The notes under the pieces are model-generated. The model ran no database searches. It was given only the letters and a program-made list of their open reading frames with translations, and was not told the DNA's origin. Both the position numbers and the translations under genes were made by a program. Below are positions 1 to 64,000 of a DNA stretch of 64,000 bases, piece after piece. Origin of the DNA: Chelatococcus composti (GTDB taxonomy: Bacteria > Pseudomonadota > Alphaproteobacteria > Rhizobiales > Beijerinckiaceae); the NCBI RefSeq assembly GCF_014201415.1, contig NZ_JACHEH010000004.1:434001-498000 (forward strand), read 5' to 3'. The first letter of the stretch is position 1; every line of letters starts with the position of its first letter.

Positions 1-337
1 TCAGCAGCCCCGCGCCGTAATAGGCGAGGATGAAGTTGCTGGAGAACATCAGCACGCCCATCAGCGCAAAGCGGGCGTGGTCGGCGAGCGGATAGCGCAG
101 GCGCATGCCACGCGCCGCAGCCCAGGCCATCATCACCGGCGCCGCGAGCAGGAAGCGCCAGACGATCGACACCTCCGGCGCGACCACGCCGACTTGCAGC
201 TTCATGGCATACCAGCTCGTCCCCCAGCAGAAGACGAGCAGGGCATAGAGGGCGAGCGTGCCGCCCGCGAGGCCCTGACGGCCCGCCGGCGCACCGGTTG
301 CTCTCGTTTCGTCGGAAGACAAGGCCGGATTCCGCAT
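1..337 (-). CDS. EamA/DMT-family transporter, N-terminal part (runs off the left edge)
   Basis: Reading the minus strand from an ATG at 337 gives an uninterrupted 112-residue reading frame that leaves the window at base 1. It starts MRNPALSSDETR, then has a hydrophobic segment (ALYALLVFCWGTSWYAMK) and two more (FLLAAPVMMAWAAA; LMGVLMFSSNFILAYYGAGL). The W-G-T-S-W-Y pattern in the first helix and alternating helices with short loops are typical of EamA drug/metabolite transporters, which are inner-membrane proteins of about 290-300 residues with ten helices. The substrate cannot be inferred. It lies downstream of gshA in the same orientation with about 97 bases between them. The three remaining quarters of the gene are outside the window. 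Confidence 0.8.
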   Translation of the reverse strand, partial: MRNPALSSDETRATGAPAGRQGLAGGTLALYALLVFCWGTSWYAMKLQVGVVAPEVSIVWRFLLAAPVMMAWAAARGMRLRYPLADHARFALMGVLMFSSNFILAYYGAGLL

Positions 338-434
338 GCGCCGCTATGCTAGCCGCGAGTGTCCGCCCCGACCAATGCGGAGCGATGATGAAAACCATGC
401 ACGGCGCTGATCGGTGGATCCGCCGCGCATGCGA

Positions 435-1805
435 TCAGTAGACGCACTCGACGAAGGCGGGATCGACCGAGCCCTGCCATGGGCCGTGGCAGCGGGCCAG
501 CAGATCCTCGGCGAGCGTACGCCTCTCGGCGACGATCCTGTCGAGCGGGTCGAGGAAATGGGTCTCGTCGCGCCCCTCGGCATCGAGCCGCCTGCGGCGG
601 GCGAGCCCGGTGCGCGCGATGTCGAGAACCTCGCGGCCGAGCTCGGCAAGGCTGCGCCCGCCGATGGTGGCGGCGAGCCCGCTGCGCGGGACGGCCTCGC
701 GCAGCCCCTGCCTGTCCGCCGCGCTCCAGCCCTTCACCAGGTCCCATGCCGCATCGAGGCACCCCTCGTCGTAGAGCAGGCCGACCCAAAAGGCCGGCTC
801 GGCGCAGAGCATGTTCGTCGGCCCGACGTCGGAGCCCCGCATCTCGAGGAACCGCTTGAGGCGCACCTCTGGAAAGAGCGTCGAGAGATGGTTGGCCCAG
901 TCTGACATCGTCGCCCGCTCGCCGGGCAGCTGCGGCAGCCGGCCCTCGAGCAGGTCGCGGAAGGAGGCACCCGAGACGTCGTGGTAGGTGTCGCCGCGCT
1001 TGACGAAATACATCGGCACGTCGAGCGCCCAGTCCACATAGCGCTCGAAGCCCATGCCGTCCTCGAAGGCGAAGGGCAGCATGCCCGTGCGGTCGCGATC
1101 GGTATCCAGCCAGATGTGCGAGCGCATCGACAGGAAGCCGTTGGGCCGGCCCTCGGTGAAGGGCGAGTTGGCGAAGAGCGCGGTGGCGAGGGGCTGCAGC
1201 GCCAGCGCCACACGCAGCTTCTTCACCATGTCGACCTCGCTGCCGAAATCGAGGTTCACCTGCACCGTCGCCGTGCGGAACATCATGTCGAGGCCGAGGC
1301 TGCCGACCCTCGGCATGTAGCGGCGCATGATGTCGTAGCGGCTCTTCGGCATCACGGGCGTCTCCGCCCGCGTCCACTTGGGGCTCATGCCGATGGAGAG
1401 GAAGCTGATGCCAAGCGGGCGCGCGACCTCCTTGATCTGGGCGAGGTGGGCATGCACCTCGCCGCAGGTCTGATGCACGGTCTCGAGCGGCGCGCCAGAG
1501 AGCTCGAACTGGCCACCAGGCTCCAGCGAGATGGCGCCGCCGCCCGTCACGTCATAGAGGCCGATGGGGCGGTCCCCCTCCATGATGGGCTCCCAGCCGA
1601 GCAGCCCCTGCATGCCCTCCAGCAGCCGCCGCACGCCCCGTTCGCCCTCGTAGGGCACGGGGGAGAAGTCTGCGGTGTAGAAGGGAATCTTTTCGTGTTC
1701 CGTGCCGATCCGCCACGCTTCCTTGGGTTTGCAGCCGGCTTCCACGTAAGCGACGAGATCGTCACGCGAGCCGATGGGGGTGGTGTCGGACACGTCGCGA
1801 GCCAT
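435..1805 (-). CDS. gshA: Glutamate--cysteine ligase
   Basis: 456 residues, full length for the plant/alphaproteobacterial type of glutamate-cysteine ligase, which makes gamma-glutamylcysteine, the first and usually limiting step of glutathione synthesis in the cytosol. Visible family features are the G-T-E-H-E-K motif (residues 34-39), the glycine-rich VTGGGAISLEPGGQFELSG stretch (about 86-104) that forms part of the ATP/glutamate site, and the MRSHIWLDTDRDRTG region in the middle. The ATG at 1805 lacks a strong Shine-Dalgarno sequence but fits the family N-terminus. The gene upstream on the same strand is a YbdK-type ligase of a different glutamate-cysteine-ligase-like family, so two such enzymes are neighbours. 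An EgtA-like role is less likely given the length and motifs. Confidence 0.95.
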   Translation of the reverse strand: MARDVSDTTPIGSRDDLVAYVEAGCKPKEAWRIGTEHEKIPFYTADFSPVPYEGERGVRRLLEGMQGLLGWEPIMEGDRPIGLYDVTGGGAISLEPGGQFELSGAPLETVHQTCGEVHAHLAQIKEVARPLGISFLSIGMSPKWTRAETPVMPKSRYDIMRRYMPRVGSLGLDMMFRTATVQVNLDFGSEVDMVKKLRVALALQPLATALFANSPFTEGRPNGFLSMRSHIWLDTDRDRTGMLPFAFEDGMGFERYVDWALDVPMYFVKRGDTYHDVSGASFRDLLEGRLPQLPGERATMSDWANHLSTLFPEVRLKRFLEMRGSDVGPTNMLCAEPAFWVGLLYDEGCLDAAWDLVKGWSAADRQGLREAVPRSGLAATIGGRSLAELGREVLDIARTGLARRRRLDAEGRDETHFLDPLDRIVAERRTLAEDLLARCHGPWQGSVDPAFVECVY

Positions 1806-1934
1806 GCAATGTCTTTCTCAAGAGCTGCCGCAGCATCGCGGCCCTGGAGGGTTCGGAGTCGGCTCTAGATAGGCCGCCTGCCCGGTCGCGGCAATGCTCC
1901 CGCGCAACAATCGTGGCGAGATCTGGGCAGCTCC

Positions 1935-3071
1935 TCAGGCCGGAGCGACGTTCACGGTCTCGCTCGCCAGCCAGTCGACGACGCCGACGAGCGCGGTGTG
2001 CTTGTCGAGCCCGCGGCCGATGCCCTCAAGATAGAGCGCCAGCTGCCGGTCGGCGCTCGTGCCGCGGCTGACGATCGTGCGCGCGTGGGCAATCTCGGCC
2101 GTGCAGCCGAGGGCCTCGGCATCCTCCGCCACGCGGTCGATGACGTCCTCCAGCACATCGCCGAAGGCGCGCGCTCCGCCGCCAGCCTCGTCGATGAGTG
2201 AACCGTGTACGCCGTAGCGCTGGGCGCGCCAGCAGTTCTCCGCGGCGATGGCGCGGTCGGCGCCGGTGAGGCCAGCCATGACGGCATCGTTGCGGTCGAG
2301 GTGGCGTACGAGGGCCCGATAGAGCGCCGCGATGGCGATGGCGTCGTCGAGGCTGGTGCAGGTGTCGCTGATCCTGAGCTCCAGCGTGCCGAGCCTCGCC
2401 GCCGGCCGCACCACCCACCACACGTAGCTCTCGTTGGCGATGGCGCCGGCGGCGACGAGCGCCTCGACGTAGCGGCGATAGTCGGCCTCGTCGGCAAACA
2501 GGTCTGGCAGCCAGGTGCGCGGCAGCTCACGATAGGCCGCGAGCCGGTAGCCGAGCAGCCCCGTGCGCCGCCCCTGCCAGAAGGGGGACGAGGTCGAGAG
2601 CCCGAGCAGCAGCGGCACGAAGGGCAGCAGCCGGCTCATGAGGTTCACGCGCCGCTCCGGGCACGGGACCGCCACATGTACGTGCAGGCCGCACAGCATG
2701 TTGCGCGTGCCAAGCATCTGCAGGTCGCGCATCAGCCGGTCGTAGCGCTCGGCCTCCGTGTGTCGCTGGTGCGCCCAGACGGCCGTGGGGTGCGTGCCGG
2801 AGGCGACAATGACGAGGCCGTGGTTGCGCGCGAGGGCGCCAAGCTCCTGCCGCAGCTCGGCGAGCACTGCGCGGGCCTCACCCATCGTTTCGCAGGGCGG
2901 CGTCGCAACCTCGATCTGGCTCTGCAGCATCTCGGTGCGCACCGCCTCGCCCATCCTGGCCCGGCACTCGTCGAGGAAGGCGCGCGCCGACTTGCGCCGG
3001 GGCCCGCGCGAAAGCGCGTCGCACAGAAAGTATTCCTCTTCGATGCCGAAGCCATAGCTGCGATCCATCAT
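1935..3071 (-). CDS. YbdK-type carboxylate-amine ligase (GCS2 family)
   Basis: About 378 residues. The N-terminus has the G-I-E-E-E-Y-F-L motif (about residues 9-16) that marks the GCS2/YbdK family, followed by the metal/ATP-site pattern CGLHVHVAVP and by WWVVRPAARLGTLELRISD. Family members such as E. coli YbdK show weak glutamate-cysteine ligase activity in vitro; the physiological substrate is unknown. Two tandem ATGs (3071 and 3068) follow the ribosome site AAGGA; the second has the better spacing (6 nt) and may be the real start, which would shorten the protein by one residue. The open frame continues far upstream into rsmE, but that part is a shadow. It lies between rsmE and gshA on the same strand. 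Confidence 0.88.
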   Translation of the reverse strand: MMDRSYGFGIEEEYFLCDALSRGPRRKSARAFLDECRARMGEAVRTEMLQSQIEVATPPCETMGEARAVLAELRQELGALARNHGLVIVASGTHPTAVWAHQRHTEAERYDRLMRDLQMLGTRNMLCGLHVHVAVPCPERRVNLMSRLLPFVPLLLGLSTSSPFWQGRRTGLLGYRLAAYRELPRTWLPDLFADEADYRRYVEALVAAGAIANESYVWWVVRPAARLGTLELRISDTCTSLDDAIAIAALYRALVRHLDRNDAVMAGLTGADRAIAAENCWRAQRYGVHGSLIDEAGGGARAFGDVLEDVIDRVAEDAEALGCTAEIAHARTIVSRGTSADRQLALYLEGIGRGLDKHTALVGVVDWLASETVNVAPA

Positions 3072-3172
3072 CCATCCTTCCGAGATAGCCGAATCGCGCC
3101 ATCGTCGACGCGAAATTGGGAAACACGCGGGAACGCCAATTGGCTCCCGCACCTGTCCCCGCAATCCCGGTG

Positions 3173-3922
3173 TCAGGCCCCCGGCACCCAGTCGCCCAGC
3201 GTCGCCTGGACGAGAGCGAGCGCAGCGACGGCTGCCGTGTCCGCCCGCAGGATGCGCGGCCCCAGCGACAGGACGAGCACATTGTCGCGCCGCTTCAGGA
3301 AGGTGCGCTCCTCCTCGCTGAAGCCGCCTTCGGGGCCGATGAGCACAGCGAGCGGCCCTCTCCGTGCCGCTGAAAGCGCGGCGAGCGGGTCGGCGACCGG
3401 TGCGGCCTCGTCGCAGAAGACGAGAAGACGGTCGGGCCCGAGGGCCGCCACGGCCGCCGCGAGCGGCTGCTCCTCGCCGATCTCGGGCAGGGTGAGGATA
3501 CCGCATTGCTCCGCCGCCTCGATGGCGTTGGCGCGCATACGTTCGATGTTGACGCGGCTCACCTGCGTATGGCGCGTGATCACGGGCCGGATGGCGGAGG
3601 CGCCCATCTCCACCGCCTTCTGCACCATGTAGTCGAGCCGGGCATGCTTGAGAGGCGCGAAGAGATAGTGCAGATCGCCGGGTGCGGGCTGGGGCCGCAG
3701 CCGGGCGACGACCGAGAGCTCCTCCGGCCGGCGGCGGCCAGCGATGACCTTTGCGTGCCACTCCCCCTCGCGCCCGTTGAAGACGAGGACGTCGGCACCC
3801 GCCCCGAGCCTCAGCACGTTACCGATGTAGTTGGCCTGCGCCTTGTCGAGCGGCACTGTTGCGCCCTCGGCAAGCGGGAAATCAACGAACAGGCGCGGCG
3901 CACGCGCGGAAATGTCAGGCAA
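3173..3922 (-). CDS. rsmE: 16S rRNA (uracil(1498)-N(3))-methyltransferase
   Basis: RsmE methylates U1498 of 16S rRNA with S-adenosylmethionine. With the start placed at a TTG (3922) the protein is 249 residues, the usual family length; the TTG is preceded by GGTGGAG at 7 nt spacing, while the longer open frame to 4021 adds a 33-residue tail unlike the family. The C-terminal half carries the SPOUT knot signatures LIGPEGGFSEEE and LGPRILRADTAAVAAL, and the N-terminal half has the PUA-like region (HYLFAPLKHARLDYMVQKAVEMGA at the linker). It is divergent from the small secreted-protein gene at 4141 and is followed on its own strand by the YbdK-type gene and gshA. Confidence 0.93.
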   Translation of the reverse strand: MPDISARAPRLFVDFPLAEGATVPLDKAQANYIGNVLRLGAGADVLVFNGREGEWHAKVIAGRRRPEELSVVARLRPQPAPGDLHYLFAPLKHARLDYMVQKAVEMGASAIRPVITRHTQVSRVNIERMRANAIEAAEQCGILTLPEIGEEQPLAAAVAALGPDRLLVFCDEAAPVADPLAALSAARRGPLAVLIGPEGGFSEEERTFLKRRDNVLVLSLGPRILRADTAAVAALALVQATLGDWVPGA

Positions 3923-4140
3923 TTTTGATCTCCACCGGCTGGATATGCCCCAGCAATACGTGATAAGTCGGCCTGCACGCCACCCGCGAGAAAAGCCGCC
4001 ACATTTGCCTGCTAGGGGCAAGCAGCCGGCGGGCGGAAGGTGGGCGCGACAGCGATGCCCGCTCGCCCCTTCGGGTGACGGCCGGATTGTTGCGGCGGGC
4101 CCGATGCGGTCGCCCCGTCGTCAATGGAAGGAAGACAGTC

Positions 4141-4611
4141 ATGGTACGCAGCTTTCGGGCGCGTCTCACGATGGGCATGATGGCCGCCGCGGCCCTCGTT
4201 GCCCCGCTCATGCTCGGCCTCGGCACCACACCGGCGTCCGCCCAGGCCTCGGGCTGCGAGCAGATCACCGGCTTCCTCAACGAACGCAAGTCGATCGTCG
4301 AACGCATCAACAAGCTCGGCAAGCAGCCCAAGGCTTCCGATGCCTGCACCCTGCTCACCCGCCTGTCCAAGAACGGCAACGAGACCATGAAATGGGTCGA
4401 TGCCAACAAGGACTGGTGCCAGATTCCGCAAGACTTCATCGACGGGCTGAAGGCCGACCACGCCAAGGTCACCAAGGTGCGCGGCCAGGCCTGCAGCGTC
4501 GCGGCCAAGCAGGCGCAGATGGAGAAACAGGCGCGCGAGCAGGGCCTGCTCGGCGGCGGGGGGGGTGACATCCTCACCGGGCCGATGCGTATTCCGCAGG
4601 GTGCGCTATGA
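4141..4611 (+). CDS. Small secreted protein of unknown function
   Basis: 156 residues from the ATG at 4141, which follows a strong GGAAGGA site at good spacing; an upstream in-frame start at 4075 is less likely. The N-terminus is a signal peptide: Arg-rich n-region, hydrophobic core (MMAAAALVAPLMLGLG) and a probable A-S-A cleavage site before QASGC. The mature part is mostly charged helix with four spaced cysteines (SGCEQ, DACTL, DWCQI, QACSV), suggesting two disulfides in the periplasm, and ends in a Gly-rich tail. Its stop overlaps the ubiA start (ATGA), so the two are translationally coupled. I do not recognise the family; similar small proteins next to ubiA are hypothetical. Confidence 0.8.
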   Translation: MVRSFRARLTMGMMAAAALVAPLMLGLGTTPASAQASGCEQITGFLNERKSIVERINKLGKQPKASDACTLLTRLSKNGNETMKWVDANKDWCQIPQDFIDGLKADHAKVTKVRGQACSVAAKQAQMEKQAREQGLLGGGGGDILTGPMRIPQGAL

Positions 4612-5555
4612 CAGCCGCGCCGCAGCCCTTCGACCAGCCGGTCGCGGATGCTGCAGCCGGCAACTGGGTGGACCGCTACGCGCCACCTGCATCGCGACCC
4701 TACCTGCGGCTCGCCCGCATGGACCGCCCGATCGGGTGGTGGCTCCTGCTGCTGCCGTGCTGGTGGTCGCTCGCGCTCGCGGCCATCGCCACCGGCACCG
4801 TCCCCAACCTCTGGTACGCCCTGCTCTTCTTCATCGGGGCGGTGGCGATGCGCGGCGCCGGCTCGACCTACAACGACATCGTCGACCGCGACCTCGACGG
4901 CATGGTGGCGCGCACGCGCATGCGGCCCCTGCCCTCCGGCCAGGTCAAGGTGGCCGGCGCGGCCGCATTCCTCGTGCTGCAGGCGCTCGTCGGCCTCGCC
5001 GTGCTGCTGCAGTTCAACGACTTCGCGATTCTCGTCGGCTTCCTGTCGCTGGTCCCGGTTGCCATCTACCCCTTCATGAAGCGCTTCATGTCGATGCCGC
5101 AGCTCGTGCTCGGCCTCGCCTTCGCATGGGGTGGCCTCATCGGCTGGGCGGTGGTGACGGAAACCCTCGCGGCGCCGGCCTATCTCGCCTATGCGGCGGC
5201 GATCTTCTGGACCATCGGCTACGACACGATCTACGCCCTGCAGGACATCGAGGATGATCCCATCGCGGGCATCAAGTCCTCGGCGCGGCTCTTCGGCAGC
5301 GAGGCTGCGACAGGCGTGGCGGTGTGCTACGCGGTGGCCGTGGTGCTCGTCGGGCTGGCAGCGCACATGGCCGGCGGCGGCCTCCTCGCCTTTGTCGCTG
5401 TGGGCGCGTTCGCTCTGCACCTTGCCTGGCAGGTGCGCTCCATCGAGCTCGACACCCCCCAGAAGGCCCTGCGCCTCTTCAAGTCGAACCGCGACGCCGG
5501 GCTGATCCTCGCGCTCGGACTCGCCGCCGACGCCCTGCTGCGCGCCTCGTTCTGA
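4608..5555 (+). CDS. ubiA: 4-hydroxybenzoate polyprenyltransferase
   Basis: 315 residues. UbiA is an inner-membrane enzyme that joins the polyprenyl chain to 4-hydroxybenzoate in ubiquinone synthesis. The first Asp-rich motif N-D-I-V-D-R-D-L-D is at residues 89-97 and the second (YALQDIEDD) is near residues 212-220; both bind Mg-diphosphate. Eight or so hydrophobic helices are visible, and MDRPIGWWLLLLPCWWSLAL just after the N-terminus is typical of UbiA. The start overlaps the stop of the secreted-protein gene by four bases. It converges with the DUF6101-like gene, whose stop lies only a few bases downstream. Confidence 0.96.
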   Translation: MTAAPQPFDQPVADAAAGNWVDRYAPPASRPYLRLARMDRPIGWWLLLLPCWWSLALAAIATGTVPNLWYALLFFIGAVAMRGAGSTYNDIVDRDLDGMVARTRMRPLPSGQVKVAGAAAFLVLQALVGLAVLLQFNDFAILVGFLSLVPVAIYPFMKRFMSMPQLVLGLAFAWGGLIGWAVVTETLAAPAYLAYAAAIFWTIGYDTIYALQDIEDDPIAGIKSSARLFGSEAATGVAVCYAVAVVLVGLAAHMAGGGLLAFVAVGAFALHLAWQVRSIELDTPQKALRLFKSNRDAGLILALGLAADALLRASF

Positions 5556-5559
5556 GCAT

Positions 5560-6060
5560 TCAGTCCCGCGCCATCATGTCCCGGCCGTGAACGCGGACGG
5601 GGCGCAGCAGCGGCTTGCCGGTCTTGCGCCGCACGAGGAAGCGTGGCCGGCGGCCGCTGAGCAGCCCGTGACGGCGGCGGATGCGGATCGGCCCCAGCAG
5701 CAGCCGTCCGACCTGCGGGCGGGGGCAGACAAGCACCCCGTCCTCGCGCTCCAGCATCAGCGGCAGGCCCGAAGCCGCAGCGACGGCGCGCCAGACGGCA
5801 GCAATGTCGCCGTCGTCCCAGCGGCCGATGACGAGGTCCTGCCGCCGGTCCTGTCCGACGAGCACGAGCTCGAACATCTCGGCATCGCCCCCGTCCTGCG
5901 CGAAGCGTACGGCCACGCCCGTAAAGGTGCCTGTCGCAGCCGTGGTGACAACCCGCGCGCCCGGAAGCTTCATCACGATGTCGTTGAAGGAAATGGCTTC
6001 GCCGGTGGCGGGTTGCACATGGCAACCCGCCCCGGCGGCCGAGTGCTTTCCTGCCGCCAT
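5560..6060 (-). CDS. DUF6101-like protein
   Basis: 166 residues from the ATG at 6060, preceded by AAGAGG at 7 nt; the open frame extends 18 codons further to 6114 but without a better start. The sequence begins MAAGKHSAAGAGCHVQP, contains a globular stretch (residues about 20-110: KLPGARVVTTAATGTFTGVA, FELVLVGQD, AVWRAVAAASGLPLMLE) and ends in a very basic tail (RIRRRHGLLSGRRPRFLVRRK). This layout, with a conserved Arg-rich GRRPRFL-type C-terminus, resembles the DUF6101 family of Hyphomicrobiales proteins; I recognise the resemblance only by eye. Function unknown; the basic tail could bind nucleic acid or anionic lipid. Confidence 0.65.
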   Translation of the reverse strand: MAAGKHSAAGAGCHVQPATGEAISFNDIVMKLPGARVVTTAATGTFTGVAVRFAQDGGDAEMFELVLVGQDRRQDLVIGRWDDGDIAAVWRAVAAASGLPLMLEREDGVLVCPRPQVGRLLLGPIRIRRRHGLLSGRRPRFLVRRKTGKPLLRPVRVHGRDMMARD

Positions 6061-6355
6061 GTCGACGCCTCTTGTTCTGACGCTCCCGCGCGGCGCTCTC
6101 TTTTGTCGGAGCACTCGCGCCTTGTGCCGGCAATATTGCGCGCCAGCGGCCCAAAAGGCCTTAACGGGTTGGGTTAAGACCTTCTTGCCGCCGGCGTTTC
6201 GATGGGGATGCTCAACGAAACCTTTCTGCTCGCCGAGCGCGTTCGCGGCTGGGCACAGAGTGCGTGCGACAGCACGCCGCCCGGCTATTGCAGCGGTGGC
6301 GGGGGGCCTTTACAAGTCCGCCCATCCAGGAACGTCCAAAGAGCCTGCGGGGACG

Positions 6356-7177
6356 ATGCTCGCCTCCCATCCGGACATGGCTGCCAAGCTGCGCGTCCTC
6401 TTCCGCGAGACGGCGCGCGAGGCTGGCCTTGCGGCGCTCTCCTATTTCCGCGCCGGGCAGACGACTCGGGCCGACGTGTGGTCGAAAGCCGGAGGCTCCC
6501 CAGTAACGGAGGCCGACATCGCGCTCGACCGGCTCATCGCCGAGCGGCTGCGCGAGGCCATGCCCGAGGCGGGGTGGCTCTCGGAGGAGACGGCGGACGA
6601 CCCGTCGCGGCTCTCGAAATCCCTCGTTTTCGTGGTCGATCCCATCGACGGCACGCGCGCCTTCATGCAGGGCGGCCCCGACTGGGCGATCTCAATCGCT
6701 CTCCTGCAGGACGGGGAGCCGCTCGCTGCCATCCTTCACGCGCCCGCGCTCGGCGTGACCTATGAGGCCCACCGTGGCCTCGGCGCGCTGCGCAACGGCG
6801 AGCCTCTGCCCCGCCGTCTTGCGGAGGGAGCGGCGCATGCCCCCATGCGCGTCGCCGGCCCGGCCATGCTGACGAAGCGCCTGCTGCCCTCCTTCGGCGC
6901 CATCGACGTGGTGCCCAAGATCCCCTCGCTGGCGCTGCGCCTCGCGCGCGTGGCGGATGGCGCCCTCGACGTGGGCCTTGCCTCCGCCAACGCGCACGAC
7001 TGGGACATCGCCGCGAGCGACCTCATCCTGTCGGAGACCGGCGTGGTCCTGACAGGTCTCACGGGCGAGCGCCCCGGCTTCAACCGGCCGAGCCCGGTGC
7101 ACAGCCCGCTTGTCGCCTCTCCCGGCGCACTTCATCCACGCGTGCTCGACGCGCTCGCCGAAGGAGCGACGGCGTGA
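6356..7177 (+). CDS. cysQ: Inositol-monophosphatase-family phosphatase, CysQ-like
   Basis: 273 residues from the ATG at 6356; the open frame upstream is a shadow of the minus-strand gene. The metal and phosphate motifs of the Li-sensitive phosphatase family are present: W-L-S-E-E near residues 74-78, D-P-I-D-G-T at 95-100, and A-H-D-W-D-I-A-A in the C-terminal third. In alphaproteobacteria this position is usually annotated as 3'(2'),5'-bisphosphate nucleotidase, which removes PAP formed by sulfate assimilation; an inositol or sugar phosphatase cannot be excluded from sequence alone. The DUF4170 gene and the lipid A genes follow on the same strand. Confidence 0.85.
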   Translation: MLASHPDMAAKLRVLFRETAREAGLAALSYFRAGQTTRADVWSKAGGSPVTEADIALDRLIAERLREAMPEAGWLSEETADDPSRLSKSLVFVVDPIDGTRAFMQGGPDWAISIALLQDGEPLAAILHAPALGVTYEAHRGLGALRNGEPLPRRLAEGAAHAPMRVAGPAMLTKRLLPSFGAIDVVPKIPSLALRLARVADGALDVGLASANAHDWDIAASDLILSETGVVLTGLTGERPGFNRPSPVHSPLVASPGALHPRVLDALAEGATA

Positions 7178-7241
7178 GCGCGCGTGGCCCGGCCGGGCCC
7201 CTCTGTCCATCAACCTCGACCATCACGGGATCTGTGAGATC

Positions 7242-7484
7242 ATGAGCGAGACGACACCGAACAAGCAGCTTCTGCACCTCGTCTTCGGCGGCGAGCTGGA
7301 AAGCCTCGACGGCGTCACGTTCCGCGATCTCGACAACCTCGACATCGTCGGCATCTACCCGAACTACGCAACCGCCTACGCGGCCTGGAAGGCCAAGGCC
7401 CAGGCGACCGTGGACAACGCCCACATGCGCTACTTCATCGTCCACCTGCACCGCCTGCTGGACCCGACGGGGACATCGGCCTGA
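7242..7484 (+). CDS. DUF4170-domain protein
   Basis: 80 residues starting at ATG 7242 (MSETTPNKQLLHLVFGGELE). The compact sequence, with LLHLVFGGEL near the start, F-x-D-L-x-x-L-D-I-V-G-I-Y in the middle and Y-F-I-V-H-L-H-R-L at the end, matches the small DUF4170 family found in Rhizobiales next to lipid A genes. The function is unknown. It has no signal peptide or membrane segment, so it should be cytosolic. It sits 16 bases upstream of the DUF374 acyltransferase and is probably co-transcribed with it; an accessory role in lipid A synthesis is a guess from position only. Confidence 0.85.
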   Translation: MSETTPNKQLLHLVFGGELESLDGVTFRDLDNLDIVGIYPNYATAYAAWKAKAQATVDNAHMRYFIVHLHRLLDPTGTSA

Positions 7485-7500
7485 GACGGGGCCGGGCTCC

Positions 7501-8223
7501 ATGGCGCTTCTCAAGCGGATCAGCCGGTCACGCCCCGTGCAGGCAGCCCTCGGGCGCCTGCTCTGCGGCTATCTGCGCCTCGTCCAGCGCACCAACCGCT
7601 TCGTCATGGAGCCTGCCGATATCTATGATCGCGTCGGGCCGATGATGCCCGTCATCGTCGCGATGTGGCATGGACAGCATTTCATGGTGCCTTTCGCACG
7701 CCGTCCGCAGGACAGGGCCGCGGCGCTCGTTTCGCGCCACGGCGATGGCGAGTTCAACGCCATTGCGCTCCAGCACCTCGGCATCCGGGCCATCCGCGGC
7801 TCCGGCGCGCGCGGGGCCAAGGTGCGCGAGAAGGGAGGCGCCGCGGCCGTGCGCCACCTCCTGCGTGCACTCAAGGACGGCGAGATGGTGGTGATGACCG
7901 CGGACGTGCCGAAGGTCTCGCGCGTCTGCGGCGAGGGCATCATCCTGCTGGCCAAGCTGTCAGGCCGCCCGGTGGTGCCCGTTGCCGTTGTCACCAGTCG
8001 CCGCATCGATTTCAACAGCTGGGACCATGCCTCCATCGGCCTGCCCTTCGGCCGCGGCGCCATCGTCATCGGCGAGCCGATACATGTTGCGCCCGACGCC
8101 GATCCGGGCGCCATGGAGCAGGCGCGCCTCGCGGTCGAGCGCAGCCTCGATGCCGTCCACGAACGGGCCTATGCCCTCGTGGGCTCCCGCGACCCCGGCG
8201 CCAAGCGGGCGGAGGCGGCCTGA
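7501..8223 (+). CDS. DUF374 lysophospholipid-acyltransferase-family protein
   Basis: 240 residues. The N-terminal segment (residues about 10-35) is weakly hydrophobic, followed by MMPVIVAMWHGQHFMVPF and LVSRHGDGEFNAIALQHLGIRAIRGSG. The S-R-H-G-D-G-E motif corresponds to the H-x4-D-type catalytic motif of the family, which also includes LpxL acyltransferases. The block GILLAKLSGRPVVPVAV is the usual glycerolipid-binding region. DUF374 proteins lie next to waaA in many alphaproteobacteria and are thought to acylate a lipid A or phospholipid intermediate at the inner face of the inner membrane; the exact substrate is inference. It is followed by waaA and lpxK. Confidence 0.85.
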   Translation: MALLKRISRSRPVQAALGRLLCGYLRLVQRTNRFVMEPADIYDRVGPMMPVIVAMWHGQHFMVPFARRPQDRAAALVSRHGDGEFNAIALQHLGIRAIRGSGARGAKVREKGGAAAVRHLLRALKDGEMVVMTADVPKVSRVCGEGIILLAKLSGRPVVPVAVVTSRRIDFNSWDHASIGLPFGRGAIVIGEPIHVAPDADPGAMEQARLAVERSLDAVHERAYALVGSRDPGAKRAEAA

Positions 8224-8317
8224 TGAAGACGTTGTCCACGCTTCGACCGGCCAAGTGCCCCGCGCGGCCCACCGAACGCCGGGGCCTGCCGGCGCCGGCA
8301 CAGGGATGGGCGGCCGC

Positions 8318-9601
8318 ATGACGCTGCCTCTGAAGCTCTACCGCATAGGCACCTCCCTGCTGGAGCCTGCGGCTGCGGCCCTCCTCGTCTCGCGCCGCAG
8401 GAAGGGCAAGGAGGATCCCGAGCGCATCGGCGAGCGCCGCGGTATCCCCGGCCTGCCGCGCCCGGCCGGGCGTCTCGCCTGGGTGCATGGGGCGAGCGTG
8501 GGCGAGGTCGTCTCGCTGATGCCGATTGTGGAGCGGCTGACGCGACGCGGCTTCCGCGTCCTCGTCACCTCCGGCACGCGCACCTCGGCGGCCGTGCTCG
8601 CCCAGCGCCTGCCGCCGGGGGCGGCGCACCAGTTCATGCCGCTCGACGTGCCGCGCTACCTGCGCCGCTTTCTCGACCACTGGCAGCCGGACCTCGTGCT
8701 CTTCGCCGAATCCGAGATCTGGCCGAATGCGGTCTTCGCGGTGCGCGAGCGGTCCATCCCGCTTCTTCTCGTCAATGCGCGCATGTCCGAGCGCTCCTTC
8801 CGGCGCTGGCGGCAGGCGCCCAAGAGCGCGCGGGCGCTGCTCGAGCAGTTCGACCTGTGCCTCGCCCAGTCGCAGGCGGACGGCGAGCGGCTCGCGCGCC
8901 TCGGCGCGCCGCGCGTCGGCATCGCCGGCAACCTCAAGTTCGACGTGCCTGCGCCGCCGGCCGACGCGCGCGCGGTGGCCAGTCTTTCGGGGATAATCGC
9001 GGGCCGCCCCGTCTGGGTGGCCGCCAGCACCCATGGCGGCGAGGAGGAGATCATCTCCCTTGTCCACCGGGCGCTGATGGAGAGGCGCCCGGGCCTTCTG
9101 ACCATCATTGCCCCGCGCCATCCCGAGCGCGGCCCGGCTGTGGCCGACATCGCCCAGCGGGCGGGGCTCAACGTCGCCCTGCGCTCGCAGGGCGCCCTGC
9201 CGACGCGCGACGTCGACGTTTACGTTGCCGACACCATCGGCGAGCTGGGCCTCTTCTATCGCCTGGCGCCCATCGCCTTCATCGGCCGCTCGCTGGTGCC
9301 GCTCGGCGGACAGAATCCGATCGAGCCGGCGAAATTGGGCGCGGCGATCCTGCACGGGCCGCATGTCTACAACTTCGCCGACATCTATGCGGCCATCGAC
9401 CGGGCCAACGGCGCCCTGCCCGTGGCCGACGCCGAGAGCCTCGCCCATGCGCTCGCCATGCTGCTGAAGGACACGGCGCGTACCAGGGCGATGGCGCGTG
9501 CGGCAGCGCAGACCGTCGAGAGCCTGAGCGGCGCGCTGGAGCGCACCATGCGCGCCATAGAACCCTACATCCTCCACATGGATCTGCGCAGCAACGGCTG
9601 A
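8318..9601 (+). CDS. waaA: 3-deoxy-D-manno-octulosonic acid (Kdo) transferase
   Basis: 427 residues from ATG 8318; an in-frame ATG four codons earlier (8306) is possible. WaaA (KdtA) transfers Kdo from CMP-Kdo to lipid IVA at the inner membrane. Features: an N-terminal hydrophobic anchor followed by a basic patch (SRRRKGKEDPERIGERRG), the G-A-S-V-G-E motif at residues 58-63 with the catalytic Glu63, F-A-E-S-E-I-W-P-N in the N-terminal Rossmann half, and PLGGQNPIEPAKLGAAILHGPHV in the CMP-Kdo-binding C-terminal half. Overall length matches the family. It is the second step of a lipid A block with the upstream acyltransferase and downstream lpxK. Confidence 0.95.
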   Translation: MTLPLKLYRIGTSLLEPAAAALLVSRRRKGKEDPERIGERRGIPGLPRPAGRLAWVHGASVGEVVSLMPIVERLTRRGFRVLVTSGTRTSAAVLAQRLPPGAAHQFMPLDVPRYLRRFLDHWQPDLVLFAESEIWPNAVFAVRERSIPLLLVNARMSERSFRRWRQAPKSARALLEQFDLCLAQSQADGERLARLGAPRVGIAGNLKFDVPAPPADARAVASLSGIIAGRPVWVAASTHGGEEEIISLVHRALMERRPGLLTIIAPRHPERGPAVADIAQRAGLNVALRSQGALPTRDVDVYVADTIGELGLFYRLAPIAFIGRSLVPLGGQNPIEPAKLGAAILHGPHVYNFADIYAAIDRANGALPVADAESLAHALAMLLKDTARTRAMARAAAQTVESLSGALERTMRAIEPYILHMDLRSNG

Positions 9602-9674
9602 TCTGCGCAGGGTCTCCATTGCGTCGCCACGATTGGGGGGCAATCCTGCGCCGAGCGGAATCGCGGGGGAGGCA

Positions 9675-10697
9675 ATGAAGGCACCGGCATTCTGGTGGCA
9701 GGCGCGCCCGTCGCTCGCGGCCATGGCCCTGAGCCCCTTCGGTTCGCTCTATGGGGCGGTCACGGTGCGCCGCATGGCGCAGGACGGTGAGCCTGCCCCC
9801 CTGCCTGTCATCTGCATCGGCAACTTCACGGCCGGCGGCGCCGGCAAGACGCCCAGCGCCATCGCCGTCGCCCGGATTCTCGCCGGGCTCGGCGAGCATC
9901 CTGCCTTCCTCACGCGCGGCTATGGCGGCAGCCTCACGGGTCCCGTCGCCGTGAGCCCCGAGCATACGGCCACCGAGGTGGGTGACGAGCCGCTGCTCCT
10001 TGCCCGCCATTTCCTCACCATCGTCGCCGCGGACAGGCCGGCCGGCGCGCAGGAGGCCGACAGGCGCGGCGCCACCGTCGTCGTCATGGACGACGGGCTG
10101 CAGAACCCCGCCCTCGCCAAGGATCTCACCTTCGCGGTCGTCGATGCGGCCTTCGGCCTCGGCAACGGCCTGTGCGTTCCGGCGGGGCCGCTGCGTGCGC
10201 CGCTCGACCGCCAGCTCGCCCACGCCCATGCGGTCATCCTCATCGGCGAGGGGGAGCGCGGCGTCAGGATCGCACGCGCCGCCGCTGCCCGCGGACGGCC
10301 GGTGCTCAACGCCCGCCTCGTGCCCGATCCGGCAGTCGCGGCGAGCCTCGCCGGCCAGCGCGTCCTCGCCTTCGCAGGCATCGGCATGCCGGAGAAGTTC
10401 TTTGCCACCCTGCGCGGCCTCGGCGCGGAGGTCGCCGTGGCGCATGCCTTTGCCGATCACCAGCCCTTCGACGTCGCAACTGTCGAGGGGCTCGTCAGGG
10501 AGGCGGAGGCGAAGGGGCTGATGCCGATCACGACGGAGAAGGATGCGGTGCGCCTCCTGGCGCTCGGCAGCCGCACCGGCGTCCTGTCGCGCATCGGCAC
10601 CCTGCCGGTCACGCTGCAGTTCGAGGCACCCGAGACGGTGGCCCAGCTCCTGCAGGCGGCCATCAGCCACTGGCGGGCACAGCGGGACGGAACCTGA
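9675..10697 (+). CDS. lpxK: Tetraacyldisaccharide 4'-kinase
   Basis: 340 residues. LpxK phosphorylates the 4' position of the lipid A precursor at the cytosolic face of the inner membrane. The ATG at 9675 follows a strong GGGGGAGG site. The Walker A motif G-G-A-G-K-T-P is at residues 54-60 after the typical P-V-I-C-I-G-N-F-T, and VVVMDDGLQNPAL carries the DDG-Q-x motif expected after it. FADHQPFDVATVEGL and PITTEKDAVRL are the usual C-terminal signatures. Located 73 bases after waaA in the same orientation, it completes the local lipid A set; it ends 3 bases before the convergent DUF2093 gene. Confidence 0.96.
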   Translation: MKAPAFWWQARPSLAAMALSPFGSLYGAVTVRRMAQDGEPAPLPVICIGNFTAGGAGKTPSAIAVARILAGLGEHPAFLTRGYGGSLTGPVAVSPEHTATEVGDEPLLLARHFLTIVAADRPAGAQEADRRGATVVVMDDGLQNPALAKDLTFAVVDAAFGLGNGLCVPAGPLRAPLDRQLAHAHAVILIGEGERGVRIARAAAARGRPVLNARLVPDPAVAASLAGQRVLAFAGIGMPEKFFATLRGLGAEVAVAHAFADHQPFDVATVEGLVREAEAKGLMPITTEKDAVRLLALGSRTGVLSRIGTLPVTLQFEAPETVAQLLQAAISHWRAQRDGT

Positions 10698-10700
10698 CGT

Positions 10701-10925
10701 TCAGCCCTGCTGCTGTTGCTGCCGGATTCGCTGCAACACCGCCTCGGGGGAGGAATACGCCTCCTGCAGGTCGACGCTCCAGTAGCGCAGCTCGTCGAGC
10801 GGGATGGGCTTGCCCGTCACGGCGCAGCGCACGAAGGCGCCGGGCTTGAGCACGCGAAAGTCGGCATCGAGATATTGCACGACGGCTTCGCCGCCCATGG
10901 GCAGGCGCGGATCGTGGCGGTTCAT
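10701..10925 (-). CDS. DUF2093-domain protein
   Basis: 74 residues from the ATG at 10925, which is preceded by GAAGGTGAG. The core FRVLKPGAFVRCAVTGKPIP followed by LDELRYWSVDLQEAYSSPEA is characteristic of DUF2093, a small family confined to alphaproteobacteria and often next to lpxK and xseA. The C-V-T-G-K-P-I-P stretch has one cysteine only, so it is not a zinc knuckle. The C-terminus is a glutamine run (RQQQQQG). No function is known. It lies downstream of xseA on the same strand, 88 bases after that gene's stop, and converges on lpxK. Confidence 0.88.
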   Translation of the reverse strand: MNRHDPRLPMGGEAVVQYLDADFRVLKPGAFVRCAVTGKPIPLDELRYWSVDLQEAYSSPEAVLQRIRQQQQQG

Positions 10926-11013
10926 GGCACTCACCTTCTCGCGGGGGATGGCCCCTCGCCCCGTCATTAAGGACTGAACGGGTCAGGTTCAAGGCGCGAT
11001 GCGGGCGGAAGCT

Positions 11014-12606
11014 TCAAGGGTCGAAGAGCGAGCCCTGCTGCATGGAGGGAGCAGCCCCTTCCCGCACCTTGCCGCGCGAGCGGGATGGCGCGCGTCCGGG
11101 CGCAGAGCCCTCGCCGCCGATGGTGGCCTGCCGCTCGCCGTCCGCCATCTGCAGGCTGACGGCCATGCCGTCCGTCAGGGCCGCGACGGAGCGAACGGGC
11201 CGGCGCGCCTCGTCCAGCACCACGGCATAGCCGCGGGCCAGCACCCCCTTGTGGCTGAGGCTTTCCAGGAGCTTCCAGCACGACTGCAGGCGCTCTCGCC
11301 GCTGGGCCAGCAGGGCGGCGTAGGAGCGCTGCACCCTGAGGCCCGCCAGGACGAGACGCTCGCCCGCATTCTGCCAGCGCTCCCTCACCGGGCGGAAGGT
11401 GAGCCGCGAAGCCTGCCGGTCGAAGTCGGCGCGCCGTCGCAGGGTGTTGGCAGCGAGCCCTGCCGCGAGGCGATGTTCGAGGCCCTGGAGCACGGCGGAG
11501 CGCTCCGCCAGCCGCGCATGCGGCGAGAGGCGGGCGAGGCGCTGGGCAAGCCGGTTGAGATCGCCCTCGTGCCGGCGGGCATTGGCCGTGAGGCCGTGGC
11601 GCAGGCGGCCGGCGGCAAGATCGAGCCGCTGGCGGGCCGGCGCCGTCAGGTCCTCGGGCCGCGGCAAGGCCCGCGCCAGGGCGCGCACGTCGGCGCGGCG
11701 CCGCTCAAGAAAGCGCAGGGCGGCGCCGAGATGGCGGCGCACCAGCGTGTCGACCTGCGCGATGAGCTCGGCGCGCACGGGCACGACCTTCTCGGCCGCG
11801 CCGGTGGGTGTAGGGGCACGCAGGTCGGCGGCAAGGTCGATCAGTGTCCAGTCCGTCTCGTGGCCGACAGCCGAGACGAGCGGAATCTCGCTCTCCGCCG
11901 CCGCGCGCACCACGATCTCCTCATTGAAGCTCCAGAGATCCTCCAGCGAGCCGCCACCGCGGGCGACGATGATGACGTCAGGCCGGGGCAGGGGGCCGCC
12001 CGGAGGAAGGGCGTTGAAGCCGCGGATGGCGGCCGCGACCTCGGCCGCGCTCGTCTCGCCCTGCACCCGCACGGGCCAGACGAGTACGTGGCGGGGGAAG
12101 CGATCGGCAAGGCGGTGCAGGATGTCGCGGATGACGGCACCGGTCGGCGAGGTCACGACGCCGACGACTTCTGGCAGATAGGGCAGCGGCCGCTTGCGGC
12201 GCTCGTCGAACAGCCCCTCGGCCGCGAGCTTGCGTCGCCGCTCCTCGAGAATGGCCATGAGGGCGCCGACGCCGGCCGGCTCGATGGTCTCGACGACGAT
12301 CTGGTATTTCGACGAGCTGGGAAAAGTGGTGATGCGCCCCGTCACCACCACCTCGAGCCCCTCCTGGGGCTTGACCTTGAGGCGGCTGAAGACGCCCTTC
12401 CAGATCACCGCATCGATGCGCGCGCCTTCGTCCTTCAGCGAGAAATAGCAATGGCCGGAGGAATGCGGGCCGCGATAGCCGGACACCTCGGCACGCAGGC
12501 GCACGAAGCCGAAGGCATCCTCCAGCGTGCGCTTCAGCGCGCCGGACAGCGCGCTGACCGTCCATTCCTGCACGTTGGAAGGGGGAGTCGGATCCGTCTG
12601 ATTCAT
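11014..12606 (-). CDS. xseA: Exodeoxyribonuclease VII large subunit
   Basis: 530 residues from ATG 12606. XseA forms exonuclease VII with several XseB subunits and degrades single-stranded DNA from either end in repair and mismatch correction. The N-terminal OB fold ([40 protein letters not shown]) and the central catalytic region ([68 protein letters not shown]) are all intact. The C-terminal half is a long Arg-rich coiled coil of repeated [13 protein letters not shown]-type helices. The frame stays open upstream to 13146 but that stretch overlaps the SelW-like gene on the other strand. No clear Shine-Dalgarno precedes the ATG. xseB is not in the window. Confidence 0.95.
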
Positions 12607-12744
12607 GGGGGGCAGGATAGGCGTTCGGGTCCGAAAGGGAAACGCCGCGCGCCGGCCGTCCCCCGTGGCTCCCTTCAGCGTCGGCGCCTGCGGTTGACAC
12701 AACGCCCGCGACGCCCGTTTGCTCCGCGCCGGAGGATGAGCGAC

Positions 12745-13041
12745 ATGAACGACGACACGACCGCGCCCGCAAAGCCACGCATCGTCATCACCTATTGCAC
12801 CCAGTGCAACTGGCTGCTGCGCGCCGGCTGGATGGCGCAGGAACTCCTGTCCACCTTCGCCGTCGACCTCAGCGAGGTGTCGCTCGTTCCCGGCACGGGC
12901 GGCGTCTTCCACATCACCTATGACGGCGAGACCATCTGGGAGCGCAAGCGCGACGGCGGCTTCCCGGACGTGAAGACGCTGAAGCAGCGCGTGCGCGACA
13001 GGCTCGACCCGCAGCGCGATCTCGGCCACCTCGACCGCTGA
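12745..13041 (+). CDS. SelT/SelW/SelH (Rdx) family thioredoxin-fold protein
   Basis: 98 residues. The start is decided by the ribosome site: GGAGG at 12731-12735 lies directly against the ATG at 12736 but 9 nt before the ATG at 12745, so 12745 ([10 protein letters not shown]) is preferred. The motif Y-C-T-Q-C-N-W (C18 and C21) is the C-x-x-C/U site of the family, here with cysteine rather than selenocysteine, and the later [19 protein letters not shown] and [15 protein letters not shown] segments are typical of SelW-like proteins. Such proteins have a thioredoxin-like fold and a presumed thiol redox role. It is divergent from xseA. Confidence 0.9.
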
Positions 13042-13160
13042 GGCGGCTCTCGGGTTCTGTCTCCCGCCGCCGGCGGGCGCCGGCACGGGGCATTGCCATG
13101 GGCCGCTGCAGCCGGTAGGACGCGCGGCAAGATCAATCGGCGCCAAGCAGGGGCGAACCC

Positions 13161-14441
13161 ATGAACCTCCTCCTCATCGGCTCGGGCGGGCGCGAGCACG
13201 CGCTCGCGTGGAAGCTCTCGGCAAGCCCGCTCTGCGACCGGCTCTTCATCGCGCCCGGCAATCCAGGCACGGCCGCCTGCGGCGAGAATGTCGCGCTCGA
13301 CGTGGCCGATCACGCCGCAGTCGTCACCTTCTGCCGCGACAGGGCCATCGATCTCGTCGTCGTCGGTCCGGAAGCTCCGCTCGTCGCAGGACTAGTGGAC
13401 GATCTCGCCGAGGCCGGCATCAAGGCCTTCGGCCCGCGCAAGGCAGCCGCGCAGCTCGAGGGCTCAAAAGCCTTCACCAAGGAGCTGTGCCGCGAGTTTG
13501 GCATCCCGACAGCCGCCTTCGCGCGCTTCACGGACGAGGCCGCCGCCCGCGCCCATGTGCGCGAGGCCGGGGCACCCATCGTTGTGAAGGCGGATGGTCT
13601 CGCCGCCGGCAAGGGAGTCGTCGTCGCCGAGACGGTGCGGGAGGCCGAGGAGGCCATCGCCATGATGTTCGGCGGCGGGCTCGGCGCGGCGGGCACGGAG
13701 GTCGTTATCGAGGAGTGCCTTGTGGGCGAGGAGGCAAGCTTCTTCGCCATCGCCGACGGCAAGACGGCCATCCCCCTCGCCTCGGCCCAGGACCACAAGC
13801 GTGTCTTCGACGGTGACCGCGGCCCCAACACCGGCGGCATGGGCGCCTATTCGCCCGCTCCCGTCATGACACCCGCACTCGAGCGGGAGGTGATGGAACG
13901 CATCATCCTGCCGACGGTGGCCGGCCTCGCCGCACGCGGCACGCCCTATGTCGGCGTGCTCTACGCCGGGCTGATGATCACGGCCCAGGGGCCGAAGCTC
14001 ATCGAGTACAACGCACGCTTCGGTGACCCGGAATGCCAGGTGCTGATGCCGCGCATGAAGAGCGACCTCGTGCCCGTCATGCTGGCAGCGTGCGACGGCA
14101 TGCTGTCCGACGTCGACGTGCGCTGGTGGGACGACGCGGCCCTCACCGTGGTGATGGCCACGAAGGGCTATCCGGGCGCCGTGGAGAAGGGCTCCGTCAT
14201 CCGCGGGATCGCCGAGGCAGAGGCGCTCGACGACGTTATCGTCTTCCACGCCGGCACGAAGGATGACGGCGGCCGCATCGTGGCCAACGGCGGGCGGGTG
14301 CTCAACATCACGGCGACGGGGCGCACGGTGAAGGAGGCGCAGACCCGCGCCTACGAGGCGGTGGCGCGCATCGACTGGCCGGAAGGCTTCTGCCGCTCGG
14401 ACATCGGCTGGCGGGCCGTGGCGCGCGAGGAGAAGGCCTGA
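13161..14441 (+). CDS. purD: Phosphoribosylamine--glycine ligase
   Basis: 426 residues, full length. PurD makes glycinamide ribonucleotide from phosphoribosylamine, glycine and ATP, the second step of purine synthesis. The N-terminal [20 protein letters not shown], the ATP-grasp region (KPFG-type stretch around [41 protein letters not shown]) and [16 protein letters not shown] and [21 protein letters not shown], which carries metal and ATP ligands, are all present. The gene stands alone between the SelW-like gene and the dehalogenase gene, all on the plus strand. It is the only purine synthesis gene in the window. Confidence 0.97.
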
Positions 14442-14521
14442 CGGCAGGCCGTCGGGGCCGGCAGCATTTCATCCTCCTGCGCGCAGCCTGTATAACCTGA
14501 CCCTGCGACAGGAGGATTGCC

Positions 14522-15430
14522 ATGCCCGATCTCGCTGATCTCTTCCCCGGCTTCCAATCCCACTGGATCGACACGGAAGCCGGGCGCATCTTCGCCCGCT
14601 CGGCCGGATCGGGGCCGCCGCTCGTGCTGGTGCATGGCTTTCCGCAGACGCACGTCTGCTATCACCGCATCGCGCCGAAGCTTGCCGAGCATTTCACCGT
14701 GGTGCTGATGGACCTGCGCGGCTACGGCTGGTCCTCGGCCCCTGAGGGTGACGGCGGGCGCGAGACCTACACCAAGCGGGCGATGGGTCGCGATGTCGTT
14801 GCCGTCATGGAAGCGCTTGGGCACGTGCGCTTCTCCTTCGTCGGGCACGACCGGGGTGCCCGCGTCGGCTACCGGTTGGCGCTCGACGAGCCGGGCCGCC
14901 TCGACAGGCTGGTGCTGCTCGACATCCTGCCCACCTTCCACGTCTGGAAGCTGATCGAGGCCGGCAAGAGCCCGGCCGCGCACTGGGAGTTCCTTGCCCG
15001 CCCGGCGCCCGAGCCGGAGACGGCCATCGGCAAGGATCCCCTGCCCTATTTCGAGGACCTGCTGATCCGCTGGTCGAAGACCAAGGACCTGACGGGCTTC
15101 GACCCCCGCGCACTCGCCCACTACCGCGCCAACTGGAACGAGCCGACACGCATCCACGCCTTCTGCGAGGACTACCGCGCCGGCAAGACGACGGACGTGG
15201 CGCAGGACGAGGCCGACCTCGCGGCCGGCCGGACCATCTCCGTGCCGACACAGATTATCTGGGGCGAGTTCTATCTCGTCACCGCGGACAAGAACCCCCT
15301 CGAGGTGTGGCGCGAGACCTTCGCCCCCGGTGCGACCGGCACCATGGTCGATGCCGCCCATTTCGTCGTCGAGGAAGCGCCGGAGGAGGTGCTTGCCGCG
15401 ATGATCCCCTTCCTCGAGGGCAAGGCATGA
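14522..15430 (+). CDS. Alpha/beta hydrolase, probable fluoroacetate dehalogenase
   Basis: 302 residues, an alpha/beta hydrolase with an upstream AGGAGG site. It carries the residue set known from fluoroacetate dehalogenase of Rhodopseudomonas palustris at nearly identical numbering: nucleophile Asp110 with Arg111 and Arg114 in GHDRGAR (carboxylate binding), Asp134 in LLDILPTFH, the His154-Trp155 pair in AAHWEFLARPAPEP and Tyr218 (halide pocket) and catalytic His280. The oxyanion region is VHGFPQTH. The enzyme would hydrolyse haloacetate to glycolate and halide in the cytosol; glycolate would be the substrate of the glcDEF enzyme encoded 36 kb away. Epoxide hydrolases share the fold, but lack the Arg pair. 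Its stop overlaps the next gene by four bases. Confidence 0.82.
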   Translation: MPDLADLFPGFQSHWIDTEAGRIFARSAGSGPPLVLVHGFPQTHVCYHRIAPKLAEHFTVVLMDLRGYGWSSAPEGDGGRETYTKRAMGRDVVAVMEALGHVRFSFVGHDRGARVGYRLALDEPGRLDRLVLLDILPTFHVWKLIEAGKSPAAHWEFLARPAPEPETAIGKDPLPYFEDLLIRWSKTKDLTGFDPRALAHYRANWNEPTRIHAFCEDYRAGKTTDVAQDEADLAAGRTISVPTQIIWGEFYLVTADKNPLEVWRETFAPGATGTMVDAAHFVVEEAPEEVLAAMIPFLEGKA

Positions 15431-15885
15431 GGTTCCGTGACGCGACCGAGGCGGACCTTGCTGCCGTCGTCGCCCTGCTCGCCGACGACCCGCTCGGCGC
15501 CACCCGCGAGTCGCCGGGCGCCGAATTGCCGCCCGCCTATGCGGAAGCCTTCGCGGCCATCGCCGCTGACCCCAACAACCGCCTGATCGTGGCGGACGAC
15601 GAGGGGGCGGTGGTCGGCTGCCTGCAGCTCACCTTCATCCCCGGCCTCACCTATACGGGCGGCTGGCGGGCGCAGATCGAGGGCGTGCGCATCGCCCGCA
15701 GCCACCGCGGCCGTGGTCTCGGGCGGGCGATGTTCGAATGGGCCATCGGCGAGGCGCGCGGGCGTGGCTGCCGGCTGGTGCAGCTCACCACCAACAAGGC
15801 GCGGCCGGACGCGCTGCGCTTCTATGAGAACCTCGGCTTCGTCGCCAGCCACGAGGGCCTGAAGCTCGACCTCGCGACCGGCTGA
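15427..15885 (+). CDS. GNAT-family N-acetyltransferase
   Basis: 152 residues. The acetyl-CoA-binding motif is clear: IEGVRIARSHRGRGLGRAMFEWAI with the R-x-x-G-x-G/A core (SHRGRGLGRA), and it ends with ALRFYENLGF-type motif B (DALRFYENLGFVASHEGLKL). The N-terminus MRFRDATEADLAAVVALLADD is typical. GNAT enzymes transfer acetyl groups to small amines or protein N-termini; the substrate here is unknown. The ATG overlaps the stop of the dehalogenase gene (ATGA), so the two are translationally coupled, which may point to a common physiological context but says little about the substrate. Confidence 0.9.
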   Translation: MRFRDATEADLAAVVALLADDPLGATRESPGAELPPAYAEAFAAIAADPNNRLIVADDEGAVVGCLQLTFIPGLTYTGGWRAQIEGVRIARSHRGRGLGRAMFEWAIGEARGRGCRLVQLTTNKARPDALRFYENLGFVASHEGLKLDLATG

Positions 15886-15974
15886 GATTTGCGGGTTGCC
15901 GAGCACGCGGGGATGACATCCCCCTTTGCCTGCGCTAGGACGCGGGGCAACGTCAGAAGGTTCGCGTTTCCGCC

Positions 15975-17477
15975 ATGTCCGACAAGCCGAAGACCAGCAA
16001 CAAGCTCCTCGCGCGCCTGCCGCGCGGCCTCGTCGACCGCACGCCGGGCGACATCGCCGCGACCGACAGGATGCTCGCCGCCATCCGCGAGATCTATGAG
16101 CTCTACGGCTTCGAGGCGGTGGAGACGCCGCTCATCGAATACACCGACGCGCTCGGCAAGTTCCTGCCCGACCAGGACCGCCCCAACGAGGGCGTCTTCT
16201 CCTTCCAGGACGATGACGAGCAGTGGCTGTCGCTGCGCTACGACCTCACGGCGCCGCTCGCCCGCTACGTCGCGGAGCACTTTGACACGCTTCCCAAGCC
16301 CTATCGCAGCTATCGCTGCGGCTGGGTTTTCCGCAACGAGAAGCCGGGCCCCGGCCGCTTCCGCCAGTTCATGCAGTTCGACGCCGACACCGTCGGCACG
16401 GCGAGCGTCGCGGCCGACGCCGAGATCGCCATGATGATGGCCGACACGCTGGAGCGGGTGGGCATCAGGCGCGGCGACTATGTGGTCAAGGTCAACAACC
16501 GCAAGGTGCTCGACGGCGTTCTGACAGCCATCGGCCTCGCCGGTGAGGAGAACGCGGGCAAGCGCCTCACGGTGCTGCGCGCCATCGACAAGCTCGACAA
16601 GTTCGGGCCGGAGGGCGTGCGCCTCCTGCTCGGCGAGGGGCGCCGCGACGAGAGCGGCGACTTCACCAAGGGCGCGGGGCTCGAGGCCGCCGCCATCGAG
16701 CGCGTCCTGGCCTTCACCGCCGCCAGGGGCGCCGACACGGCCGCGACGATTGCCAATCTCGCTGCCGTCGTGGGCGAGACGCCGCAGGGCACCGAGGGCG
16801 TAGCCGAGCTCGAGCAGATCGGCGCGCTCGTGGCGGCCGCCGGCTACGACGACGGCCGCGTCGTCATCGACCCCTCCGTGGTGCGCGGGCTCGAATACTA
16901 CACCGGCCCCGTCTTCGAGGCGGAGCTGACCTTCGACGTGCCGAACGAGAGGGGCGAGATCGTGCGCTTCGGCTCCGTCGGCGGTGGCGGACGCTATGAC
17001 GGGCTCGTCTCGCGCTTCCGTGGCGAGCCGGTACCGGCCACGGGCTTCTCCATCGGCGTCTCGCGCCTGTTCTCGGCGCTGAAGGCAATCAGGAGCCCGC
17101 TCGTCACCGATGCGGCGGGGCCTGGACCGGTCGTGGTGCTCGTCATGGACCGCGAGGAGATCGGCCACTACCAGCGCATGGTGGCGACGCTGCGCCAGGC
17201 CGGCATCCGGGCCGAACTCTATCTCGGCACCTCCGGCATGAAGGCGCAGATGAAGTATGCCGACCGGCGCGGCGCGCCCTGTGTCGTCATCCAGGGCTCC
17301 AACGAGCGCGCGGCCGGAGAGGTCACCATCAAGGACCTTGCCCTGGGCGCCGAGCTCGCCAGCCTCGGCAAGGATCGCGAGGACTACCTGCAGAAGCAGG
17401 CCGAGGCCCAGTTCTCCGTGAAGGAGGCGGAGCTGGTCGATGCCGTGCGGCGGGTGCTGGCAAGACGGGCGGCCTGA
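15975..17477 (+). CDS. hisS: Histidine--tRNA ligase
   Basis: 500 residues, a class II synthetase of the longer alphaproteobacterial type. Motif 2 is in [21 protein letters not shown]-like sequence with [10 protein letters not shown] after it; the histidine-specific motif reads [17 protein letters not shown], and motif 3 ends in [12 protein letters not shown]. The C-terminal anticodon domain ([20 protein letters not shown] to the end) is present. The enzyme charges tRNA-His in the cytosol. Next to it on the same strand is hisZ, a catalytically dead relative, then hisG. The pairing of a synthetase and its paralogue is a frequent order in this group of bacteria. Confidence 0.97.
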
Positions 17478-17575
17478 CGGTCGCCCCCTCTCCTTTCCGT
17501 TCACCCTTCGGCGCGAAAGCGGTCGCATCCGGCGGACGCGCTTGCTAAAGACCCTGCCTGACAGGCAGGAAGGCC

Positions 17576-18694
17576 ATGGCAACGACGACTGACACGCGCG
17601 CGCTGGCGCGCAGCGACGAACTGATGGGGCTGTTCACGCGCGAGGGCTACCGGCGCATCGAGCCGCCCGTGCTGCAGCCCGTCGACGTGTTCCTGGAACT
17701 TTCGGGCGAGGACCTGCGCCGCCGCCTGTTCCTGACGCAGGACGCCGCCGGCAACGAGCTGTGCCTGCGTCCGGACTACACCATTCCCGTCAGCCGGGCC
17801 TATCTCGCCTCGCCGGACGCCGGCAGCCCGGCGAGCCTCTGCTACCACGGCCCCGTCTTCCGCCAGCGGGCGGGCGAGATCGGCGAGATACCGCAGGCGG
17901 GCATCGAGAACTTCGGCCGCAGCGACCGTGAGGCGGCCGATGCCGAGGTGCTGGCACTCGCCATGGAGGCCGCCGCCCACTTCGGCCTCGCCGCGCCGGT
18001 GGTGCGGCTCGGCGACATGGGCCTGCTCGCGGCCGTGCTCGATGCGCTGAAGCTGGCGCCGGCGACGCGGCGTCGCGTGCTGCGTGCCATCACCCAGGGC
18101 AAGCCCGTCGACGCGCCGACGAACACGGCGAACGGCAACGACGATCATGCCGGCCTGCTCGCCGCCATCGCCGGGCAGGATGCCAAGGCGGCGCGGGCCT
18201 TCGTCGAGGACGTGCTCGCCATCGCCGGCATCAGCAAGGTCGGCGGACGGACGGCGGGCGAGATCGCCGAGCGATTCCTCGCCCGCGCCGAAGCGAAGGC
18301 CGGCGAGCTCTCGGCCGAGGCACACGCGACGCTGCAACGTTTCCTCGCCGTGGAGGGCGATCCCGACAGCGCGGCCGCGGCACTGCGCGCCCTGGCGCGC
18401 GAGACAGGTCTCGCCATCGACGCCGCGATCGACACCTTTGAGGCGCGCACCGGCTTCATGGCCGCGCGCGGCATCGACGTCACGCGCCTCTCCTTCTCGG
18501 CAAGCTTCGCGCGCAACCTCGACTACTACACCGGCTTCATCTTCGAACTGCACGATCCGGCTCGGCCGGAGGAGAAGCCCATCGTCGGCGGCGGCCGCTA
18601 TGACAACCTCCTGTCGCAGCTCGGCGCTGCGCAGCCGATTCCGGCCGTCGGCTGCTCCATCTGGATCGAGCGCATCAACGGAGCCGCATCATGA
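17576..18694 (+). CDS. hisZ: ATP phosphoribosyltransferase regulatory subunit
   Basis: 372 residues, homologous to the catalytic core of HisRS but without the anticodon-binding domain. It is recognised by the motifs [23 protein letters not shown]-like (class II fold), [27 protein letters not shown], and [18 protein letters not shown]. HisZ is needed with HisG for the first step of histidine synthesis and mediates feedback inhibition by histidine. The HisZ stop overlaps the hisG start by four bases (18691-18694), so the partners are translationally coupled. A ribosome site GGCAGGAAGGCC-type precedes the ATG at 17576. Confidence 0.94.
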
Positions 18695-19668
18695 GCGACA
18701 CCCCGCTCGTCCTCGCCGTGCCGTCCAAGGGCCGTCTGCAGGAGAACGCCGCCCGCTTCTTCGCCCGCGCCGGCCTCGAGGTGGTGCAATCGCGCGGCGC
18801 GCGCGACTATCGCGGGCACCTCGCCGGTGTGCCGGGCGTGGAGATCGCCTTCCTCTCCGCTTCCGACATCGTCGCCCAGCTCGCCTCCGGCAGCGTCCAT
18901 CTGGGCGTTACGGGCGAGGATCTGGTGCGCGAGGAGATCCCCGATGCGGAGGAGGTCGTCGAGCTGCTGTCGCCGCTCGGATTCGGCCATGCCAACGTGG
19001 TCGTCGCCGCGCCGCAGGCCTGGATCGACGTGCGCACGATGGCCGACCTTGACGACGTCGCCACCGACATGCGCGTGCGCCACGGCCGCAAGATGCGCGT
19101 CGCCACCAAGTACATCAACCTGACGCGCCAGTTCTTCGCTGCCCACGGCATCGCCGACTACCGCATCGTCGAAAGTCTCGGCGCAACGGAGGGGGCGCCC
19201 GCGACGGGCGCGGCGGAGATCATCGTCGACATCACGACGACCGGCGCCACGCTGGCCGCCAATGCGCTCAAGGTCCTCGACGACGGCATCATCCTGCGCT
19301 CCGAGGCCAACCTCGTCGCCTCTCTCCGTGCGCCGTGGAGCGAGACGGCCCGCGCGGCCGCGCGTACGATCCTCACCCGCATCGCGGCGGAGGAGGAGGC
19401 CCGCACGACGCGCGAGCTGACGGCGCGCGTGGGGACACTCACTCCCGAGCTCGAGCGCGAGATCGTCGAGGGGCACGGCGGGCGCCTGCCCTTCGGCGGA
19501 CCGGACGAGCGCGGGATGCTGACCGTCCACTGCCCGGCCGACCAGGTCTTCGCGCTCGCCGCGCTGCTGGCGGACAACGGCGCCGAGCCCGTTACGGTGC
19601 GCGCGCTCGACTATGTCTTCCGCGCCAGCAACCCGTTGAGCGAGCGGCTGTTCGCCCGCCTCGGCTGA
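18691..19668 (+). CDS. hisG: ATP phosphoribosyltransferase
   Basis: 325 residues. HisG condenses ATP and PRPP in the first step of histidine synthesis. The N-terminal [46 protein letters not shown] and the PRPP-binding [24 protein letters not shown] are conserved. HisZ-dependent short forms are about 210-230 residues; this protein has roughly 100 more at the C-terminus ([22 protein letters not shown] onward), as in some alphaproteobacteria that nevertheless have HisZ. It starts inside the hisZ stop codon. No other his genes of the pathway are nearby. Confidence 0.94.
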
Positions 19669-19838
19669 GGCGCCTGGCCGCCACACCTTTGCCGTCAAGG
19701 CGCATAGATTCGTGCGGTCAAGCCGGCCATTGCGGCCGCACGCAGCGGCGTTTATGGTCGCGCCGTTCCATGGATCGTCGGCTCGATGACGGCTACCCGG
19801 GCACGGGCGCCGCATCATACCGGTGAGGGGGAGAGCAA

Positions 19839-20330
19839 GTGTTGTCTCGTTCGTCCGTTCGTTTCTGCGTGCTCGGCGCAATCGCGCTCGCCATGGCCGC
19901 CCCCGCGCTCGCGCAGACGCGGCCCGGCAAGCCTGCCAATGCGGCCCAGGAGGCGCGCGAGAAGGAGCGGCAAACCAACGTGCCGCAACAGACGGAGAAG
20001 CAGTTCCCCGTCGGCACGACCTGGGTGGCAGTCAGCCTCAACGACAAACCCTATACCGGCGACCGGCCCGGCTTCTCGCTCGATTCCCAGTATCGCGCCC
20101 GCGGCTTCGGCATGTGCAACACCTACTCGGCCACGGCCTATCCGCTGCGCGACCAGGGCTTCGCCGTCGGCCCGCTGGCCATGACGAAGAAGGATTGCGG
20201 CAAGCAGGTGATGGCCGCCGAGCGCGCCTTCCTCATTGCCCTGCGCACTGCGCGCAAGTGGGATCTCGTCAACGGCCAGCTCATCTTGACGGGCGGCAGC
20301 GGCACCCTGCGCTTCGAGCGCGTGCTCTGA
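19839..20330 (+). CDS. Secreted META-domain protein
   Basis: 163 residues with a GTG start at 19839 preceded by GGGGGAGA at 6 nt. The N-terminus is a signal peptide (VRFCVLGAIALAMAAPALAQ, cleavage after A-L-A). The mature domain has the META/HslJ pattern: GTTWVAVSLNDKP near the start, F-G-M-C-N-T-Y-S-A-T in the middle, VGPLAMTKKDCGKQVMAAERAFL, and a C-terminal LILTGGSGTLRFERV. META-domain proteins are periplasmic or outer-membrane proteins of uncertain role, some linked to heat or antibiotic stress. Two cysteines (C-N-T and D-C-G) could form a disulfide. It stands alone between hisG and the ABC exporter. Confidence 0.85.
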   Translation: MLSRSSVRFCVLGAIALAMAAPALAQTRPGKPANAAQEAREKERQTNVPQQTEKQFPVGTTWVAVSLNDKPYTGDRPGFSLDSQYRARGFGMCNTYSATAYPLRDQGFAVGPLAMTKKDCGKQVMAAERAFLIALRTARKWDLVNGQLILTGGSGTLRFERVL

Positions 20331-20333
20331 GCG

Positions 20334-20356
20334 ACCGGGGCGCTCGAGCCCCCGGT
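20334..20356 (+). terminator. Hairpin after the META-domain gene
   Basis: ACCGGGG (20334-20340) and CCCCGGT (20350-20356) form a perfect 7-bp stem with a 9-nt loop, four bases after the stop of the META-domain gene. No uniform T run follows, only a T-rich patch about 18 bases later, so it is at best a weak intrinsic terminator. It also lies between two convergent genes. Confidence 0.35.
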
Positions 20357-20512
20357 TCGCCACGACGTTTTTCAGCCAGCACCTGCGGACGTCGCATGCG
20401 GCGCGTGTCGAACAGCTCGGCCGACGAGGCGCGAGACGTCCGCGCCGATGCGCCGGCGCGCCCCGCGCAACTGCCCGCCGGCCCGCCTGCCGAGGCAAGC
20501 CGTTGAGGCTGT

Positions 20513-22615
20513 TCAGCCGGCCGGCACCGGCACCCGCTCCGTCTCCACCGGCCGCGACACGCCGTCCTCCATCGGCTGCAGGTCGATGCGCCGTGCGTGG
20601 AAGGCCGCAAGCGTCGAGCGATGGCCGATGGAAACGATAGTGGTGTCGGGCAGCATCGTGGCGATGGCCTTGTAGACAAGGCGCTCGCTCTTTTCATCGA
20701 GGGCTGAGGAGGCCTCGTCGAGGAGCAGCCAGTCCGGCTTTGCGAGCAGGGCCCGCGCGATGGCGAGACGCTGCTGCTCGCCGCCGGAGAGGCGCTGCCC
20801 CCAGTTCTCGTCGTCATCCAGCCGATCTATCAGCGCCGGCAGACCGACAGTGGCGAGGACCGCCTTGATGACGGCATCGTCGTAGGTGCCGGCAACGGCG
20901 GGATAGGAGATGGCGTCGCGCAGGTTGCCTTGCGGGATGTAGGGCCGCTGCGGCAGCAGCATCACCGTGCGCCCCTCGGGCACGTCGACCTCGCCCGAGC
21001 CATAGGGCCAGATGCCGGCGAGCGCGCGGAACAGCGTCGACTTGCCCGAACCTGACGGCCCATTGACCAGCACCGGCTCGCCGGCCTTCAGGTCGAGGCG
21101 GTCGATCTCCAGGATCCGCTGGCCATTCGGCAGGTCGATCTTGAGATTGCGGATGGCGAGCGCATTGTCCGGCGCCTGCTTGCGCTCGATGTGGGGCGGC
21201 ACCGTGCCGATCGTCTCGGCCCGGCCCATCGCCTCCTCGAAGGTCACGAGACGATCGACCGTCGCCTTGTAGGACGCCAGCGTCGTATAGGCGGAGATGA
21301 AGAACGACAGGGACGCGTTGACCTGGTTGAAGGCTTGTGCGCCCTGCTGCAGCTGCCCCAGGGTAATCCGCTCCAGGAAGAAATACGGCCCCATGAACAG
21401 ATAGGGGAAGGCGACGCTCATCTGCTGCCACGAGAAGCGGAAGCCCTCGATCTTGAGGCGGCGCTTGAGGATGTCGATGACGTTGGTGATGACGTCCGCG
21501 AAGCTGCCGCGCAGGTTCGCCTTTTCCGCATCCGCGCCGCGCAGCAGCGCGACCTGCTCGCCGTATTCGCGCAGGCGCGCCAGCGAGAAGCGGAAGTTTG
21601 CCTCGAACTTCTCCTGCAGGAAATCGAGCCGGATGAGCGGACGGCCGATGAGGTGCGTCAGAACGGTGCCGACGAGCGAATAGGCCGCGGCGACCCAGAC
21701 GAGCAGACCCGGAACGACGACGGCGGTGCCGGGAAAGGTGAAGCCCTCGGACAGGCCCCACAGCAACACCGTGAAGGAGACGAGGGTCGCCAGCTGCGCC
21801 ATCATCTGTGTCGACAGCGTCATCGTGCTCGCGATGAAGGACGCAACGTCAACCGAGATGCGCTGGTCGGGGTTGTCCGCATTCTGCCCCGCGACGCCCA
21901 TCTTGTAGTGCGTGGAACGGTCGAGCCAGCGTGAGAAATAGTGTTCCGTCAGCCACTGGCGCCAGCGGATGCGGAAGATTGTGTCGACGGTGAAGTCGAG
22001 CAGCTGGAAGATGATCCAGAACACCAGAAGCGGGATGAACACCCACCAGATCTGATACCAGAAGGCATCCGCATTCTTGTTCTGGAGCGCATCGAACAGG
22101 TCGCGATACCAGAGGTTGAACTTGATGTTGAGGCCGACCTGCACGAAGTTCGTGGCAATGATGATGGCAACCATCGCCACCGCCACCCGCCCCTCGGAGC
22201 CGAAGAGTCGGCCGAACCAGCCGAAATTCTCAGCCCCGCTGCGCACCGAATAGAAATAGGGGTCTGCGAGGTTCGTGATCGTCCGCACGACCGGGACGAA
22301 CGAGACCCCGTAGACGAGCGCCGCGAAGGAGACGGAAGCGGTGGCCATGAAGGCCGGGGGAACGAGCGCTTCCAGCGCCTCCGGCACGAGGCCGAAACTC
22401 GCAAGCGTCTTTGCCCCGGCGACCAGGAGGTAGCCGAGGGCGTACATGCCCATGAAGATGCGCAGGAAGATTGATATCTCGCGCGCCAGCCAGAGAAGGC
22501 CTGCAAGAATGAAGCCGCTGACCGGCACATAGAGCGGCAGGGCGTTCACCTGCCCCTGCGACAGCGCCAGGAAGGCTGCGGAAGCGACCGCAACAACGAT
22601 GGCTATGAGCTTCAT
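20513..22615 (-). CDS. ABC exporter with fused permease and ATPase, SbmA/YddA-like
   Basis: 700 residues. After four or so N-terminal hydrophobic helices (about residues 1-110) comes an ABC_membrane_2-type permease domain (GWFGRLFGSEGRVAVAMVAI, then NIKFNLWYRDLFDALQNKNADAFWYQ and RWRQWLTEHYFSRWLD), then an ATPase domain with Walker A GPSGSGKST near residue 520, signature L-S-G-G-E-Q-Q-R near 608 and Walker B WLLLDEASSALDE. The NLWYRDLFDALQ and RWRQWLT motifs are those of the SbmA/BacA/YddA family, which moves peptides, vitamin B12 or very long fatty acids across the inner membrane. The N-terminal extension is longer than in E. coli YddA. The groEL terminator lies upstream, so it is probably transcribed on its own. 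Confidence 0.88.
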   Translation of the reverse strand: MKLIAIVVAVASAAFLALSQGQVNALPLYVPVSGFILAGLLWLAREISIFLRIFMGMYALGYLLVAGAKTLASFGLVPEALEALVPPAFMATASVSFAALVYGVSFVPVVRTITNLADPYFYSVRSGAENFGWFGRLFGSEGRVAVAMVAIIIATNFVQVGLNIKFNLWYRDLFDALQNKNADAFWYQIWWVFIPLLVFWIIFQLLDFTVDTIFRIRWRQWLTEHYFSRWLDRSTHYKMGVAGQNADNPDQRISVDVASFIASTMTLSTQMMAQLATLVSFTVLLWGLSEGFTFPGTAVVVPGLLVWVAAAYSLVGTVLTHLIGRPLIRLDFLQEKFEANFRFSLARLREYGEQVALLRGADAEKANLRGSFADVITNVIDILKRRLKIEGFRFSWQQMSVAFPYLFMGPYFFLERITLGQLQQGAQAFNQVNASLSFFISAYTTLASYKATVDRLVTFEEAMGRAETIGTVPPHIERKQAPDNALAIRNLKIDLPNGQRILEIDRLDLKAGEPVLVNGPSGSGKSTLFRALAGIWPYGSGEVDVPEGRTVMLLPQRPYIPQGNLRDAISYPAVAGTYDDAVIKAVLATVGLPALIDRLDDDENWGQRLSGGEQQRLAIARALLAKPDWLLLDEASSALDEKSERLVYKAIATMLPDTTIVSIGHRSTLAAFHARRIDLQPMEDGVSRPVETERVPVPAG

Positions 22616-22770
22616 GAAACCTGCTTGTCCTGCAAGGAGAACCGGCGCTCCGGCCCTCGAAATCAGCCTCGTCTCCTACAGGATTTATGGAGGCGTTGCA
22701 CCTAACGCTTTCGTAAAGTCAGTTTGGCGAAACCGGCATCGCGGCATCTTCTGATTTGCCGCCTGCAACG

Positions 22771-22799
22771 AAAAAGGGCCCGGCGTCGCTGGGCCCTTC
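22771..22799 (-). terminator. Intrinsic terminator of groESL
   Basis: Downstream of the groEL stop on the minus strand the RNA would fold into an AAGGGCCC / GGGCCCTT stem (22774-22781 and 22791-22798, extended by inner G-U and G-C pairs) with a run of T's at its 3' side. It separates groEL from the ABC exporter gene. Confidence 0.85.
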
Positions 22800-22819
22800 T
22801 TGCTTGGTCTGGTGACTTC

Positions 22820-24788
<1,969 letters not shown>

Positions 24789-24841
24789 GAGACGTGTCCT
24801 CTCAAAGAATGCAGCGGAACGCGCTGATCATGCGGGGTCCG

Positions 24842-24868
24842 TTAGCACTCTGCGAGGAAGAGTGCTAA
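24842..24868 (-). promoter_or_regulatory. CIRCE element (HrcA operator) of groESL
   Basis: TTAGCACTC (24842-24850) and GAGTGCTAA (24860-24868) form a perfect 9-bp inverted repeat with a 9-bp spacer, exactly the CIRCE consensus. HrcA binds it and represses chaperonin genes until heat shock. It lies 53 bases before the groES start and just after the promoter at 24880-24908, so bound HrcA would block initiation or early transcription. hrcA itself is not in the window. Confidence 0.96.
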
Positions 24869-25182
24869 GGCTCGGGCCGAAATAGGCAGGCATCGGTGGA
24901 GAGTCAAGGAGCCGGCGGAGAAATTCGGCGCAGCGGCACGCCAGGGGCCTCGCCAGACCGGACTTCTTCGCGGCGATGGTTAACGGTGGGGCCTGCCGCC
25001 CTGCAGCCGCGTCATTCAACGCCGGAGCAGCAGCGCCCGGCGCGAATGCGCGAAGGGCAGAGCCCCGTGGGACCCTGCCCTCCCGTCGCGCACACATCGC
25101 ATGCGCCGGCGCATTTCGCAAGAAAAGGATTGTCCGGGCGGCCGCGCGGCTCGCAGCGAAGAGGTCGCAAGGAAGCAGTCTG
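24869..25182. other. 314-base gap upstream of groESL
   Basis: The groESL promoter occupies bases 24880-24908. I see no supported gene, repeat or hairpin in the rest (24909-25182). Small open frames cross it on both strands, but none has a ribosome site or family-like content, and one overlaps the CIRCE. Confidence 0.7.
24880..24908 (-). promoter_or_regulatory. Heat-shock (RpoH-type) promoter of groESL
   Basis: On the minus strand CTTGAC (24903-24908) is followed after 16 nt by CCTATTT (24880-24886), matching the alphaproteobacterial RpoH pattern CTTG-N16/17-CYTATNT and also acceptable to the housekeeping sigma factor. The start point should fall about 10 bases further, next to the CIRCE. The groESL operon is therefore doubly controlled, by sigma-32 and by HrcA. 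Confidence 0.72.
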
Positions 25183-25479
25183 CTATTGATATGCCTGCGA
25201 CAGAGCGTCCCTCAAGCGGGACAGATCGTTCACCAGCTGGGTCAACCGGGCCATCTCCGGATTCTGCAGCGCCCCGCGCCTCTCCACGCCTGCCAGCAGC
25301 TGCGCCAGCTCCCCCAAGCGCTGTGCGAGCTCGCGCGCCTGCGGCCCCTGCTCTTTCGCCGTCATATTCATCAGTTCCCGGAGGCGATGGCTCGCCAGCC
25401 GGACGACGGCCGACAGTTCAGCCTCGTGACGCTCATCCCCGGCCGCCGGCGGGAGCGAGGCAGAACCACTGTCGACCAT
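25183..25479 (-). CDS. Small helical protein C of the Gln/Leu-rich cluster
   Basis: 98 residues from the ATG at 25479, chosen because GGGAGA lies 6 nt upstream; an in-frame upstream start at 25578 would overlap the preceding gene. After a short polar head (MVDSGSASLPPAAGDERHEA) the rest is predicted helix with heptad-like leucines (ELSAVVRLASHRLRELMNM; ELAQRLGELAQLLAGVE; MARLTQLVNDLSRLRDALSQA), so a coiled-coil or helical bundle is likely. No signal peptide or membrane segment. It is the last of three small genes on the minus strand (26090 to 25183). I do not recognise the family. The helices share the Gln/Leu-rich character of the two genes upstream. Confidence 0.6.
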   Translation of the reverse strand: MVDSGSASLPPAAGDERHEAELSAVVRLASHRLRELMNMTAKEQGPQARELAQRLGELAQLLAGVERRGALQNPEMARLTQLVNDLSRLRDALSQAYQ

Positions 25480-25558
25480 GGGCTTCTCCCTGACTGGACC
25501 GGAGGCCGGCCGCGCCACCCCGCCACTCAACGGACTGGCGCGACCGGGAAGCAATCGG

Positions 25559-25837
25559 TCAGAACGGGCCCACGCCACCGGCCAGACGGAAATTGGCCGT
25601 CAGGCCCGTCAGCCTGAGATCGTCGCGGCGCCCGCCATTGCTTCCGCACGACGAGTGACTCTGGCTGTTGCCGCAGCACTGCGACCGGCCCGCGGCCTGC
25701 AGTAGCTGCTGCAGCAGCTCCATGAGCTGCGACAGCTGTTGCAGCTGCCGCGCCTGCTGCAGGGCGCTCATGAAGTCGCTGCGGCCGATACTGCCAGCAC
25801 CGCAGCCCGAACCGATGGATTGAACTCTACAAGACAT
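25559..25837 (-). CDS. Small Gln/Leu/Cys-rich protein B
   Basis: 92 residues from ATG 25837, preceded by GAGG at 7 nt. It has an N-terminal MSCRVQSIGSGCGAGSIG with two cysteines, a central Gln/Leu-rich amphipathic helix (ALQQARQLQQLSQLMELL then QQLLQAAG), a Cys/Ser/Gly-rich segment (SQCCGNSQSHSSCGSNGG) and a tail (RRDDLRLTGLTANFRLAGG). No signal peptide. The layout of short Cys-containing head, helix, then Cys cluster and charged R-D-D element recalls the C-terminal part of the repeat protein at 47036-47767, but this is a visual comparison only. The gene lies 97 bases after gene A. Function unknown. Confidence 0.6.
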   Translation of the reverse strand: MSCRVQSIGSGCGAGSIGRSDFMSALQQARQLQQLSQLMELLQQLLQAAGRSQCCGNSQSHSSCGSNGGRRDDLRLTGLTANFRLAGGVGPF

Positions 25838-25934
25838 TGTAAAACCTCATCGAATAATCGTCGAGAAGGCACGAGCCGAGGATCAAACGTCCGTCGTTGC
25901 ACGCTCGCGCCAGCGCCGCTTCAGCTGCGCCATG

Positions 25935-26090
25935 TCACTTCTGGACAGTCTGGAGCTGCTGCGCCTGCAGCAGGAGCTGGGCAAGCAGTTCCTGGAAATC
26001 TTCTGCGGTCCGCTGCTGTTTCTGGACGTCCTGCACGCCGGGAACGCATGCGGTAGAAGCCGCTTTATTCTGGCAACCTTGGCAAGCCAT
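25935..26090 (-). CDS. 51-residue Gln/Leu-rich peptide A with a CxxC head
   Basis: This short frame runs from ATG 26090 to the stop at 25935 on the minus strand and gives 51 residues: MACQGCQNKAASTACVPG, then VQDVQKQQRTAEDFQELL and AQLLLQAQQLQTVQK. A good AGAGG site lies 6 nt before the ATG, downstream of an AT-rich leader. The C-x-x-C pair and a third cysteine at the head are followed by a Gln/Leu-rich amphipathic helix. CAG and CTG codons are complementary, so a Gln/Leu-rich frame also exists on the plus strand here; the ribosome site and the Cys-rich start favour the minus strand. Unknown function; first gene of the A-B-C set. Confidence 0.55.
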   Translation of the reverse strand: MACQGCQNKAASTACVPGVQDVQKQQRTAEDFQELLAQLLLQAQQLQTVQK

Positions 26091-26316
26091 TACACACCTC
26101 TCAAATATCCGTATTTCTGGTGATATATCTTACATAAGTGAGCAGGATGAACCACTTTAACGGAGATATATTTTCATCTGCTCACGCTTCATGATGAATT
26201 GACCAGATTATCTATTCAACTGCTATAAATCAACGACCGGTAAACTCATAATTTCTGCTTGCACGGGGGCGGACCGGGAGGGATTGCGCGCTGCAGTTCC
26301 TGGCTGCCACAGCCCC
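26091..26316 (-). promoter_or_regulatory. AT-rich leader of the small-protein cluster
   Basis: Between the EamA gene stop (26317) and peptide A (26090) the composition drops sharply from the GC-rich background: stretches such as TTGATTTATAGCAG, AATAGATAATCTGG and AAATATATCTCCG occur on the minus strand. It probably holds the promoter of the small-protein genes; I cannot fix the -10 and -35 boxes with confidence. AT-rich upstream DNA in such a genome often marks foreign origin or silencing by a nucleoid protein. Confidence 0.5.
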
Positions 26317-27156
26317 TCATCGGCGTGCTGTCACCATCGCGCCGACGACGATCAGCGCGCTGCCGGCGAGCATCTGCAGGGAGGGCACTTCTCGGAAGCC
26401 GAGATAACCGAGCGCCATCGCCCAGACGAGCGCCGTGTATTCGAGCGGCGCGAGGCGGGCCGCCTCCACGCGGGCGAAGGCCGTGGCGAGGATGAGGTGG
26501 CCGAAGGTGCCGAGGCAGCCGATGGCGAGGAAGAGCCACAGGTCCGGTACTGCGGGGGTCGTCCACACGGCGCTGGCGGGCACGGCGAGCAAGAGCGCCG
26601 GCCCGATGTTCTGGAAGAAGATGATGGTCTCAACGCCGTCGCGTGTCGTCCGTGCGCGCAGCATGACCATCGACAGCGCATAGGTCACGGCGGAGACGAG
26701 GGCGGCGGCGATGCCGCTCCACGAGCGCTCGCCGCCCGAGGTGCCGGAGCCAAGGACGATGACCGCCATGCCGGCAAGACCGGCGAGCAGCGCCACAATG
26801 ATGCGTCCGTCGATACGCTCGCCGAGCAGGACGACACCGAACAACGCGATGAAGATGGGGGCGAGGAAGGCCAGCGCCTGCGCCTCCGCAAGCGGCAGGC
26901 GGCCGAGGGCGTAGAAGAAGGAACTCGCCGTGACAACGACGAGCAGCGCACGCCAGCTGTTGGCGACGACCGTCTCGCGCGAGGGCCAGCCCGGCCTGCG
27001 CACGGCGAGCACCGCGCCAGCGAAAAGCGTGCCGAAAGCAAAGCGCAGGAAGGTGATTTCGAATGTGGGGTAGCGCGCGGCAACCACCTTGATGAGCGCA
27101 TCCATGCTCGACAGGAGCGCAATACCCAGGACTGCGCGGCCGAAGGCGCTCCCCAT
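26317..27156 (-). CDS. EamA/DMT-family transporter
   Basis: 279 residues from ATG 27156, preceded by GGAGA at 5 nt; the frame stays open upstream but that part overlaps cheZ. Ten hydrophobic helices are visible in two EamA repeats (from AVLGIALLSSMDALIKVVA and ending LAGSALIVVGAMVTA). The first repeat has ALIKVVAARYPTFEITFLRF, the second WSGIAAALVSAVTYALSMVML. Members export amino acids, nucleosides or drugs across the inner membrane; the substrate is unknown. It starts 25 bases after the cheZ stop in the same orientation, so the two may be co-transcribed although they seem unrelated. Confidence 0.9.
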   Translation of the reverse strand: MGSAFGRAVLGIALLSSMDALIKVVAARYPTFEITFLRFAFGTLFAGAVLAVRRPGWPSRETVVANSWRALLVVVTASSFFYALGRLPLAEAQALAFLAPIFIALFGVVLLGERIDGRIIVALLAGLAGMAVIVLGSGTSGGERSWSGIAAALVSAVTYALSMVMLRARTTRDGVETIIFFQNIGPALLLAVPASAVWTTPAVPDLWLFLAIGCLGTFGHLILATAFARVEAARLAPLEYTALVWAMALGYLGFREVPSLQMLAGSALIVVGAMVTARR

Positions 27157-27181
27157 CGCCGTCTCCGTGCGCCCGCGGCGG

Positions 27182-27919
27182 CTACGCGAAGTAGGAATCG
27201 ATCTCGTCCTGCTGCAGGTGTCCGGGTGCGCCGGCAACGGCCGGGCCGTTCATGAGCTGCGAGTCGTTCGCCGCCCGGCGTGAGGTCATCAGGTCGGGCG
27301 TCACCTGCACGATCGACGCCATCTCGTCGAGGTGCGCCGCCAGCTCCTCGAGCTGCCGCCGCATCTTGGCGACGCGCTGCTGCGTCAAATCCTGGTAGTT
27401 GCAGGCCTCGTAGAGCTTGATGAGCTGGCCCATGATGGTCTCGGCCGAGCGGACGTTCTCCGGATGGCCGCTCTGCTTCAGCCGGCGCGCCTCGCCGGCG
27501 ATGACCTCGGCCGCGCCCAGAATATCGCCGGCGGCGTGGGCTGTCTCGTCTCCCACCGCGCCCAGTTCCTGCAGCATCATGCGGGCGACGCAGCTGTCGC
27601 CCCAACCGTGACGGAGAGCGGCGAGCTCCTGCCGCAACGACGCGAGCTTGCCCTGCAGGTTCGCAACCTCCTGGGCGAGGCGCGCCACCTCGGCCGCCTC
27701 CCTCCGGTAGTCGTCCATCAGCTCGAGCGCCTGCCGCTGGATGGGCCGGAACATCTCCAGCATCTCGCGGATGTCGTCGAGCGCCGCCATGATCTGGGCC
27801 CGGCTCGTGTCCACGCGCGGCACGCGGCGGTCCGCCAAAATGCGTTCTCGCCGGTCGATGCGCATGACGTCGAGGACGGTCACATTGCGATAGCGCGCAC
27901 GTGCAGGAAGCGTCGACAT
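27182..27919 (-). CDS. cheZ: CheZ-type CheY-P phosphatase
   Basis: 245 residues from ATG 27919. The long helical middle contains KLYEACNYQDLTQQRVAKMR at about 168-187, which matches the catalytic helix of CheZ: Asp177 and Gln181 in D-L-T-Q-Q correspond to E. coli Asp143 and Gln147. The C-terminus LQQDEIDSYFA (235-245) matches the CheY-binding tail of CheZ. CheZ removes phosphate from CheY-P and so resets the flagellar signal. The protein would act with the CheY encoded at 32423-32806. The open frame runs upstream without a ribosome site, so 27919 is preferred. CheZ is less common in alphaproteobacteria than in gammaproteobacteria, though clear examples exist. Confidence 0.85.
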   Translation of the reverse strand: MSTLPARARYRNVTVLDVMRIDRRERILADRRVPRVDTSRAQIMAALDDIREMLEMFRPIQRQALELMDDYRREAAEVARLAQEVANLQGKLASLRQELAALRHGWGDSCVARMMLQELGAVGDETAHAAGDILGAAEVIAGEARRLKQSGHPENVRSAETIMGQLIKLYEACNYQDLTQQRVAKMRRQLEELAAHLDEMASIVQVTPDLMTSRRAANDSQLMNGPAVAGAPGHLQQDEIDSYFA

Positions 27920-28162
27920 GATCTGCTCGTCTGGGATGCGGCGGAGGCGCCGCCTTTGCTCAGAGAGCGATTGGTAGCCAAACCGAGCTAAACGATCGTT
28001 AAGGACGCCTCGGTACCGGCTGCTAACCATCGCAACGGAAATCGCCGCCTCTCGGCGGTCCGGGCGGCCGGAAATGCTGCGCTGTTCACCATTTGGCGAG
28101 CCCGCTTCGCAAGTCTCCTGCCCGATTGGCAATCTCAGCCAGCATCGATCGCAGGTGTCGCC

Positions 28163-29050
28163 ATGTTGCCCAGGTTCCGGTTGTCCCCCCTCGCCGCCAT
28201 GCTCGCATGCGGCCTCGCCTTGCCGGCAGGGTCCGCTGGAGCGCAGACCGTCATCTATGGCACCAGCACCCGTGCGCCCCTGCCGACAGTGCGGGTGATC
28301 CAGGCGCCTCGCCCGCAGGAGATGGCGGCGGCCACTCGGCAGCAGGTGCGCCAGACCAATCTCGGCGGCGGATTCATCGAGCTGCTGGTGACGGGCCGCA
28401 CGCCGACGGCCGCATCCCGGAGCCTGCAGCCGGCGCGCGCCACCGCCCCGTCCTCGGCCGGCGCCGCGAGGCTTTACGCGGTCCCGCCGGTCGATCCGCT
28501 CGATGCGGCGCTCGGCAACGCCCCGTCGCCCGAACGCCGGCCGTCGCGGAACGTGCGCCACGCCGCCCTGCCGGACGCGACGGAGCTGCAGCCCGCCCGC
28601 GCGCCCGAGCCCCGCTATGCGCGGCAGGTGGTGGACTACAAGGGGCCGCACAAGCCGGGCACCGTCGTCGTCGATACGGCCAACCGCTTCCTCTACCTGG
28701 TGCAGCCCGGCGGCAGGGCCATCCGCTACGGCATCGGCGTCGGGCGACAGGGCTTCTCCTGGCGGGGCACGCAGCACATCAGCATGAAGCGCGAGTGGCC
28801 CGACTGGCGCCCGCCGGCGCAGATGCTGAAGCGACGGCCCGACCTGCCGCGCTACATGCCCGGCGGGCCGAACAACCCGCTCGGCGCGCGCGCCCTCTAT
28901 CTCGGCAACACGCTCTACCGCATCCACGGTACCAACGAGCCGCACACGATCGGGCGCGCCGTCTCGTCGGGCTGCATCCGCATGCTGAACAAGGACGTGA
29001 TCGACCTCTACAACCGCGTCCGCATCGGCACGAAGGTGGTGGTGACCTGA
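28163..29050 (+). CDS. L,D-transpeptidase (YkuD family)
   Basis: 295 residues with a signal peptide (RLSPLAAMLACGLALPAG, cleavage around AGA-QT). After a Pro/Ala-rich linker (about 30-150) the YkuD catalytic domain runs from VVDYKGPHKPGTVVVDTANR to the end. The catalytic signature is complete: His255 in I-H-G-T-N-E-P and Cys271 in S-S-G-C-I-R-M. The enzyme acts in the periplasm, forming 3-3 peptidoglycan crosslinks or anchoring outer-membrane proteins to peptidoglycan. Which of the two cannot be told by sequence. It is divergent from cheZ and converges on the patatin gene. Confidence 0.93.
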   Translation: MLPRFRLSPLAAMLACGLALPAGSAGAQTVIYGTSTRAPLPTVRVIQAPRPQEMAAATRQQVRQTNLGGGFIELLVTGRTPTAASRSLQPARATAPSSAGAARLYAVPPVDPLDAALGNAPSPERRPSRNVRHAALPDATELQPARAPEPRYARQVVDYKGPHKPGTVVVDTANRFLYLVQPGGRAIRYGIGVGRQGFSWRGTQHISMKREWPDWRPPAQMLKRRPDLPRYMPGGPNNPLGARALYLGNTLYRIHGTNEPHTIGRAVSSGCIRMLNKDVIDLYNRVRIGTKVVVT

Positions 29051-29066
29051 CGGGCAGCCTGATCTC

Positions 29067-29912
29067 TCAGGCAAGCGTCTCGAACGCGGCAGCGATATCG
29101 CGCTTGAGCCCGTCCTTTGAAAGGTCGGCGGCAGCGAGGATTGCCCTTGCCTTGAAGAAGTCGAGCCCGCGGAAGGTGCCGACCGCGGGCCGCACCATGA
29201 TGTGCGGCGGGCCGGAGGCGAGTTTGCCCGCGACGATGGCCGCCTGCATGATGTGCGAGGCGCCGAACATCGTCTCGACGGGATCGGGCACGCCGTCCGT
29301 CTCGCGAGCGGCGCCGCCCACGACATCGACGGCGATGACGAGGTCAGCCCGCGGCAGCAGATGGTCGAAGGGCAGCGGATTGGTCGCGCCGCCGTCGATA
29401 AGGACGCGCCCCCCGAGGACGACGGGCCGCACCAGCCCCGGGATGGCCATGGAACCGGCAACCGCCGAGACGAGCGCCCCCGAGCCGATGACGACTTCCG
29501 ACCGCGCGTAGTAATCCGTCGCCACCACGAGGAGCGGCACGGCGAGGTCCTCGAAACGCTCCGGCACACTCTGCGGCCAGAACAGGTCGAGGAACTTCTC
29601 GCCGTCGATCAGCACCGGATTGACATGGCCGCGCGCGAAGATCTGCGACAGGCGGCCGACGCGGGCGTGCAGCAGGCGGGTGAACACCGCCGTGCGATCA
29701 CGCAGCATGTCCGTCACCTGCCGCCGCATGTCGCGCCCGCTGAGACCGGCGGCATAGGCGGCGCCGACGATCGCCCCCATCGACGTGCCGGCGACGACTG
29801 CCGGGCGCAGGCCGAGCTCGTCGAGAACCTCGATGACGGCGATATGGGCGAGACCGCGCGCCCCGCCCCCGCCGAGCGCGAGGCCGATCGAAGGACTGGA
29901 CGCCGCCGTCAT
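29067..29912 (-). CDS. Patatin-like phospholipase family protein (RssA-like)
   Basis: 281 residues. The oxyanion motif GGGGARG (residues 14-20), the nucleophile Ser44 in G-T-S-M-G (42-46) and the Asp173 in L-I-D-G-G (171-175) make the Ser-Asp dyad of patatins complete. No signal peptide. RssA-type proteins are predicted acyl hydrolases; the physiological lipid is unknown. The gene follows the omega-aminotransferase gene on the same strand with 37 bases between, which suggests one transcript, and converges on the L,D-transpeptidase gene. Confidence 0.9.
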   Translation of the reverse strand: MTAASSPSIGLALGGGGARGLAHIAVIEVLDELGLRPAVVAGTSMGAIVGAAYAAGLSGRDMRRQVTDMLRDRTAVFTRLLHARVGRLSQIFARGHVNPVLIDGEKFLDLFWPQSVPERFEDLAVPLLVVATDYYARSEVVIGSGALVSAVAGSMAIPGLVRPVVLGGRVLIDGGATNPLPFDHLLPRADLVIAVDVVGGAARETDGVPDPVETMFGASHIMQAAIVAGKLASGPPHIMVRPAVGTFRGLDFFKARAILAAADLSKDGLKRDIAAAFETLA

Positions 29913-29949
29913 CGTCGCATCCCGACATTCTGACGGCGGCGCGAAAGCA

Positions 29950-31293
29950 TCAGGCGACCGCCCGGATGACCTTGCCGAGCCTGTCGGCGATGGCGCCGAT
30001 GTCGGACTCGGTCAGGATGAGCGGCGGCGAGACGGCGATGGTGTCGCCGGTCACGCGGATCATGAGGTCGAACTCGTGGAAGGCGCGATCCATCGCCTCG
30101 AAGGCGCGCTTGCCCGGCGCATCCTTGGCGGGCGCCAGGTCGATGGCGCCGACGATGCCGAGGGTGCGGATGTCGAGCACGCCCGGCAGGTCCTTGAGCC
30201 CGAGCATCGCGTCCGCCCAGGCGCCTTCGAGCGCGCGGGCACGCTCGAAAAGCCCCTCGTCGCGGTAGACGTCGAGCGTGGCCAGACCGGCGGCGCAGGC
30301 GAGCGGATGGGCCGAGTAGGTATAGCCGTGGAACAGCTCGATGACGTGCTCCGGCCCCTGCATGAAGGCGTCGTAGATGCCCTTGCGCACGAGCACGCCG
30401 CCCATGGGCACGGTGCCGGAGGTGACGCCCTTGGCGAAGGTGATCATGTCCGGCACGACGCCGTAGCGCTCGGCCGCGAAGGCGAAGCCGAGGCGGCCGA
30501 AGCCGGTGATGACCTCGTCGAAGATGAGCAGGATATTGTGCTTGTCGCAGATCTCGCGCAGGCGCTGCAGGTAGCCCTTCGGCGGCGGCAGAACGCCGGT
30601 GGAGCCGGCCATGGGCTCGACGATGACGGCCGCGATGGTCGAGGCGTCATGCAGGGCGATGATGCGCTCGAGCTCGTCGGCAAGATGCGCGCCCCACTCC
30701 GGCTCGCCGCGCGAGAAAGCCTGCTTCTCGCGGTTGTAGGTGTGCGGCAGGTGGTCAACGCCCGTCAGCAGCGAGCCGAAGAACTTGCGGTTCGGCACGA
30801 TGCCGCCGACGGAAATGCCGCCGAAGCCGACGCCGTGGTAGCCGCGCTCGCGGCCGATCAGGCGCGTCTTCGAGCCCTTGCCCGTGATGTTCCAGTAGGC
30901 GAGCGCGATCTTGAGGGCACTGTCGACCGCCTCCGAACCCGAGTTGGCGAAGAAGACATGGTCGAGGTCCCCCGGCGCGAGCGCGGCGATGCGTGCCGCG
31001 AGCGCGAAGGCCTTCGGCTGTCCGAACTGGAAGGCGGGGGCATAGTCGAGCTCGCCGGCCTGCGCCTGGATGGCGGAGACGATCGGGTCGCGGTTGTGGC
31101 CGGCGTTGCAGCACCACAGCCCGGCCGCACCGTCGAGCACCTTGCGGCCGTCAGCCGTCAGGTAGTGCATGTCCTTGGCGCCAGTCACCATGCGCGGCTT
31201 CTTCTTGAAGGCGCGGTTGGCGGTGAAGGGCATCCAGAACGCTTCGAGGTCGTTCGGCGCAAGGGCGTGGTCGTGGGCGGCAGAGGCAGACAT
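29950..31293 (-). CDS. Class III omega-aminotransferase, beta-alanine--pyruvate type
   Basis: 447 residues. A PLP-dependent class III aminotransferase: the PLP lysine is Lys288 in I-T-F-A-K-G-V-T-S-G and the pyridine-binding Asp is Asp259 in L-I-F-D-E-V. The N-terminus (EAFWMPFTANRAFKKKPRMV) and WCCNAGHNRDPIVSAIQAQ plus RERGYHGVGFGGISVGGI are typical of the omega-amino acid:pyruvate group, which transfers the amino group of beta-alanine, other omega-amino acids or amines to pyruvate. The exact substrate is inference. It is divergent from the HAD-hydrolase gene and upstream of the patatin gene. Confidence 0.9.
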   Translation of the reverse strand: MSASAAHDHALAPNDLEAFWMPFTANRAFKKKPRMVTGAKDMHYLTADGRKVLDGAAGLWCCNAGHNRDPIVSAIQAQAGELDYAPAFQFGQPKAFALAARIAALAPGDLDHVFFANSGSEAVDSALKIALAYWNITGKGSKTRLIGRERGYHGVGFGGISVGGIVPNRKFFGSLLTGVDHLPHTYNREKQAFSRGEPEWGAHLADELERIIALHDASTIAAVIVEPMAGSTGVLPPPKGYLQRLREICDKHNILLIFDEVITGFGRLGFAFAAERYGVVPDMITFAKGVTSGTVPMGGVLVRKGIYDAFMQGPEHVIELFHGYTYSAHPLACAAGLATLDVYRDEGLFERARALEGAWADAMLGLKDLPGVLDIRTLGIVGAIDLAPAKDAPGKRAFEAMDRAFHEFDLMIRVTGDTIAVSPPLILTESDIGAIADRLGKVIRAVA

Positions 31294-31533
31294 CGTGACT
31301 CCCGTTCGGTTCCGGCCTCGGGAAGACGGACATCCCGGGCCTGTATGCCGGACAGGCTATCAAGAGCCGCGCCCGAGAGGAACATTCGAACGGGAGCCCT
31401 CCCATGCAACATACGCTGGCCGCGCAGCCCGGCTGCGCTTGACACAGCTGGCGCACGGCATTAGCGGCGGAACCTCCGCCCCGCTCCCCGAGAGTGGTCT
31501 GCCGCCCCGAGCGTCCCAGGAGTCCTCCCGAAC

Positions 31534-32415
31534 ATGACCGACCGGCCAGCCTCCCCGCCTCCGATCATCCAGGGACTACGGACGATCTGCGATCGCTATG
31601 ACGTCATCCTGTGCGACATCTGGGGCGTGCTGCACAACGGCGTGGAGGCCTTCGCAGCAGCCGGCGAGGCGCTCATGGAGTTTCGCCGGCGCGGCGGGCA
31701 GGTCGTGCTCGTCTCCAACGCCCCACGGCCGAACAGACAGGTGCTGGCGCTGCTCGACAGCTTCGGCATCCCGCGCGAGGCGTATGACGCCGCCGTGACC
31801 TCCGGCGACGTCACGCGCAGCGAGATCGCGGCCCGGCCGGGCGAGCCCGTCCACCACATCGGCCCGGAGCGCGACCTGCCCCTGTTTGACGGGCTCGATG
31901 CTCCGCTCACGACCGCAGCCGAGGCCCGCTACGTGGTCTGCACCGGCCTCGTCGACGACGAGCGCGAGACGCCGGACGACTATGCCGACCTTCTCGCCAA
32001 GATGCAGGCTGCCGGGCTGCCGATGATCTGCGCCAATCCCGACCTGGTGGTGGAGCGCGGAACGACGCTGCTCTATTGCGCCGGTGCCCTCGCAGCGGCC
32101 TATGAGGAGATCGGCGGGTCGGTGACCTATGCGGGCAAGCCGCACAGGCCGATCTACGAGCGCGCCCTCGGCGAAGCGGAGCGGATCCGCGGTGCGAAGG
32201 TGCCCGTCTCGCGCGTGCTCGCCATCGGCGACGCGATCCGCACCGACGTCGCCGGCGCCCACAGCATCGGCGCCGATGCGCTGCTCGTGACGCGGGGCAT
32301 CCATGCTGCCGAGATCAGCCCGCTCGGCGGCAGCCTCGACGAGATCGCCCTCGCTGCCTGGCTCGAGGACGCAACGCACCGCCCGCAGGCGATCATCGAG
32401 AGCCTCGCCTGGTAG
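31534..32415 (+). CDS. HAD-superfamily hydrolase, TIGR01459 type
   Basis: 293 residues of the NagD-like class IIA HAD fold. The first motif is D-I-W-G-V-L-H-N-G with Asp28 as the presumed nucleophile; the usual second Asp of the HAD motif is replaced by Trp30, as is usual in the TIGR01459 family. Motif II is LVSNAPRPN, and the C-terminus has YAGKPHRPIYE and AIGDAIRTDVAGAHSIGAD (motifs III/IV). The substrate is unknown; family members are annotated as sugar or nucleotide phosphatases. It converges on cheY with only 7 bases between the stops. Confidence 0.9.
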   Translation: MTDRPASPPPIIQGLRTICDRYDVILCDIWGVLHNGVEAFAAAGEALMEFRRRGGQVVLVSNAPRPNRQVLALLDSFGIPREAYDAAVTSGDVTRSEIAARPGEPVHHIGPERDLPLFDGLDAPLTTAAEARYVVCTGLVDDERETPDDYADLLAKMQAAGLPMICANPDLVVERGTTLLYCAGALAAAYEEIGGSVTYAGKPHRPIYERALGEAERIRGAKVPVSRVLAIGDAIRTDVAGAHSIGADALLVTRGIHAAEISPLGGSLDEIALAAWLEDATHRPQAIIESLAW

Positions 32416-32422
32416 AAGGCCG

Positions 32423-32806
32423 TCAGCCGCCGCAGACGGCCTCGATCTTGGCCTTCAGCGTCTGAGCGTTGAAGGGCTTGACGATGTAGTTGTTCACGCC
32501 GGCCTTCTTGGCCGCGATGACGTTCTCCGTCTTCGATTCGGCCGTCACCATGATGAAGGGAATGGAACGCCACGCCTCCTCGGCGCGCACCTCGCGCAGG
32601 AGATCGTAGCCGGACATCGGCTCCATGTTCCAGTCGGAGATGACGAGCGCATACTTCTTTTCGCGCATCTTGGCGAGTGCGCTCGGGCCGTCCGGTGCTT
32701 CGTCGACGTCCTCGAAACCGAGTTGGTGCAACAGGTTGCGGATGATGCGAACCATCGCCTGGTAGTCGTCGACGATGAGGATCGGCATCGATAGATCAAG
32801 GGCCAT
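32423..32806 (-). CDS. cheY: CheY-like chemotaxis response regulator
   Basis: 127 residues, a single receiver domain, from the ATG at 32806 (GGAG at 6 nt). All phosphorylation residues are present: acidic pair Asp13-Asp14 in LIVDDY, phospho-acceptor Asp58 in L-V-I-S-D-W-N-M, Thr88 in V-T-A-E and Lys110 in VKPFNAQTL. DWNM and KPFNAQTL are typical of single-domain CheY. The protein would carry the signal from CheA to the flagellar motor and be reset by CheZ. It lies away from any CheA or CheW gene in this window. An upstream GTG at 32848 is in frame but less likely. Confidence 0.93.
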   Translation of the reverse strand: MALDLSMPILIVDDYQAMVRIIRNLLHQLGFEDVDEAPDGPSALAKMREKKYALVISDWNMEPMSGYDLLREVRAEEAWRSIPFIMVTAESKTENVIAAKKAGVNNYIVKPFNAQTLKAKIEAVCGG

Positions 32807-33104
32807 GGTCTGCTCCGGTCTACGGCAACGGCGCATTTTGCCCGCCACGGCGTCCCGACCAGGCTGGCTGAGAAGAAGCGGCTGTCGTCATGCCCCCACC
32901 CTTAGAACGCCCCCTGTTGCGATCAGGTTAATTACATCAAACTCAGTGAAATTTAACACTACCCTTCTGCTTGCGGTGGCCGAAAGTCGCATGGCCCGCT
33001 GCAGCGCAATAAGTAATTATGGTGCATTGCCGCAAAAGGGGCAGAACCCCACCGGCTGCCGCACGGATTCCCCGCATCGGCCGCCGCAGCAGCGGGAAGG
33101 CTTC

Positions 33105-33542
33105 ATGTTGGAGGTCATGCGCAGCTTCTATTTCGAGGACCTCAGCGTCGGCATGCGCGAACGGCTGATGCGGACGGTCATGGAAGATGACGTCACCGGT
33201 TTCGCCAGCGTGACGGGCGATCACAACCCCATCCACATCGACGAGGCCTATGCGGCGCAGACCCGTTTCGGCCAGCGCATTGCGCACGGCATGTTCACGG
33301 CGAGCCTCATCTCCGCCGTCCTCGGCACGCGTCTTCCCGGCCCGGGCGCCATCTATCTGTCGCAGACGCTGCAGTTCCTGGCGCCCGTGCGCATCGGCGA
33401 CGTCGTCACCGCCACGGTCGAGGTGAGCGAGCTCGTGCCGGCGCGGCGGCGGGTGCGCCTGTTCTGCGACTGCGTCTGCGACGGCAAGGCCGTGCTCGAA
33501 GGCGAGGCCTGGGTCGCGGTGCCCTCGCGCGCTGATCTCTGA
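33105..33542 (+). CDS. MaoC-family hydratase (hot-dog fold)
   Basis: 145 residues from ATG 33105 (GGAAGG upstream); an ATG at 33117 is also possible. The hydratase motif is complete: F-A-S-V-T-G-D-H-N-P-I-H with Asp39 and His44, followed by TRFGQRIAHGMFTASLISAV. It adds water to an enoyl-CoA or removes it, as in (R)-specific enoyl-CoA hydratases and MaoC proteins that feed polyhydroxyalkanoate or fatty acid cycles. The small size fits the single-domain type. The gene lies 84 bases upstream of ribF, whose ATG at 33627 I prefer over one at 33546. Confidence 0.9.
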   Translation: MLEVMRSFYFEDLSVGMRERLMRTVMEDDVTGFASVTGDHNPIHIDEAYAAQTRFGQRIAHGMFTASLISAVLGTRLPGPGAIYLSQTLQFLAPVRIGDVVTATVEVSELVPARRRVRLFCDCVCDGKAVLEGEAWVAVPSRADL

Positions 33543-33626
33543 TCCATGCTTGACCAGCCGCCCGTGTTCTTGGCAGGGTCCGCCGCGCCCGTAGCCGGGC
33601 GATCCTGCCTCGATCCGCGAGCGCCG

Positions 33627-34646
33627 ATGCCCTCGAACATTCCGACCGATTCGCCCTTCCTCGCCCGCAACGAATCGTTCGTTCACTGGCATGGAGAGGG
33701 CGACGTGCCAGCCCCGCTGCGGGGTGCGGTGGTGGCTATCGGCAATTTCGACGGGCTGCATCGCGGGCACCGCGCCATCGTCGCGGCAACGGTTGCCCTG
33801 GCGCGCGAACATGCCGCGCCTGCGGCGCTCCTCACCTTCGAGCCCCATCCCAGACGTTTCTTCGCGCCCGACAAGCCGCTCTTCCGCATCACGCCCGCGC
33901 AGGTGAAGGCGCTCGTTGCGGCCCGGCTCGGCCTTGCGGGCATGATCGAGCTGCAGTTTGACGCCGCCCTCGCGGCAACGAGCGCCCACGACTTCATCGA
34001 GCAGCTGCTTGTCGAGCGGCTCGGCGCCAAGGGCGTGGTCGTGGGCCACGACTTCCACTTCGGCAAGGGCCGGCAGGGCACGCCCGCCTTCCTCAGCGAG
34101 CACGGAGCCGCGCTCGGCCTTGCCGTGCGCGTCCTGCCCGCGGTGACGGAGGGCGGCGAGGTCGTGTCCTCGAGCGCCATCCGGGCGAGCCTCGCCGCGG
34201 GCGACATCGCCCGGGCGAACCATCTGCTTGGTTACCGCTGGCTCGTGCAGGCCGATGTGCGCCACGGTGACAAACGTGGCCGCGATCTCGGCTATCCCAC
34301 CGCCAATCTCGCGCTCGATCCTGAGTGCGGGCTGCGCCACGGCATCTATGCGGTGCGCGCCGCTGTGGACGGCACCGTCCACACAGGCGTGGCGAGCTTT
34401 GGGCGCAGGCCAACGTTCGACAATGGCGCACCGCTGCTCGAGGTGCACCTGTTCGACTTCCGCGGCGACCTCTACGGCCGCACGATGAATGTGGAGTTCG
34501 TCGCCTTCCTTCGCCCGGAGGAGCGTTTCGCCTCGGTCGAGGCGCTCGTGGCGCAGATGGACCGGGACAGCGCCGAGGCGCGGCGCCTGCTGCAGGAGGG
34601 TATCAGCGGTGTGCCCTCGCTGCTCGATTCCCCCCAGTCTTTCTGA
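33627..34646 (+). CDS. ribF: Bifunctional riboflavin kinase / FAD synthetase
   Basis: 339 residues from ATG 33627; the frame is open to 33546 but the first 27 codons do not look family-like. The N-terminal nucleotidyltransferase domain has GNFDGLHRGHRAIV and LTFEPHPRRFF, then VVVGHDFHFGKGRQG and SSSAIRASLAAGD; the C-terminal flavokinase domain has GYRWLVQADVRHGDKRGRD, GYPTANLAL and the ASFGRRPTFDNGAPLLEVHLFDF region. The protein makes FMN and FAD from riboflavin in the cytosol. No FMN riboswitch is visible upstream. It sits between the MaoC gene and the MCP gene, without obvious functional link. Confidence 0.94.
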   Translation: MPSNIPTDSPFLARNESFVHWHGEGDVPAPLRGAVVAIGNFDGLHRGHRAIVAATVALAREHAAPAALLTFEPHPRRFFAPDKPLFRITPAQVKALVAARLGLAGMIELQFDAALAATSAHDFIEQLLVERLGAKGVVVGHDFHFGKGRQGTPAFLSEHGAALGLAVRVLPAVTEGGEVVSSSAIRASLAAGDIARANHLLGYRWLVQADVRHGDKRGRDLGYPTANLALDPECGLRHGIYAVRAAVDGTVHTGVASFGRRPTFDNGAPLLEVHLFDFRGDLYGRTMNVEFVAFLRPEERFASVEALVAQMDRDSAEARRLLQEGISGVPSLLDSPQSF

Positions 34647-34727
34647 TGCCGAAAAGGCTCGATTGCACCAATCCTTAACCCGTCTCGGCAAGGATCGCAG
34701 CGTTACAGACCGCCGATTGCCGAGACG

Positions 34728-35972
34728 ATGCACACGACGCCTTTTTCCCAGATCTCCCTCGACAAGCACTATTCATTGGTTTTTCGCGCCGGCGGTTTCT
34801 TTCTCGGGACCCTCGCCATTCTCGCGGTCCAGCACGCCATCGCTCTGGAAAGCGACGAGCAGCTCCTGCTCGTGCCGCTGGCCGCAGCCGTTCTCATCAC
34901 GCTTGTCGGGATCGGTTTCGCGCCGCGCCCGCCCCGTTCGCGGGTGATGCTGGACGACGCGCTCGCACGCCTCGCCGAAGGCAGGCTCGACATTGCCGTG
35001 CCGCACGTCAACGACGACGGTGCAACCGGGCGGACGGCACGCGCGGTGGAGGAGTTGCGCCGGCGGCTCATCGTGGCACGCCAGCAGGAGAGCGAGCTGA
35101 CGACCCTGCGCGCCGAGGTCACGACGCTGCGCGACGAGCGGGCCCGTGTCCGCGACAAGGACCAGGCCAACCTGGCGCAGGCGCTGGACTACATCAAGGG
35201 CCGGGCGAACCAGCTCAGCGCTGAGCTGGAGACGCTGCGGCATCAGGTGTCTCTCTCGCTGGAGGCGGGGCGCCGCCCGGCGCGCCGGCCGCTGAATGGT
35301 GGCGTCCAGACCGCGGCAGCGGCAGCCGTCGAGCTGACGAGCTCTATCTCGGAGATCGGCCGCCAGCTGCGGCAGGGCTCGAGCATCGCCGCCCGCGCCG
35401 TGCGCGAGGTACAGGCGACGAGCGAGCTCGTCCGGGCGCTCGACAAGTCGAGCGCGAAGATCGGCGAGGTCATCACGCTTATCACGGCCATCGCCGAGCA
35501 GACGAACCTGCTTGCGCTCAACGCCACCATCGAGGCGGCCCGCGCGGGCGAGGCCGGTCGCGGGTTCGCCGTGGTCGCGCAGGAAGTCAAGGCCCTCGCC
35601 AACCAGACCGCCCGCGCCACGGACGAGATCCGCGACCAGATCGTCGACATGCAGGCCGCGACGGCCCAGGCTGTCGAGGCCATCGAGACGATCTCGGGCA
35701 CCATCGCCTCGATCGACGCGATGACCGTGACTATCGCCGAGGCGGTGAGCCAGCAGAGCAGTGCCACCCAGGAGATCGCCCGCTCCATCGAAGCAGTAGC
35801 AGCAGCGAGTCACGGGCAGGAGCCCGAGGATGCACCGGCCGGCACGGCCGAACGCGACCTTCTGGCCTGCATCGAGCGGCTCGGCGACCTCGTCCGCGAT
35901 CTCGGCACCCAGGCCGGGGCGCTGGCAGGTGAGCCGCGGCCGCCGGTCGAGAGGCAGTTGCGTGTCGCGTGA
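34728..35972 (+). CDS. Methyl-accepting chemotaxis protein without a periplasmic sensor
   Basis: 414 residues. The N-terminus has two close hydrophobic helices (about 20-42 and 46-65) with only a few residues between, so there is no periplasmic ligand domain. Then a HAMP-like linker and a long coiled coil lead to the signalling tip: [20 protein letters not shown] followed by [20 protein letters not shown]. This hairpin docks CheW/CheA. The C-terminal tail (ending [10 protein letters not shown]) lacks a visible CheR/CheB pentapeptide. It may sense an intracellular or membrane signal such as energy state, but the ligand is unknown. A strong terminator follows at 35992. Confidence 0.9.
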
Positions 35973-35991
35973 TGCCGCGACACGGCGCGCG

Positions 35992-36022
35992 GCCGCCGGC
36001 TTGTGCCGGCGGCTGTTTTGTT
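35992..36022 (+). terminator. Intrinsic terminator after the MCP gene
   Basis: GCCGCCGGC (35992-36000) and GCCGGCGGC (36005-36013) form a perfect 9-bp stem with a TTGT loop, followed by TGTTTTGTT. It lies 20 bases after the MCP stop and ends that transcript before ileS. Confidence 0.85.
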
Positions 36023-36239
36023 CGAAAAGCGGTGGCCTCTTTGTGCAAAGATGCGTAGAAGACGGCCATGACCGAACCTCGATTCAAGCAGCGAATTAAG
36101 GGCCCGGCCTTCGCCTGAGGCACCCGTGAGCGGGTCCCGCGAAGGTCCGGGTTACACGGGGCCCGCGCGGGCCCTTCAATGCTTGCCGCAACATCCCGGG
36201 CGCCGCACGCGCGAAGCGCCTACCCGAACCGGCCGATCC

Positions 36240-39206
36240 ATGAACGCTCCCTCCCCCTCCGCTCGCGACTATTCCGAAACGCTGTTCCTGCCGCAGACGT
36301 CGTTCCCGATGCGCGCCGGCCTGCCCGAGCGCGAGCCCCAGATCCTCGCCTACTGGCAGCGCATCGGCCTCTACGAGGCCCTGCGCAAGGCGGGCAAGGG
36401 CCGCCCGCGCTTCGTGCTGCACGATGGTCCTCCCTATGCCAACGGCCACATCCACATCGGTCACGCGCTCAACAAGGTGCTGAAGGACCTCGTCGTGCGC
36501 TCGCAGACCATGCTCGGCTACGACGCCAACTACGTGCCGGGCTGGGACTGCCACGGGCTGCCGATCGAGTGGAAGATCGAGGAGGAATACCGCGCCAAGG
36601 GCCGCAACAAGGACGAGGTGCCGGTCGTCGAGTTCCGCCGCGAGTGCCGCGCCTTCGCCGAGAAGTGGATCAACGTGCAGCGCGAGGAATTCAAGCGCCT
36701 CGGCATCGAGGGCGACTGGGCCAACCCCTATCTCACCATGGCCTACCCGGCCGAGGCACAGATCGCCCGCGAGCTGATGAAATTCGCCGCCACCGGCCAG
36801 CTCTATCGCGGCTCCAAGCCCGTCATGTGGTCGATCGTGGAGCGTACGGCGCTGGCCGAGGCGGAGGTGGAGTATCAGGAGCACACCTCCACCACCATCT
36901 ACGTGAAGTTCCCGGTCAAGGCCGCCTCGGGCAGCCTGCTCGACGGGGCGAGCGTCGTCATCTGGACGACCACGCCCTGGACCATCCCGGGCAACCGCGC
37001 CATCGCCTATTCGGACAGCATCACCTACGGCCTCTACGAGGTCTCTGAGGCGCCGGCCGGCAACTGGGCCGTGAAGGGCGAGCGCTACGTGCTCGCCGAC
37101 AAGCTCGCCGACGAGACGATGAAGGCGGCGCGCGTCCAGCGCTGGCACCGCATCGCTGCCGTCACGCCGAGGGATCTGGCGGGCGTGTTGTGTGCCCATC
37201 CGCTCGCCGGGCAGGGCTATGACTTTGGCGTGCCGCTGCTTGCCGGCGATTTCGTCACCGACGACGCCGGCACGGGCTTCGTGCACATCGCCCCCGGCCA
37301 CGGCGCGGACGACTATAATCTGTGGGTCAACAACAAAGCCGCCTTCGCCGCCGCCGGCACGCCGGACGTGCCGCAGACGGTGGGGCCGGACGGCGCCTAC
37401 TATCCGCACGTGCCGCTCTTCGCCGGCGCCCGGGTGCTCGACGACAAGGGCCGCGAGGGCGACGCCAACGAGCGCGTCATCAAGGCCCTCGTCGAGGCGG
37501 GCAAGCTCGCCGCCCGCGGGCGGCTGAAGCACCAGTATCCCCACTCCTGGCGGTCGAAGGCACCGCTCATCTTCCGCAACACGCCGCAGTGGTTCATCGC
37601 CATGGACAAGCCGCTCGGCGGGCCTGGTGACACGCTGCGCTCGCGCGCGCTCAAGGCGATCGCCGCAACCCAGTGGGTGCCACCGGCCGGCGAGAACCGT
37701 ATCAACGGCATGATCGAGAACCGGCCCGACTGGGTCATCTCGCGCCAGCGCGCCTGGGGCGTGCCGATCACCGTCTTCGTGCGCGAGGACGAGAAAGGCA
37801 ACGTTGTCGAGCTGGCGCCGGGGCCTGATTTCGCCGCCAACGAGGAGCTGTCTGCACGTATTGCCGCCGCCTTCGAGGCCGAGGGGGCGGACGCCTGGTT
37901 CAGCGCCGACCCTCGCCGCTTCCTTGAGGGCCTCGTTCCCGATCCGTCGGCCTTCACGCCGGTGATGGACATCCTCGACGTGTGGTTCGATTCCGGCTCC
38001 ACCCACGCCTTCACGCTCGAGGTTCGCGAGGATCTGAAGACCCGTCGCCGCGTCGACGGCGGGCCGGACCGGGTGATGTATCTCGAGGGATCGGACCAGC
38101 ACCGCGGCTGGTTCCACTCCTCGCTGCTCGAGAGCTGCGGCACGCGCGGACGCGCGCCCTACGACATCGTCGTCACGCACGGCTTCACGCTCGACGAGCA
38201 GGGCCGCAAGATGTCGAAGTCGCTGGGCAACACCGTCGCCCCGCAGGATGTCATCAAGCAGTACGGCGCCGACATCCTGCGCCTGTGGACCGCCTCGGTG
38301 GACTACTGGGACGACCAGCGCATCGGCCCGGAGATCCTCAAGAGCGTCGTCGACCAGTACCGCAAGCTGCGCAACACCATCCGCTGGATGCTGGGCACGC
38401 TGCACCACTTCGACCCGAGTGACCTCGTGCCGACGAACCGCATGCCGGAGCTGGAGCGGCTGATGCTGCACCGGCTCTGCGAGCTCGACGGGGAGGTGCG
38501 CAAGGCCTACGCCACCTACGACTACAAGCGCGTCGTCTCCCTGCTCGCGTCCTTCATGACGTCGGACCTGTCCGCCTTCTATTTCGACGTGCGCAAGGAT
38601 GCGCTCTACTGCGACCCGGCCTCCAGCGTCACACGGCGCAGCGCACTTACCGTCATCGACCAGCTCTTCCGTTGCGTCGTGACGTGGCTCGCGCCGGTGC
38701 TCGTCTTCACGGCGGAGGAGGCCTGGCTCGCGCGCTTCGGCGAGGAGTCGGGCTCGGTGCATCTCCAGCAGTTCCCCATCATCCCGCCCGAGTGGCGCAA
38801 CGACGAGCTTGCCGCGCGCTGGACGCGTATCCGGCGGGTCCGCCGTGTCGTCACCGGCGCACTCGAGATCGAGCGGGCGCAGAAGCGCATCGGCTCGAGC
38901 CTCGAGGCCGCGCCCGTCGTGTATGTCGCGGATGCCGAGCTGCGCGGCCTGCTGGCCGGCGTCGACTTCGCCGAGATCTGCATCACCTCCGCCATCACCG
39001 TCACCGACGGCGAGGGCCCGGCCGAAGCGTTCCGGCTCGACGACGTGCAGGGTGTCGCTGTGGTGCCGGCGAAGGCCGAGGGGCGCAAGTGCGCCCGCTC
39101 GTGGAAGATCTCGCCCGATGTCGGCAAGGATGCCGACTACCCGGACGTGACCCCGCGCGATGCGGCGGCGCTGCGCGAGTGGGATGCCCGCCACAAGGCT
39201 GCCTGA
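36240..39206 (+). CDS. ileS: Isoleucine--tRNA ligase
   Basis: 988 residues from ATG 36240; the open frame begins further upstream (36126) but that part is a leader. Class Ia synthetase with the H-I-G-H motif at residues 72-75 ([15 protein letters not shown]) and K-M-S-K-S at 657-661 ([10 protein letters not shown]). The editing domain motif lies in [17 protein letters not shown]. The usual C-terminal zinc-binding cysteines are reduced: the last domain has only K-C-A-R-S-W-K, as in other alphaproteobacteria. A GC-rich palindrome (GGGCCCGCGCGGGCCC) lies about 80 bases before the start; I see no T-box. lspA follows three bases after the stop. Confidence 0.97.
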
Positions 39207-39209
39207 CGC

Positions 39210-39704
39210 ATGACGCCCGCCCGGCTCGGTTTCCTCGTCGCGGTTCTCACCCTCGCGCTCGACCAAGCGACGAAGCTCTGGCTCTACTTCGTCGCCGAGA
39301 TCACGACCTGGACCGAGCCGGTCGCGCTCACGCCCTTCATGTCCCTGACGCTTGTCTGGAACCGGGGCATTTCCTACGGCCTCTTCCAGCAATCGAGCGA
39401 GACAGGACGCTGGGCGCTGATCGTCCTGTCCTTCGCGGCGGCGGTTGGCCTGTCGGTCTGGCTCGCGCGCAGCGCGCACCAGGTGGTGGCCGTGGGGCTC
39501 GGCCTCCTCATCGGCGGGGCCGTCGGCAATGCCATCGACAGGCTCCTCTACGGCGCGGTGCTCGACTTCGTGCACCTGCACGCCGGCTCCTTCAGCTGGT
39601 ACGTCTTCAATGTCGCTGATGCTGCCATCGTTGCGGGGGTAGGGCTCCTTCTGTATGACTCCTTCGTCCTCGAGCGCAGGCGCTCGGCCGCCCCGCGCGG
39701 CTGA
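39210..39704 (+). CDS. lspA: Lipoprotein signal peptidase (signal peptidase II)
   Basis: 164 residues, four membrane helices. LspA cleaves the signal peptide of prolipoproteins at the lipid-modified cysteine in the inner membrane. The family boxes are LALDQATKLWL, WNRGISYGLF, the G-G-A-V-G-N-A-I-D-R box (102-111), and the catalytic aspartates Asp119 in V-L-D-F and Asp137 in N-V-A-D. The gene follows ileS by three bases, so the two form an operon, a common order in alphaproteobacteria. The secreted Pro-rich protein gene comes next. Confidence 0.96.
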   Translation: MTPARLGFLVAVLTLALDQATKLWLYFVAEITTWTEPVALTPFMSLTLVWNRGISYGLFQQSSETGRWALIVLSFAAAVGLSVWLARSAHQVVAVGLGLLIGGAVGNAIDRLLYGAVLDFVHLHAGSFSWYVFNVADAAIVAGVGLLLYDSFVLERRRSAAPRG

Positions 39705-39805
39705 GGCCCGGCCAGCGGCGGCGTGGCGCCTCACAATCGCCGCACCGATCGTCGAAACGTGGCGTACCGGCCGGAGGAAGCCGGTGTTGTTGATGGGATA
39801 GGATC

Positions 39806-40525
39806 ATGACGCGAAACGACGTGACGTCCGGCCTCGTTAAGCCCGGCTTCATGAGGGCGGGGCTCCTGGCCGCCATCGCCGCCTTCGCGTTTGCCCTCGC
39901 CTACCCGGGGCCGGCGCAGGCGCAGGAAGAAAGCGGCGTCTTCATGAAGAACCTGCTCGGCTCCCTCGGCATCATCGAGGGCGAGCAGGACGCCATCATC
40001 TACCGCGAGCGCCCGCCCCTCGTTGTGCCGCCGTCCACGAGCACACTGCCGCCGCCGCGCGACAGCGAGCGGCTGACCGCCAACCCCGCCTGGCCGAAGG
40101 ACCCCGACGTCGCCAAGGCGCGCGAGGCCGCTGCTGCCGCGCGCCGTCCGGTGCCCGTGCGCAACGACCAGATGGTGTCGCAGGGCGCCCGCATGTCGAA
40201 CCAGGAGCTGCTGGCCGTGCGCGGACGCGGCCCCAACAGTGCCCCCGGGCCGATCGCGAACCCGTGCTATGGCGACAACTGCCGCGAGACGCACTGGGTG
40301 AACCCGGACCAGCTGCGCTATTCCAACGGTCGCGACCCCGACGCCCCGCCCATCGCCTACGGCAAGGAGCCGCAGCGCCAGGCGCTGACAGAGCCGCCGC
40401 CCGGCTATCGCCTGCCCTCGCCCGAGGCGCCCATCGGCAAGGCTGAGCGCGCCCCGGCCACGTCGGCGCCCGAGGATGGCGATCCGCGCGGCTTCATCAA
40501 TCAGGAAGCGCGCCGCAACAGATGA
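39806..40525 (+). CDS. Secreted Pro-rich protein, possibly DUF3035/BamF-like
   Basis: 239 residues. The N-terminus is a signal peptide ([18 protein letters not shown] core; AQA cleavage before QEESG), without a lipobox cysteine. The mature protein starts with GVFMKNLLGSLGIIEGEQDA and then YRERPPLVVPPSTSTLPPPR, which resembles the R-x-P-L-V-V-P-P...L-P-P-P element of DUF3035 (BamF) outer-membrane assembly proteins. The middle has NPCYGDNCRETHWVNPDQL with two close cysteines, and the rest is Pro/Ala/Arg-rich and probably disordered. It sits between lspA and the M16 peptidase pair in a typical Rhizobiales order. The DUF3035 link is a visual resemblance only. Confidence 0.7.
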   Translation: MTRNDVTSGLVKPGFMRAGLLAAIAAFAFALAYPGPAQAQEESGVFMKNLLGSLGIIEGEQDAIIYRERPPLVVPPSTSTLPPPRDSERLTANPAWPKDPDVAKAREAAAAARRPVPVRNDQMVSQGARMSNQELLAVRGRGPNSAPGPIANPCYGDNCRETHWVNPDQLRYSNGRDPDAPPIAYGKEPQRQALTEPPPGYRLPSPEAPIGKAERAPATSAPEDGDPRGFINQEARRNR

Positions 40526-40683
40526 CAAGAGCCTTCCGGCAACCTATCTCCTGAGCGCAGGCTGCGTGTGGCCGGCGCCAGCAGATTCCCGGGTTGCCAC
40601 CGGTCCTGCCGCGCCGGCTGTCGACGCAGCCGGCGCTTTGCATTTCAAATGCCGCCCGTCCCGCCGTCCGACCGGAACACACC

Positions 40684-42012
40684 ATGACCCACACCCCTCC
40701 CGCCGACCTCACGCCCACCGCAACCCGGCACCAGGCGCCAGAGGGGGCAGCGGCGCAGACGCATACCTTCCGGCTCGACAACGGGCTCGACGTGGTCGTC
40801 ATCCCGGACCGGCGGGTGCCTGTGGTCACGCACATGGTCTGGTATCGCAACGGCTCGGCCGACGATCCGCCCGGCAAGTCCGGCATCGCCCACTTCCTCG
40901 AGCACCTGATGTTCAAGGGCACGGCGAAGCACCCTGCCGGCGAGTTCTCCAAGGTCGTCGCAGCCCTCGGCGGCCAGGAAAACGCCTTCACCTCCTACGA
41001 CTACACGGCCTATTTCCAGCGCGTCGCCAAGGAGCATCTCGGCACGATGATGGAGTTCGAGGCCGACCGCATGACGGGCCTCGTGCTGACTGACGACGTC
41101 GTCGCGCCCGAGCGTGACGTGGTGCTGGAGGAGCGGCGCATGCGCGTCGAGACTGACCCGGCCGCCCAGCTCAGCGAGGCGATGGAAGCGGCGCTCTACG
41201 TTCATCACCCCTACGGCACGCCCATCATCGGCTGGATGCATGAGATCGAGGGCCTGAGCCGCGACGACGCGCTCGCCTATTACGAGCGCTTCTACACGCC
41301 CGAGAACGCCATTCTCGTCGTGGCCGGCGACGTCGAGCCGGAGGAGGTGCGGGCCCTCGCCGAGAAGACCTACGGCAAGGTCAAGTCGCGCGGTGCCCGG
41401 CCGGAGCGTTCGCGCCCGCGCGAGCCGGAACCACGCGCCCTGCGCAAGGTGACGGTGGCCGACCCCAAGGTGGAGCAGCCCTATGTGCAGCGGGCCTATC
41501 TCGTGCCCTCAGCCCGCACGCAGACGGGCAACGAGGCCTATGCGCTCGACGTGCTCGCCGAGGTCCTCGGCGGCGGCGCCACCTCGGTGCTCTACCGCGA
41601 ACTCGTGATGAAGCGCGACATCGCGGTCTCCGCCGGGGCCTACTACCTGTCCGGGATGCTGGATGACAGCCGCTTCCTCGCCTACGCCGTGCCCAAGCCC
41701 GGCATCACCCTCGACGCACTCGACGAGGCGATCGACGCCGTCATCGCCGATTTCCTCGCCCGCGGCGTCGAGCCGGCCGAGCTCGCCAGCGCCAAGACCC
41801 GCCTCATCGCCGAGATGGTCTACGCTGCCGACAACCAGGCTCACCTCGCCCGCATCTACGGCGCGGCGCTCGCCGTTGGCGAGACGGTGGAGGAGGTCGA
41901 GGCCTGGCCGGGCCGCATCGAGGCCGTGACGGCCGAGGATGTCGTGGAAGCGGGCCGCCGCTTCCTCGTGGCCCGCCGTGCCGTCATCGGCCACCTCGCG
42001 CACGCCGACTGA
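40684..42012 (+). CDS. M16 zinc metallopeptidase, catalytic subunit
   Basis: 442 residues from ATG 40684. The inverted zinc motif H-F-L-E-H is at residues 70-74 (His70, Glu73 and His74), with a third ligand likely among the glutamates of DVVLEERRM (149/150). TYGKVKSRGARPE and KVTVADPKVEQPYVQRAYL lie before the second M16 domain (ALDVLAEVLGGGATSVLYREL). The M16 pitrilysin/processing-peptidase fold cuts small or unfolded polypeptides. No signal peptide is evident, so location is uncertain. It is paired with the next gene, a catalytically inactive homologue, in a PqqL/YmxG-like tandem. Confidence 0.92.
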   Translation: MTHTPPADLTPTATRHQAPEGAAAQTHTFRLDNGLDVVVIPDRRVPVVTHMVWYRNGSADDPPGKSGIAHFLEHLMFKGTAKHPAGEFSKVVAALGGQENAFTSYDYTAYFQRVAKEHLGTMMEFEADRMTGLVLTDDVVAPERDVVLEERRMRVETDPAAQLSEAMEAALYVHHPYGTPIIGWMHEIEGLSRDDALAYYERFYTPENAILVVAGDVEPEEVRALAEKTYGKVKSRGARPERSRPREPEPRALRKVTVADPKVEQPYVQRAYLVPSARTQTGNEAYALDVLAEVLGGGATSVLYRELVMKRDIAVSAGAYYLSGMLDDSRFLAYAVPKPGITLDALDEAIDAVIADFLARGVEPAELASAKTRLIAEMVYAADNQAHLARIYGAALAVGETVEEVEAWPGRIEAVTAEDVVEAGRRFLVARRAVIGHLAHAD

Positions 42013-42052
42013 TCTCCGCTTCCGCTCCCCGCCCTTCCCGACTGGAGCCACC

Positions 42053-43345
42053 ATGACAACGAGCGCCGCCACGAAGACCGCCGAACAGCCCTACCGTGCC
42101 TCCCACCGCGTGCAGCGCGTGGTGTCGCCGGGCGGCATCGAGGCCTGGCTGGTCGAGGAGCATGCCGTGCCGCTGGTGGCGCTCGAGTTCGCCTTCCTCG
42201 GCGGCACGACCCAGGACGCGCCGGGCAAGGGCGGCACGGCGACAATGCTCGCCGGCCTGCTCGACGAGGGGGCGGGCCCGCACGACTCGGCCGCCTTCCA
42301 GCAGATGCTGGCAGACCGGGCCATCGAGCTGCATTTCTTCGCCGACCGTGACAGCCTGCGCGGCTCGCTGAAAACCTTGCGCCGCCATGCGGACGAGGCC
42401 TTCGATCTCCTGAGGCTCGCTGTGAACGAGCCGCGCTTCGACGCCGATGCCATCGCCCGCGTCAGGGCGCAGGTCGAGGCGGGCCTGCGCCATGTCCTGA
42501 AGGATCCCGACGCGGTTGCGCGGGAGCAGTTCTTCCGCCACGCCTTCCCGGATCATCCCTACGGGCGCCCGCCGCAGGGCACGCTCGCGGAGGTGCCGGC
42601 CATCGCGCGCGAGGATCTCGTGGCCATGCACCGCGCGACCATGGCCCGCTCCAACCTCTTCGTCGCCGCGGTGGGTGCGATCGACGGCGCGACCCTCGCG
42701 GCGCGTCTCGACGACATCTTCGGTACGCTGCCCGCCACCGCGGGAATCGCGCAGCCGGCCGAAGTCGTGCCGGCGACCGCCGATGCGCCCGTCGTGGTCG
42801 ACATCGACGTGCCGCAGTCGGTGATCCGCTTTGGCGGGCCCGGCATCGCGCGCCTCGATGACGACTACCTGCCCGCCTACGTGCTCAACCACATTCTCGG
42901 CGGCGGCTCCTTCACCTCGCGCCTTTTCCAGGAAGTGCGCGAGAAGCGCGGCCTCGCCTACAGCGTCCACACCTCCCTTCTGCCGCTGCGCAGCAGCGCC
43001 CTCTTCGGCGGCTCCACCGCAACGAAGAACGAGCGCGCCGCCGAATCGCTCTCCGTCATCCGCGCCGAGATCGCCGACCTGCTCGCGAAGGGGCCGAGCG
43101 AGGACGAGCTGGCGAAGGCCAGGCAGTTCCTCATCGGCTCCTATGCGCTGCATTTCGACACCTCCGCCAAGATCGCGCGGCAGCTGCTGCAGATCTCCAT
43201 GGATGGACTCGGCATCGACTACATCGACCGGCGCAACGACCTCGTCGCAGCCGTGACCATGGCGGACGTGCGGCGCGCGGCGGAGCGGCTGTTTGCGGAT
43301 AACAGGATGCTCGTCGTCGCTGCGGGCCGGCCCGAGGGGCTGTGA
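42053..43345 (+). CDS. M16 peptidase homologue, non-catalytic partner
   Basis: 430 residues from ATG 42053, with GGAG at 6 nt. It shares the two-domain M16 fold (AWLVEEHAVPLVALEFAFLGG; NHILGGGSFTSRLFQEVREK RGLAYSVHT in the second domain) but lacks the H-x-x-E-H zinc motif: the aligned stretch reads ATMLAGLLDEGAGPH. Such partners form a heterodimer with the catalytic subunit, in this case the gene 40 bases upstream. The GGSFTSRLFQEVREKRGLAY box is typical of the inactive or regulatory member. No obvious signal peptide. Confidence 0.9.
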   Translation: MTTSAATKTAEQPYRASHRVQRVVSPGGIEAWLVEEHAVPLVALEFAFLGGTTQDAPGKGGTATMLAGLLDEGAGPHDSAAFQQMLADRAIELHFFADRDSLRGSLKTLRRHADEAFDLLRLAVNEPRFDADAIARVRAQVEAGLRHVLKDPDAVAREQFFRHAFPDHPYGRPPQGTLAEVPAIAREDLVAMHRATMARSNLFVAAVGAIDGATLAARLDDIFGTLPATAGIAQPAEVVPATADAPVVVDIDVPQSVIRFGGPGIARLDDDYLPAYVLNHILGGGSFTSRLFQEVREKRGLAYSVHTSLLPLRSSALFGGSTATKNERAAESLSVIRAEIADLLAKGPSEDELAKARQFLIGSYALHFDTSAKIARQLLQISMDGLGIDYIDRRNDLVAAVTMADVRRAAERLFADNRMLVVAAGRPEGL

Positions 43346-43482
43346 GCGGGCGGCCGGCGGCGCGGGCCATGGTAGCCGCACGCCTCCGGGCACATTATCG
43401 TCGCCTTCATGCCTGATGAGTCTTGCCGGGTCTCCGTCGCCCGGACGACCTGTCCCGAGAGCCGATTGAAAAGAGGCCTCCG

Positions 43483-44808
43483 ATGACCTTCACGCAGTCG
43501 ATCGATCTTGTCCGCGCCGCCACCATCGGCGGTGACGGCCTGCCGGACACCGCCATCGATGCCGCCCTCTCCGCCGTCGAAACGGCTGCTGGCCGCCTCG
43601 CCAGCGAGCATCGGGCCGGCGCGCTGCCGCTCCTCTCCGTGCCGGGAGAGACCGGCGACCTCGCCGCGATCCGCGAAGCCGGCGCGCGGCTGGCCGATGG
43701 AGCGAGCGACGTCGTCATCCTGGGCACCGGGGGCTCCAGCCTCGGCGGGCAGACGCTCGCCCAGCTCGCCGACTATGCCGTGCCGGGTCTCGGGCGCTTT
43801 GCGGACAAGCCGCGCATCCACTTCCTCGACAATCTCGACCCGCTGACCTTCGGCAGCCTCCTGGAGCGCCTGCCCCTCGAGACGACGCGCTTTGCCGCCA
43901 TCTCCAAGTCCGGCGGCACGGGCGAGACGCTGCTGCAGACCATGGCCGTTCTCTCCGCGCTCGACCGCGCCGGGCTGCGTTCGAAGGTCAGCACCATGTT
44001 CGTGGGCCTGTCGGAGCCACAGGTGGACGGCGGCAAGCGCAACGCCCTGCGAGCCCTGCTGGAGCCGGAGGGTGTCCCCTTCCTCGAGCATCACACCGGC
44101 ATCGGCGGACGCTATTCGGTGCTGACCAACGTCGGCCTGCTGCCTGCAGCGGTCCTCGGCCTCGACATCGCCGCCATCCGGGCCGGCGCGGCGGAGGTGG
44201 TGGCGCCCTTCATCTCGGGCGGCGACGTGCGCGAGGCGCCGAGCGCCATCGGCGCGGCAGTCAACATGGCGGCGACACTGGAAGGCAGGGCTATCGCCGT
44301 CTTCATGGGCTATTCGGACCGTCTGGAGCGTTTCGCCCGCTGGTGGGTGCAGCTGTGGGCGGAGAGCCTCGGCAAGGACGGCAAGGGAACGCAGCCTGTC
44401 GCCGCGCTCGGGCCCGTTGACCAGCACAGCCAGCAGCAGCTCTACCTCGCCGGGCCGAAGGACAAGCTCTTCACCGTCGTCACCACTGCCGCGCGCGGCC
44501 GGGGGCCAAAGATCGACGCCGCACTCGCCGAGCGGGCCGGCCAGGCGGATTTCGGCGGCAAGACCATTGGCGACCTCGTGGCGGCGCAGGGGCTCGCCAT
44601 GATAGACACCTTCGCGCGCAACGGCTGCCCGGTGCGCCACATCCATGTCGACCGCATTGACGAGCGCACCATGGGCGCGCTGCTCATGCACTTCATGCTG
44701 GAGACGATCCTGACCGGCTTCGCGCTCGGCGTGGATCCGTTTGACCAGCCGGCCGTGGAGGAGGCGAAGATCCTCGCCAAGCGCTATCTCGCTGAAGGGC
44801 GCGGCTGA
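43483..44808 (+). CDS. pgi: Glucose-6-phosphate isomerase
   Basis: 441 residues from ATG 43483 (AGAGG at 6 nt). Pgi interconverts glucose- and fructose-6-phosphate. The sugar-binding signatures are VVILGTGGSSLGGQTLAQL, FAAISKSGGTGETLLQTMAV, and GPVDQHSQQQLYLAGPKDK near the C-terminus; WWVQLWAESLGKDGKG matches the family signature region. It is about 100 residues shorter than the E. coli enzyme (549), with the N-terminal part cut back, as in some other alphaproteobacterial forms. mutL starts 45 bases after it on the same strand. Confidence 0.9.
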   Translation: MTFTQSIDLVRAATIGGDGLPDTAIDAALSAVETAAGRLASEHRAGALPLLSVPGETGDLAAIREAGARLADGASDVVILGTGGSSLGGQTLAQLADYAVPGLGRFADKPRIHFLDNLDPLTFGSLLERLPLETTRFAAISKSGGTGETLLQTMAVLSALDRAGLRSKVSTMFVGLSEPQVDGGKRNALRALLEPEGVPFLEHHTGIGGRYSVLTNVGLLPAAVLGLDIAAIRAGAAEVVAPFISGGDVREAPSAIGAAVNMAATLEGRAIAVFMGYSDRLERFARWWVQLWAESLGKDGKGTQPVAALGPVDQHSQQQLYLAGPKDKLFTVVTTAARGRGPKIDAALAERAGQADFGGKTIGDLVAAQGLAMIDTFARNGCPVRHIHVDRIDERTMGALLMHFMLETILTGFALGVDPFDQPAVEEAKILAKRYLAEGRG

Positions 44809-44853
44809 GGCCTCCGCCTGCCGCATCAAGCCCCGCGTTATACGGATCGACCC

Positions 44854-46689
44854 ATGGCGGTGCGCCGTCTCGACCCTGTCCTGATCGACCGCATTGCCGC
44901 CGGCGAGGTGATAGAGCGGCCGGCGGCAGCCGTGAAGGAGCTCGTCGAGAACGCGCTCGATGCCGGCGCGACAACCATAGAGGTCGTGATCGAGGCCGGC
45001 GGCCGGCGCCTCATCCGCGTCAGTGACGACGGCACCGGCATGACGCGCGAGGATCTTTCGCTCGCCGTCGAGCGTCACGCTACCTCCAAGCTGCCAACCG
45101 GCGACCTTTTCGCCATCGCAACGCTCGGCTTCCGCGGCGAGGCCCTGCCCTCCATCGGCGCGGTGGCGCGTCTGTCGATCACGACGCGCCATCCGGATGA
45201 GCCGCACGGCTGGGAAATCGTGGTTGACGGGGGCGTCAAGCACGAGCCGCGGCCCGCTGCGGCGGTGCGCGGCACGCGCGTGGAGGTGACGGACCTGTTC
45301 GCCGCCACGCCGGCGCGCCTCAAGTTCCTGAAGACCGACAGGGCGGAGGCCCAGGCGGTGGCGGAGGCGGTGAAGCGCCTCGCCATGGCCCACCCCGATG
45401 TGCGCTTCGTCCTGGCCGGCGACAATCTCTCGCCGCTCGACCTGCCGGCGGAGGGGGACGACCAGGAGGCGCTGCTGAGGCGCATCACACGCCTCATCGG
45501 CCCCGATTTCGCGCCCAACGCCCTGCCCGTTTCCGCGAGCCGCGAGGGCATCGATCTCGAGGGCTTTATCGGCCTGCCGACCTATCATCGCGGCACGGCG
45601 GCGCAGATCCACACCACGGTCAACGGCCGCCCGGTGCGCGACAAGCTCATCCTGGGCGCCATACGCGCCGCCTATATGGATTTTCTGCCAAGAGACAGGC
45701 ACCCGGCGCTGGCGCTCGCCATCAGCTGCGATCCGCGGGTCGTCGATGTCAATGTGCACCCGGCCAAGACGGAGGTGCGCTTCCGCGACGGCGGGCTCGT
45801 GCGCGGCCTCGTCGTCGGCGCCCTCAAGGAGGCGCTGACGCGCGCCGGCCACCGGGTGACAACCACCGGGGGGCTGCGGACGCTGGAAGCGGCGCGGCCA
45901 GCCTTTGCCCTTCCATCCGCTGCGCCGACGCCGGGCGCTCTCGCCTCCCCCACGCCGCGACTGCGTGCGCCCGCCGACGGTGCCTGGCGGGACTGGCAGG
46001 CGCCCCTCTCCGGGCTCGACGAACCACGGCAGTCGACACTGGACGGTATCGCGGTTCCCTCTGCCGACGCGCGGGCTGGCGTCGACGAACCGGATGCGGA
46101 CGCGCTTGCCCAGCCGCTCGGCGCCGCCCGCGCGCAGGTGCACGAGAACTACATCATCGCACAGACGCAGGACGGCATCGTCATCGTCGATCAACACGCG
46201 GCGCATGAGCGGCTCGTCTACGAGCGGCTGAAGCGCGAGCGCGCCGCAACGGGGATCACGCGCCAGATGCTTCTCATCCCTGAGATCGTCGAGCTCGATC
46301 CCGTCGAGGCAGACCGTCTGCTTGCCCACGCGGAGACGCTCGAGGCGCTGGGCCTCGTTATCGAGGGCTTCGGGTCTGGCGCCGTGGCCGTGCGGGAGGT
46401 GCCCGCCGCGCTCGCGGGCGGCGCCATCAAGCCCCTCGTCCGCGACGTTGCCGATGCTCTCGCGGAATGGGGCGACGCCCGCGCGCTGGAGGAACGTCTC
46501 GATCACGTGCTTGCAACCATGGCCTGCCACGGCTCCGTGCGCTCGGGCCGCAGGCTCCGCCCCGAAGAGATGAATGCACTGCTGCGCGAGATGGAGGCGA
46601 CCCCGCACTCGGGCCAGTGCAACCACGGCCGGCCGACCTATGTCGAGCTCAAGCTGGCCGATATCGAGCGTCTCTTCGGCCGTCGCTGA
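44854..46689 (+). CDS. mutL: DNA mismatch repair protein MutL
   Basis: 611 residues. The N-terminal GHKL ATPase has [26 protein letters not shown], and [12 protein letters not shown]; the linker (about 330-420) is Ala/Pro-rich and variable. The C-terminal domain carries the endonuclease motif D-Q-H-A-x2-E-x4-E ([12 protein letters not shown] from Asp446), plus A-C-H-G-S-V-R-S-G and C-N-H-G-R-P-T. MutL links MutS to excision; the motif implies that it nicks DNA itself, as in bacteria without MutH. A clear terminator follows at 46761. Confidence 0.96.
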
Positions 46690-47035
46690 CCGGCACCCGC
46701 CCCGCCGACCACGACGGGCCGCAACCTCTGCCCGTCAGCACCGTTGAAGCGCCGGCGCATGCGGGCCGTGCCCGCCTTTTTTCCGGCCGCCCTGCCCTGG
46801 CGATCTTTCACCGGGCCCGGTTCTCTGGTGCGCAACATTCCAAAGACAGAAACAATACATTTCGCGATTGATCACGATTAGTATCTAGACAAAATATATC
46901 ACGTTGCTATTTTCCGCACCGCAACGCACACCTGATCACCGGAAGAATCATATAGATATTATTACTCCATTTTTCTTCATGTGCTTCTGAAATTTCATTT
47001 CTATACCAAGATCTGTACGAACAAAGGAATTTGTC
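46690..47035. other. 346-base gap between mutL and the repeat protein
   Basis: The first part holds the mutL terminator (46761-46782). From about 46840 the DNA turns AT-rich (AACAATACATTTCGCGATTG; ATATAGATATTATTACTCC), in clear contrast to the flanking GC-rich genes. It should contain the promoter of the repeat protein. An AAAGGA site lies 7 nt before its ATG at 47036. I see no other gene in the gap. Confidence 0.65.
46761..46782 (+). terminator. Intrinsic terminator of mutL
   Basis: GCGGGC (46761-46766) and GCCCGC (46770-46775) pair around a CGT loop, followed by CTTTTTT. It lies 71 bases after the mutL stop. Confidence 0.88.
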
Positions 47036-47767
47036 ATGAGCTTTTGCATGCCGATCTGCGGCCCTGTCGTTTGCATGCCGCTGTGCCCACCCCCGTGCCA
47101 GCCATGCCCGCCGAGCCCACCGCCTCCGCCTCCGCCGCCGCCGCCGAACCCGTGCCCGCCCCCGAAGCCGGAGCCGAAGCCGGAACCGTGCAAGCCCGAG
47201 CCGAAGCCGGCGCCCTGCCCGGCCCCGAAGCCGGAGCCGAAGCCAGAGCCGTGCAAGCCCGAGCCGAAGCCGGCGCCCTGCCCGGCCCCGAAGCCGGAGC
47301 CGAAGCCAGAGCCGTGCAAGCCCGAGCCGAAACCGGCGCCTTGCCCGGCCCCGAAGCCGGAGCCGAAGCCAGAGCCGTGCAAGCCCGAGCCGAAGCCGGC
47401 GCCCTGCCCGGCCCCGAAGCCGGAGCCCAAGCCGGAGCCGTGCAAGCCCGAGCCGAAACCGGCGCCTTGCCCGGCCCCGAAGCCGGAGCCCAAGCCGGAG
47501 CCGTGCAAGCCCGAGCCATGCAGGCCCCAGCCGTGCGCACCGAAGGGTGGCCATTGCGATAGCAAGGGTCTGGCCGGCATCCTCGGAGAGCTGAAGAGCG
47601 TGCTGACGGCCCTCGAGAAGACGCTCAATGCGCTTTCGACGAAGCTTGCCGATCTTTGCGGCCTCGGTGAGCGTCCCTGCGGGAATGACGCGTGCAACCG
47701 CGATGACAGGAACGATATCACCTCCTTCATCGCGAAAATCTTCATCAGCCTGAAGCTTTCCCAGTGA
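47036..47767 (+). CDS. Cys/Pro/Lys/Glu-rich tandem-repeat protein of unknown function
   Basis: 243 residues. AAAGGA precedes the ATG. The N-terminus [17 protein letters not shown] is Cys-rich and not a signal peptide, then comes a run of prolines (about 25-38). Residues 44-162 are five full 21-residue repeats and a partial sixth, each reading KPEPKPEPC then KPEPKPAPC then PAP; Cys residues recur alternately 9 and 12 residues apart. The last about 70 residues form a helix ([20 protein letters not shown]) plus Cys-containing [16 protein letters not shown] and [13 protein letters not shown]. Pro every second residue suggests an extended polyproline rod. Possible roles include surface or metal-binding protein, but no family is recognised. 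Long open frames on the other strand and in a second plus frame are by-products of the repeats. Confidence 0.8.
47165..47521 (+). repeat. 63-bp in-frame tandem repeats
   Basis: Five 63-bp units begin at 47165, 47228, 47291, 47354 and 47417, and a truncated sixth at 47480. Units 2 and 4 are identical, and units 3 and 5 share two silent changes (GAAACC and GCCTTG instead of GAAGCC and GCCCTG), so a two-unit block may have been duplicated recently. Because each unit is a multiple of three, copy-number change keeps the frame. Confidence 0.92.
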
Positions 47768-47777
47768 CGATGCGCAT

Positions 47778-47815
47778 GGCCGGTGCGGGACGAGCCTCCC
47801 GCGCCGGCCTCTTTC
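47778..47815 (+). terminator. Intrinsic terminator after the repeat protein
   Basis: A 13-bp stem (GGCCGGTGCGGGA, 47778-47790, with TCCCGCGCCGGCC, 47797-47809; one G-U pair) and a 6-nt loop is followed by CTCTTT. It lies 10 bases after the stop and separates the gene from the convergent rsmD. Confidence 0.8.
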
Positions 47816-47848
47816 CACCTGCCCTGTCGTTCGGGAGGCCGCGGAAAA

Positions 47849-48412
47849 CTATCCGCCGGTATCGAAGCGCAGGACAAGCACCTTGCTGTCGCCGTACTGC
47901 CGCTCCTCGAGCAGCCTGAACCCCTCCGGCGGAACAACGGGCGACGACGACGCCTCCTCCAGCACAACCAGTGCATCCGGTGCCAGCCAGCCGCCGTCGC
48001 GGGCGCTGGCGAGTGCCCGCTCGCCAAGGCCCTTGCCGTAGGGCGGGTCGCAGAAGACGAGCGAGAAGGGCTCGAGAGGCTTGGCCGGGCCGAGCCTCGT
48101 CGCATCGCGCCGGAAGATGCGTGTCAGGCCGGCCGCGCCGAGCGCATCGACATTGGCACGGATAACTCCCCGCGCCTCGGCACCATTGTCAACGAGAAGC
48201 GCGAAGGCCGCGCCGCGCGACACGGCCTCGAGCCCCATGGCCCCGGTGCCAGCGAAGAGATCGAGCACCCGCGCGCCTGCCACCGGGTCGTCATAGGCGT
48301 GGGTCAGTACGTTGAAGAGGGCTTCGCGCAACCGGTCCGACGTCGGCCGGATGGCGTCAGTCCTCGGCCCAGCGAGGGGCCGGCCCTTGAACCGCCCTGC
48401 GACGATGCGCAT
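47849..48412 (-). CDS. rsmD: 16S rRNA (guanine(966)-N(2))-methyltransferase
   Basis: 187 residues from ATG 48412 (GAGGGG at 7 nt). RsmD methylates G966 of 16S rRNA. N-terminal MRIVAGRFKGRPLAGPR, the SAM-binding VLDLFAGTGAMGLEAVSRGA and the catalytic box VFCDPPYGKGL are all present. The gene is 10 bases downstream of rluB, so the two RNA-modification genes form an operon. The open frame continues upstream past the ATG but overlaps rluB. Confidence 0.94.
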   Translation of the reverse strand: MRIVAGRFKGRPLAGPRTDAIRPTSDRLREALFNVLTHAYDDPVAGARVLDLFAGTGAMGLEAVSRGAAFALLVDNGAEARGVIRANVDALGAAGLTRIFRRDATRLGPAKPLEPFSLVFCDPPYGKGLGERALASARDGGWLAPDALVVLEEASSSPVVPPEGFRLLEERQYGDSKVLVLRFDTGG

Positions 48413-48422
48413 GGCCGCCCCT

Positions 48423-49991
48423 CTAGCGCTTGCGCGGGCCGGTGGGCTTGCGCGGGCCGCCCGAGCGCGGGGGACGTGCTCCGGGCTTGCCGCCGGAGGT
48501 CCGCCCTGCCGGTCCGGAACCGCCCGGCTTGCCCGGACGCTTGCCGGGCCGCTCCTGCCCTTCCCGTCCCCGCAGGTCGGGCCGGTCACCGGAGGGACGA
48601 CGCGCCGGCTTCTGCACGGCCCGGACGGCACTGCCGCCGCGGGCGCCCCCTGCCGTTGCAGCAGCGCTGCGGCGCCGCGGCACGGGCGCCTCACGCACCG
48701 GCTCCTCGGTGGCGCGCACGATACGCTCGACCAGCACCCTGCGCCCGCGCGCATCGGCGATGCGGCCGGCGCGGGCGCGCTCCTTCTCCGCGTTCGCCAG
48801 GCGCTCCGCCTTCGGGTCGGCCCCGCGGCGTGGCGGGCGCGCCCGGCCACTGGTGTCCTCGTCGGCGCGCCACACGCTGCGGCCCTTCGTCTCCTCGGGC
48901 CGTGGAGTCTCTTTCGCCTCTCGCGCCGGCGCACGGCGAAGACCGGCCGGCTTCCTGCCGGCAGGCTCCGGCCGGTCGAGGATGTCGGTGTCGGGCGCGA
49001 AGATCGGCGCGTCGAAGTCCGCTCCGGCCTGGGCCGCGAGCTTCTCGCCGAGCTGGTCCTTGAGAACCCGGGTGCGCACCTCCTCCACGGCGCCCTCGCC
49101 GAGGTCGCCGAGCTGGAAGGGCCCGAAGGACACGCGGATGAGCCGGTTCACCTTGAGACCGAGATGCTCGAGGATGCGCTTGACCTCACGGTTCTTGCCC
49201 TCTCGCAGGCCCACCGTCAGCCAGACATTGTCGCCCTGCTTGCGCTCGAGCCGCGCCTCGATCGGGCCGTAGTGCATGCCGTCGATTGTGACGCCGTTGG
49301 CGAGGCCGTCGAGCGTCGCCTGGTCCGTCTCGCCATAGGCGCGGACGCGATAGCGCCGCAGCCAGCCGGTGTCGGGATGGGCGAGAACGCGCGCGAGGCC
49401 GCCGTCGTTGGTCAGCAGCAGCAGCCCTTCCGTATTGATGTCGAGCCGGCCGATGGCGACGACGCGCGGCAGGTCGGGTGGCAGCGCCTCGAAGACGGTC
49501 GGCCGTCCCTCGGGGTCGCGCGCCGTCGTCACGAGGCCGCGCGGCTTGTGGTAGAGCCACAGGCGCGTGCGTTCGCGCGTCGGCATCGGCTCGCCGTCGA
49601 TCGTCACCCGGTCGTCGGGGCCGATCAGTGTCGCCGGCGTGTCGATGAGCTTGCCGTTCACGGCGACGCGGCCGGCGCGGATGATCTCCTCGGCGTCGCG
49701 TCGCGAGGCGACGCCGGCGCGGGCCATGACCTTGGCGATGCGCTGGCGCCCGTCCCTGTCGGGCAGGACTTCGCGCGCAGCCACGGCGCGCCGCGCCGCC
49801 TTGCGCATCAGCGGGCTGTTGCCGTCCACGACGGCGGCCGGGCGGCCGCTGTCCGCGACGCCCGCCTTGTTCACGGATTTCTTCTTGCCGGCGGAACCGG
49901 GAAGCCGCTTGCCGGCTGCCTGCCCTTTGCCGGCCGGTCCCTTGCCACCGGCGCGGCGCGGGCCGCGTTGATCGTCAGACTTGTCGTTCAT
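48423..49991 (-). CDS. rluB: Ribosomal large subunit pseudouridine synthase RluB-like
   Basis: 522 residues. An N-terminal basic tail (about 1-80) precedes an S4 domain (RIAKVMARAGVASRRDAEEI, about 84-112) and a pseudouridine synthase domain with the catalytic Asp184 in G-R-L-D-I-N-T-E-G. This modifies a uridine in 23S rRNA (position 2605 in E. coli). From about 330 onward the protein is an Arg/Pro/Gly/Ala-rich disordered tail with repeats such as GRSVWRADEDTSGRARPPR and ending GGPRKPTGPRKR, much longer than in E. coli. The long tail is common in the group. The gene is divergent from tadA and is followed by rsmD. Confidence 0.92.
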   Translation of the reverse strand: MNDKSDDQRGPRRAGGKGPAGKGQAAGKRLPGSAGKKKSVNKAGVADSGRPAAVVDGNSPLMRKAARRAVAAREVLPDRDGRQRIAKVMARAGVASRRDAEEIIRAGRVAVNGKLIDTPATLIGPDDRVTIDGEPMPTRERTRLWLYHKPRGLVTTARDPEGRPTVFEALPPDLPRVVAIGRLDINTEGLLLLTNDGGLARVLAHPDTGWLRRYRVRAYGETDQATLDGLANGVTIDGMHYGPIEARLERKQGDNVWLTVGLREGKNREVKRILEHLGLKVNRLIRVSFGPFQLGDLGEGAVEEVRTRVLKDQLGEKLAAQAGADFDAPIFAPDTDILDRPEPAGRKPAGLRRAPAREAKETPRPEETKGRSVWRADEDTSGRARPPRRGADPKAERLANAEKERARAGRIADARGRRVLVERIVRATEEPVREAPVPRRRSAAATAGGARGGSAVRAVQKPARRPSGDRPDLRGREGQERPGKRPGKPGGSGPAGRTSGGKPGARPPRSGGPRKPTGPRKR

Positions 49992-50047
49992 GGCGCGGTG
50001 ATAGCAGAGTGCAGGCGGCGAAGCGAGGAGGAGCATCAGGCTTCGAC

Positions 50048-50503
50048 ATGAATAACAACGCGCGCACGGATGCGATGGCCGTCGCCCTGGCAGAAGCGGA
50101 AGCTGCCGCCGCACGCGGCGAGGTACCCGTGGGCGCGGCCGTTGTGCGCGACGGCCGCGTGATCGCCCGCGCCGGCAACCGCACGCGCGAGCTCAACGAC
50201 CCGTCCGCCCACGCGGAGATGCTCGCCATCCGCGAGGCCTGCCGCGCGCTCGACGACGAGCGACTTGCCGGCTGCGACCTCTACGTGACGCTTGAGCCAT
50301 GCCCCATGTGCGCGGGGGTCATCTCCTTCGCCCGCATCCGGCGGCTCTATTTCGGCGCGGCAGATCCCAAGGGCGGCGCTGTCGAGAACGGCGTCAGGCT
50401 CTACACCTCGCCCACCTGCCACCATGCACCGGAGGTCTACGGCGGCATCCGGGAGAGCGAGGCCGCGCGCCTGCTCAAGGACTTTTTCCGCGAGCGGCGC
50501 TGA
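50048..50503 (+). CDS. tadA: tRNA adenosine(34) deaminase
   Basis: 151 residues from ATG 50048. TadA converts A34 of tRNA-Arg(ACG) to inosine. Zinc-site residues are complete: His55-Ala-Glu57 in S-A-H-A-E-M and Cys85/Cys88 in E-P-C-P-M-C-A. GEVPVGAAVVRDGRVIARAGN at the start is typical. A GTG at 50009 is in frame but less likely. The gene is divergent from rluB with a 56-base gap and converges on glcF. Confidence 0.95.
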   Translation: MNNNARTDAMAVALAEAEAAAARGEVPVGAAVVRDGRVIARAGNRTRELNDPSAHAEMLAIREACRALDDERLAGCDLYVTLEPCPMCAGVISFARIRRLYFGAADPKGGAVENGVRLYTSPTCHHAPEVYGGIRESEAARLLKDFFRERR

Positions 50504-50560
50504 CCAGACCGCAGGCAGCCGCGAGTGCCGACGAAGGCCGGCGACGCGCGGGGCGCCTGG

Positions 50561-51919
50561 TCACGAAGCCGAGAGCGCGACCGGCGAGACCGGCGGGGTA
50601 GCATCGGCGAGGGCGCGCGGGCGGGGGCCGCCGGTCGCCCAGTCGATCAGTTCCACGGTATGGACAACGGGGACGGGGCGGCCGCGGTCGGCGAATCCCT
50701 TGCTGATCTGGGTCATGCAGCCGATGTTGCCGGTCGCGACGATGCTCGCGCCGGTCTTCTCGATGTTGTCCACCTTGCGCTCGCGCAGGCGTCCGGCGAT
50801 CTCGGGCTGCAGGATGTTGTAGGTGCCGGCCGAGCCGCAGCAGATGTGGCCTTCCGGCACGTCCTTGACGGTGAAGCCGGCCTTGCGCAGCAGCCTCTTC
50901 GGCTCCTCGCGGATCTGCTGGCCGTGCTGCATGGAGCAGGCGGAGTGATAGGCCACAATGAGGTGGCCCACGTCGGCCCGCGGCGCGAGCGGCAGCGTCG
51001 CGAGATATTCGGTGATGTCCCTGGCGAGATCCGAGACGCGGCGCGCCTTTTCGGCATAGGCCGGATCGTCGCGGAACATGAAGCCGTAGTCCTTGATCGT
51101 CGTGCCGCAGCCCGATGCCGTGATGATGATGGCGTCGAGCCCGCCTCTCTCGATCTCGCGCATCCACGCATCGATGTTGCGCCGGGCGAAGGCGTGGCCC
51201 TCGGCCTCGCGGCCCATGTGGTGGACGAGCGCGCCGCAGCAGCCCTCCCCTTCCGCCAGCACCACCTCGACCCCGTGGCGGTTGAGCAGGCGGATCGCGG
51301 CGGCATTGATGCCGGGGTCGAGCACCGGCTGGGCGCAGCCCGACAGCAGCGCCACCCGTCCGCGTCGGGGGCCCGCGGCCGGATAGATGCTGCGACGGTT
51401 GCCCTCGTGCGCCGGCAAGGCCGAGGGCGCGAGGTCCAGCATCGCTGCAAGCCGCGGACCGAGCCCCGGCAGCCGCCGGAAGGCGCCGCGCAGCGGTTTC
51501 GCCAGTCGCGCGGCTGCGAGGGCGGCGCGGAAGCGGGCCGGATAGGGCAGCACAGCGGCCAGCAGCATGCGCACCAGCCTGTCGTGCCACGGGCGCCGGT
51601 AGGTCGTCTCGATATGGGCGCGGGCGTGGTCGACGAGGTGCATGTAATGCACGCCCGAAGGGCAGGTCGTCATGCACGACAGGCACGAGAGGCAGCGGTC
51701 GACGTGCTTCGCCACCTCCGGTGTCGCCGGCTTGCCGCTCTCGAGCATCTCCTTGATGAGATAGATACGGCCGCGCGGCGAGTCGAGCTCGTCGCCGAGC
51801 AGGAGATAGGTGGGGCAGGTCGCTGTGCAGAAGCCGCAGTGCACGCAGGTGCGCAGGATCTTCTCCGATTCCTGCATCTGCGCCGTGACGAGCTGCTCTG
51901 GGCGGAAGTTGGTCTGCAT
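50561..51919 (-). CDS. glcF: Glycolate oxidase iron-sulfur subunit
   Basis: 452 residues. Two 4Fe-4S motifs are present: C25-x2-C28-x2-C31-x3-C35 (CVHCGFCTATCPT) and C76-x2-C79-x2-C82-x3-C86 (CLSCLSCMTTCPSG). The C-terminal half contains the two CCG domains (GEGCCGALVHHMGR; GHICCGSAGTYNILQP). GlcF transfers electrons from the flavin subunits to the quinone pool. The ATG (51919) follows the glcE stop without a gap, so glcD, glcE and glcF are translated together. Confidence 0.95.
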   Translation of the reverse strand: MQTNFRPEQLVTAQMQESEKILRTCVHCGFCTATCPTYLLLGDELDSPRGRIYLIKEMLESGKPATPEVAKHVDRCLSCLSCMTTCPSGVHYMHLVDHARAHIETTYRRPWHDRLVRMLLAAVLPYPARFRAALAAARLAKPLRGAFRRLPGLGPRLAAMLDLAPSALPAHEGNRRSIYPAAGPRRGRVALLSGCAQPVLDPGINAAAIRLLNRHGVEVVLAEGEGCCGALVHHMGREAEGHAFARRNIDAWMREIERGGLDAIIITASGCGTTIKDYGFMFRDDPAYAEKARRVSDLARDITEYLATLPLAPRADVGHLIVAYHSACSMQHGQQIREEPKRLLRKAGFTVKDVPEGHICCGSAGTYNILQPEIAGRLRERKVDNIEKTGASIVATGNIGCMTQISKGFADRGRPVPVVHTVELIDWATGGPRPRALADATPPVSPVALSAS

Positions 51920-53140
51920 CTAGATCCCGGCGTACATGCGGCCGGGCTCGAAGATCCCGGCAGGGTCGACGGCGCGCTTGATGCCCTCGCTCAGGCGCAT
52001 CAGCGGCGCAGCGAGCGGCTGGAACGGCTGGAGTGCGGCCCGGATGTCGGCCGGTGCGCGCCACAGCGTGGTGTGGCCGCCATGGGGGGCGAGCGCCTTG
52101 CGGATGGCCTCGGCGCAGCAGTCCCCCTCCGCCGGCACGGCGAGCCAGACGAGGCCGCCGCCCCAGTCGTAGAAGAAGCGGGCATCGGCATGGGCCGCAA
52201 TGGCGGCCGCAACGCGGGGACCGGCGGTGGGCACCGTGGAAATGCGCCAGACAGCATGCGCCTGCGGCTCGGCGAGGAAGCGCACGTCGCGCACGTCCTG
52301 CCACAGGCGCCGCGCCTCCCCCGCATCGACGATGCGCTCGGCCGGGCCGTAGGGCGCGAGCAGATGGCGCAGCTCGCCGACACGGTAGTCCGCCGACGGG
52401 GAGAAGCCCTCGATGCGCAGGAGGGTGAGCGCCCGCTCGCCGCCGAGGCCGGCCGGCAGGTGCGCCGCGCCGGTGATCTCGAAGGGCGAGCAGAGGGCCG
52501 CGTTGAGCGCCTCCACGCCGCGCACGTCGTCGAGGCCCTCGATGACGAGAGTCGCCGAACGCTCCGCCTTCGGCTGCACCTTGAAGGTCACTTCCGTCAG
52601 CAGCCCGAGCGTGCCCCAGGCGCCGGCCGCGAGCTTGACGAGGTCGAGGCCCGTCACGTTCTTCATCACCCGCCCGCCGGACTTCACCACCTCGCCGCGA
52701 CCGTTGACGAAGCGCACACCGATCATGGCATCGCGGCAGGCCCCGGCCATGATGCGCCGCGGGCCCGACAGGTTGGTGGCGGCGAGCCCGCCGACCGTCG
52801 CCTCCCCTTCGCTGCCGAGCAACACGCGCGCATCCGCCGGCTCGAAGGGCAGCATCTGGCCGCGCTCCGCCAGCGTGCGCTCGACCTCGGCCAGCGGCGT
52901 GCCCGCACGGGCGGCGATGACGAGCTCGGCCGGCTCGTAAAGGGTGATGCCCGTCAGTCCCCGCGTCGACAGCGTTGCCTCGGCGTTCACCGGCCGGCCG
53001 ACCGCTGCCTTTGTGCCGCCGCCGCGGATGGCGAGCGGGCGGCTGGCGGCGGCACAGGCCGCGACAAGCGCGGCGGCTTCCTCCTCGCTCTCGGGCGTCA
53101 GCACCGGCTCGGAGATGGTGGCGGACTTCGGCAGCGTCAT
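51920..53140 (-). CDS. glcE: Glycolate oxidase FAD-binding subunit
   Basis: 406 residues from ATG 53140. The vanillyl-alcohol-oxidase-type FAD domain is short: LAIRGGGTKAAVGRPVNAEA, FEPADARVLLGSEGEATVGGLAATNLSGPRRIMAGACRD and VKSGGRVMKNVTGLDLVKLA are all family markers. GlcE works with GlcD and GlcF in oxidising glycolate to glyoxylate at the inner membrane. The ATG overlaps the glcD stop by four bases and the stop is directly followed by the glcF start. Confidence 0.93.
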   Translation of the reverse strand: MTLPKSATISEPVLTPESEEEAAALVAACAAASRPLAIRGGGTKAAVGRPVNAEATLSTRGLTGITLYEPAELVIAARAGTPLAEVERTLAERGQMLPFEPADARVLLGSEGEATVGGLAATNLSGPRRIMAGACRDAMIGVRFVNGRGEVVKSGGRVMKNVTGLDLVKLAAGAWGTLGLLTEVTFKVQPKAERSATLVIEGLDDVRGVEALNAALCSPFEITGAAHLPAGLGGERALTLLRIEGFSPSADYRVGELRHLLAPYGPAERIVDAGEARRLWQDVRDVRFLAEPQAHAVWRISTVPTAGPRVAAAIAAHADARFFYDWGGGLVWLAVPAEGDCCAEAIRKALAPHGGHTTLWRAPADIRAALQPFQPLAAPLMRLSEGIKRAVDPAGIFEPGRMYAGI

Positions 53141-54573
53141 TGCACCACCCGGCCGTCGAGCGGGAAGACCTTGGCCGGGTTGAGCAGCCATGCCGGATCG
53201 AAGACGCCGCGGATGCGCATCTGCTGCGCGAGGTCAATGTCGGAATATTGGTGCCGCATGAGGTCACGCTTCTCGATGCCGACGCCGTGCTCGCCCGTGA
53301 GGCAGCCCCCCACCTCGACACACAGCTTCAGGATGTCGGCGCCGGCGGCCTCCGCCTTCTCCAGCTCGCCCGGCTTGTTGATGTCGTAGAGCACGAGCGG
53401 GTGCAGGTTGCCGTCCCCGGCATGGAAGATGTTGGCGACGCCGAGACCGTAGCCGTTGCAGATCTCGCTGATGCGCTTCAGCACATAGGGCAGCTGGCCG
53501 GTGGGGATGGTGCCGTCCATGCACAGATAGTCCGCGATGCGGCCCATGGCACCGAAGGCCGACTTGCGGCCCTTCCATATGGCGGCGCTCTCCGCCTCGG
53601 AGCGCGAGACGCGCAGCGCCTTGGGCGAGAAGCGCTCGGCGATGGCGACGATGCGCTTCAGGGCGTCCTCGATTTCGGCCTCGGAGCCCTCCACCTCGAC
53701 AATGAGCAGGGCCTCGACGTCGAGCGGATAGCCGGCGTGAGCGAAGGCCTCGCACACCTTGATGGCCGGTCGGTCCATGAACTCGAGAGCCACGGGGATG
53801 ATGCCGGCCCCGATAATGGCCGCGACGCAGGCGCCCGCCGTCTCGACCGAGTCGAAGCCCATCAGGGCCGGTCGTGCCCCCTCCGCCTGGCGCAGGATGC
53901 GCACCGTCGCCTCGGTGATAACGCCGAGCTGGCCTTCCGAACCGCAGACGAGACCGAGGAGATCGTAGCCCGGCGCATCGAGATGGGCGCCGCCTATTTC
54001 CACCACGGTGCCGTCGAGCAGCACCATGGTGACACCGAGCAGGTTGTTGGTGGTGACGCCGTACTTGAGGCAGTGGGCGCCGCCGGAGTTCATGGCGATG
54101 TTGCCGGCGATGGTGCAGGCGAGCTGCGACGAGGGGTCCGGCGCATAGAAAAAGCCCTCGTGCGCCACCGCCTGGCTGATGGCCAGATTGGTGATGCCGG
54201 CCTGGACGCGCGCCGTGCGGTTGACGAAGTCGATGTCGAGCACGCGATTCATCTTGGCGACGCCGAGGACGACCGCATCCTCCTGCGGGATCGCGCCGCC
54301 GGAGAGCGACGTGCCGGCGCCGCGCGGCACGACCCTGACGCCCTCGGCGTGGCAGAAGCGCAGCACGGCCGCGACCTCCTCCGTCGTCGACGGCAGCACG
54401 ACGGCGAGCGGCATGCGGCGGTAGGCGGTGAGCGCATCGGTCTCGAAGGCGCGGCGCTCGTCCTCGGACGTGATGACGGCATCGGCCGGCAGCAGCCGCG
54501 CGAGGCCGGCGATGATGGCCTCGCGCCGCCCCAGCACCGCCGAATCCGGCTCGGGAAAGGCGATGGTCGTCAC
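53137..54573 (-). CDS. glcD: Glycolate oxidase FAD-linked subunit
   Basis: 478 residues from a GTG at 54573, which has GGGAGGA 6 bases before it. FAD-binding PCMH domain: VVPRGAGTSLSGGAIPQEDA and NIAMNSGGAHCLKYGVTTNN, with CGSEGQLGVITEATVRIL; the C-terminal oxidase part has NIFHAGDGNLHPLVLYD and GGCLTGEHGVGIEKRDLM. The complex oxidises glycolate to glyoxylate (or other D-2-hydroxy acids) at the inner membrane. It is the first gene of glcDEF and divergent from a LysR gene. Two in-frame ATG codons further upstream lack ribosome sites. Confidence 0.94.
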   Translation of the reverse strand: MTTIAFPEPDSAVLGRREAIIAGLARLLPADAVITSEDERRAFETDALTAYRRMPLAVVLPSTTEEVAAVLRFCHAEGVRVVPRGAGTSLSGGAIPQEDAVVLGVAKMNRVLDIDFVNRTARVQAGITNLAISQAVAHEGFFYAPDPSSQLACTIAGNIAMNSGGAHCLKYGVTTNNLLGVTMVLLDGTVVEIGGAHLDAPGYDLLGLVCGSEGQLGVITEATVRILRQAEGARPALMGFDSVETAGACVAAIIGAGIIPVALEFMDRPAIKVCEAFAHAGYPLDVEALLIVEVEGSEAEIEDALKRIVAIAERFSPKALRVSRSEAESAAIWKGRKSAFGAMGRIADYLCMDGTIPTGQLPYVLKRISEICNGYGLGVANIFHAGDGNLHPLVLYDINKPGELEKAEAAGADILKLCVEVGGCLTGEHGVGIEKRDLMRHQYSDIDLAQQMRIRGVFDPAWLLNPAKVFPLDGRVVQ

Positions 54574-54743
54574 GGCATTCCTCCCTGCACTCCGCCGTCG
54601 GCACGCCCGGCGCCCCCTCTCCGGCGTGGGCGAGGGATTGGTGCAAATCTTATTGAGAATCACTTTAGACGATTGACAACCCTTTGCCAGCGCGACCGAA
54701 AGCAGCAAGATTGTTTCGCTTTCGGAAAAAGTGGATACGCGCG
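54574..54743. promoter_or_regulatory. Divergent promoter region of glcDEF and the LysR gene
   Basis: The 170-base gap is AT-rich toward the LysR side (CAAATCTTATTGAGAATCAC). GATTGGTGCAAATC (54636-54649) is an imperfect dyad with GATT and AATC arms; such T-N11-A-like dyads are common LysR operators. It would allow the divergent LysR protein to control glcDEF. I cannot fix the promoters. Confidence 0.4.
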
Positions 54744-55664
54744 GTGGACCATCTCGGTGATCTCGACGTCTTTGCCCGCGTGGTCGCGGCCAGAGGCATG
54801 TCGGCGGCAGGGCGCGAGCTCGGCCTGTCACCGGCCGTGATCTCCAAACGCATCCGGCGGCTGGAGGAGCGGCTGGGCGTGCGCCTGCTGCAGCGCACGA
54901 CGCGCCAGATCGCGCTGACGGACATCGGCCAGGGCTTCTATGAGCGGGTCGTCGCCATCCTGGCGGCAGTCGAGGAGGCGGAGAGCTGGGCGACCAGCGG
55001 TGCGGAGACGGCGCGGGGCCTCTTGCGCGTCTCGGCGCCCACCTCCTTCGGACGCATGCACATCGCCCCGCATATCAAGCGTTTCCTTGACGAGCATCCG
55101 GGCGTGACGGTGGATCTCGAACTGTCGGACGCCTTCGTCGACGTTGTGGCGGAAGGGTTCGACCTCGCCGTGCGCATCGCCGACCTCACTGATTCGAGCC
55201 TCGTCGCACGCCGCCTCGCCCCAAACCATCGCCTGCTCTGCGCCACGCCCGGCTATCTCGCCACGCACGGCAGGCCGCAGAGCATCGAGGAGCTTTCTCG
55301 CCACGCCCTCCTCGCCCATAATGCAGACCACTGGCGTCTGGAGGGACCGCAGGGCCTCGTTTCCGTCAAGGTCGCCGGCCCGCTGAGGACCAACTCGAGC
55401 GAGGTGGTGCGCGAGGCGGTGCTCGCCGGGATCGGCATCGCGCTGCGCTCGACCTGGGACATCGGTCCGGAGCTGGAGGACGGGCGGCTGGAGGTCGTGC
55501 TGCCGGGCTGGCGCGGGGTGAGCCGGGTCGGCATCTATGCTGTCTATCCGAGCCGGCGCCACCTGCAGCCGAAGGTGCGTGCCTTCATCGACTTCCTCGC
55601 CGCGCTCTACGGGCCGAAGCCATACTGGGACGCCGGCCTCGGTCTGCCCGACGAGATGGCGTGA
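54744..55664 (+). CDS. LysR-family transcriptional regulator
   Basis: 306 residues from a GTG at 54744; upstream in-frame TTG starts would give an atypical head. The N-terminal winged helix-turn-helix (about 3-62) has DVFARVVAARGMSAAGRELG, LSPAVISKRIRRLEERLGVR and LLQRTTRQIALTDIG. The effector domain follows from VSAPTSFGRMHIAPHIKRFL. It is divergent from glcDEF and upstream of lutABC. LysR proteins often control the divergent operon in response to a pathway intermediate, here perhaps glycolate or a related hydroxy acid; this is inferred from position. Confidence 0.9.
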   Translation: MDHLGDLDVFARVVAARGMSAAGRELGLSPAVISKRIRRLEERLGVRLLQRTTRQIALTDIGQGFYERVVAILAAVEEAESWATSGAETARGLLRVSAPTSFGRMHIAPHIKRFLDEHPGVTVDLELSDAFVDVVAEGFDLAVRIADLTDSSLVARRLAPNHRLLCATPGYLATHGRPQSIEELSRHALLAHNADHWRLEGPQGLVSVKVAGPLRTNSSEVVREAVLAGIGIALRSTWDIGPELEDGRLEVVLPGWRGVSRVGIYAVYPSRRHLQPKVRAFIDFLAALYGPKPYWDAGLGLPDEMA

Positions 55665-55803
55665 GCGAGCCCTGCAACGGGCGGATGGCTGCCGTGCGGC
55701 ACAAGGAGGCGGCTTGCAACCCGCACGACGGTTCGTCATGTTCTCGAACCGTTTGGAACGTCTCGAAGCTGAACCCCGGGAGCCGCTCGTGGGAGATTCG
55801 CCC

Positions 55804-56598
55804 GTGACCGCCGAAGTCGCCCGCCCCGGGCCGCGCGTCGGCCTTTTCGTCACCTGCCTCGTCGATCTCATGCGGCCCTCGGTCGGCTTTGCCGCCGTGA
55901 AGCTGCTGGAGGACGCGGGCTGCACCGTCGAGGTGCCGGTGCAGACCTGTTGCGGCCAGCCCGCCTACAACTCCGGCGACCGGCGCACGACGCGCGCCCT
56001 CGCCGAGCAAGTGATCGAGAACTTCCGCGGCTTCGACTATGTGGTCGCCCCCTCGGGCTCGTGCGCCGGCATGATCCGCAAGCACTACCCCGAGCTCTTC
56101 CGCGACGACCCCAACTGGCTGCCGCGCGCGACCGACCTCGCCGCCCGCACCCACGAGCTGACGAGCTTTCTCGTCGACGTGCTCAAGGTCGAGCGTGTCG
56201 AGGCGCGTTACGAGGGCCGCGTCACCTACCACGACTCCTGCTCGGGCCTGCGCGAGCTTGGCGTCGCCCGCCAGCCGCGCAAGCTGCTGAAGACGGTGGA
56301 GGGCCTCGAACTCGTCGAGATGCGGGAAAGCGACGTGTGCTGCGGCTTCGGCGGTACCTTCGCCGTCAAATACGGTGAGATTTCCGACGCCATCGTGTCG
56401 AAGAAGACGGAGAACATCGCCGAGAGCGGCGCCGATACCCTGCTGGCGGGTGATCTCGGCTGTCTCATGAACATGGCCGGCAAGCTCGCCCGCGAGGGCA
56501 AGGCGACGAAGGTGCGGCACGTGGCCGAGGTGCTCGCCGGCATGACGGACGACGCGCCCATCGCAGCCGCACCGGCGCGGCGGAGCGAGAGCGCGTGA
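55804..56598 (+). CDS. lutA: Lactate-utilisation protein A, (Fe-S)-binding
   Basis: 264 residues from GTG 55804, with GGGAGA 7 nt upstream; this gives VGLFVTCLVD eleven residues in, as in relatives. Other starts in frame are ATG 55738 (no ribosome site) and TTG 55714, which has AAGGAGG only 4 nt before it. Two CCG domains are visible: VPVQTCCGQPAYNSGD and VCCGFGGTFAVKYGE. LutA/LldE forms with LutB and LutC a membrane-linked L-lactate dehydrogenase. lutB follows after an unusually long 341-base gap. Confidence 0.88.
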   Translation: MTAEVARPGPRVGLFVTCLVDLMRPSVGFAAVKLLEDAGCTVEVPVQTCCGQPAYNSGDRRTTRALAEQVIENFRGFDYVVAPSGSCAGMIRKHYPELFRDDPNWLPRATDLAARTHELTSFLVDVLKVERVEARYEGRVTYHDSCSGLRELGVARQPRKLLKTVEGLELVEMRESDVCCGFGGTFAVKYGEISDAIVSKKTENIAESGADTLLAGDLGCLMNMAGKLAREGKATKVRHVAEVLAGMTDDAPIAAAPARRSESA

Positions 56599-56782
56599 TC
56601 CCCGGCGCATCACGCCCTATTAGACGAAAGGCGAATTGTCGCGGGCGCCGTCCCGTGGTGCGACTTTGGTTGTCGTCGTTTCAGGGGCAACGGCATCAGG
56701 GACGAGGGAATTTTACCGGCCGCACGACAACGACAAGAACGGACGGCCAACAGCTCCACAGAGGGGAGCGGCAAACCGCCAC

Positions 56783-56822
56783 CGGGCAGACGGGAGGCCG
56801 CGTGCGATCTCCCGTCTGCCCG
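56783..56822. repeat. 14-bp perfect inverted repeat upstream of lutB
   Basis: CGGGCAGACGGGAG (56783-56796) is followed after 12 bases by its exact complement CTCCCGTCTGCCCG (56809-56822). No T run follows, so it is not a standard terminator on either strand. It may still be a weak terminator after lutA or an operator. It is 64 bases before the lutB promoter. Confidence 0.75.
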
Positions 56823-56886
56823 TCCATACCCTGCCTGCCCGCTTCCTCCGCTTCTTCCAGCCCTGCCTTTACCTCGCCCGTCGCGC

Positions 56887-56915
56887 TTGACGCGCGCGGT
56901 CCAGCCTTCTGATAT
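56887..56915 (+). promoter_or_regulatory. Probable sigma-70-type promoter of lutB
   Basis: TTGACG (56887-56892), a 17-bp spacer and TGATAT (56910-56915) precede the lutB ATG by 24 bases. The -35 is near-consensus, the -10 only partly. A GAGGGA ribosome site lies between it and the ATG. It would let lutBC be transcribed apart from lutA. Confidence 0.45.
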
Positions 56916-56939
56916 GCTGACCGCCCGAGGGACAAAGAC

Positions 56940-58376
56940 ATGACCCTTCACCCCACTTCCCCGAAGTTCAAGGAAAACGCCCGCCAGGCGCTCGGCGACG
57001 CTCAATTGCAGAAAGCGCTCGGCAATGTGCGGCAGGGCTTCATCGACAAGCGCGTCCACGCGGCGGAGCGTCTGCCCGAGTTCGAGGCGCTCCGGGACTC
57101 GGCGCGGGACATCAAGAACCACACCCTCGCGCACCTCGACCTCTATCTCGAGCGCTACGAGCAGGCGGTGACGGCGGCCGGCGGGCACGTTCACTTCGCG
57201 CGCACGGCCAAGGAGGCGTGCGACATCGTCGGCTCCATCTGCCAGCGCCTCGGGGCGAAGACCGTCACCAAGGGCAAGTCCATGATTGCCGAGGAGATCG
57301 GGCTCAACGCCCATCTCGAAAGCCTCGGCATGGAGGCGGTGGAGACCGATCTCGGCGAATACATCATCCAGCTCAGGAACGAGCCGCCGTCGCACATCAT
57401 CGCACCGGCCGTGCATCTCACCAAGGAGCAGGTGGCGTCTGACTTCCGCCGCGTGCACAAGGGCCTCGACAAGGACCGGGACCTGTCCGAGCCGGTGACG
57501 CTCCTCGGTGAGGCGCGCCAGGTGCTGCGCGAGCGCTTCCTCGCCGCCGATGTCGGGATCACGGGGGCGAACTTCCTCGTCGCGGAAACGGGCACCTCGA
57601 TCATCGTCACCAACGAGGGCAACGGCGACCTGACGCAGACCCTGCCCAAGGCGCACATCGTGCTGGCCTCGATCGAGAAGCTGGTGCCAACGCTTGAGGA
57701 CGTATCGCAGATCCTGCGCGTGCTTGCCCGCTCGGCGACCGGGCAGGACATGTCGGTCTACACCACCTTCTCCACCGGGCCGCGGCGGCCGGGCGACCCC
57801 GACGGGCCGAACGAGTACCACGTCGTCATCGTCGACAACGGGCGCTCGGCGATGCTGGGCACCGACTTCCAGGACATGCTGCGCTGCATCCGCTGCGGGG
57901 CCTGCATGAACCACTGCCCCGTCTACCACGCCGTTGGCGGCCACGCCTATGGCTGGGTCTATCCCGGGCCCATGGGGGCGGTGCTGACGCCGAGCCTCAT
58001 CGGCGTGGACAAGGCCGGGCACCTGCCGAACGCCTCCACCTTCTGCGGCCGCTGCGAGAGCGTGTGCCCCGTGCGCATCCCGCTGCCGAAGATGATGCGC
58101 CACTGGCGCGAGCGCGAGTTCGAGCGCCACCTCACGCCAGCGACCGTCCGCTCGGGCCTCTCGGTCTGGGGCTACTTCGCGCGCCGCCCGACGCTCTACC
58201 GCATCGCCACCAGCCTCGCCATGCGTGCACTCGCCTTCGCCGGCGCCGGCAAGGGGCGGCTGAGCTGGCTGCCCGGCGCCGGCGGCTGGACGCGCTATCG
58301 CGACTTCCCTGCCCCGCAGGGGGCCTCCTTCCAGGAGCGCTGGCGCAAGGAGCGCGCCAACCGCAAGGTGGCCTGA
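56940..58376 (+). CDS. lutB: Lactate-utilisation protein B, iron-sulfur
   Basis: 478 residues. The N-terminal LUD-type domain has TVTKGKSMIAEEIGLNAHLE and FLVAETGTSIIVTNEGNGDL. Two 4Fe-4S clusters of the ferredoxin type start at about Cys316 (CIRCGACMNHCPVYH) and Cys369 (CGRCESVCPVRIP). It accepts electrons from lactate oxidation in the LutABC complex. The gene starts after the 341-base gap and is followed by lutC 30 bases after its stop. Confidence 0.93.
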   Translation: MTLHPTSPKFKENARQALGDAQLQKALGNVRQGFIDKRVHAAERLPEFEALRDSARDIKNHTLAHLDLYLERYEQAVTAAGGHVHFARTAKEACDIVGSICQRLGAKTVTKGKSMIAEEIGLNAHLESLGMEAVETDLGEYIIQLRNEPPSHIIAPAVHLTKEQVASDFRRVHKGLDKDRDLSEPVTLLGEARQVLRERFLAADVGITGANFLVAETGTSIIVTNEGNGDLTQTLPKAHIVLASIEKLVPTLEDVSQILRVLARSATGQDMSVYTTFSTGPRRPGDPDGPNEYHVVIVDNGRSAMLGTDFQDMLRCIRCGACMNHCPVYHAVGGHAYGWVYPGPMGAVLTPSLIGVDKAGHLPNASTFCGRCESVCPVRIPLPKMMRHWREREFERHLTPATVRSGLSVWGYFARRPTLYRIATSLAMRALAFAGAGKGRLSWLPGAGGWTRYRDFPAPQGASFQERWRKERANRKVA

Positions 58377-58406
58377 GCCAGTGACGTTTCCGGGAGCGAA
58401 CAGCCC

Positions 58407-59081
58407 ATGAGCAACGCCCGCGCCGAAATCCTCGCCAACATCCGCCGCTCGCTCGGTGTCACCGGCACGGAGGCGCCACGCCGCAGCGCGGTGGACGAGC
58501 GCATCGAGCGCGCGCCCAGAGGCATCATCCCCGCCCGCGGCCAGGTGACGGGCGCCGAGCGCATCGCCCTTTTCAGGGCCGAGGCGGAGCGGGCGCAGGC
58601 CACCGTCACCACAGTCGCCTCGGCGAATGCTGTGCCGGCGGCGGTTACCGACTACCTGCGCCGCCACAACCTGCCGGCCGCGGTGCGCATGGGCGCGGAC
58701 GAGCGGCTCGCCGCCATGCCGTGGGGCGAAACCTCGCTCGAGATCACAAAGGGGCCGAGCAGCGGGAGCGACCTCAACGGCGTCAGCCACGCCTTCGCCG
58801 GCGTGGTCGAGTCGGGCACGCTCGTCCTCGTCTCGGGCGAGGACAACCCGACGACCCTCAACTTCCTGCCCGACAACCACATCGTCGTCGTCAACGCCAG
58901 GGATATCGCCGGCGACTATGAGGAGGTGTGGGGCCGAATCCGCTTCACCTACGGCAAGGGGCAGATGCCGCGCACGGTGAACTTCGTGACGGGCCCCTCG
59001 CGCTCCGGCGACATCGAGCAGACGCTGCTGCTCGGCGCCCACGGCCCGCGCCGCGTGCATATCGTCGTCGTGGAAGGCTGA
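58407..59081 (+). CDS. lutC: Lactate-utilisation protein C (LUD domain)
   Basis: 224 residues. The LUD (YkgG) core is visible in GVSHAFAGVVESGTLVLVSG, DNPTTLNFLPDNHIVVVNAR and RTVNFVTGPSRSGDIEQTLL; the final VHIVVVEG is also typical. LutC is the third component of the L-lactate oxidation complex. ATG 58407 follows a weak GGGAG site. The gene ends 52 bases before the convergent Gdx/SugE gene. Confidence 0.92.
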   Translation: MSNARAEILANIRRSLGVTGTEAPRRSAVDERIERAPRGIIPARGQVTGAERIALFRAEAERAQATVTTVASANAVPAAVTDYLRRHNLPAAVRMGADERLAAMPWGETSLEITKGPSSGSDLNGVSHAFAGVVESGTLVLVSGEDNPTTLNFLPDNHIVVVNARDIAGDYEEVWGRIRFTYGKGQMPRTVNFVTGPSRSGDIEQTLLLGAHGPRRVHIVVVEG

Positions 59082-59133
59082 AACGAAGACCCTGCGGAGG
59101 GGGCTGGCGGGCGCTCACGCCGCCCCGCGTCGA

Positions 59134-59457
59134 TCAGGCGGCGGGCGTGACGAGCTTCAGCCCGATGATGCCGGCGACGATGAGGCCGATGCAGGCGAGC
59201 CGCAGCGCATCTGCGGCCTCGCCGAACAGCATGATGCCGAGCATCACCGTGCCCACCGTGCCGACACCGGTCCACACGGCATAGGCTGTGCCGAGCGGCA
59301 GGTTCTTGAGGGCAAGGCCGAGGAGGCCCAGGCTCGCGACCATCGAGACGATCGTGAACGCCGTCGGCAGCGGGCGGCTGAAGCCTTCGGTGAACTTGAG
59401 GCCGACGGCCCAGCCCACCTCGAAGAGCCCCGCGAGGAGGAGATAGATCCAAGCCAT
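59134..59457 (-). CDS. gdx: SMR-family exporter, guanidinium (Gdx/SugE) type
   Basis: 107 residues with four hydrophobic helices from ATG 59457. The Gdx-type signatures are MAWIYLLLAGLFEVGWAVGL (Glu13 and Trp16), KFTEGFSRPLPTAF and NLPLGTAYAVWTGVGTVG. Glu13 binds the guanidinium/proton in Gdx homodimers; the broader drug-exporter (Qac) subtype differs at these positions. The enzyme exports guanidinium in exchange for protons across the inner membrane. It lies 164 bases after the ornithine cyclodeaminase gene in the same orientation and may be read from that transcript or its own promoter. Confidence 0.88.
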   Translation of the reverse strand: MAWIYLLLAGLFEVGWAVGLKFTEGFSRPLPTAFTIVSMVASLGLLGLALKNLPLGTAYAVWTGVGTVGTVMLGIMLFGEAADALRLACIGLIVAGIIGLKLVTPAA

Positions 59458-59514
59458 GAGGCATGGTCCTGTCGTTGGTCCGCCCGCACCTGAACGTCGG
59501 GCGGTGTGGCGGCA

Positions 59515-59568
59515 GGGGCGTCCCGGCCGGGAAGGTCCCGGCACGAGCCGGGGCGGGGTCGTCCCCAC
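59515..59568 (-). promoter_or_regulatory. Possible guanidine-II-like hairpin pair upstream of gdx
   Basis: The minus-strand leader has a 6-bp hairpin GTGGGG-ACGA-CCCCGC (59568-59553) with the ACGA loop characteristic of guanidine-II (mini-ykkC) hairpins, followed after 28 nt by GGG-ACGC-CCC (59524-59515), whose loop is ACGC instead of ACGR. Two such hairpins upstream of a gdx gene would be expected for this riboswitch, but the second loop deviates and competing pairings exist. This is a weak call. Confidence 0.22.
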
Positions 59569-59621
59569 GGCGCAAGAGGTGGGAGGCGCGCCGCCTGCCG
59601 TCAAGGGCAGGCGACCGTCGA

Positions 59622-60554
59622 TCAGCCCCGCTGCCGGATGAGGCGCGCCGCCGCGAGATCCTCGAGCGCGTAGCCGACGGACTTGAAGAGGGTGATCTCG
59701 TCCTCACGCGTGCGGCCGGGATGGGCGCCGGTGACGAGTTCCTTCAGGTCGGCGCGGATGTCGCTCTCGGCAATGATGCCCGCGGCCAGCGGCTGGGCGA
59801 GGTCGCCGGCAAGGACGGCGCCCGGACGCAGGTCGACGAACAGGCTCGCGCGCTTCACCGCCTCGTCGTCGCACTCGCGCATGTCGGCCTTGAAGCCGCC
59901 GACGAGGTCGAGATGGGCGCCAGGCTTGAGCCATGCGCCCTTGACCACCGGCTGCGTCGCGCTGGTGCAGCAGGAGATGACGTCCGCCGCTGCGGCGCTC
60001 GCGGCGAGATCCTTGCAGACCTCGGCCTTCAGCCCTTCCTGCGCGAGGGCGGCGACGATGGCCGCCGCCTTGTCCGGATTGCGGCCGTAGATCTCGATGC
60101 GGGAGAACGAGCGCACGCTCGCGTGGGCCGCCGCCATGTTGGCGGAGAGCTGGCCGGTGCCGACGACGAGCAGGTGGCGGGCATCGGCACGCGCCAGCCG
60201 CTTGGCGGCGACCGCCGAGGCCGCCGCGGTGCGGCGCACGGTGAGCTCGTCACCCTCGTAAACGCCCTTCAGGCGGCCGTCGGCCCCGTCGAAGAGGAGG
60301 TAGGCGGCGTTGATTGTGGAAAGGCCAAGCCTCGTGTTGCCGGGGAAGAACGTGACCACCTTAACGCCGATGCTGTCGCCGCCGATCCAGGCCGGCATCA
60401 GGAGCAGCGTGCCATCCTCGCCCTTCGGGTTGGCGACTGTGAAGCTCTGGCGCTGCGGCACCTCGGCCCCCGTCGCGAACATCTCCTCGAGGGCGGCGAT
60501 GAGGCCCGGCCACGGCAGGGCGGCACGGACGGCGGCAGCATCGAACGTCTTCAT
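59622..60554 (-). CDS. Ornithine cyclodeaminase family protein
   Basis: 310 residues. NAD-binding Rossmann signature HLLVVGTGQLSANMAAAHAS and the ornithine-binding K-V-V-T-F-F-P-G-N (residues near 64-72) are visible, plus LLFDGADGRLKGVYEGDELT. The family converts ornithine to proline with release of ammonia, or reduces/cyclises other amino acids; homologues are also alanine or ketimine reductases. Next to arginase and ornithine aminotransferase the ornithine reaction is likely. It lies 118 bases after rocD on the same strand and upstream of the Gdx gene. Confidence 0.87.
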   Translation of the reverse strand: MKTFDAAAVRAALPWPGLIAALEEMFATGAEVPQRQSFTVANPKGEDGTLLLMPAWIGGDSIGVKVVTFFPGNTRLGLSTINAAYLLFDGADGRLKGVYEGDELTVRRTAAASAVAAKRLARADARHLLVVGTGQLSANMAAAHASVRSFSRIEIYGRNPDKAAAIVAALAQEGLKAEVCKDLAASAAAADVISCCTSATQPVVKGAWLKPGAHLDLVGGFKADMRECDDEAVKRASLFVDLRPGAVLAGDLAQPLAAGIIAESDIRADLKELVTGAHPGRTREDEITLFKSVGYALEDLAAARLIRQRG

Positions 60555-60672
60555 GATCTGAGCGAATCCCCGTTTGAACCCCGGAGGGCCGTTCTTGCGG
60601 AAACGGCGGCCCTGCGCAATGGGCCGCCGCGCGCGGGCCCCTGCCCCGTCCGCATGGAACGGGCGCCCCGCC

Positions 60673-61884
60673 TCAGACGGAGCCGGTGAGCACGGGCTCG
60701 ATCTGCTCCATCGCCCAGTCGATCTCCTCGCGGCGGATGACGAGCGGCGGAGCGAGGCGGATGGTGTGCTCGTGCGTATCCTTGGCGAGAACGCCGCGGG
60801 CCTGCAGCGCCTCGCAGTAGCGGCGGGCGCCGCCAGCCTCCGGGTGAAGCTCGATGGCGATCATGAGACCGCGCCCGCGCACCTCGCGCACGACGTTGCT
60901 GCGCAGGCCGGCGAGCGCCTTGAGGAAATAGGCGCCCTGGACGGCCGAGTTCTCAATCATCCCCTCCTCCGTAAGCACGTTGAGCGCAGTGCGCGCAACG
61001 GCGCAGGCGAGAGGATTGCCGCCGAAGGTGGATCCGTGCTGGCCCGGCTTGAGCACGCCAAGCACCTCCGAGTTGGAGAGGACGGCCGAGACCGGATAGA
61101 AGCCGCCCGACAGGGCCTTGCCGATGAGGGTGACATCCGCCTCGATGCCCTCATGCTCCTCGGCCAGGAGCTTGCCCGTGCGGCCGAGGCCCGTCTGGAT
61201 CTCGTCGAGGATGAGCGTGATGTTGTGCCGGGTGCACAGCTCCCGCACACGCTTGAAATAGCCCGGCGGCGGAATGATGACACCCGCCTCGCCCTGGATA
61301 GGCTCGACGAGGAATCCGACGGTGTTGGGCGTGATCGCCGCCTCGAAGGCGGCCGCATCGCCGAAGGGCACGACGCGGAAGCCCGGCGCGAACGGGCCGA
61401 AGCCGCCGCGCGCGTCCGGATCCGTCGAGAAGCCCACGATGGCGATGGTGCGGCCGTGGAAGTTGTTGGCGCAGACGATGATCTCCGCCTGCCCCTCCGG
61501 CACGCCCTTGACCTCGTAGCCCCACTTGCGCACCGCCTTGATGGCGCTCTCCACCGCCTCGGCGCCGCTGTTCATGGGCAGCACCTTGTGCGAGCCGGTG
61601 AGCGCGGCGACCTCCTCGTAGAACAGCGCGAGCTGCTCGTTGCGGAACGCCCGCGAGGTCAGCGTCAGCTTCTTCGCCTGCTCGATCATGGCGGCGAGGA
61701 TCCTGGGGTGGCAGTGGCCCTGGTTGACGGCCGAATAGGCCGACAGGCAGTCGAGATAGCGTCGCCCTTCCACGTCCCACACCCACACGCCCTCGCCGCG
61801 CGCCAGCACGACGTCGAGGGGCTTGTAGTTGTGGGCGCCGAGCGCCTGTTCGAGAGCGATGAAATCGGCCGCGCGCATGGTCAT
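60673..61884 (-). CDS. rocD: Ornithine--oxo-acid aminotransferase
   Basis: 403 residues. A class III PLP aminotransferase: Lys256 in [10 protein letters not shown] and Asp228 in [41 protein letters not shown] and [14 protein letters not shown] are typical of ornithine aminotransferase, which makes glutamate semialdehyde from ornithine. The protein length is normal. The start overlaps the rocF stop by four bases, so arginase and this enzyme are translationally coupled. Confidence 0.94.
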
Positions 61885-62879
61885 GATGTGGTCTCCGCAA
61901 AGGTTGCGGCGGCGCGGGCGACGCTGCGCTGGCCGGTGGGCCGGTCGAGCACGGAGCGTCCGAAGAGGCTCGCCGCCAGCTCGGCGAGCACGACCGCGCT
62001 GCGTCCGCGCTCGTCGAGGAAGGGATTGAGCTCGACGATGTCGAGCGAGCCGACGAGGCCGCTGTCGTGCAGCATTTCCATCACGAGATGGGCCTCGCGG
62101 TAGGTCGCGCCGCCGGGCACGGGCGTGCCCGCGCCGGGCGCAACCTCAGGGTCAAGGAAATCGACGTCGAGGCTGACGTGCAGGTGCGTGCGCTCCGGAT
62201 CGAGCCCGGCGAGGATGCGGCGCAGCAGAACCGAGACGCCAAACTCGTCGATCAGGCGCATGTCGACACCGTCGAGGCCGTGCCGGGCGATAGCCTGCCG
62301 CTCCTCCTGGTCGATGGAGCGCAGGCCGAAGAGATGCACGTTCCTTGCGTCGAGCGGCGGGAAGCGATGCCCGCCGAGGACCGGCTGCAGGCTCTCCTCT
62401 CCGCACAGCAGGGAAACCGGCATGCCGTGGATGTTGCCGGAGGGCGTGGTGACAGGCGTGTTGAAGTCGGCATGGGCGTCGAGCCACAGCAGCACGAGCT
62501 CACGCCCCGTCGCCGCACAATGTCGCGCGACGGCGCTCACGGTGCCCATGGAAATGCTGTGGTCGCCGCCCATGAAGACCGGCACCTGGCCAGCCTCGAG
62601 GATGGCGAGCGCCCGCTCGTGCGCCGCCCGGACATAGCCGGCGACGGTGCCCGCGTTGCGGCAGCGCGCGACGAGTGCTTCCGGCAGGTCGCGATCCGCA
62701 ACCACCAGCGGCGTCACGTCGCCGTGGTCGTACACCCGGTGGCCGAGCGCCGTCAGCCGCGCCGCAAGGCCGGCCGTGCGCAGGGCGGCCGGGCCCATCA
62801 GCGTGCCGGCAACGGCGCCGCCGGCCTCGAGAGGAATGCCGAGAAGGCCAATATCCCGCGGCCCTGCAATCTCCTTCAC
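61881..62879 (-). CDS. rocF: Arginase
   Basis: 332 residues of the ureohydrolase family. The manganese ligands are present: His107 in G-G-D-H-S, Asp134, His136 and Asp138 in L-D-A-H-A-D-F, and Asp238 and Asp240 in [21 protein letters not shown] carries the arginine-binding Ser/Asn of the arginase branch. It hydrolyses arginine to ornithine and urea. It is the first gene of the rocF-rocD-ocd set and is divergent from an Lrp-type regulator. Confidence 0.95.
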
Positions 62880-63012
62880 CCTCGTCGTCCCCCTTTGCCA
62901 GAATCGACTCTGGCCGGAAGGTGGGAGCCGGTTTCTCTAACGAAAAGGCAGCAATGTGTTACGATATGCCATTCTTCTGACATAACGACAGGGAAAGGTA
63001 GCGTTTCGCCAC

Positions 63013-63438
63013 ATGGCCGACCTTGACGAGATCGACCGCCGCCTCATCGACCTCCTGCGCAAGGACGGGCGCATGCCGGCGGCCACTTTGGCGCGCATCC
63101 TCGGCGTCTCACGCGCCACGGTGCAGAACCGCATCGACCGCCTCATCAGCCGGGGCGTCCTCGTCGGCTTCACGGCGCGGCTGCGCAGCGATGTCGAGAC
63201 CGTGCCCGTGCGGGCGCTGACGATGATCGAGGCCCGCGCCACTGACAACCGCCCGGTCATCGCCGCCATCCGCGGCATTCCCGAGGTGGCGCGCATCTAC
63301 TCCACCAACGGACGCTGGGATGTCGTGGTGGAGATCCACGCCAGCGACCTCGCCACGCTCGACCGCGTGCTGACGGAAATCCGTTCCATCCGCGGCGTCA
63401 CCCACACAGAGACGAACATCCTGCTGACGGAACTCTAG
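63013..63438 (+). CDS. Lrp/AsnC-family transcriptional regulator
   Basis: 141 residues. The N-terminal helix-turn-helix (about 1-52: DLDEIDRRLIDLLRKDGRMP, LARILGVSRATVQNRIDRLI) and the C-terminal RAM domain (about 65-141: LTMIEARATDNRPVIAAIRG, WDVVVEIHASDLATLDRVL) match the family. It is divergent from rocF with a 133-base gap that is AT-rich on its right half. By position it probably controls arginase in response to an amino acid such as arginine or ornithine, as known for other Lrp proteins next to rocF. Confidence 0.93.
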   Translation: MADLDEIDRRLIDLLRKDGRMPAATLARILGVSRATVQNRIDRLISRGVLVGFTARLRSDVETVPVRALTMIEARATDNRPVIAAIRGIPEVARIYSTNGRWDVVVEIHASDLATLDRVLTEIRSIRGVTHTETNILLTEL

Positions 63439-63546
63439 CCACCTGCGACCTTTAATATTAACAAGATATCAACAGACAACTTCTGATTGTGCAGACTCAA
63501 GCGGCCCTTCTAGCCTGCAGATAAAACGGCGCAGCGGGAGGGTTCC

Positions 63547-64000
63547 GTGCTTACATCACGTTCCAGAAGACATTTACTTGCCGGTGTAGCATCGATCGCC
63601 TTGTTTCCAGGCACGACACTGGCGGCAGACCTGCCGTTCTTCACTTCACCGCCACCTATACAGGTGCCGCTCAGCTCGAACTTTACTTTCGAACTGTTTA
63701 CCGGCTACCTTGTCGGCAGCGTTGAGCAGAATGCCTTCAACTGCTGCGGCGAGAAATTCGCCCATACGCGGTGGAAGATCAGCGATGCCGGCATCGTCGG
63801 AGCGACCGTCAGCTATCGCTGGAACAGCTTCGATCTGCGCCTTTCCGGCTGGACCCTGGCGTGGTCCGGCGTCTCATCCGAATCCTACACCGACGCCATC
63901 GTGTGCGATCGCGGCTGCCGTACGCGGCTCAACTGGCGCAACGACAAGGCCAAGTTGCCGAGGATGTATCAGATCGACGCCTCCGTCGGATACAACTTCT
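63547..64000 (+). CDS. Omptin-like outer-membrane beta-barrel protein, N-terminal part
   Basis: The frame opens with GTG 63547 after GGGAGGG and is still open at the window end (151 residues). The N-terminus is a signal peptide (HLLAGVASIALFPGTTLA, cleavage before ADLPF). The mature sequence resembles omptins by eye: GYLVGSVEQ, FAHTRWKISDAGIVGATVSY (compare Q-L-D-W-K-F-N-N-A-A-I-I in OmpT) and R-L-S-G-W-T-L. Omptins are surface endopeptidases with Asp pairs; here the corresponding segment SESYTDAIV has only one obvious Asp (about 116), so activity is uncertain. Base composition is visibly less GC-rich than the neighbours. Other beta-barrel families remain possible. Confidence 0.5.
   Translation, partial: MLTSRSRRHLLAGVASIALFPGTTLAADLPFFTSPPPIQVPLSSNFTFELFTGYLVGSVEQNAFNCCGEKFAHTRWKISDAGIVGATVSYRWNSFDLRLSGWTLAWSGVSSESYTDAIVCDRGCRTRLNWRNDKAKLPRMYQIDASVGYNF

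Follow-up and report, generated by a model that had tools for sequence, protein, structure and literature searches.

A proline-rich rod swapped between two conserved ends is the most interesting property of a 243-aa protein encoded in the window, i.e., the whole 64,000-nucleotide stretch of Chelatococcus composti DNA that was analysed (contig NZ_JACHEH010000004.1). One gene at one locus in three species, with its ends conserved and its rod wholly replaced, constitutes a clean natural comparison, from which it can be asked which property of a proline spacer has to be kept: its length, its stiffness, its charge or the number of its cysteines. The features of the gene and of its upstream region are collected in Table 1.

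Table 1. Position and basis of each feature (window coordinates; aa numbering of the 243-aa protein)
Feature	Position	Strand	Basis
AT-rich leader, 215 bases, 37% GC vs. 69% in the window	46821..47035	+	Among the lowest-GC stretches of the window
Upstream box AATACATTTC..., 40 bp, conserved across three species	46847..46886	+	68% identity to both orthologue loci
Sigma-70-like promoter, TAGACA-16-TATTTT (candidate)	46886..46913	+	Consensus scan, 1 found vs. 0.2 expected; partly conserved in orthologues
Ribosome-binding site AAAGGA, 7 nt before ATG	47023..47028	+	AAAGGAA conserved in both orthologues
Gene, whole protein, 243 aa	47036..47767	+	ORF, ATG 47036 to stop 47767
Cys/Pro-rich head (aa 1-39), including a 10-proline run	47036..47152	+	Sequence; Cys/Pro pattern shared with MGCCIRVCRPAPVMCPPVCLPKC of orthologues
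Partial repeat unit preceding unit 1 (aa 40-51)	47153..47188	+	Tandem repeat analysis
Five 63-bp / 21-aa units	47189..47503	+	4/4 variable sites synonymous
Partial unit CKPEP, end of the array	47504..47518	+	Repeat unit comparison
Conserved 75-aa tail (aa 169-243)	47540..47764	+	Orthologue matches 9e-11 / 4.4e-10; 36-37% identity
Predicted coiled-coil helix (aa 178-207), heptad a/d all Leu	47567..47656	+	Heptad shuffle test; AlphaFold2 helix
Predicted second, hydrophobic C-terminal helix (aa 218-241), conserved NDI and basic positions	47687..47758	+	Orthologue alignment; AlphaFold2, low confidence

Conserved ends and an exchanged rod

The search with the tail alone matched two other genomes of the genus, those of Chelatococcus caeni DSM 103737 (NZ_JACIEN010000001.1) and C. 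sambhunathii DSM 18167 (NZ_LIOL01000004.1). In both, as in the window, the gene lies between mutL and rsmD in the orientation of mutL, and the encoded proteins are shorter (185 and 173 aa vs. 243). All three share the Cys/Pro pattern of the head and a tail that opens with CDxKGL, continues with the coiled coil and closes with NDI...LxLS, 26 of its 75 columns being invariant. The rod is entirely different: 21-aa KPEP/Cys units here, and in the orthologues an unbroken run of 35 or 39 prolines, then 16-aa units of the KPGPCPPKPECPPAPP type. Units of both types carry two cysteines, at a spacing of 9/12 residues here vs. 6/10 in the orthologues, so that no fixed metal geometry is conserved; nor is any compact metal-site motif conserved along the rod. 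The cysteines number 24 here, seven of them in the 40 aa of the head, and 18 and 15 in the orthologues, which keeps their share of about 10% at 9-10%. Judged from these sequences, rod type, length and cysteine spacing are free, and what is kept is proline richness together with about two cysteines per unit.

Between C. caeni and C. sambhunathii, the head differs by two synonymous and no non-synonymous changes, and the tail by three synonymous and four non-synonymous ones, which points to weak short-range constraint on the tail. The runs of 35 and 39 prolines are written in mixed proline codons, and the species differ in run length as well as in the number of 16-aa units. For elongation factor P, runs of this size in a bacterial protein are also a stringent test.

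The tail contains a four-heptad hydrophobic pattern that begins after the CDxKG motif. Its nine a/d positions, all Leu in the window protein, are occupied by Leu, Ile, Phe and one Gln in the orthologues, and the pattern exceeds that of the same residues shuffled (p=5e-5 for the window protein, 3e-4 for the orthologues). AlphaFold2, started from either query, predicts a helix some 32 residues long and then a second one at the end, in models that were built with three sequences and have low confidence (mean pLDDT 62). The first helix (pLDDT about 70-82) is the more reliably predicted part; the second reaches about 45-64 and shows no significant amphipathic moment (p 0.13-0.18).

The original prediction had drawn a Cys-rich head, a Pro-rich rod and a helical, Cys-containing tail, with neither a recognised domain nor a signal peptide. 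This anatomy is borne out by the sequence and the helix predictions; what it overlooked are a coiled coil of four heptads that is kept in all three species, a conserved and AT-rich region upstream, and the complete change of the rod from species to species. Overall its interpretation, which also held that the protein may bind metal or be crosslinked, is partly supported. The search that it proposed, for head and tail apart from these repeats in other Hyphomicrobiales, the order to which Chelatococcus indeed belongs, gave a positive though narrow answer: two Chelatococcus species have both ends around a different rod.

The repeat array and the reality of the gene

No other tandem repeat of the window comes near the array (47153-47517; period 63, 5.8 copies, 96% match, score 653) in strength, and the runner-up (score 76) overlaps it. 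It had been described as five 63-bp units and a partial one with regularly placed cysteines, and this holds, a partial unit flanking the five on either side. The five 21-aa units are identical and place the rod cysteines 12/9/12/9 residues apart. At the DNA level four positions differ among them, all of them third positions and all synonymous. As just 24% of the single changes possible within a unit would be synonymous, four out of four would be expected by chance with a probability of about 0.003 if mutations were even and independent; since the units are related by duplication, the pattern is supporting rather than decisive.

A recent duplication of a two-unit block, pairing units 2/4 and 3/5, had also been proposed. 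Unit positions 18 and 27, which alternate G,G,A,G,A and C,C,T,C,T across units 1-5, fit this proposal. Positions 51 and 57 do not: they separate units 1-3 from units 4-5, and a single clean two-unit duplication therefore cannot explain all the differences.

A collagen-like protein, with Gly at every third residue, was rejected as the units contain no Gly. The idea that a polyproline-II helix carries all rod cysteines on a single face was rejected as a conserved principle because the 9/12 spacing consists of multiples of three and the 6/10 spacing of the orthologues does not. A weak match that resembles a paralogue, at G000:C1:400442 (E 2e-5), covers rod residues 85-165 only and was taken as low-complexity.

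Could the open frame be a mere by-product of a GC-rich repeat, and no gene at all? The long mirror ORFs in other frames and the genus-restricted occurrence would agree with such a reading. Nevertheless, it is strongly contradicted by the orthologues, by the conserved ribosome-binding site and upstream box, and by the synonymous-only changes among units, and we regard it as hardly credible. On sequence grounds this is a real protein-coding gene, given that orthologues exist and that the units differ only synonymously.

Genomic context, range and upstream region

The neighbours of the gene, named from their ORF translations, are pgi, mutL, rsmD and a pseudouridine synthase. The latter (48423-50114, minus strand) carries a long low-complexity C-terminal extension rich in Lys, Arg, Gly and Pro, which varies among relatives and takes the form, for example, of GDRPRGDRPGF-type repeats in G008.

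In a fourth Chelatococcus genome the slot between mutL and rsmD is occupied by a MazE/PemK-type (MazEF-like) toxin-antitoxin pair, and searches with the tail, the whole protein and the head found no orthologue there. In G008, which represents the nearest other genus tested, rsmD closely follows mutL with nothing in between. The slot may be an insertion hot spot, and the comparison implies that the gene was either added within the genus or, being older, lost elsewhere. A tail profile found no convincing relative beyond Chelatococcus in about 1,170 sampled genomes (397 of the family, 397 of the order and 385 of the class, partly overlapping), a sample in which fast-evolving relatives could escape. 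The head profile, run against 299 relatives, matched the window alone and missed the two known orthologues, which makes this search uninformative; within the genus, a head search without the prolines recovered only the two orthologues plus one chance match.

Pfam gave no match at E<=1, NCBIfam and PHROGs nothing above chance, and the PDB profile search only chance coiled-coil or helical-bundle matches. An origin from a plasmid, a phage or a viral contig was rejected, as no relatives were found in any of these sets, and the literature search returned no papers on this protein or on proline-rich Chelatococcus proteins. Altogether, this is a lineage-restricted protein, so far found only in the genus Chelatococcus, with a recognisable and familiar general design.

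Upstream, the 40-bp box is the conservation peak of the spacer between mutL and the gene, the remainder of which mostly shows 29-60% identity, and it is probably a regulatory or promoter region. A regulon search with the box found no further copy with fewer than 2 mismatches in its own genome. A terminator-like hairpin (46761-46775) lies between mutL and the sigma-70-like promoter, so that independent transcription of the gene is probable. The leader yielded no RNA family. Its low GC content, together with a tail of 59% GC, could reflect acquisition from elsewhere or a relaxed composition. A second low-GC stretch of the window (about 40%) is located around 26041-26265.

Possible functions and known counterparts

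The reading that we favour, tentatively and a little short of an even chance, is that of a genus-restricted, probably cytoplasmic, self-assembling scaffold with a clustering or spacer role. The coiled coil of the tail would gather two or more chains, and the rod, in an extended polyproline-II form, would act as a length-tolerant spacer projecting the Cys-rich heads outward. Such a form is reasonable for KPEP units, as polyproline-II rods have been reported for the Glu-Pro/Lys-Pro repeats of TonB (PMC10771500). The many thiols might bind metal ions or client proteins multivalently, or form cross-links under redox control. The scaffold is supported by the same-slot orthologues, which keep head and tail around an unrelated rod, by the synonymous-only variation among units, by a head without non-synonymous differences between C. 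caeni and C. sambhunathii, by the conserved heptad pattern, by a tail helix predicted from either query, by the two cysteines per unit in both rod types and by the lack of a signal peptide or TM-like segment. The low confidence of the tail models, the weak short-range constraint on the tail and the differing cysteine spacing speak against it. The cytosol is proposed as its location because export signals are absent from all three proteins: a hydropathy scan found neither a signal peptide nor a TM-like segment in any of the three, and the best 19-aa segment here (mean 1.37) is the Cys/Pro N-terminus, which has no basic residue. We can further imagine, with considerable doubt, a new kind of intracellular scaffold, in which a coiled-coil hub would carry stiff, thiol-studded proline arms, clients would be assembled and released according to redox state or metal supply, and the type of arm would be freely swapped during speciation.

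Twenty-four cysteines in 243 aa would suit an oxidising place better than the cytosol. The protein might, accordingly, be an exported structural or surface protein that leaves by a route without a cleavable signal and is held together by disulfides of head and rod between chains with coiled-coil tails; the cysteine richness of the same-slot orthologues and the proline-rich rods of envelope-spanning proteins such as TonB point the same way. Yet three of three orthologues lack a signal peptide or TM segment and no secretion gene adjoins the locus, so that disulfide crosslinking would need an exception to the reducing cytosol or an undiscovered export route, and we hold this reading to be rather unlikely. 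Unlikely too, and by a fuller measure, is a metal store or sensor based on thiols, which would act like a metallothionein and have its capacity set by the repeat number. The conserved cysteine share and regular two-Cys units that can come or go in frame would serve it well, but no metallothionein or other metal-binding family was matched, cysteines 6-12 residues apart on stiff proline stretches are poorly suited to compact clusters, their spacing is not conserved and a coiled-coil tail would be needless.

PopZ has an N-terminal client-binding part, a disordered spacer of conserved proline content and a helical C-terminal self-assembly region (PMC9512792), and this three-part layout resembles the one seen here. 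A PopZ-like organiser of the pole or of a condensate is nevertheless improbable: no Pfam family is matched, the spacer is either rich in Lys, Glu and Cys or pure proline, and a linker whose length and acidity are reported to be conserved in PopZ (PMC9512792) corresponds here to a rod that is replaced. Finally, the polyproline might pair with the amphipathic tail helices, much as the Cys-flanked polyproline of ColQ/PRiMA binds the WAT helices of cholinesterase (PMC8518539), given that a long, Cys-adjacent proline run and a Cys-containing amphipathic helix occur in one chain. The resemblance is one of design only, the tail lacks the Trp that defines WAT helices and the longest pure proline run of the window protein reaches just 10 residues; we consider such pairing highly improbable.

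The protein can also be set beside several known systems. With TonB it shares Glu-Pro/Lys-Pro repeats and expected polyproline-II rods, while it has many cysteines, no N-terminal membrane anchor (no TM-like segment) and no C-terminal TonB domain (no Pfam match at E<=1). Like PopZ, it joins a short N-terminal part, a Pro-containing spacer and a helical C-terminus, here a predicted coiled coil; no sequence relation is detected (no Pfam or NCBIfam PopZ match), and spacer composition, cysteine content and the variable rod set the two apart. Metallothioneins are likewise small and high in cysteine, but here the cysteines are widely spaced on a proline rod, a coiled-coil tail follows and there is no family match. 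The proline-rich attachment domain of ColQ/PRiMA with the WAT helices of cholinesterase offers the same combination of Cys-flanked polyproline and amphipathic helices, in a eukaryotic system where two separate proteins meet through Trp-based helices.
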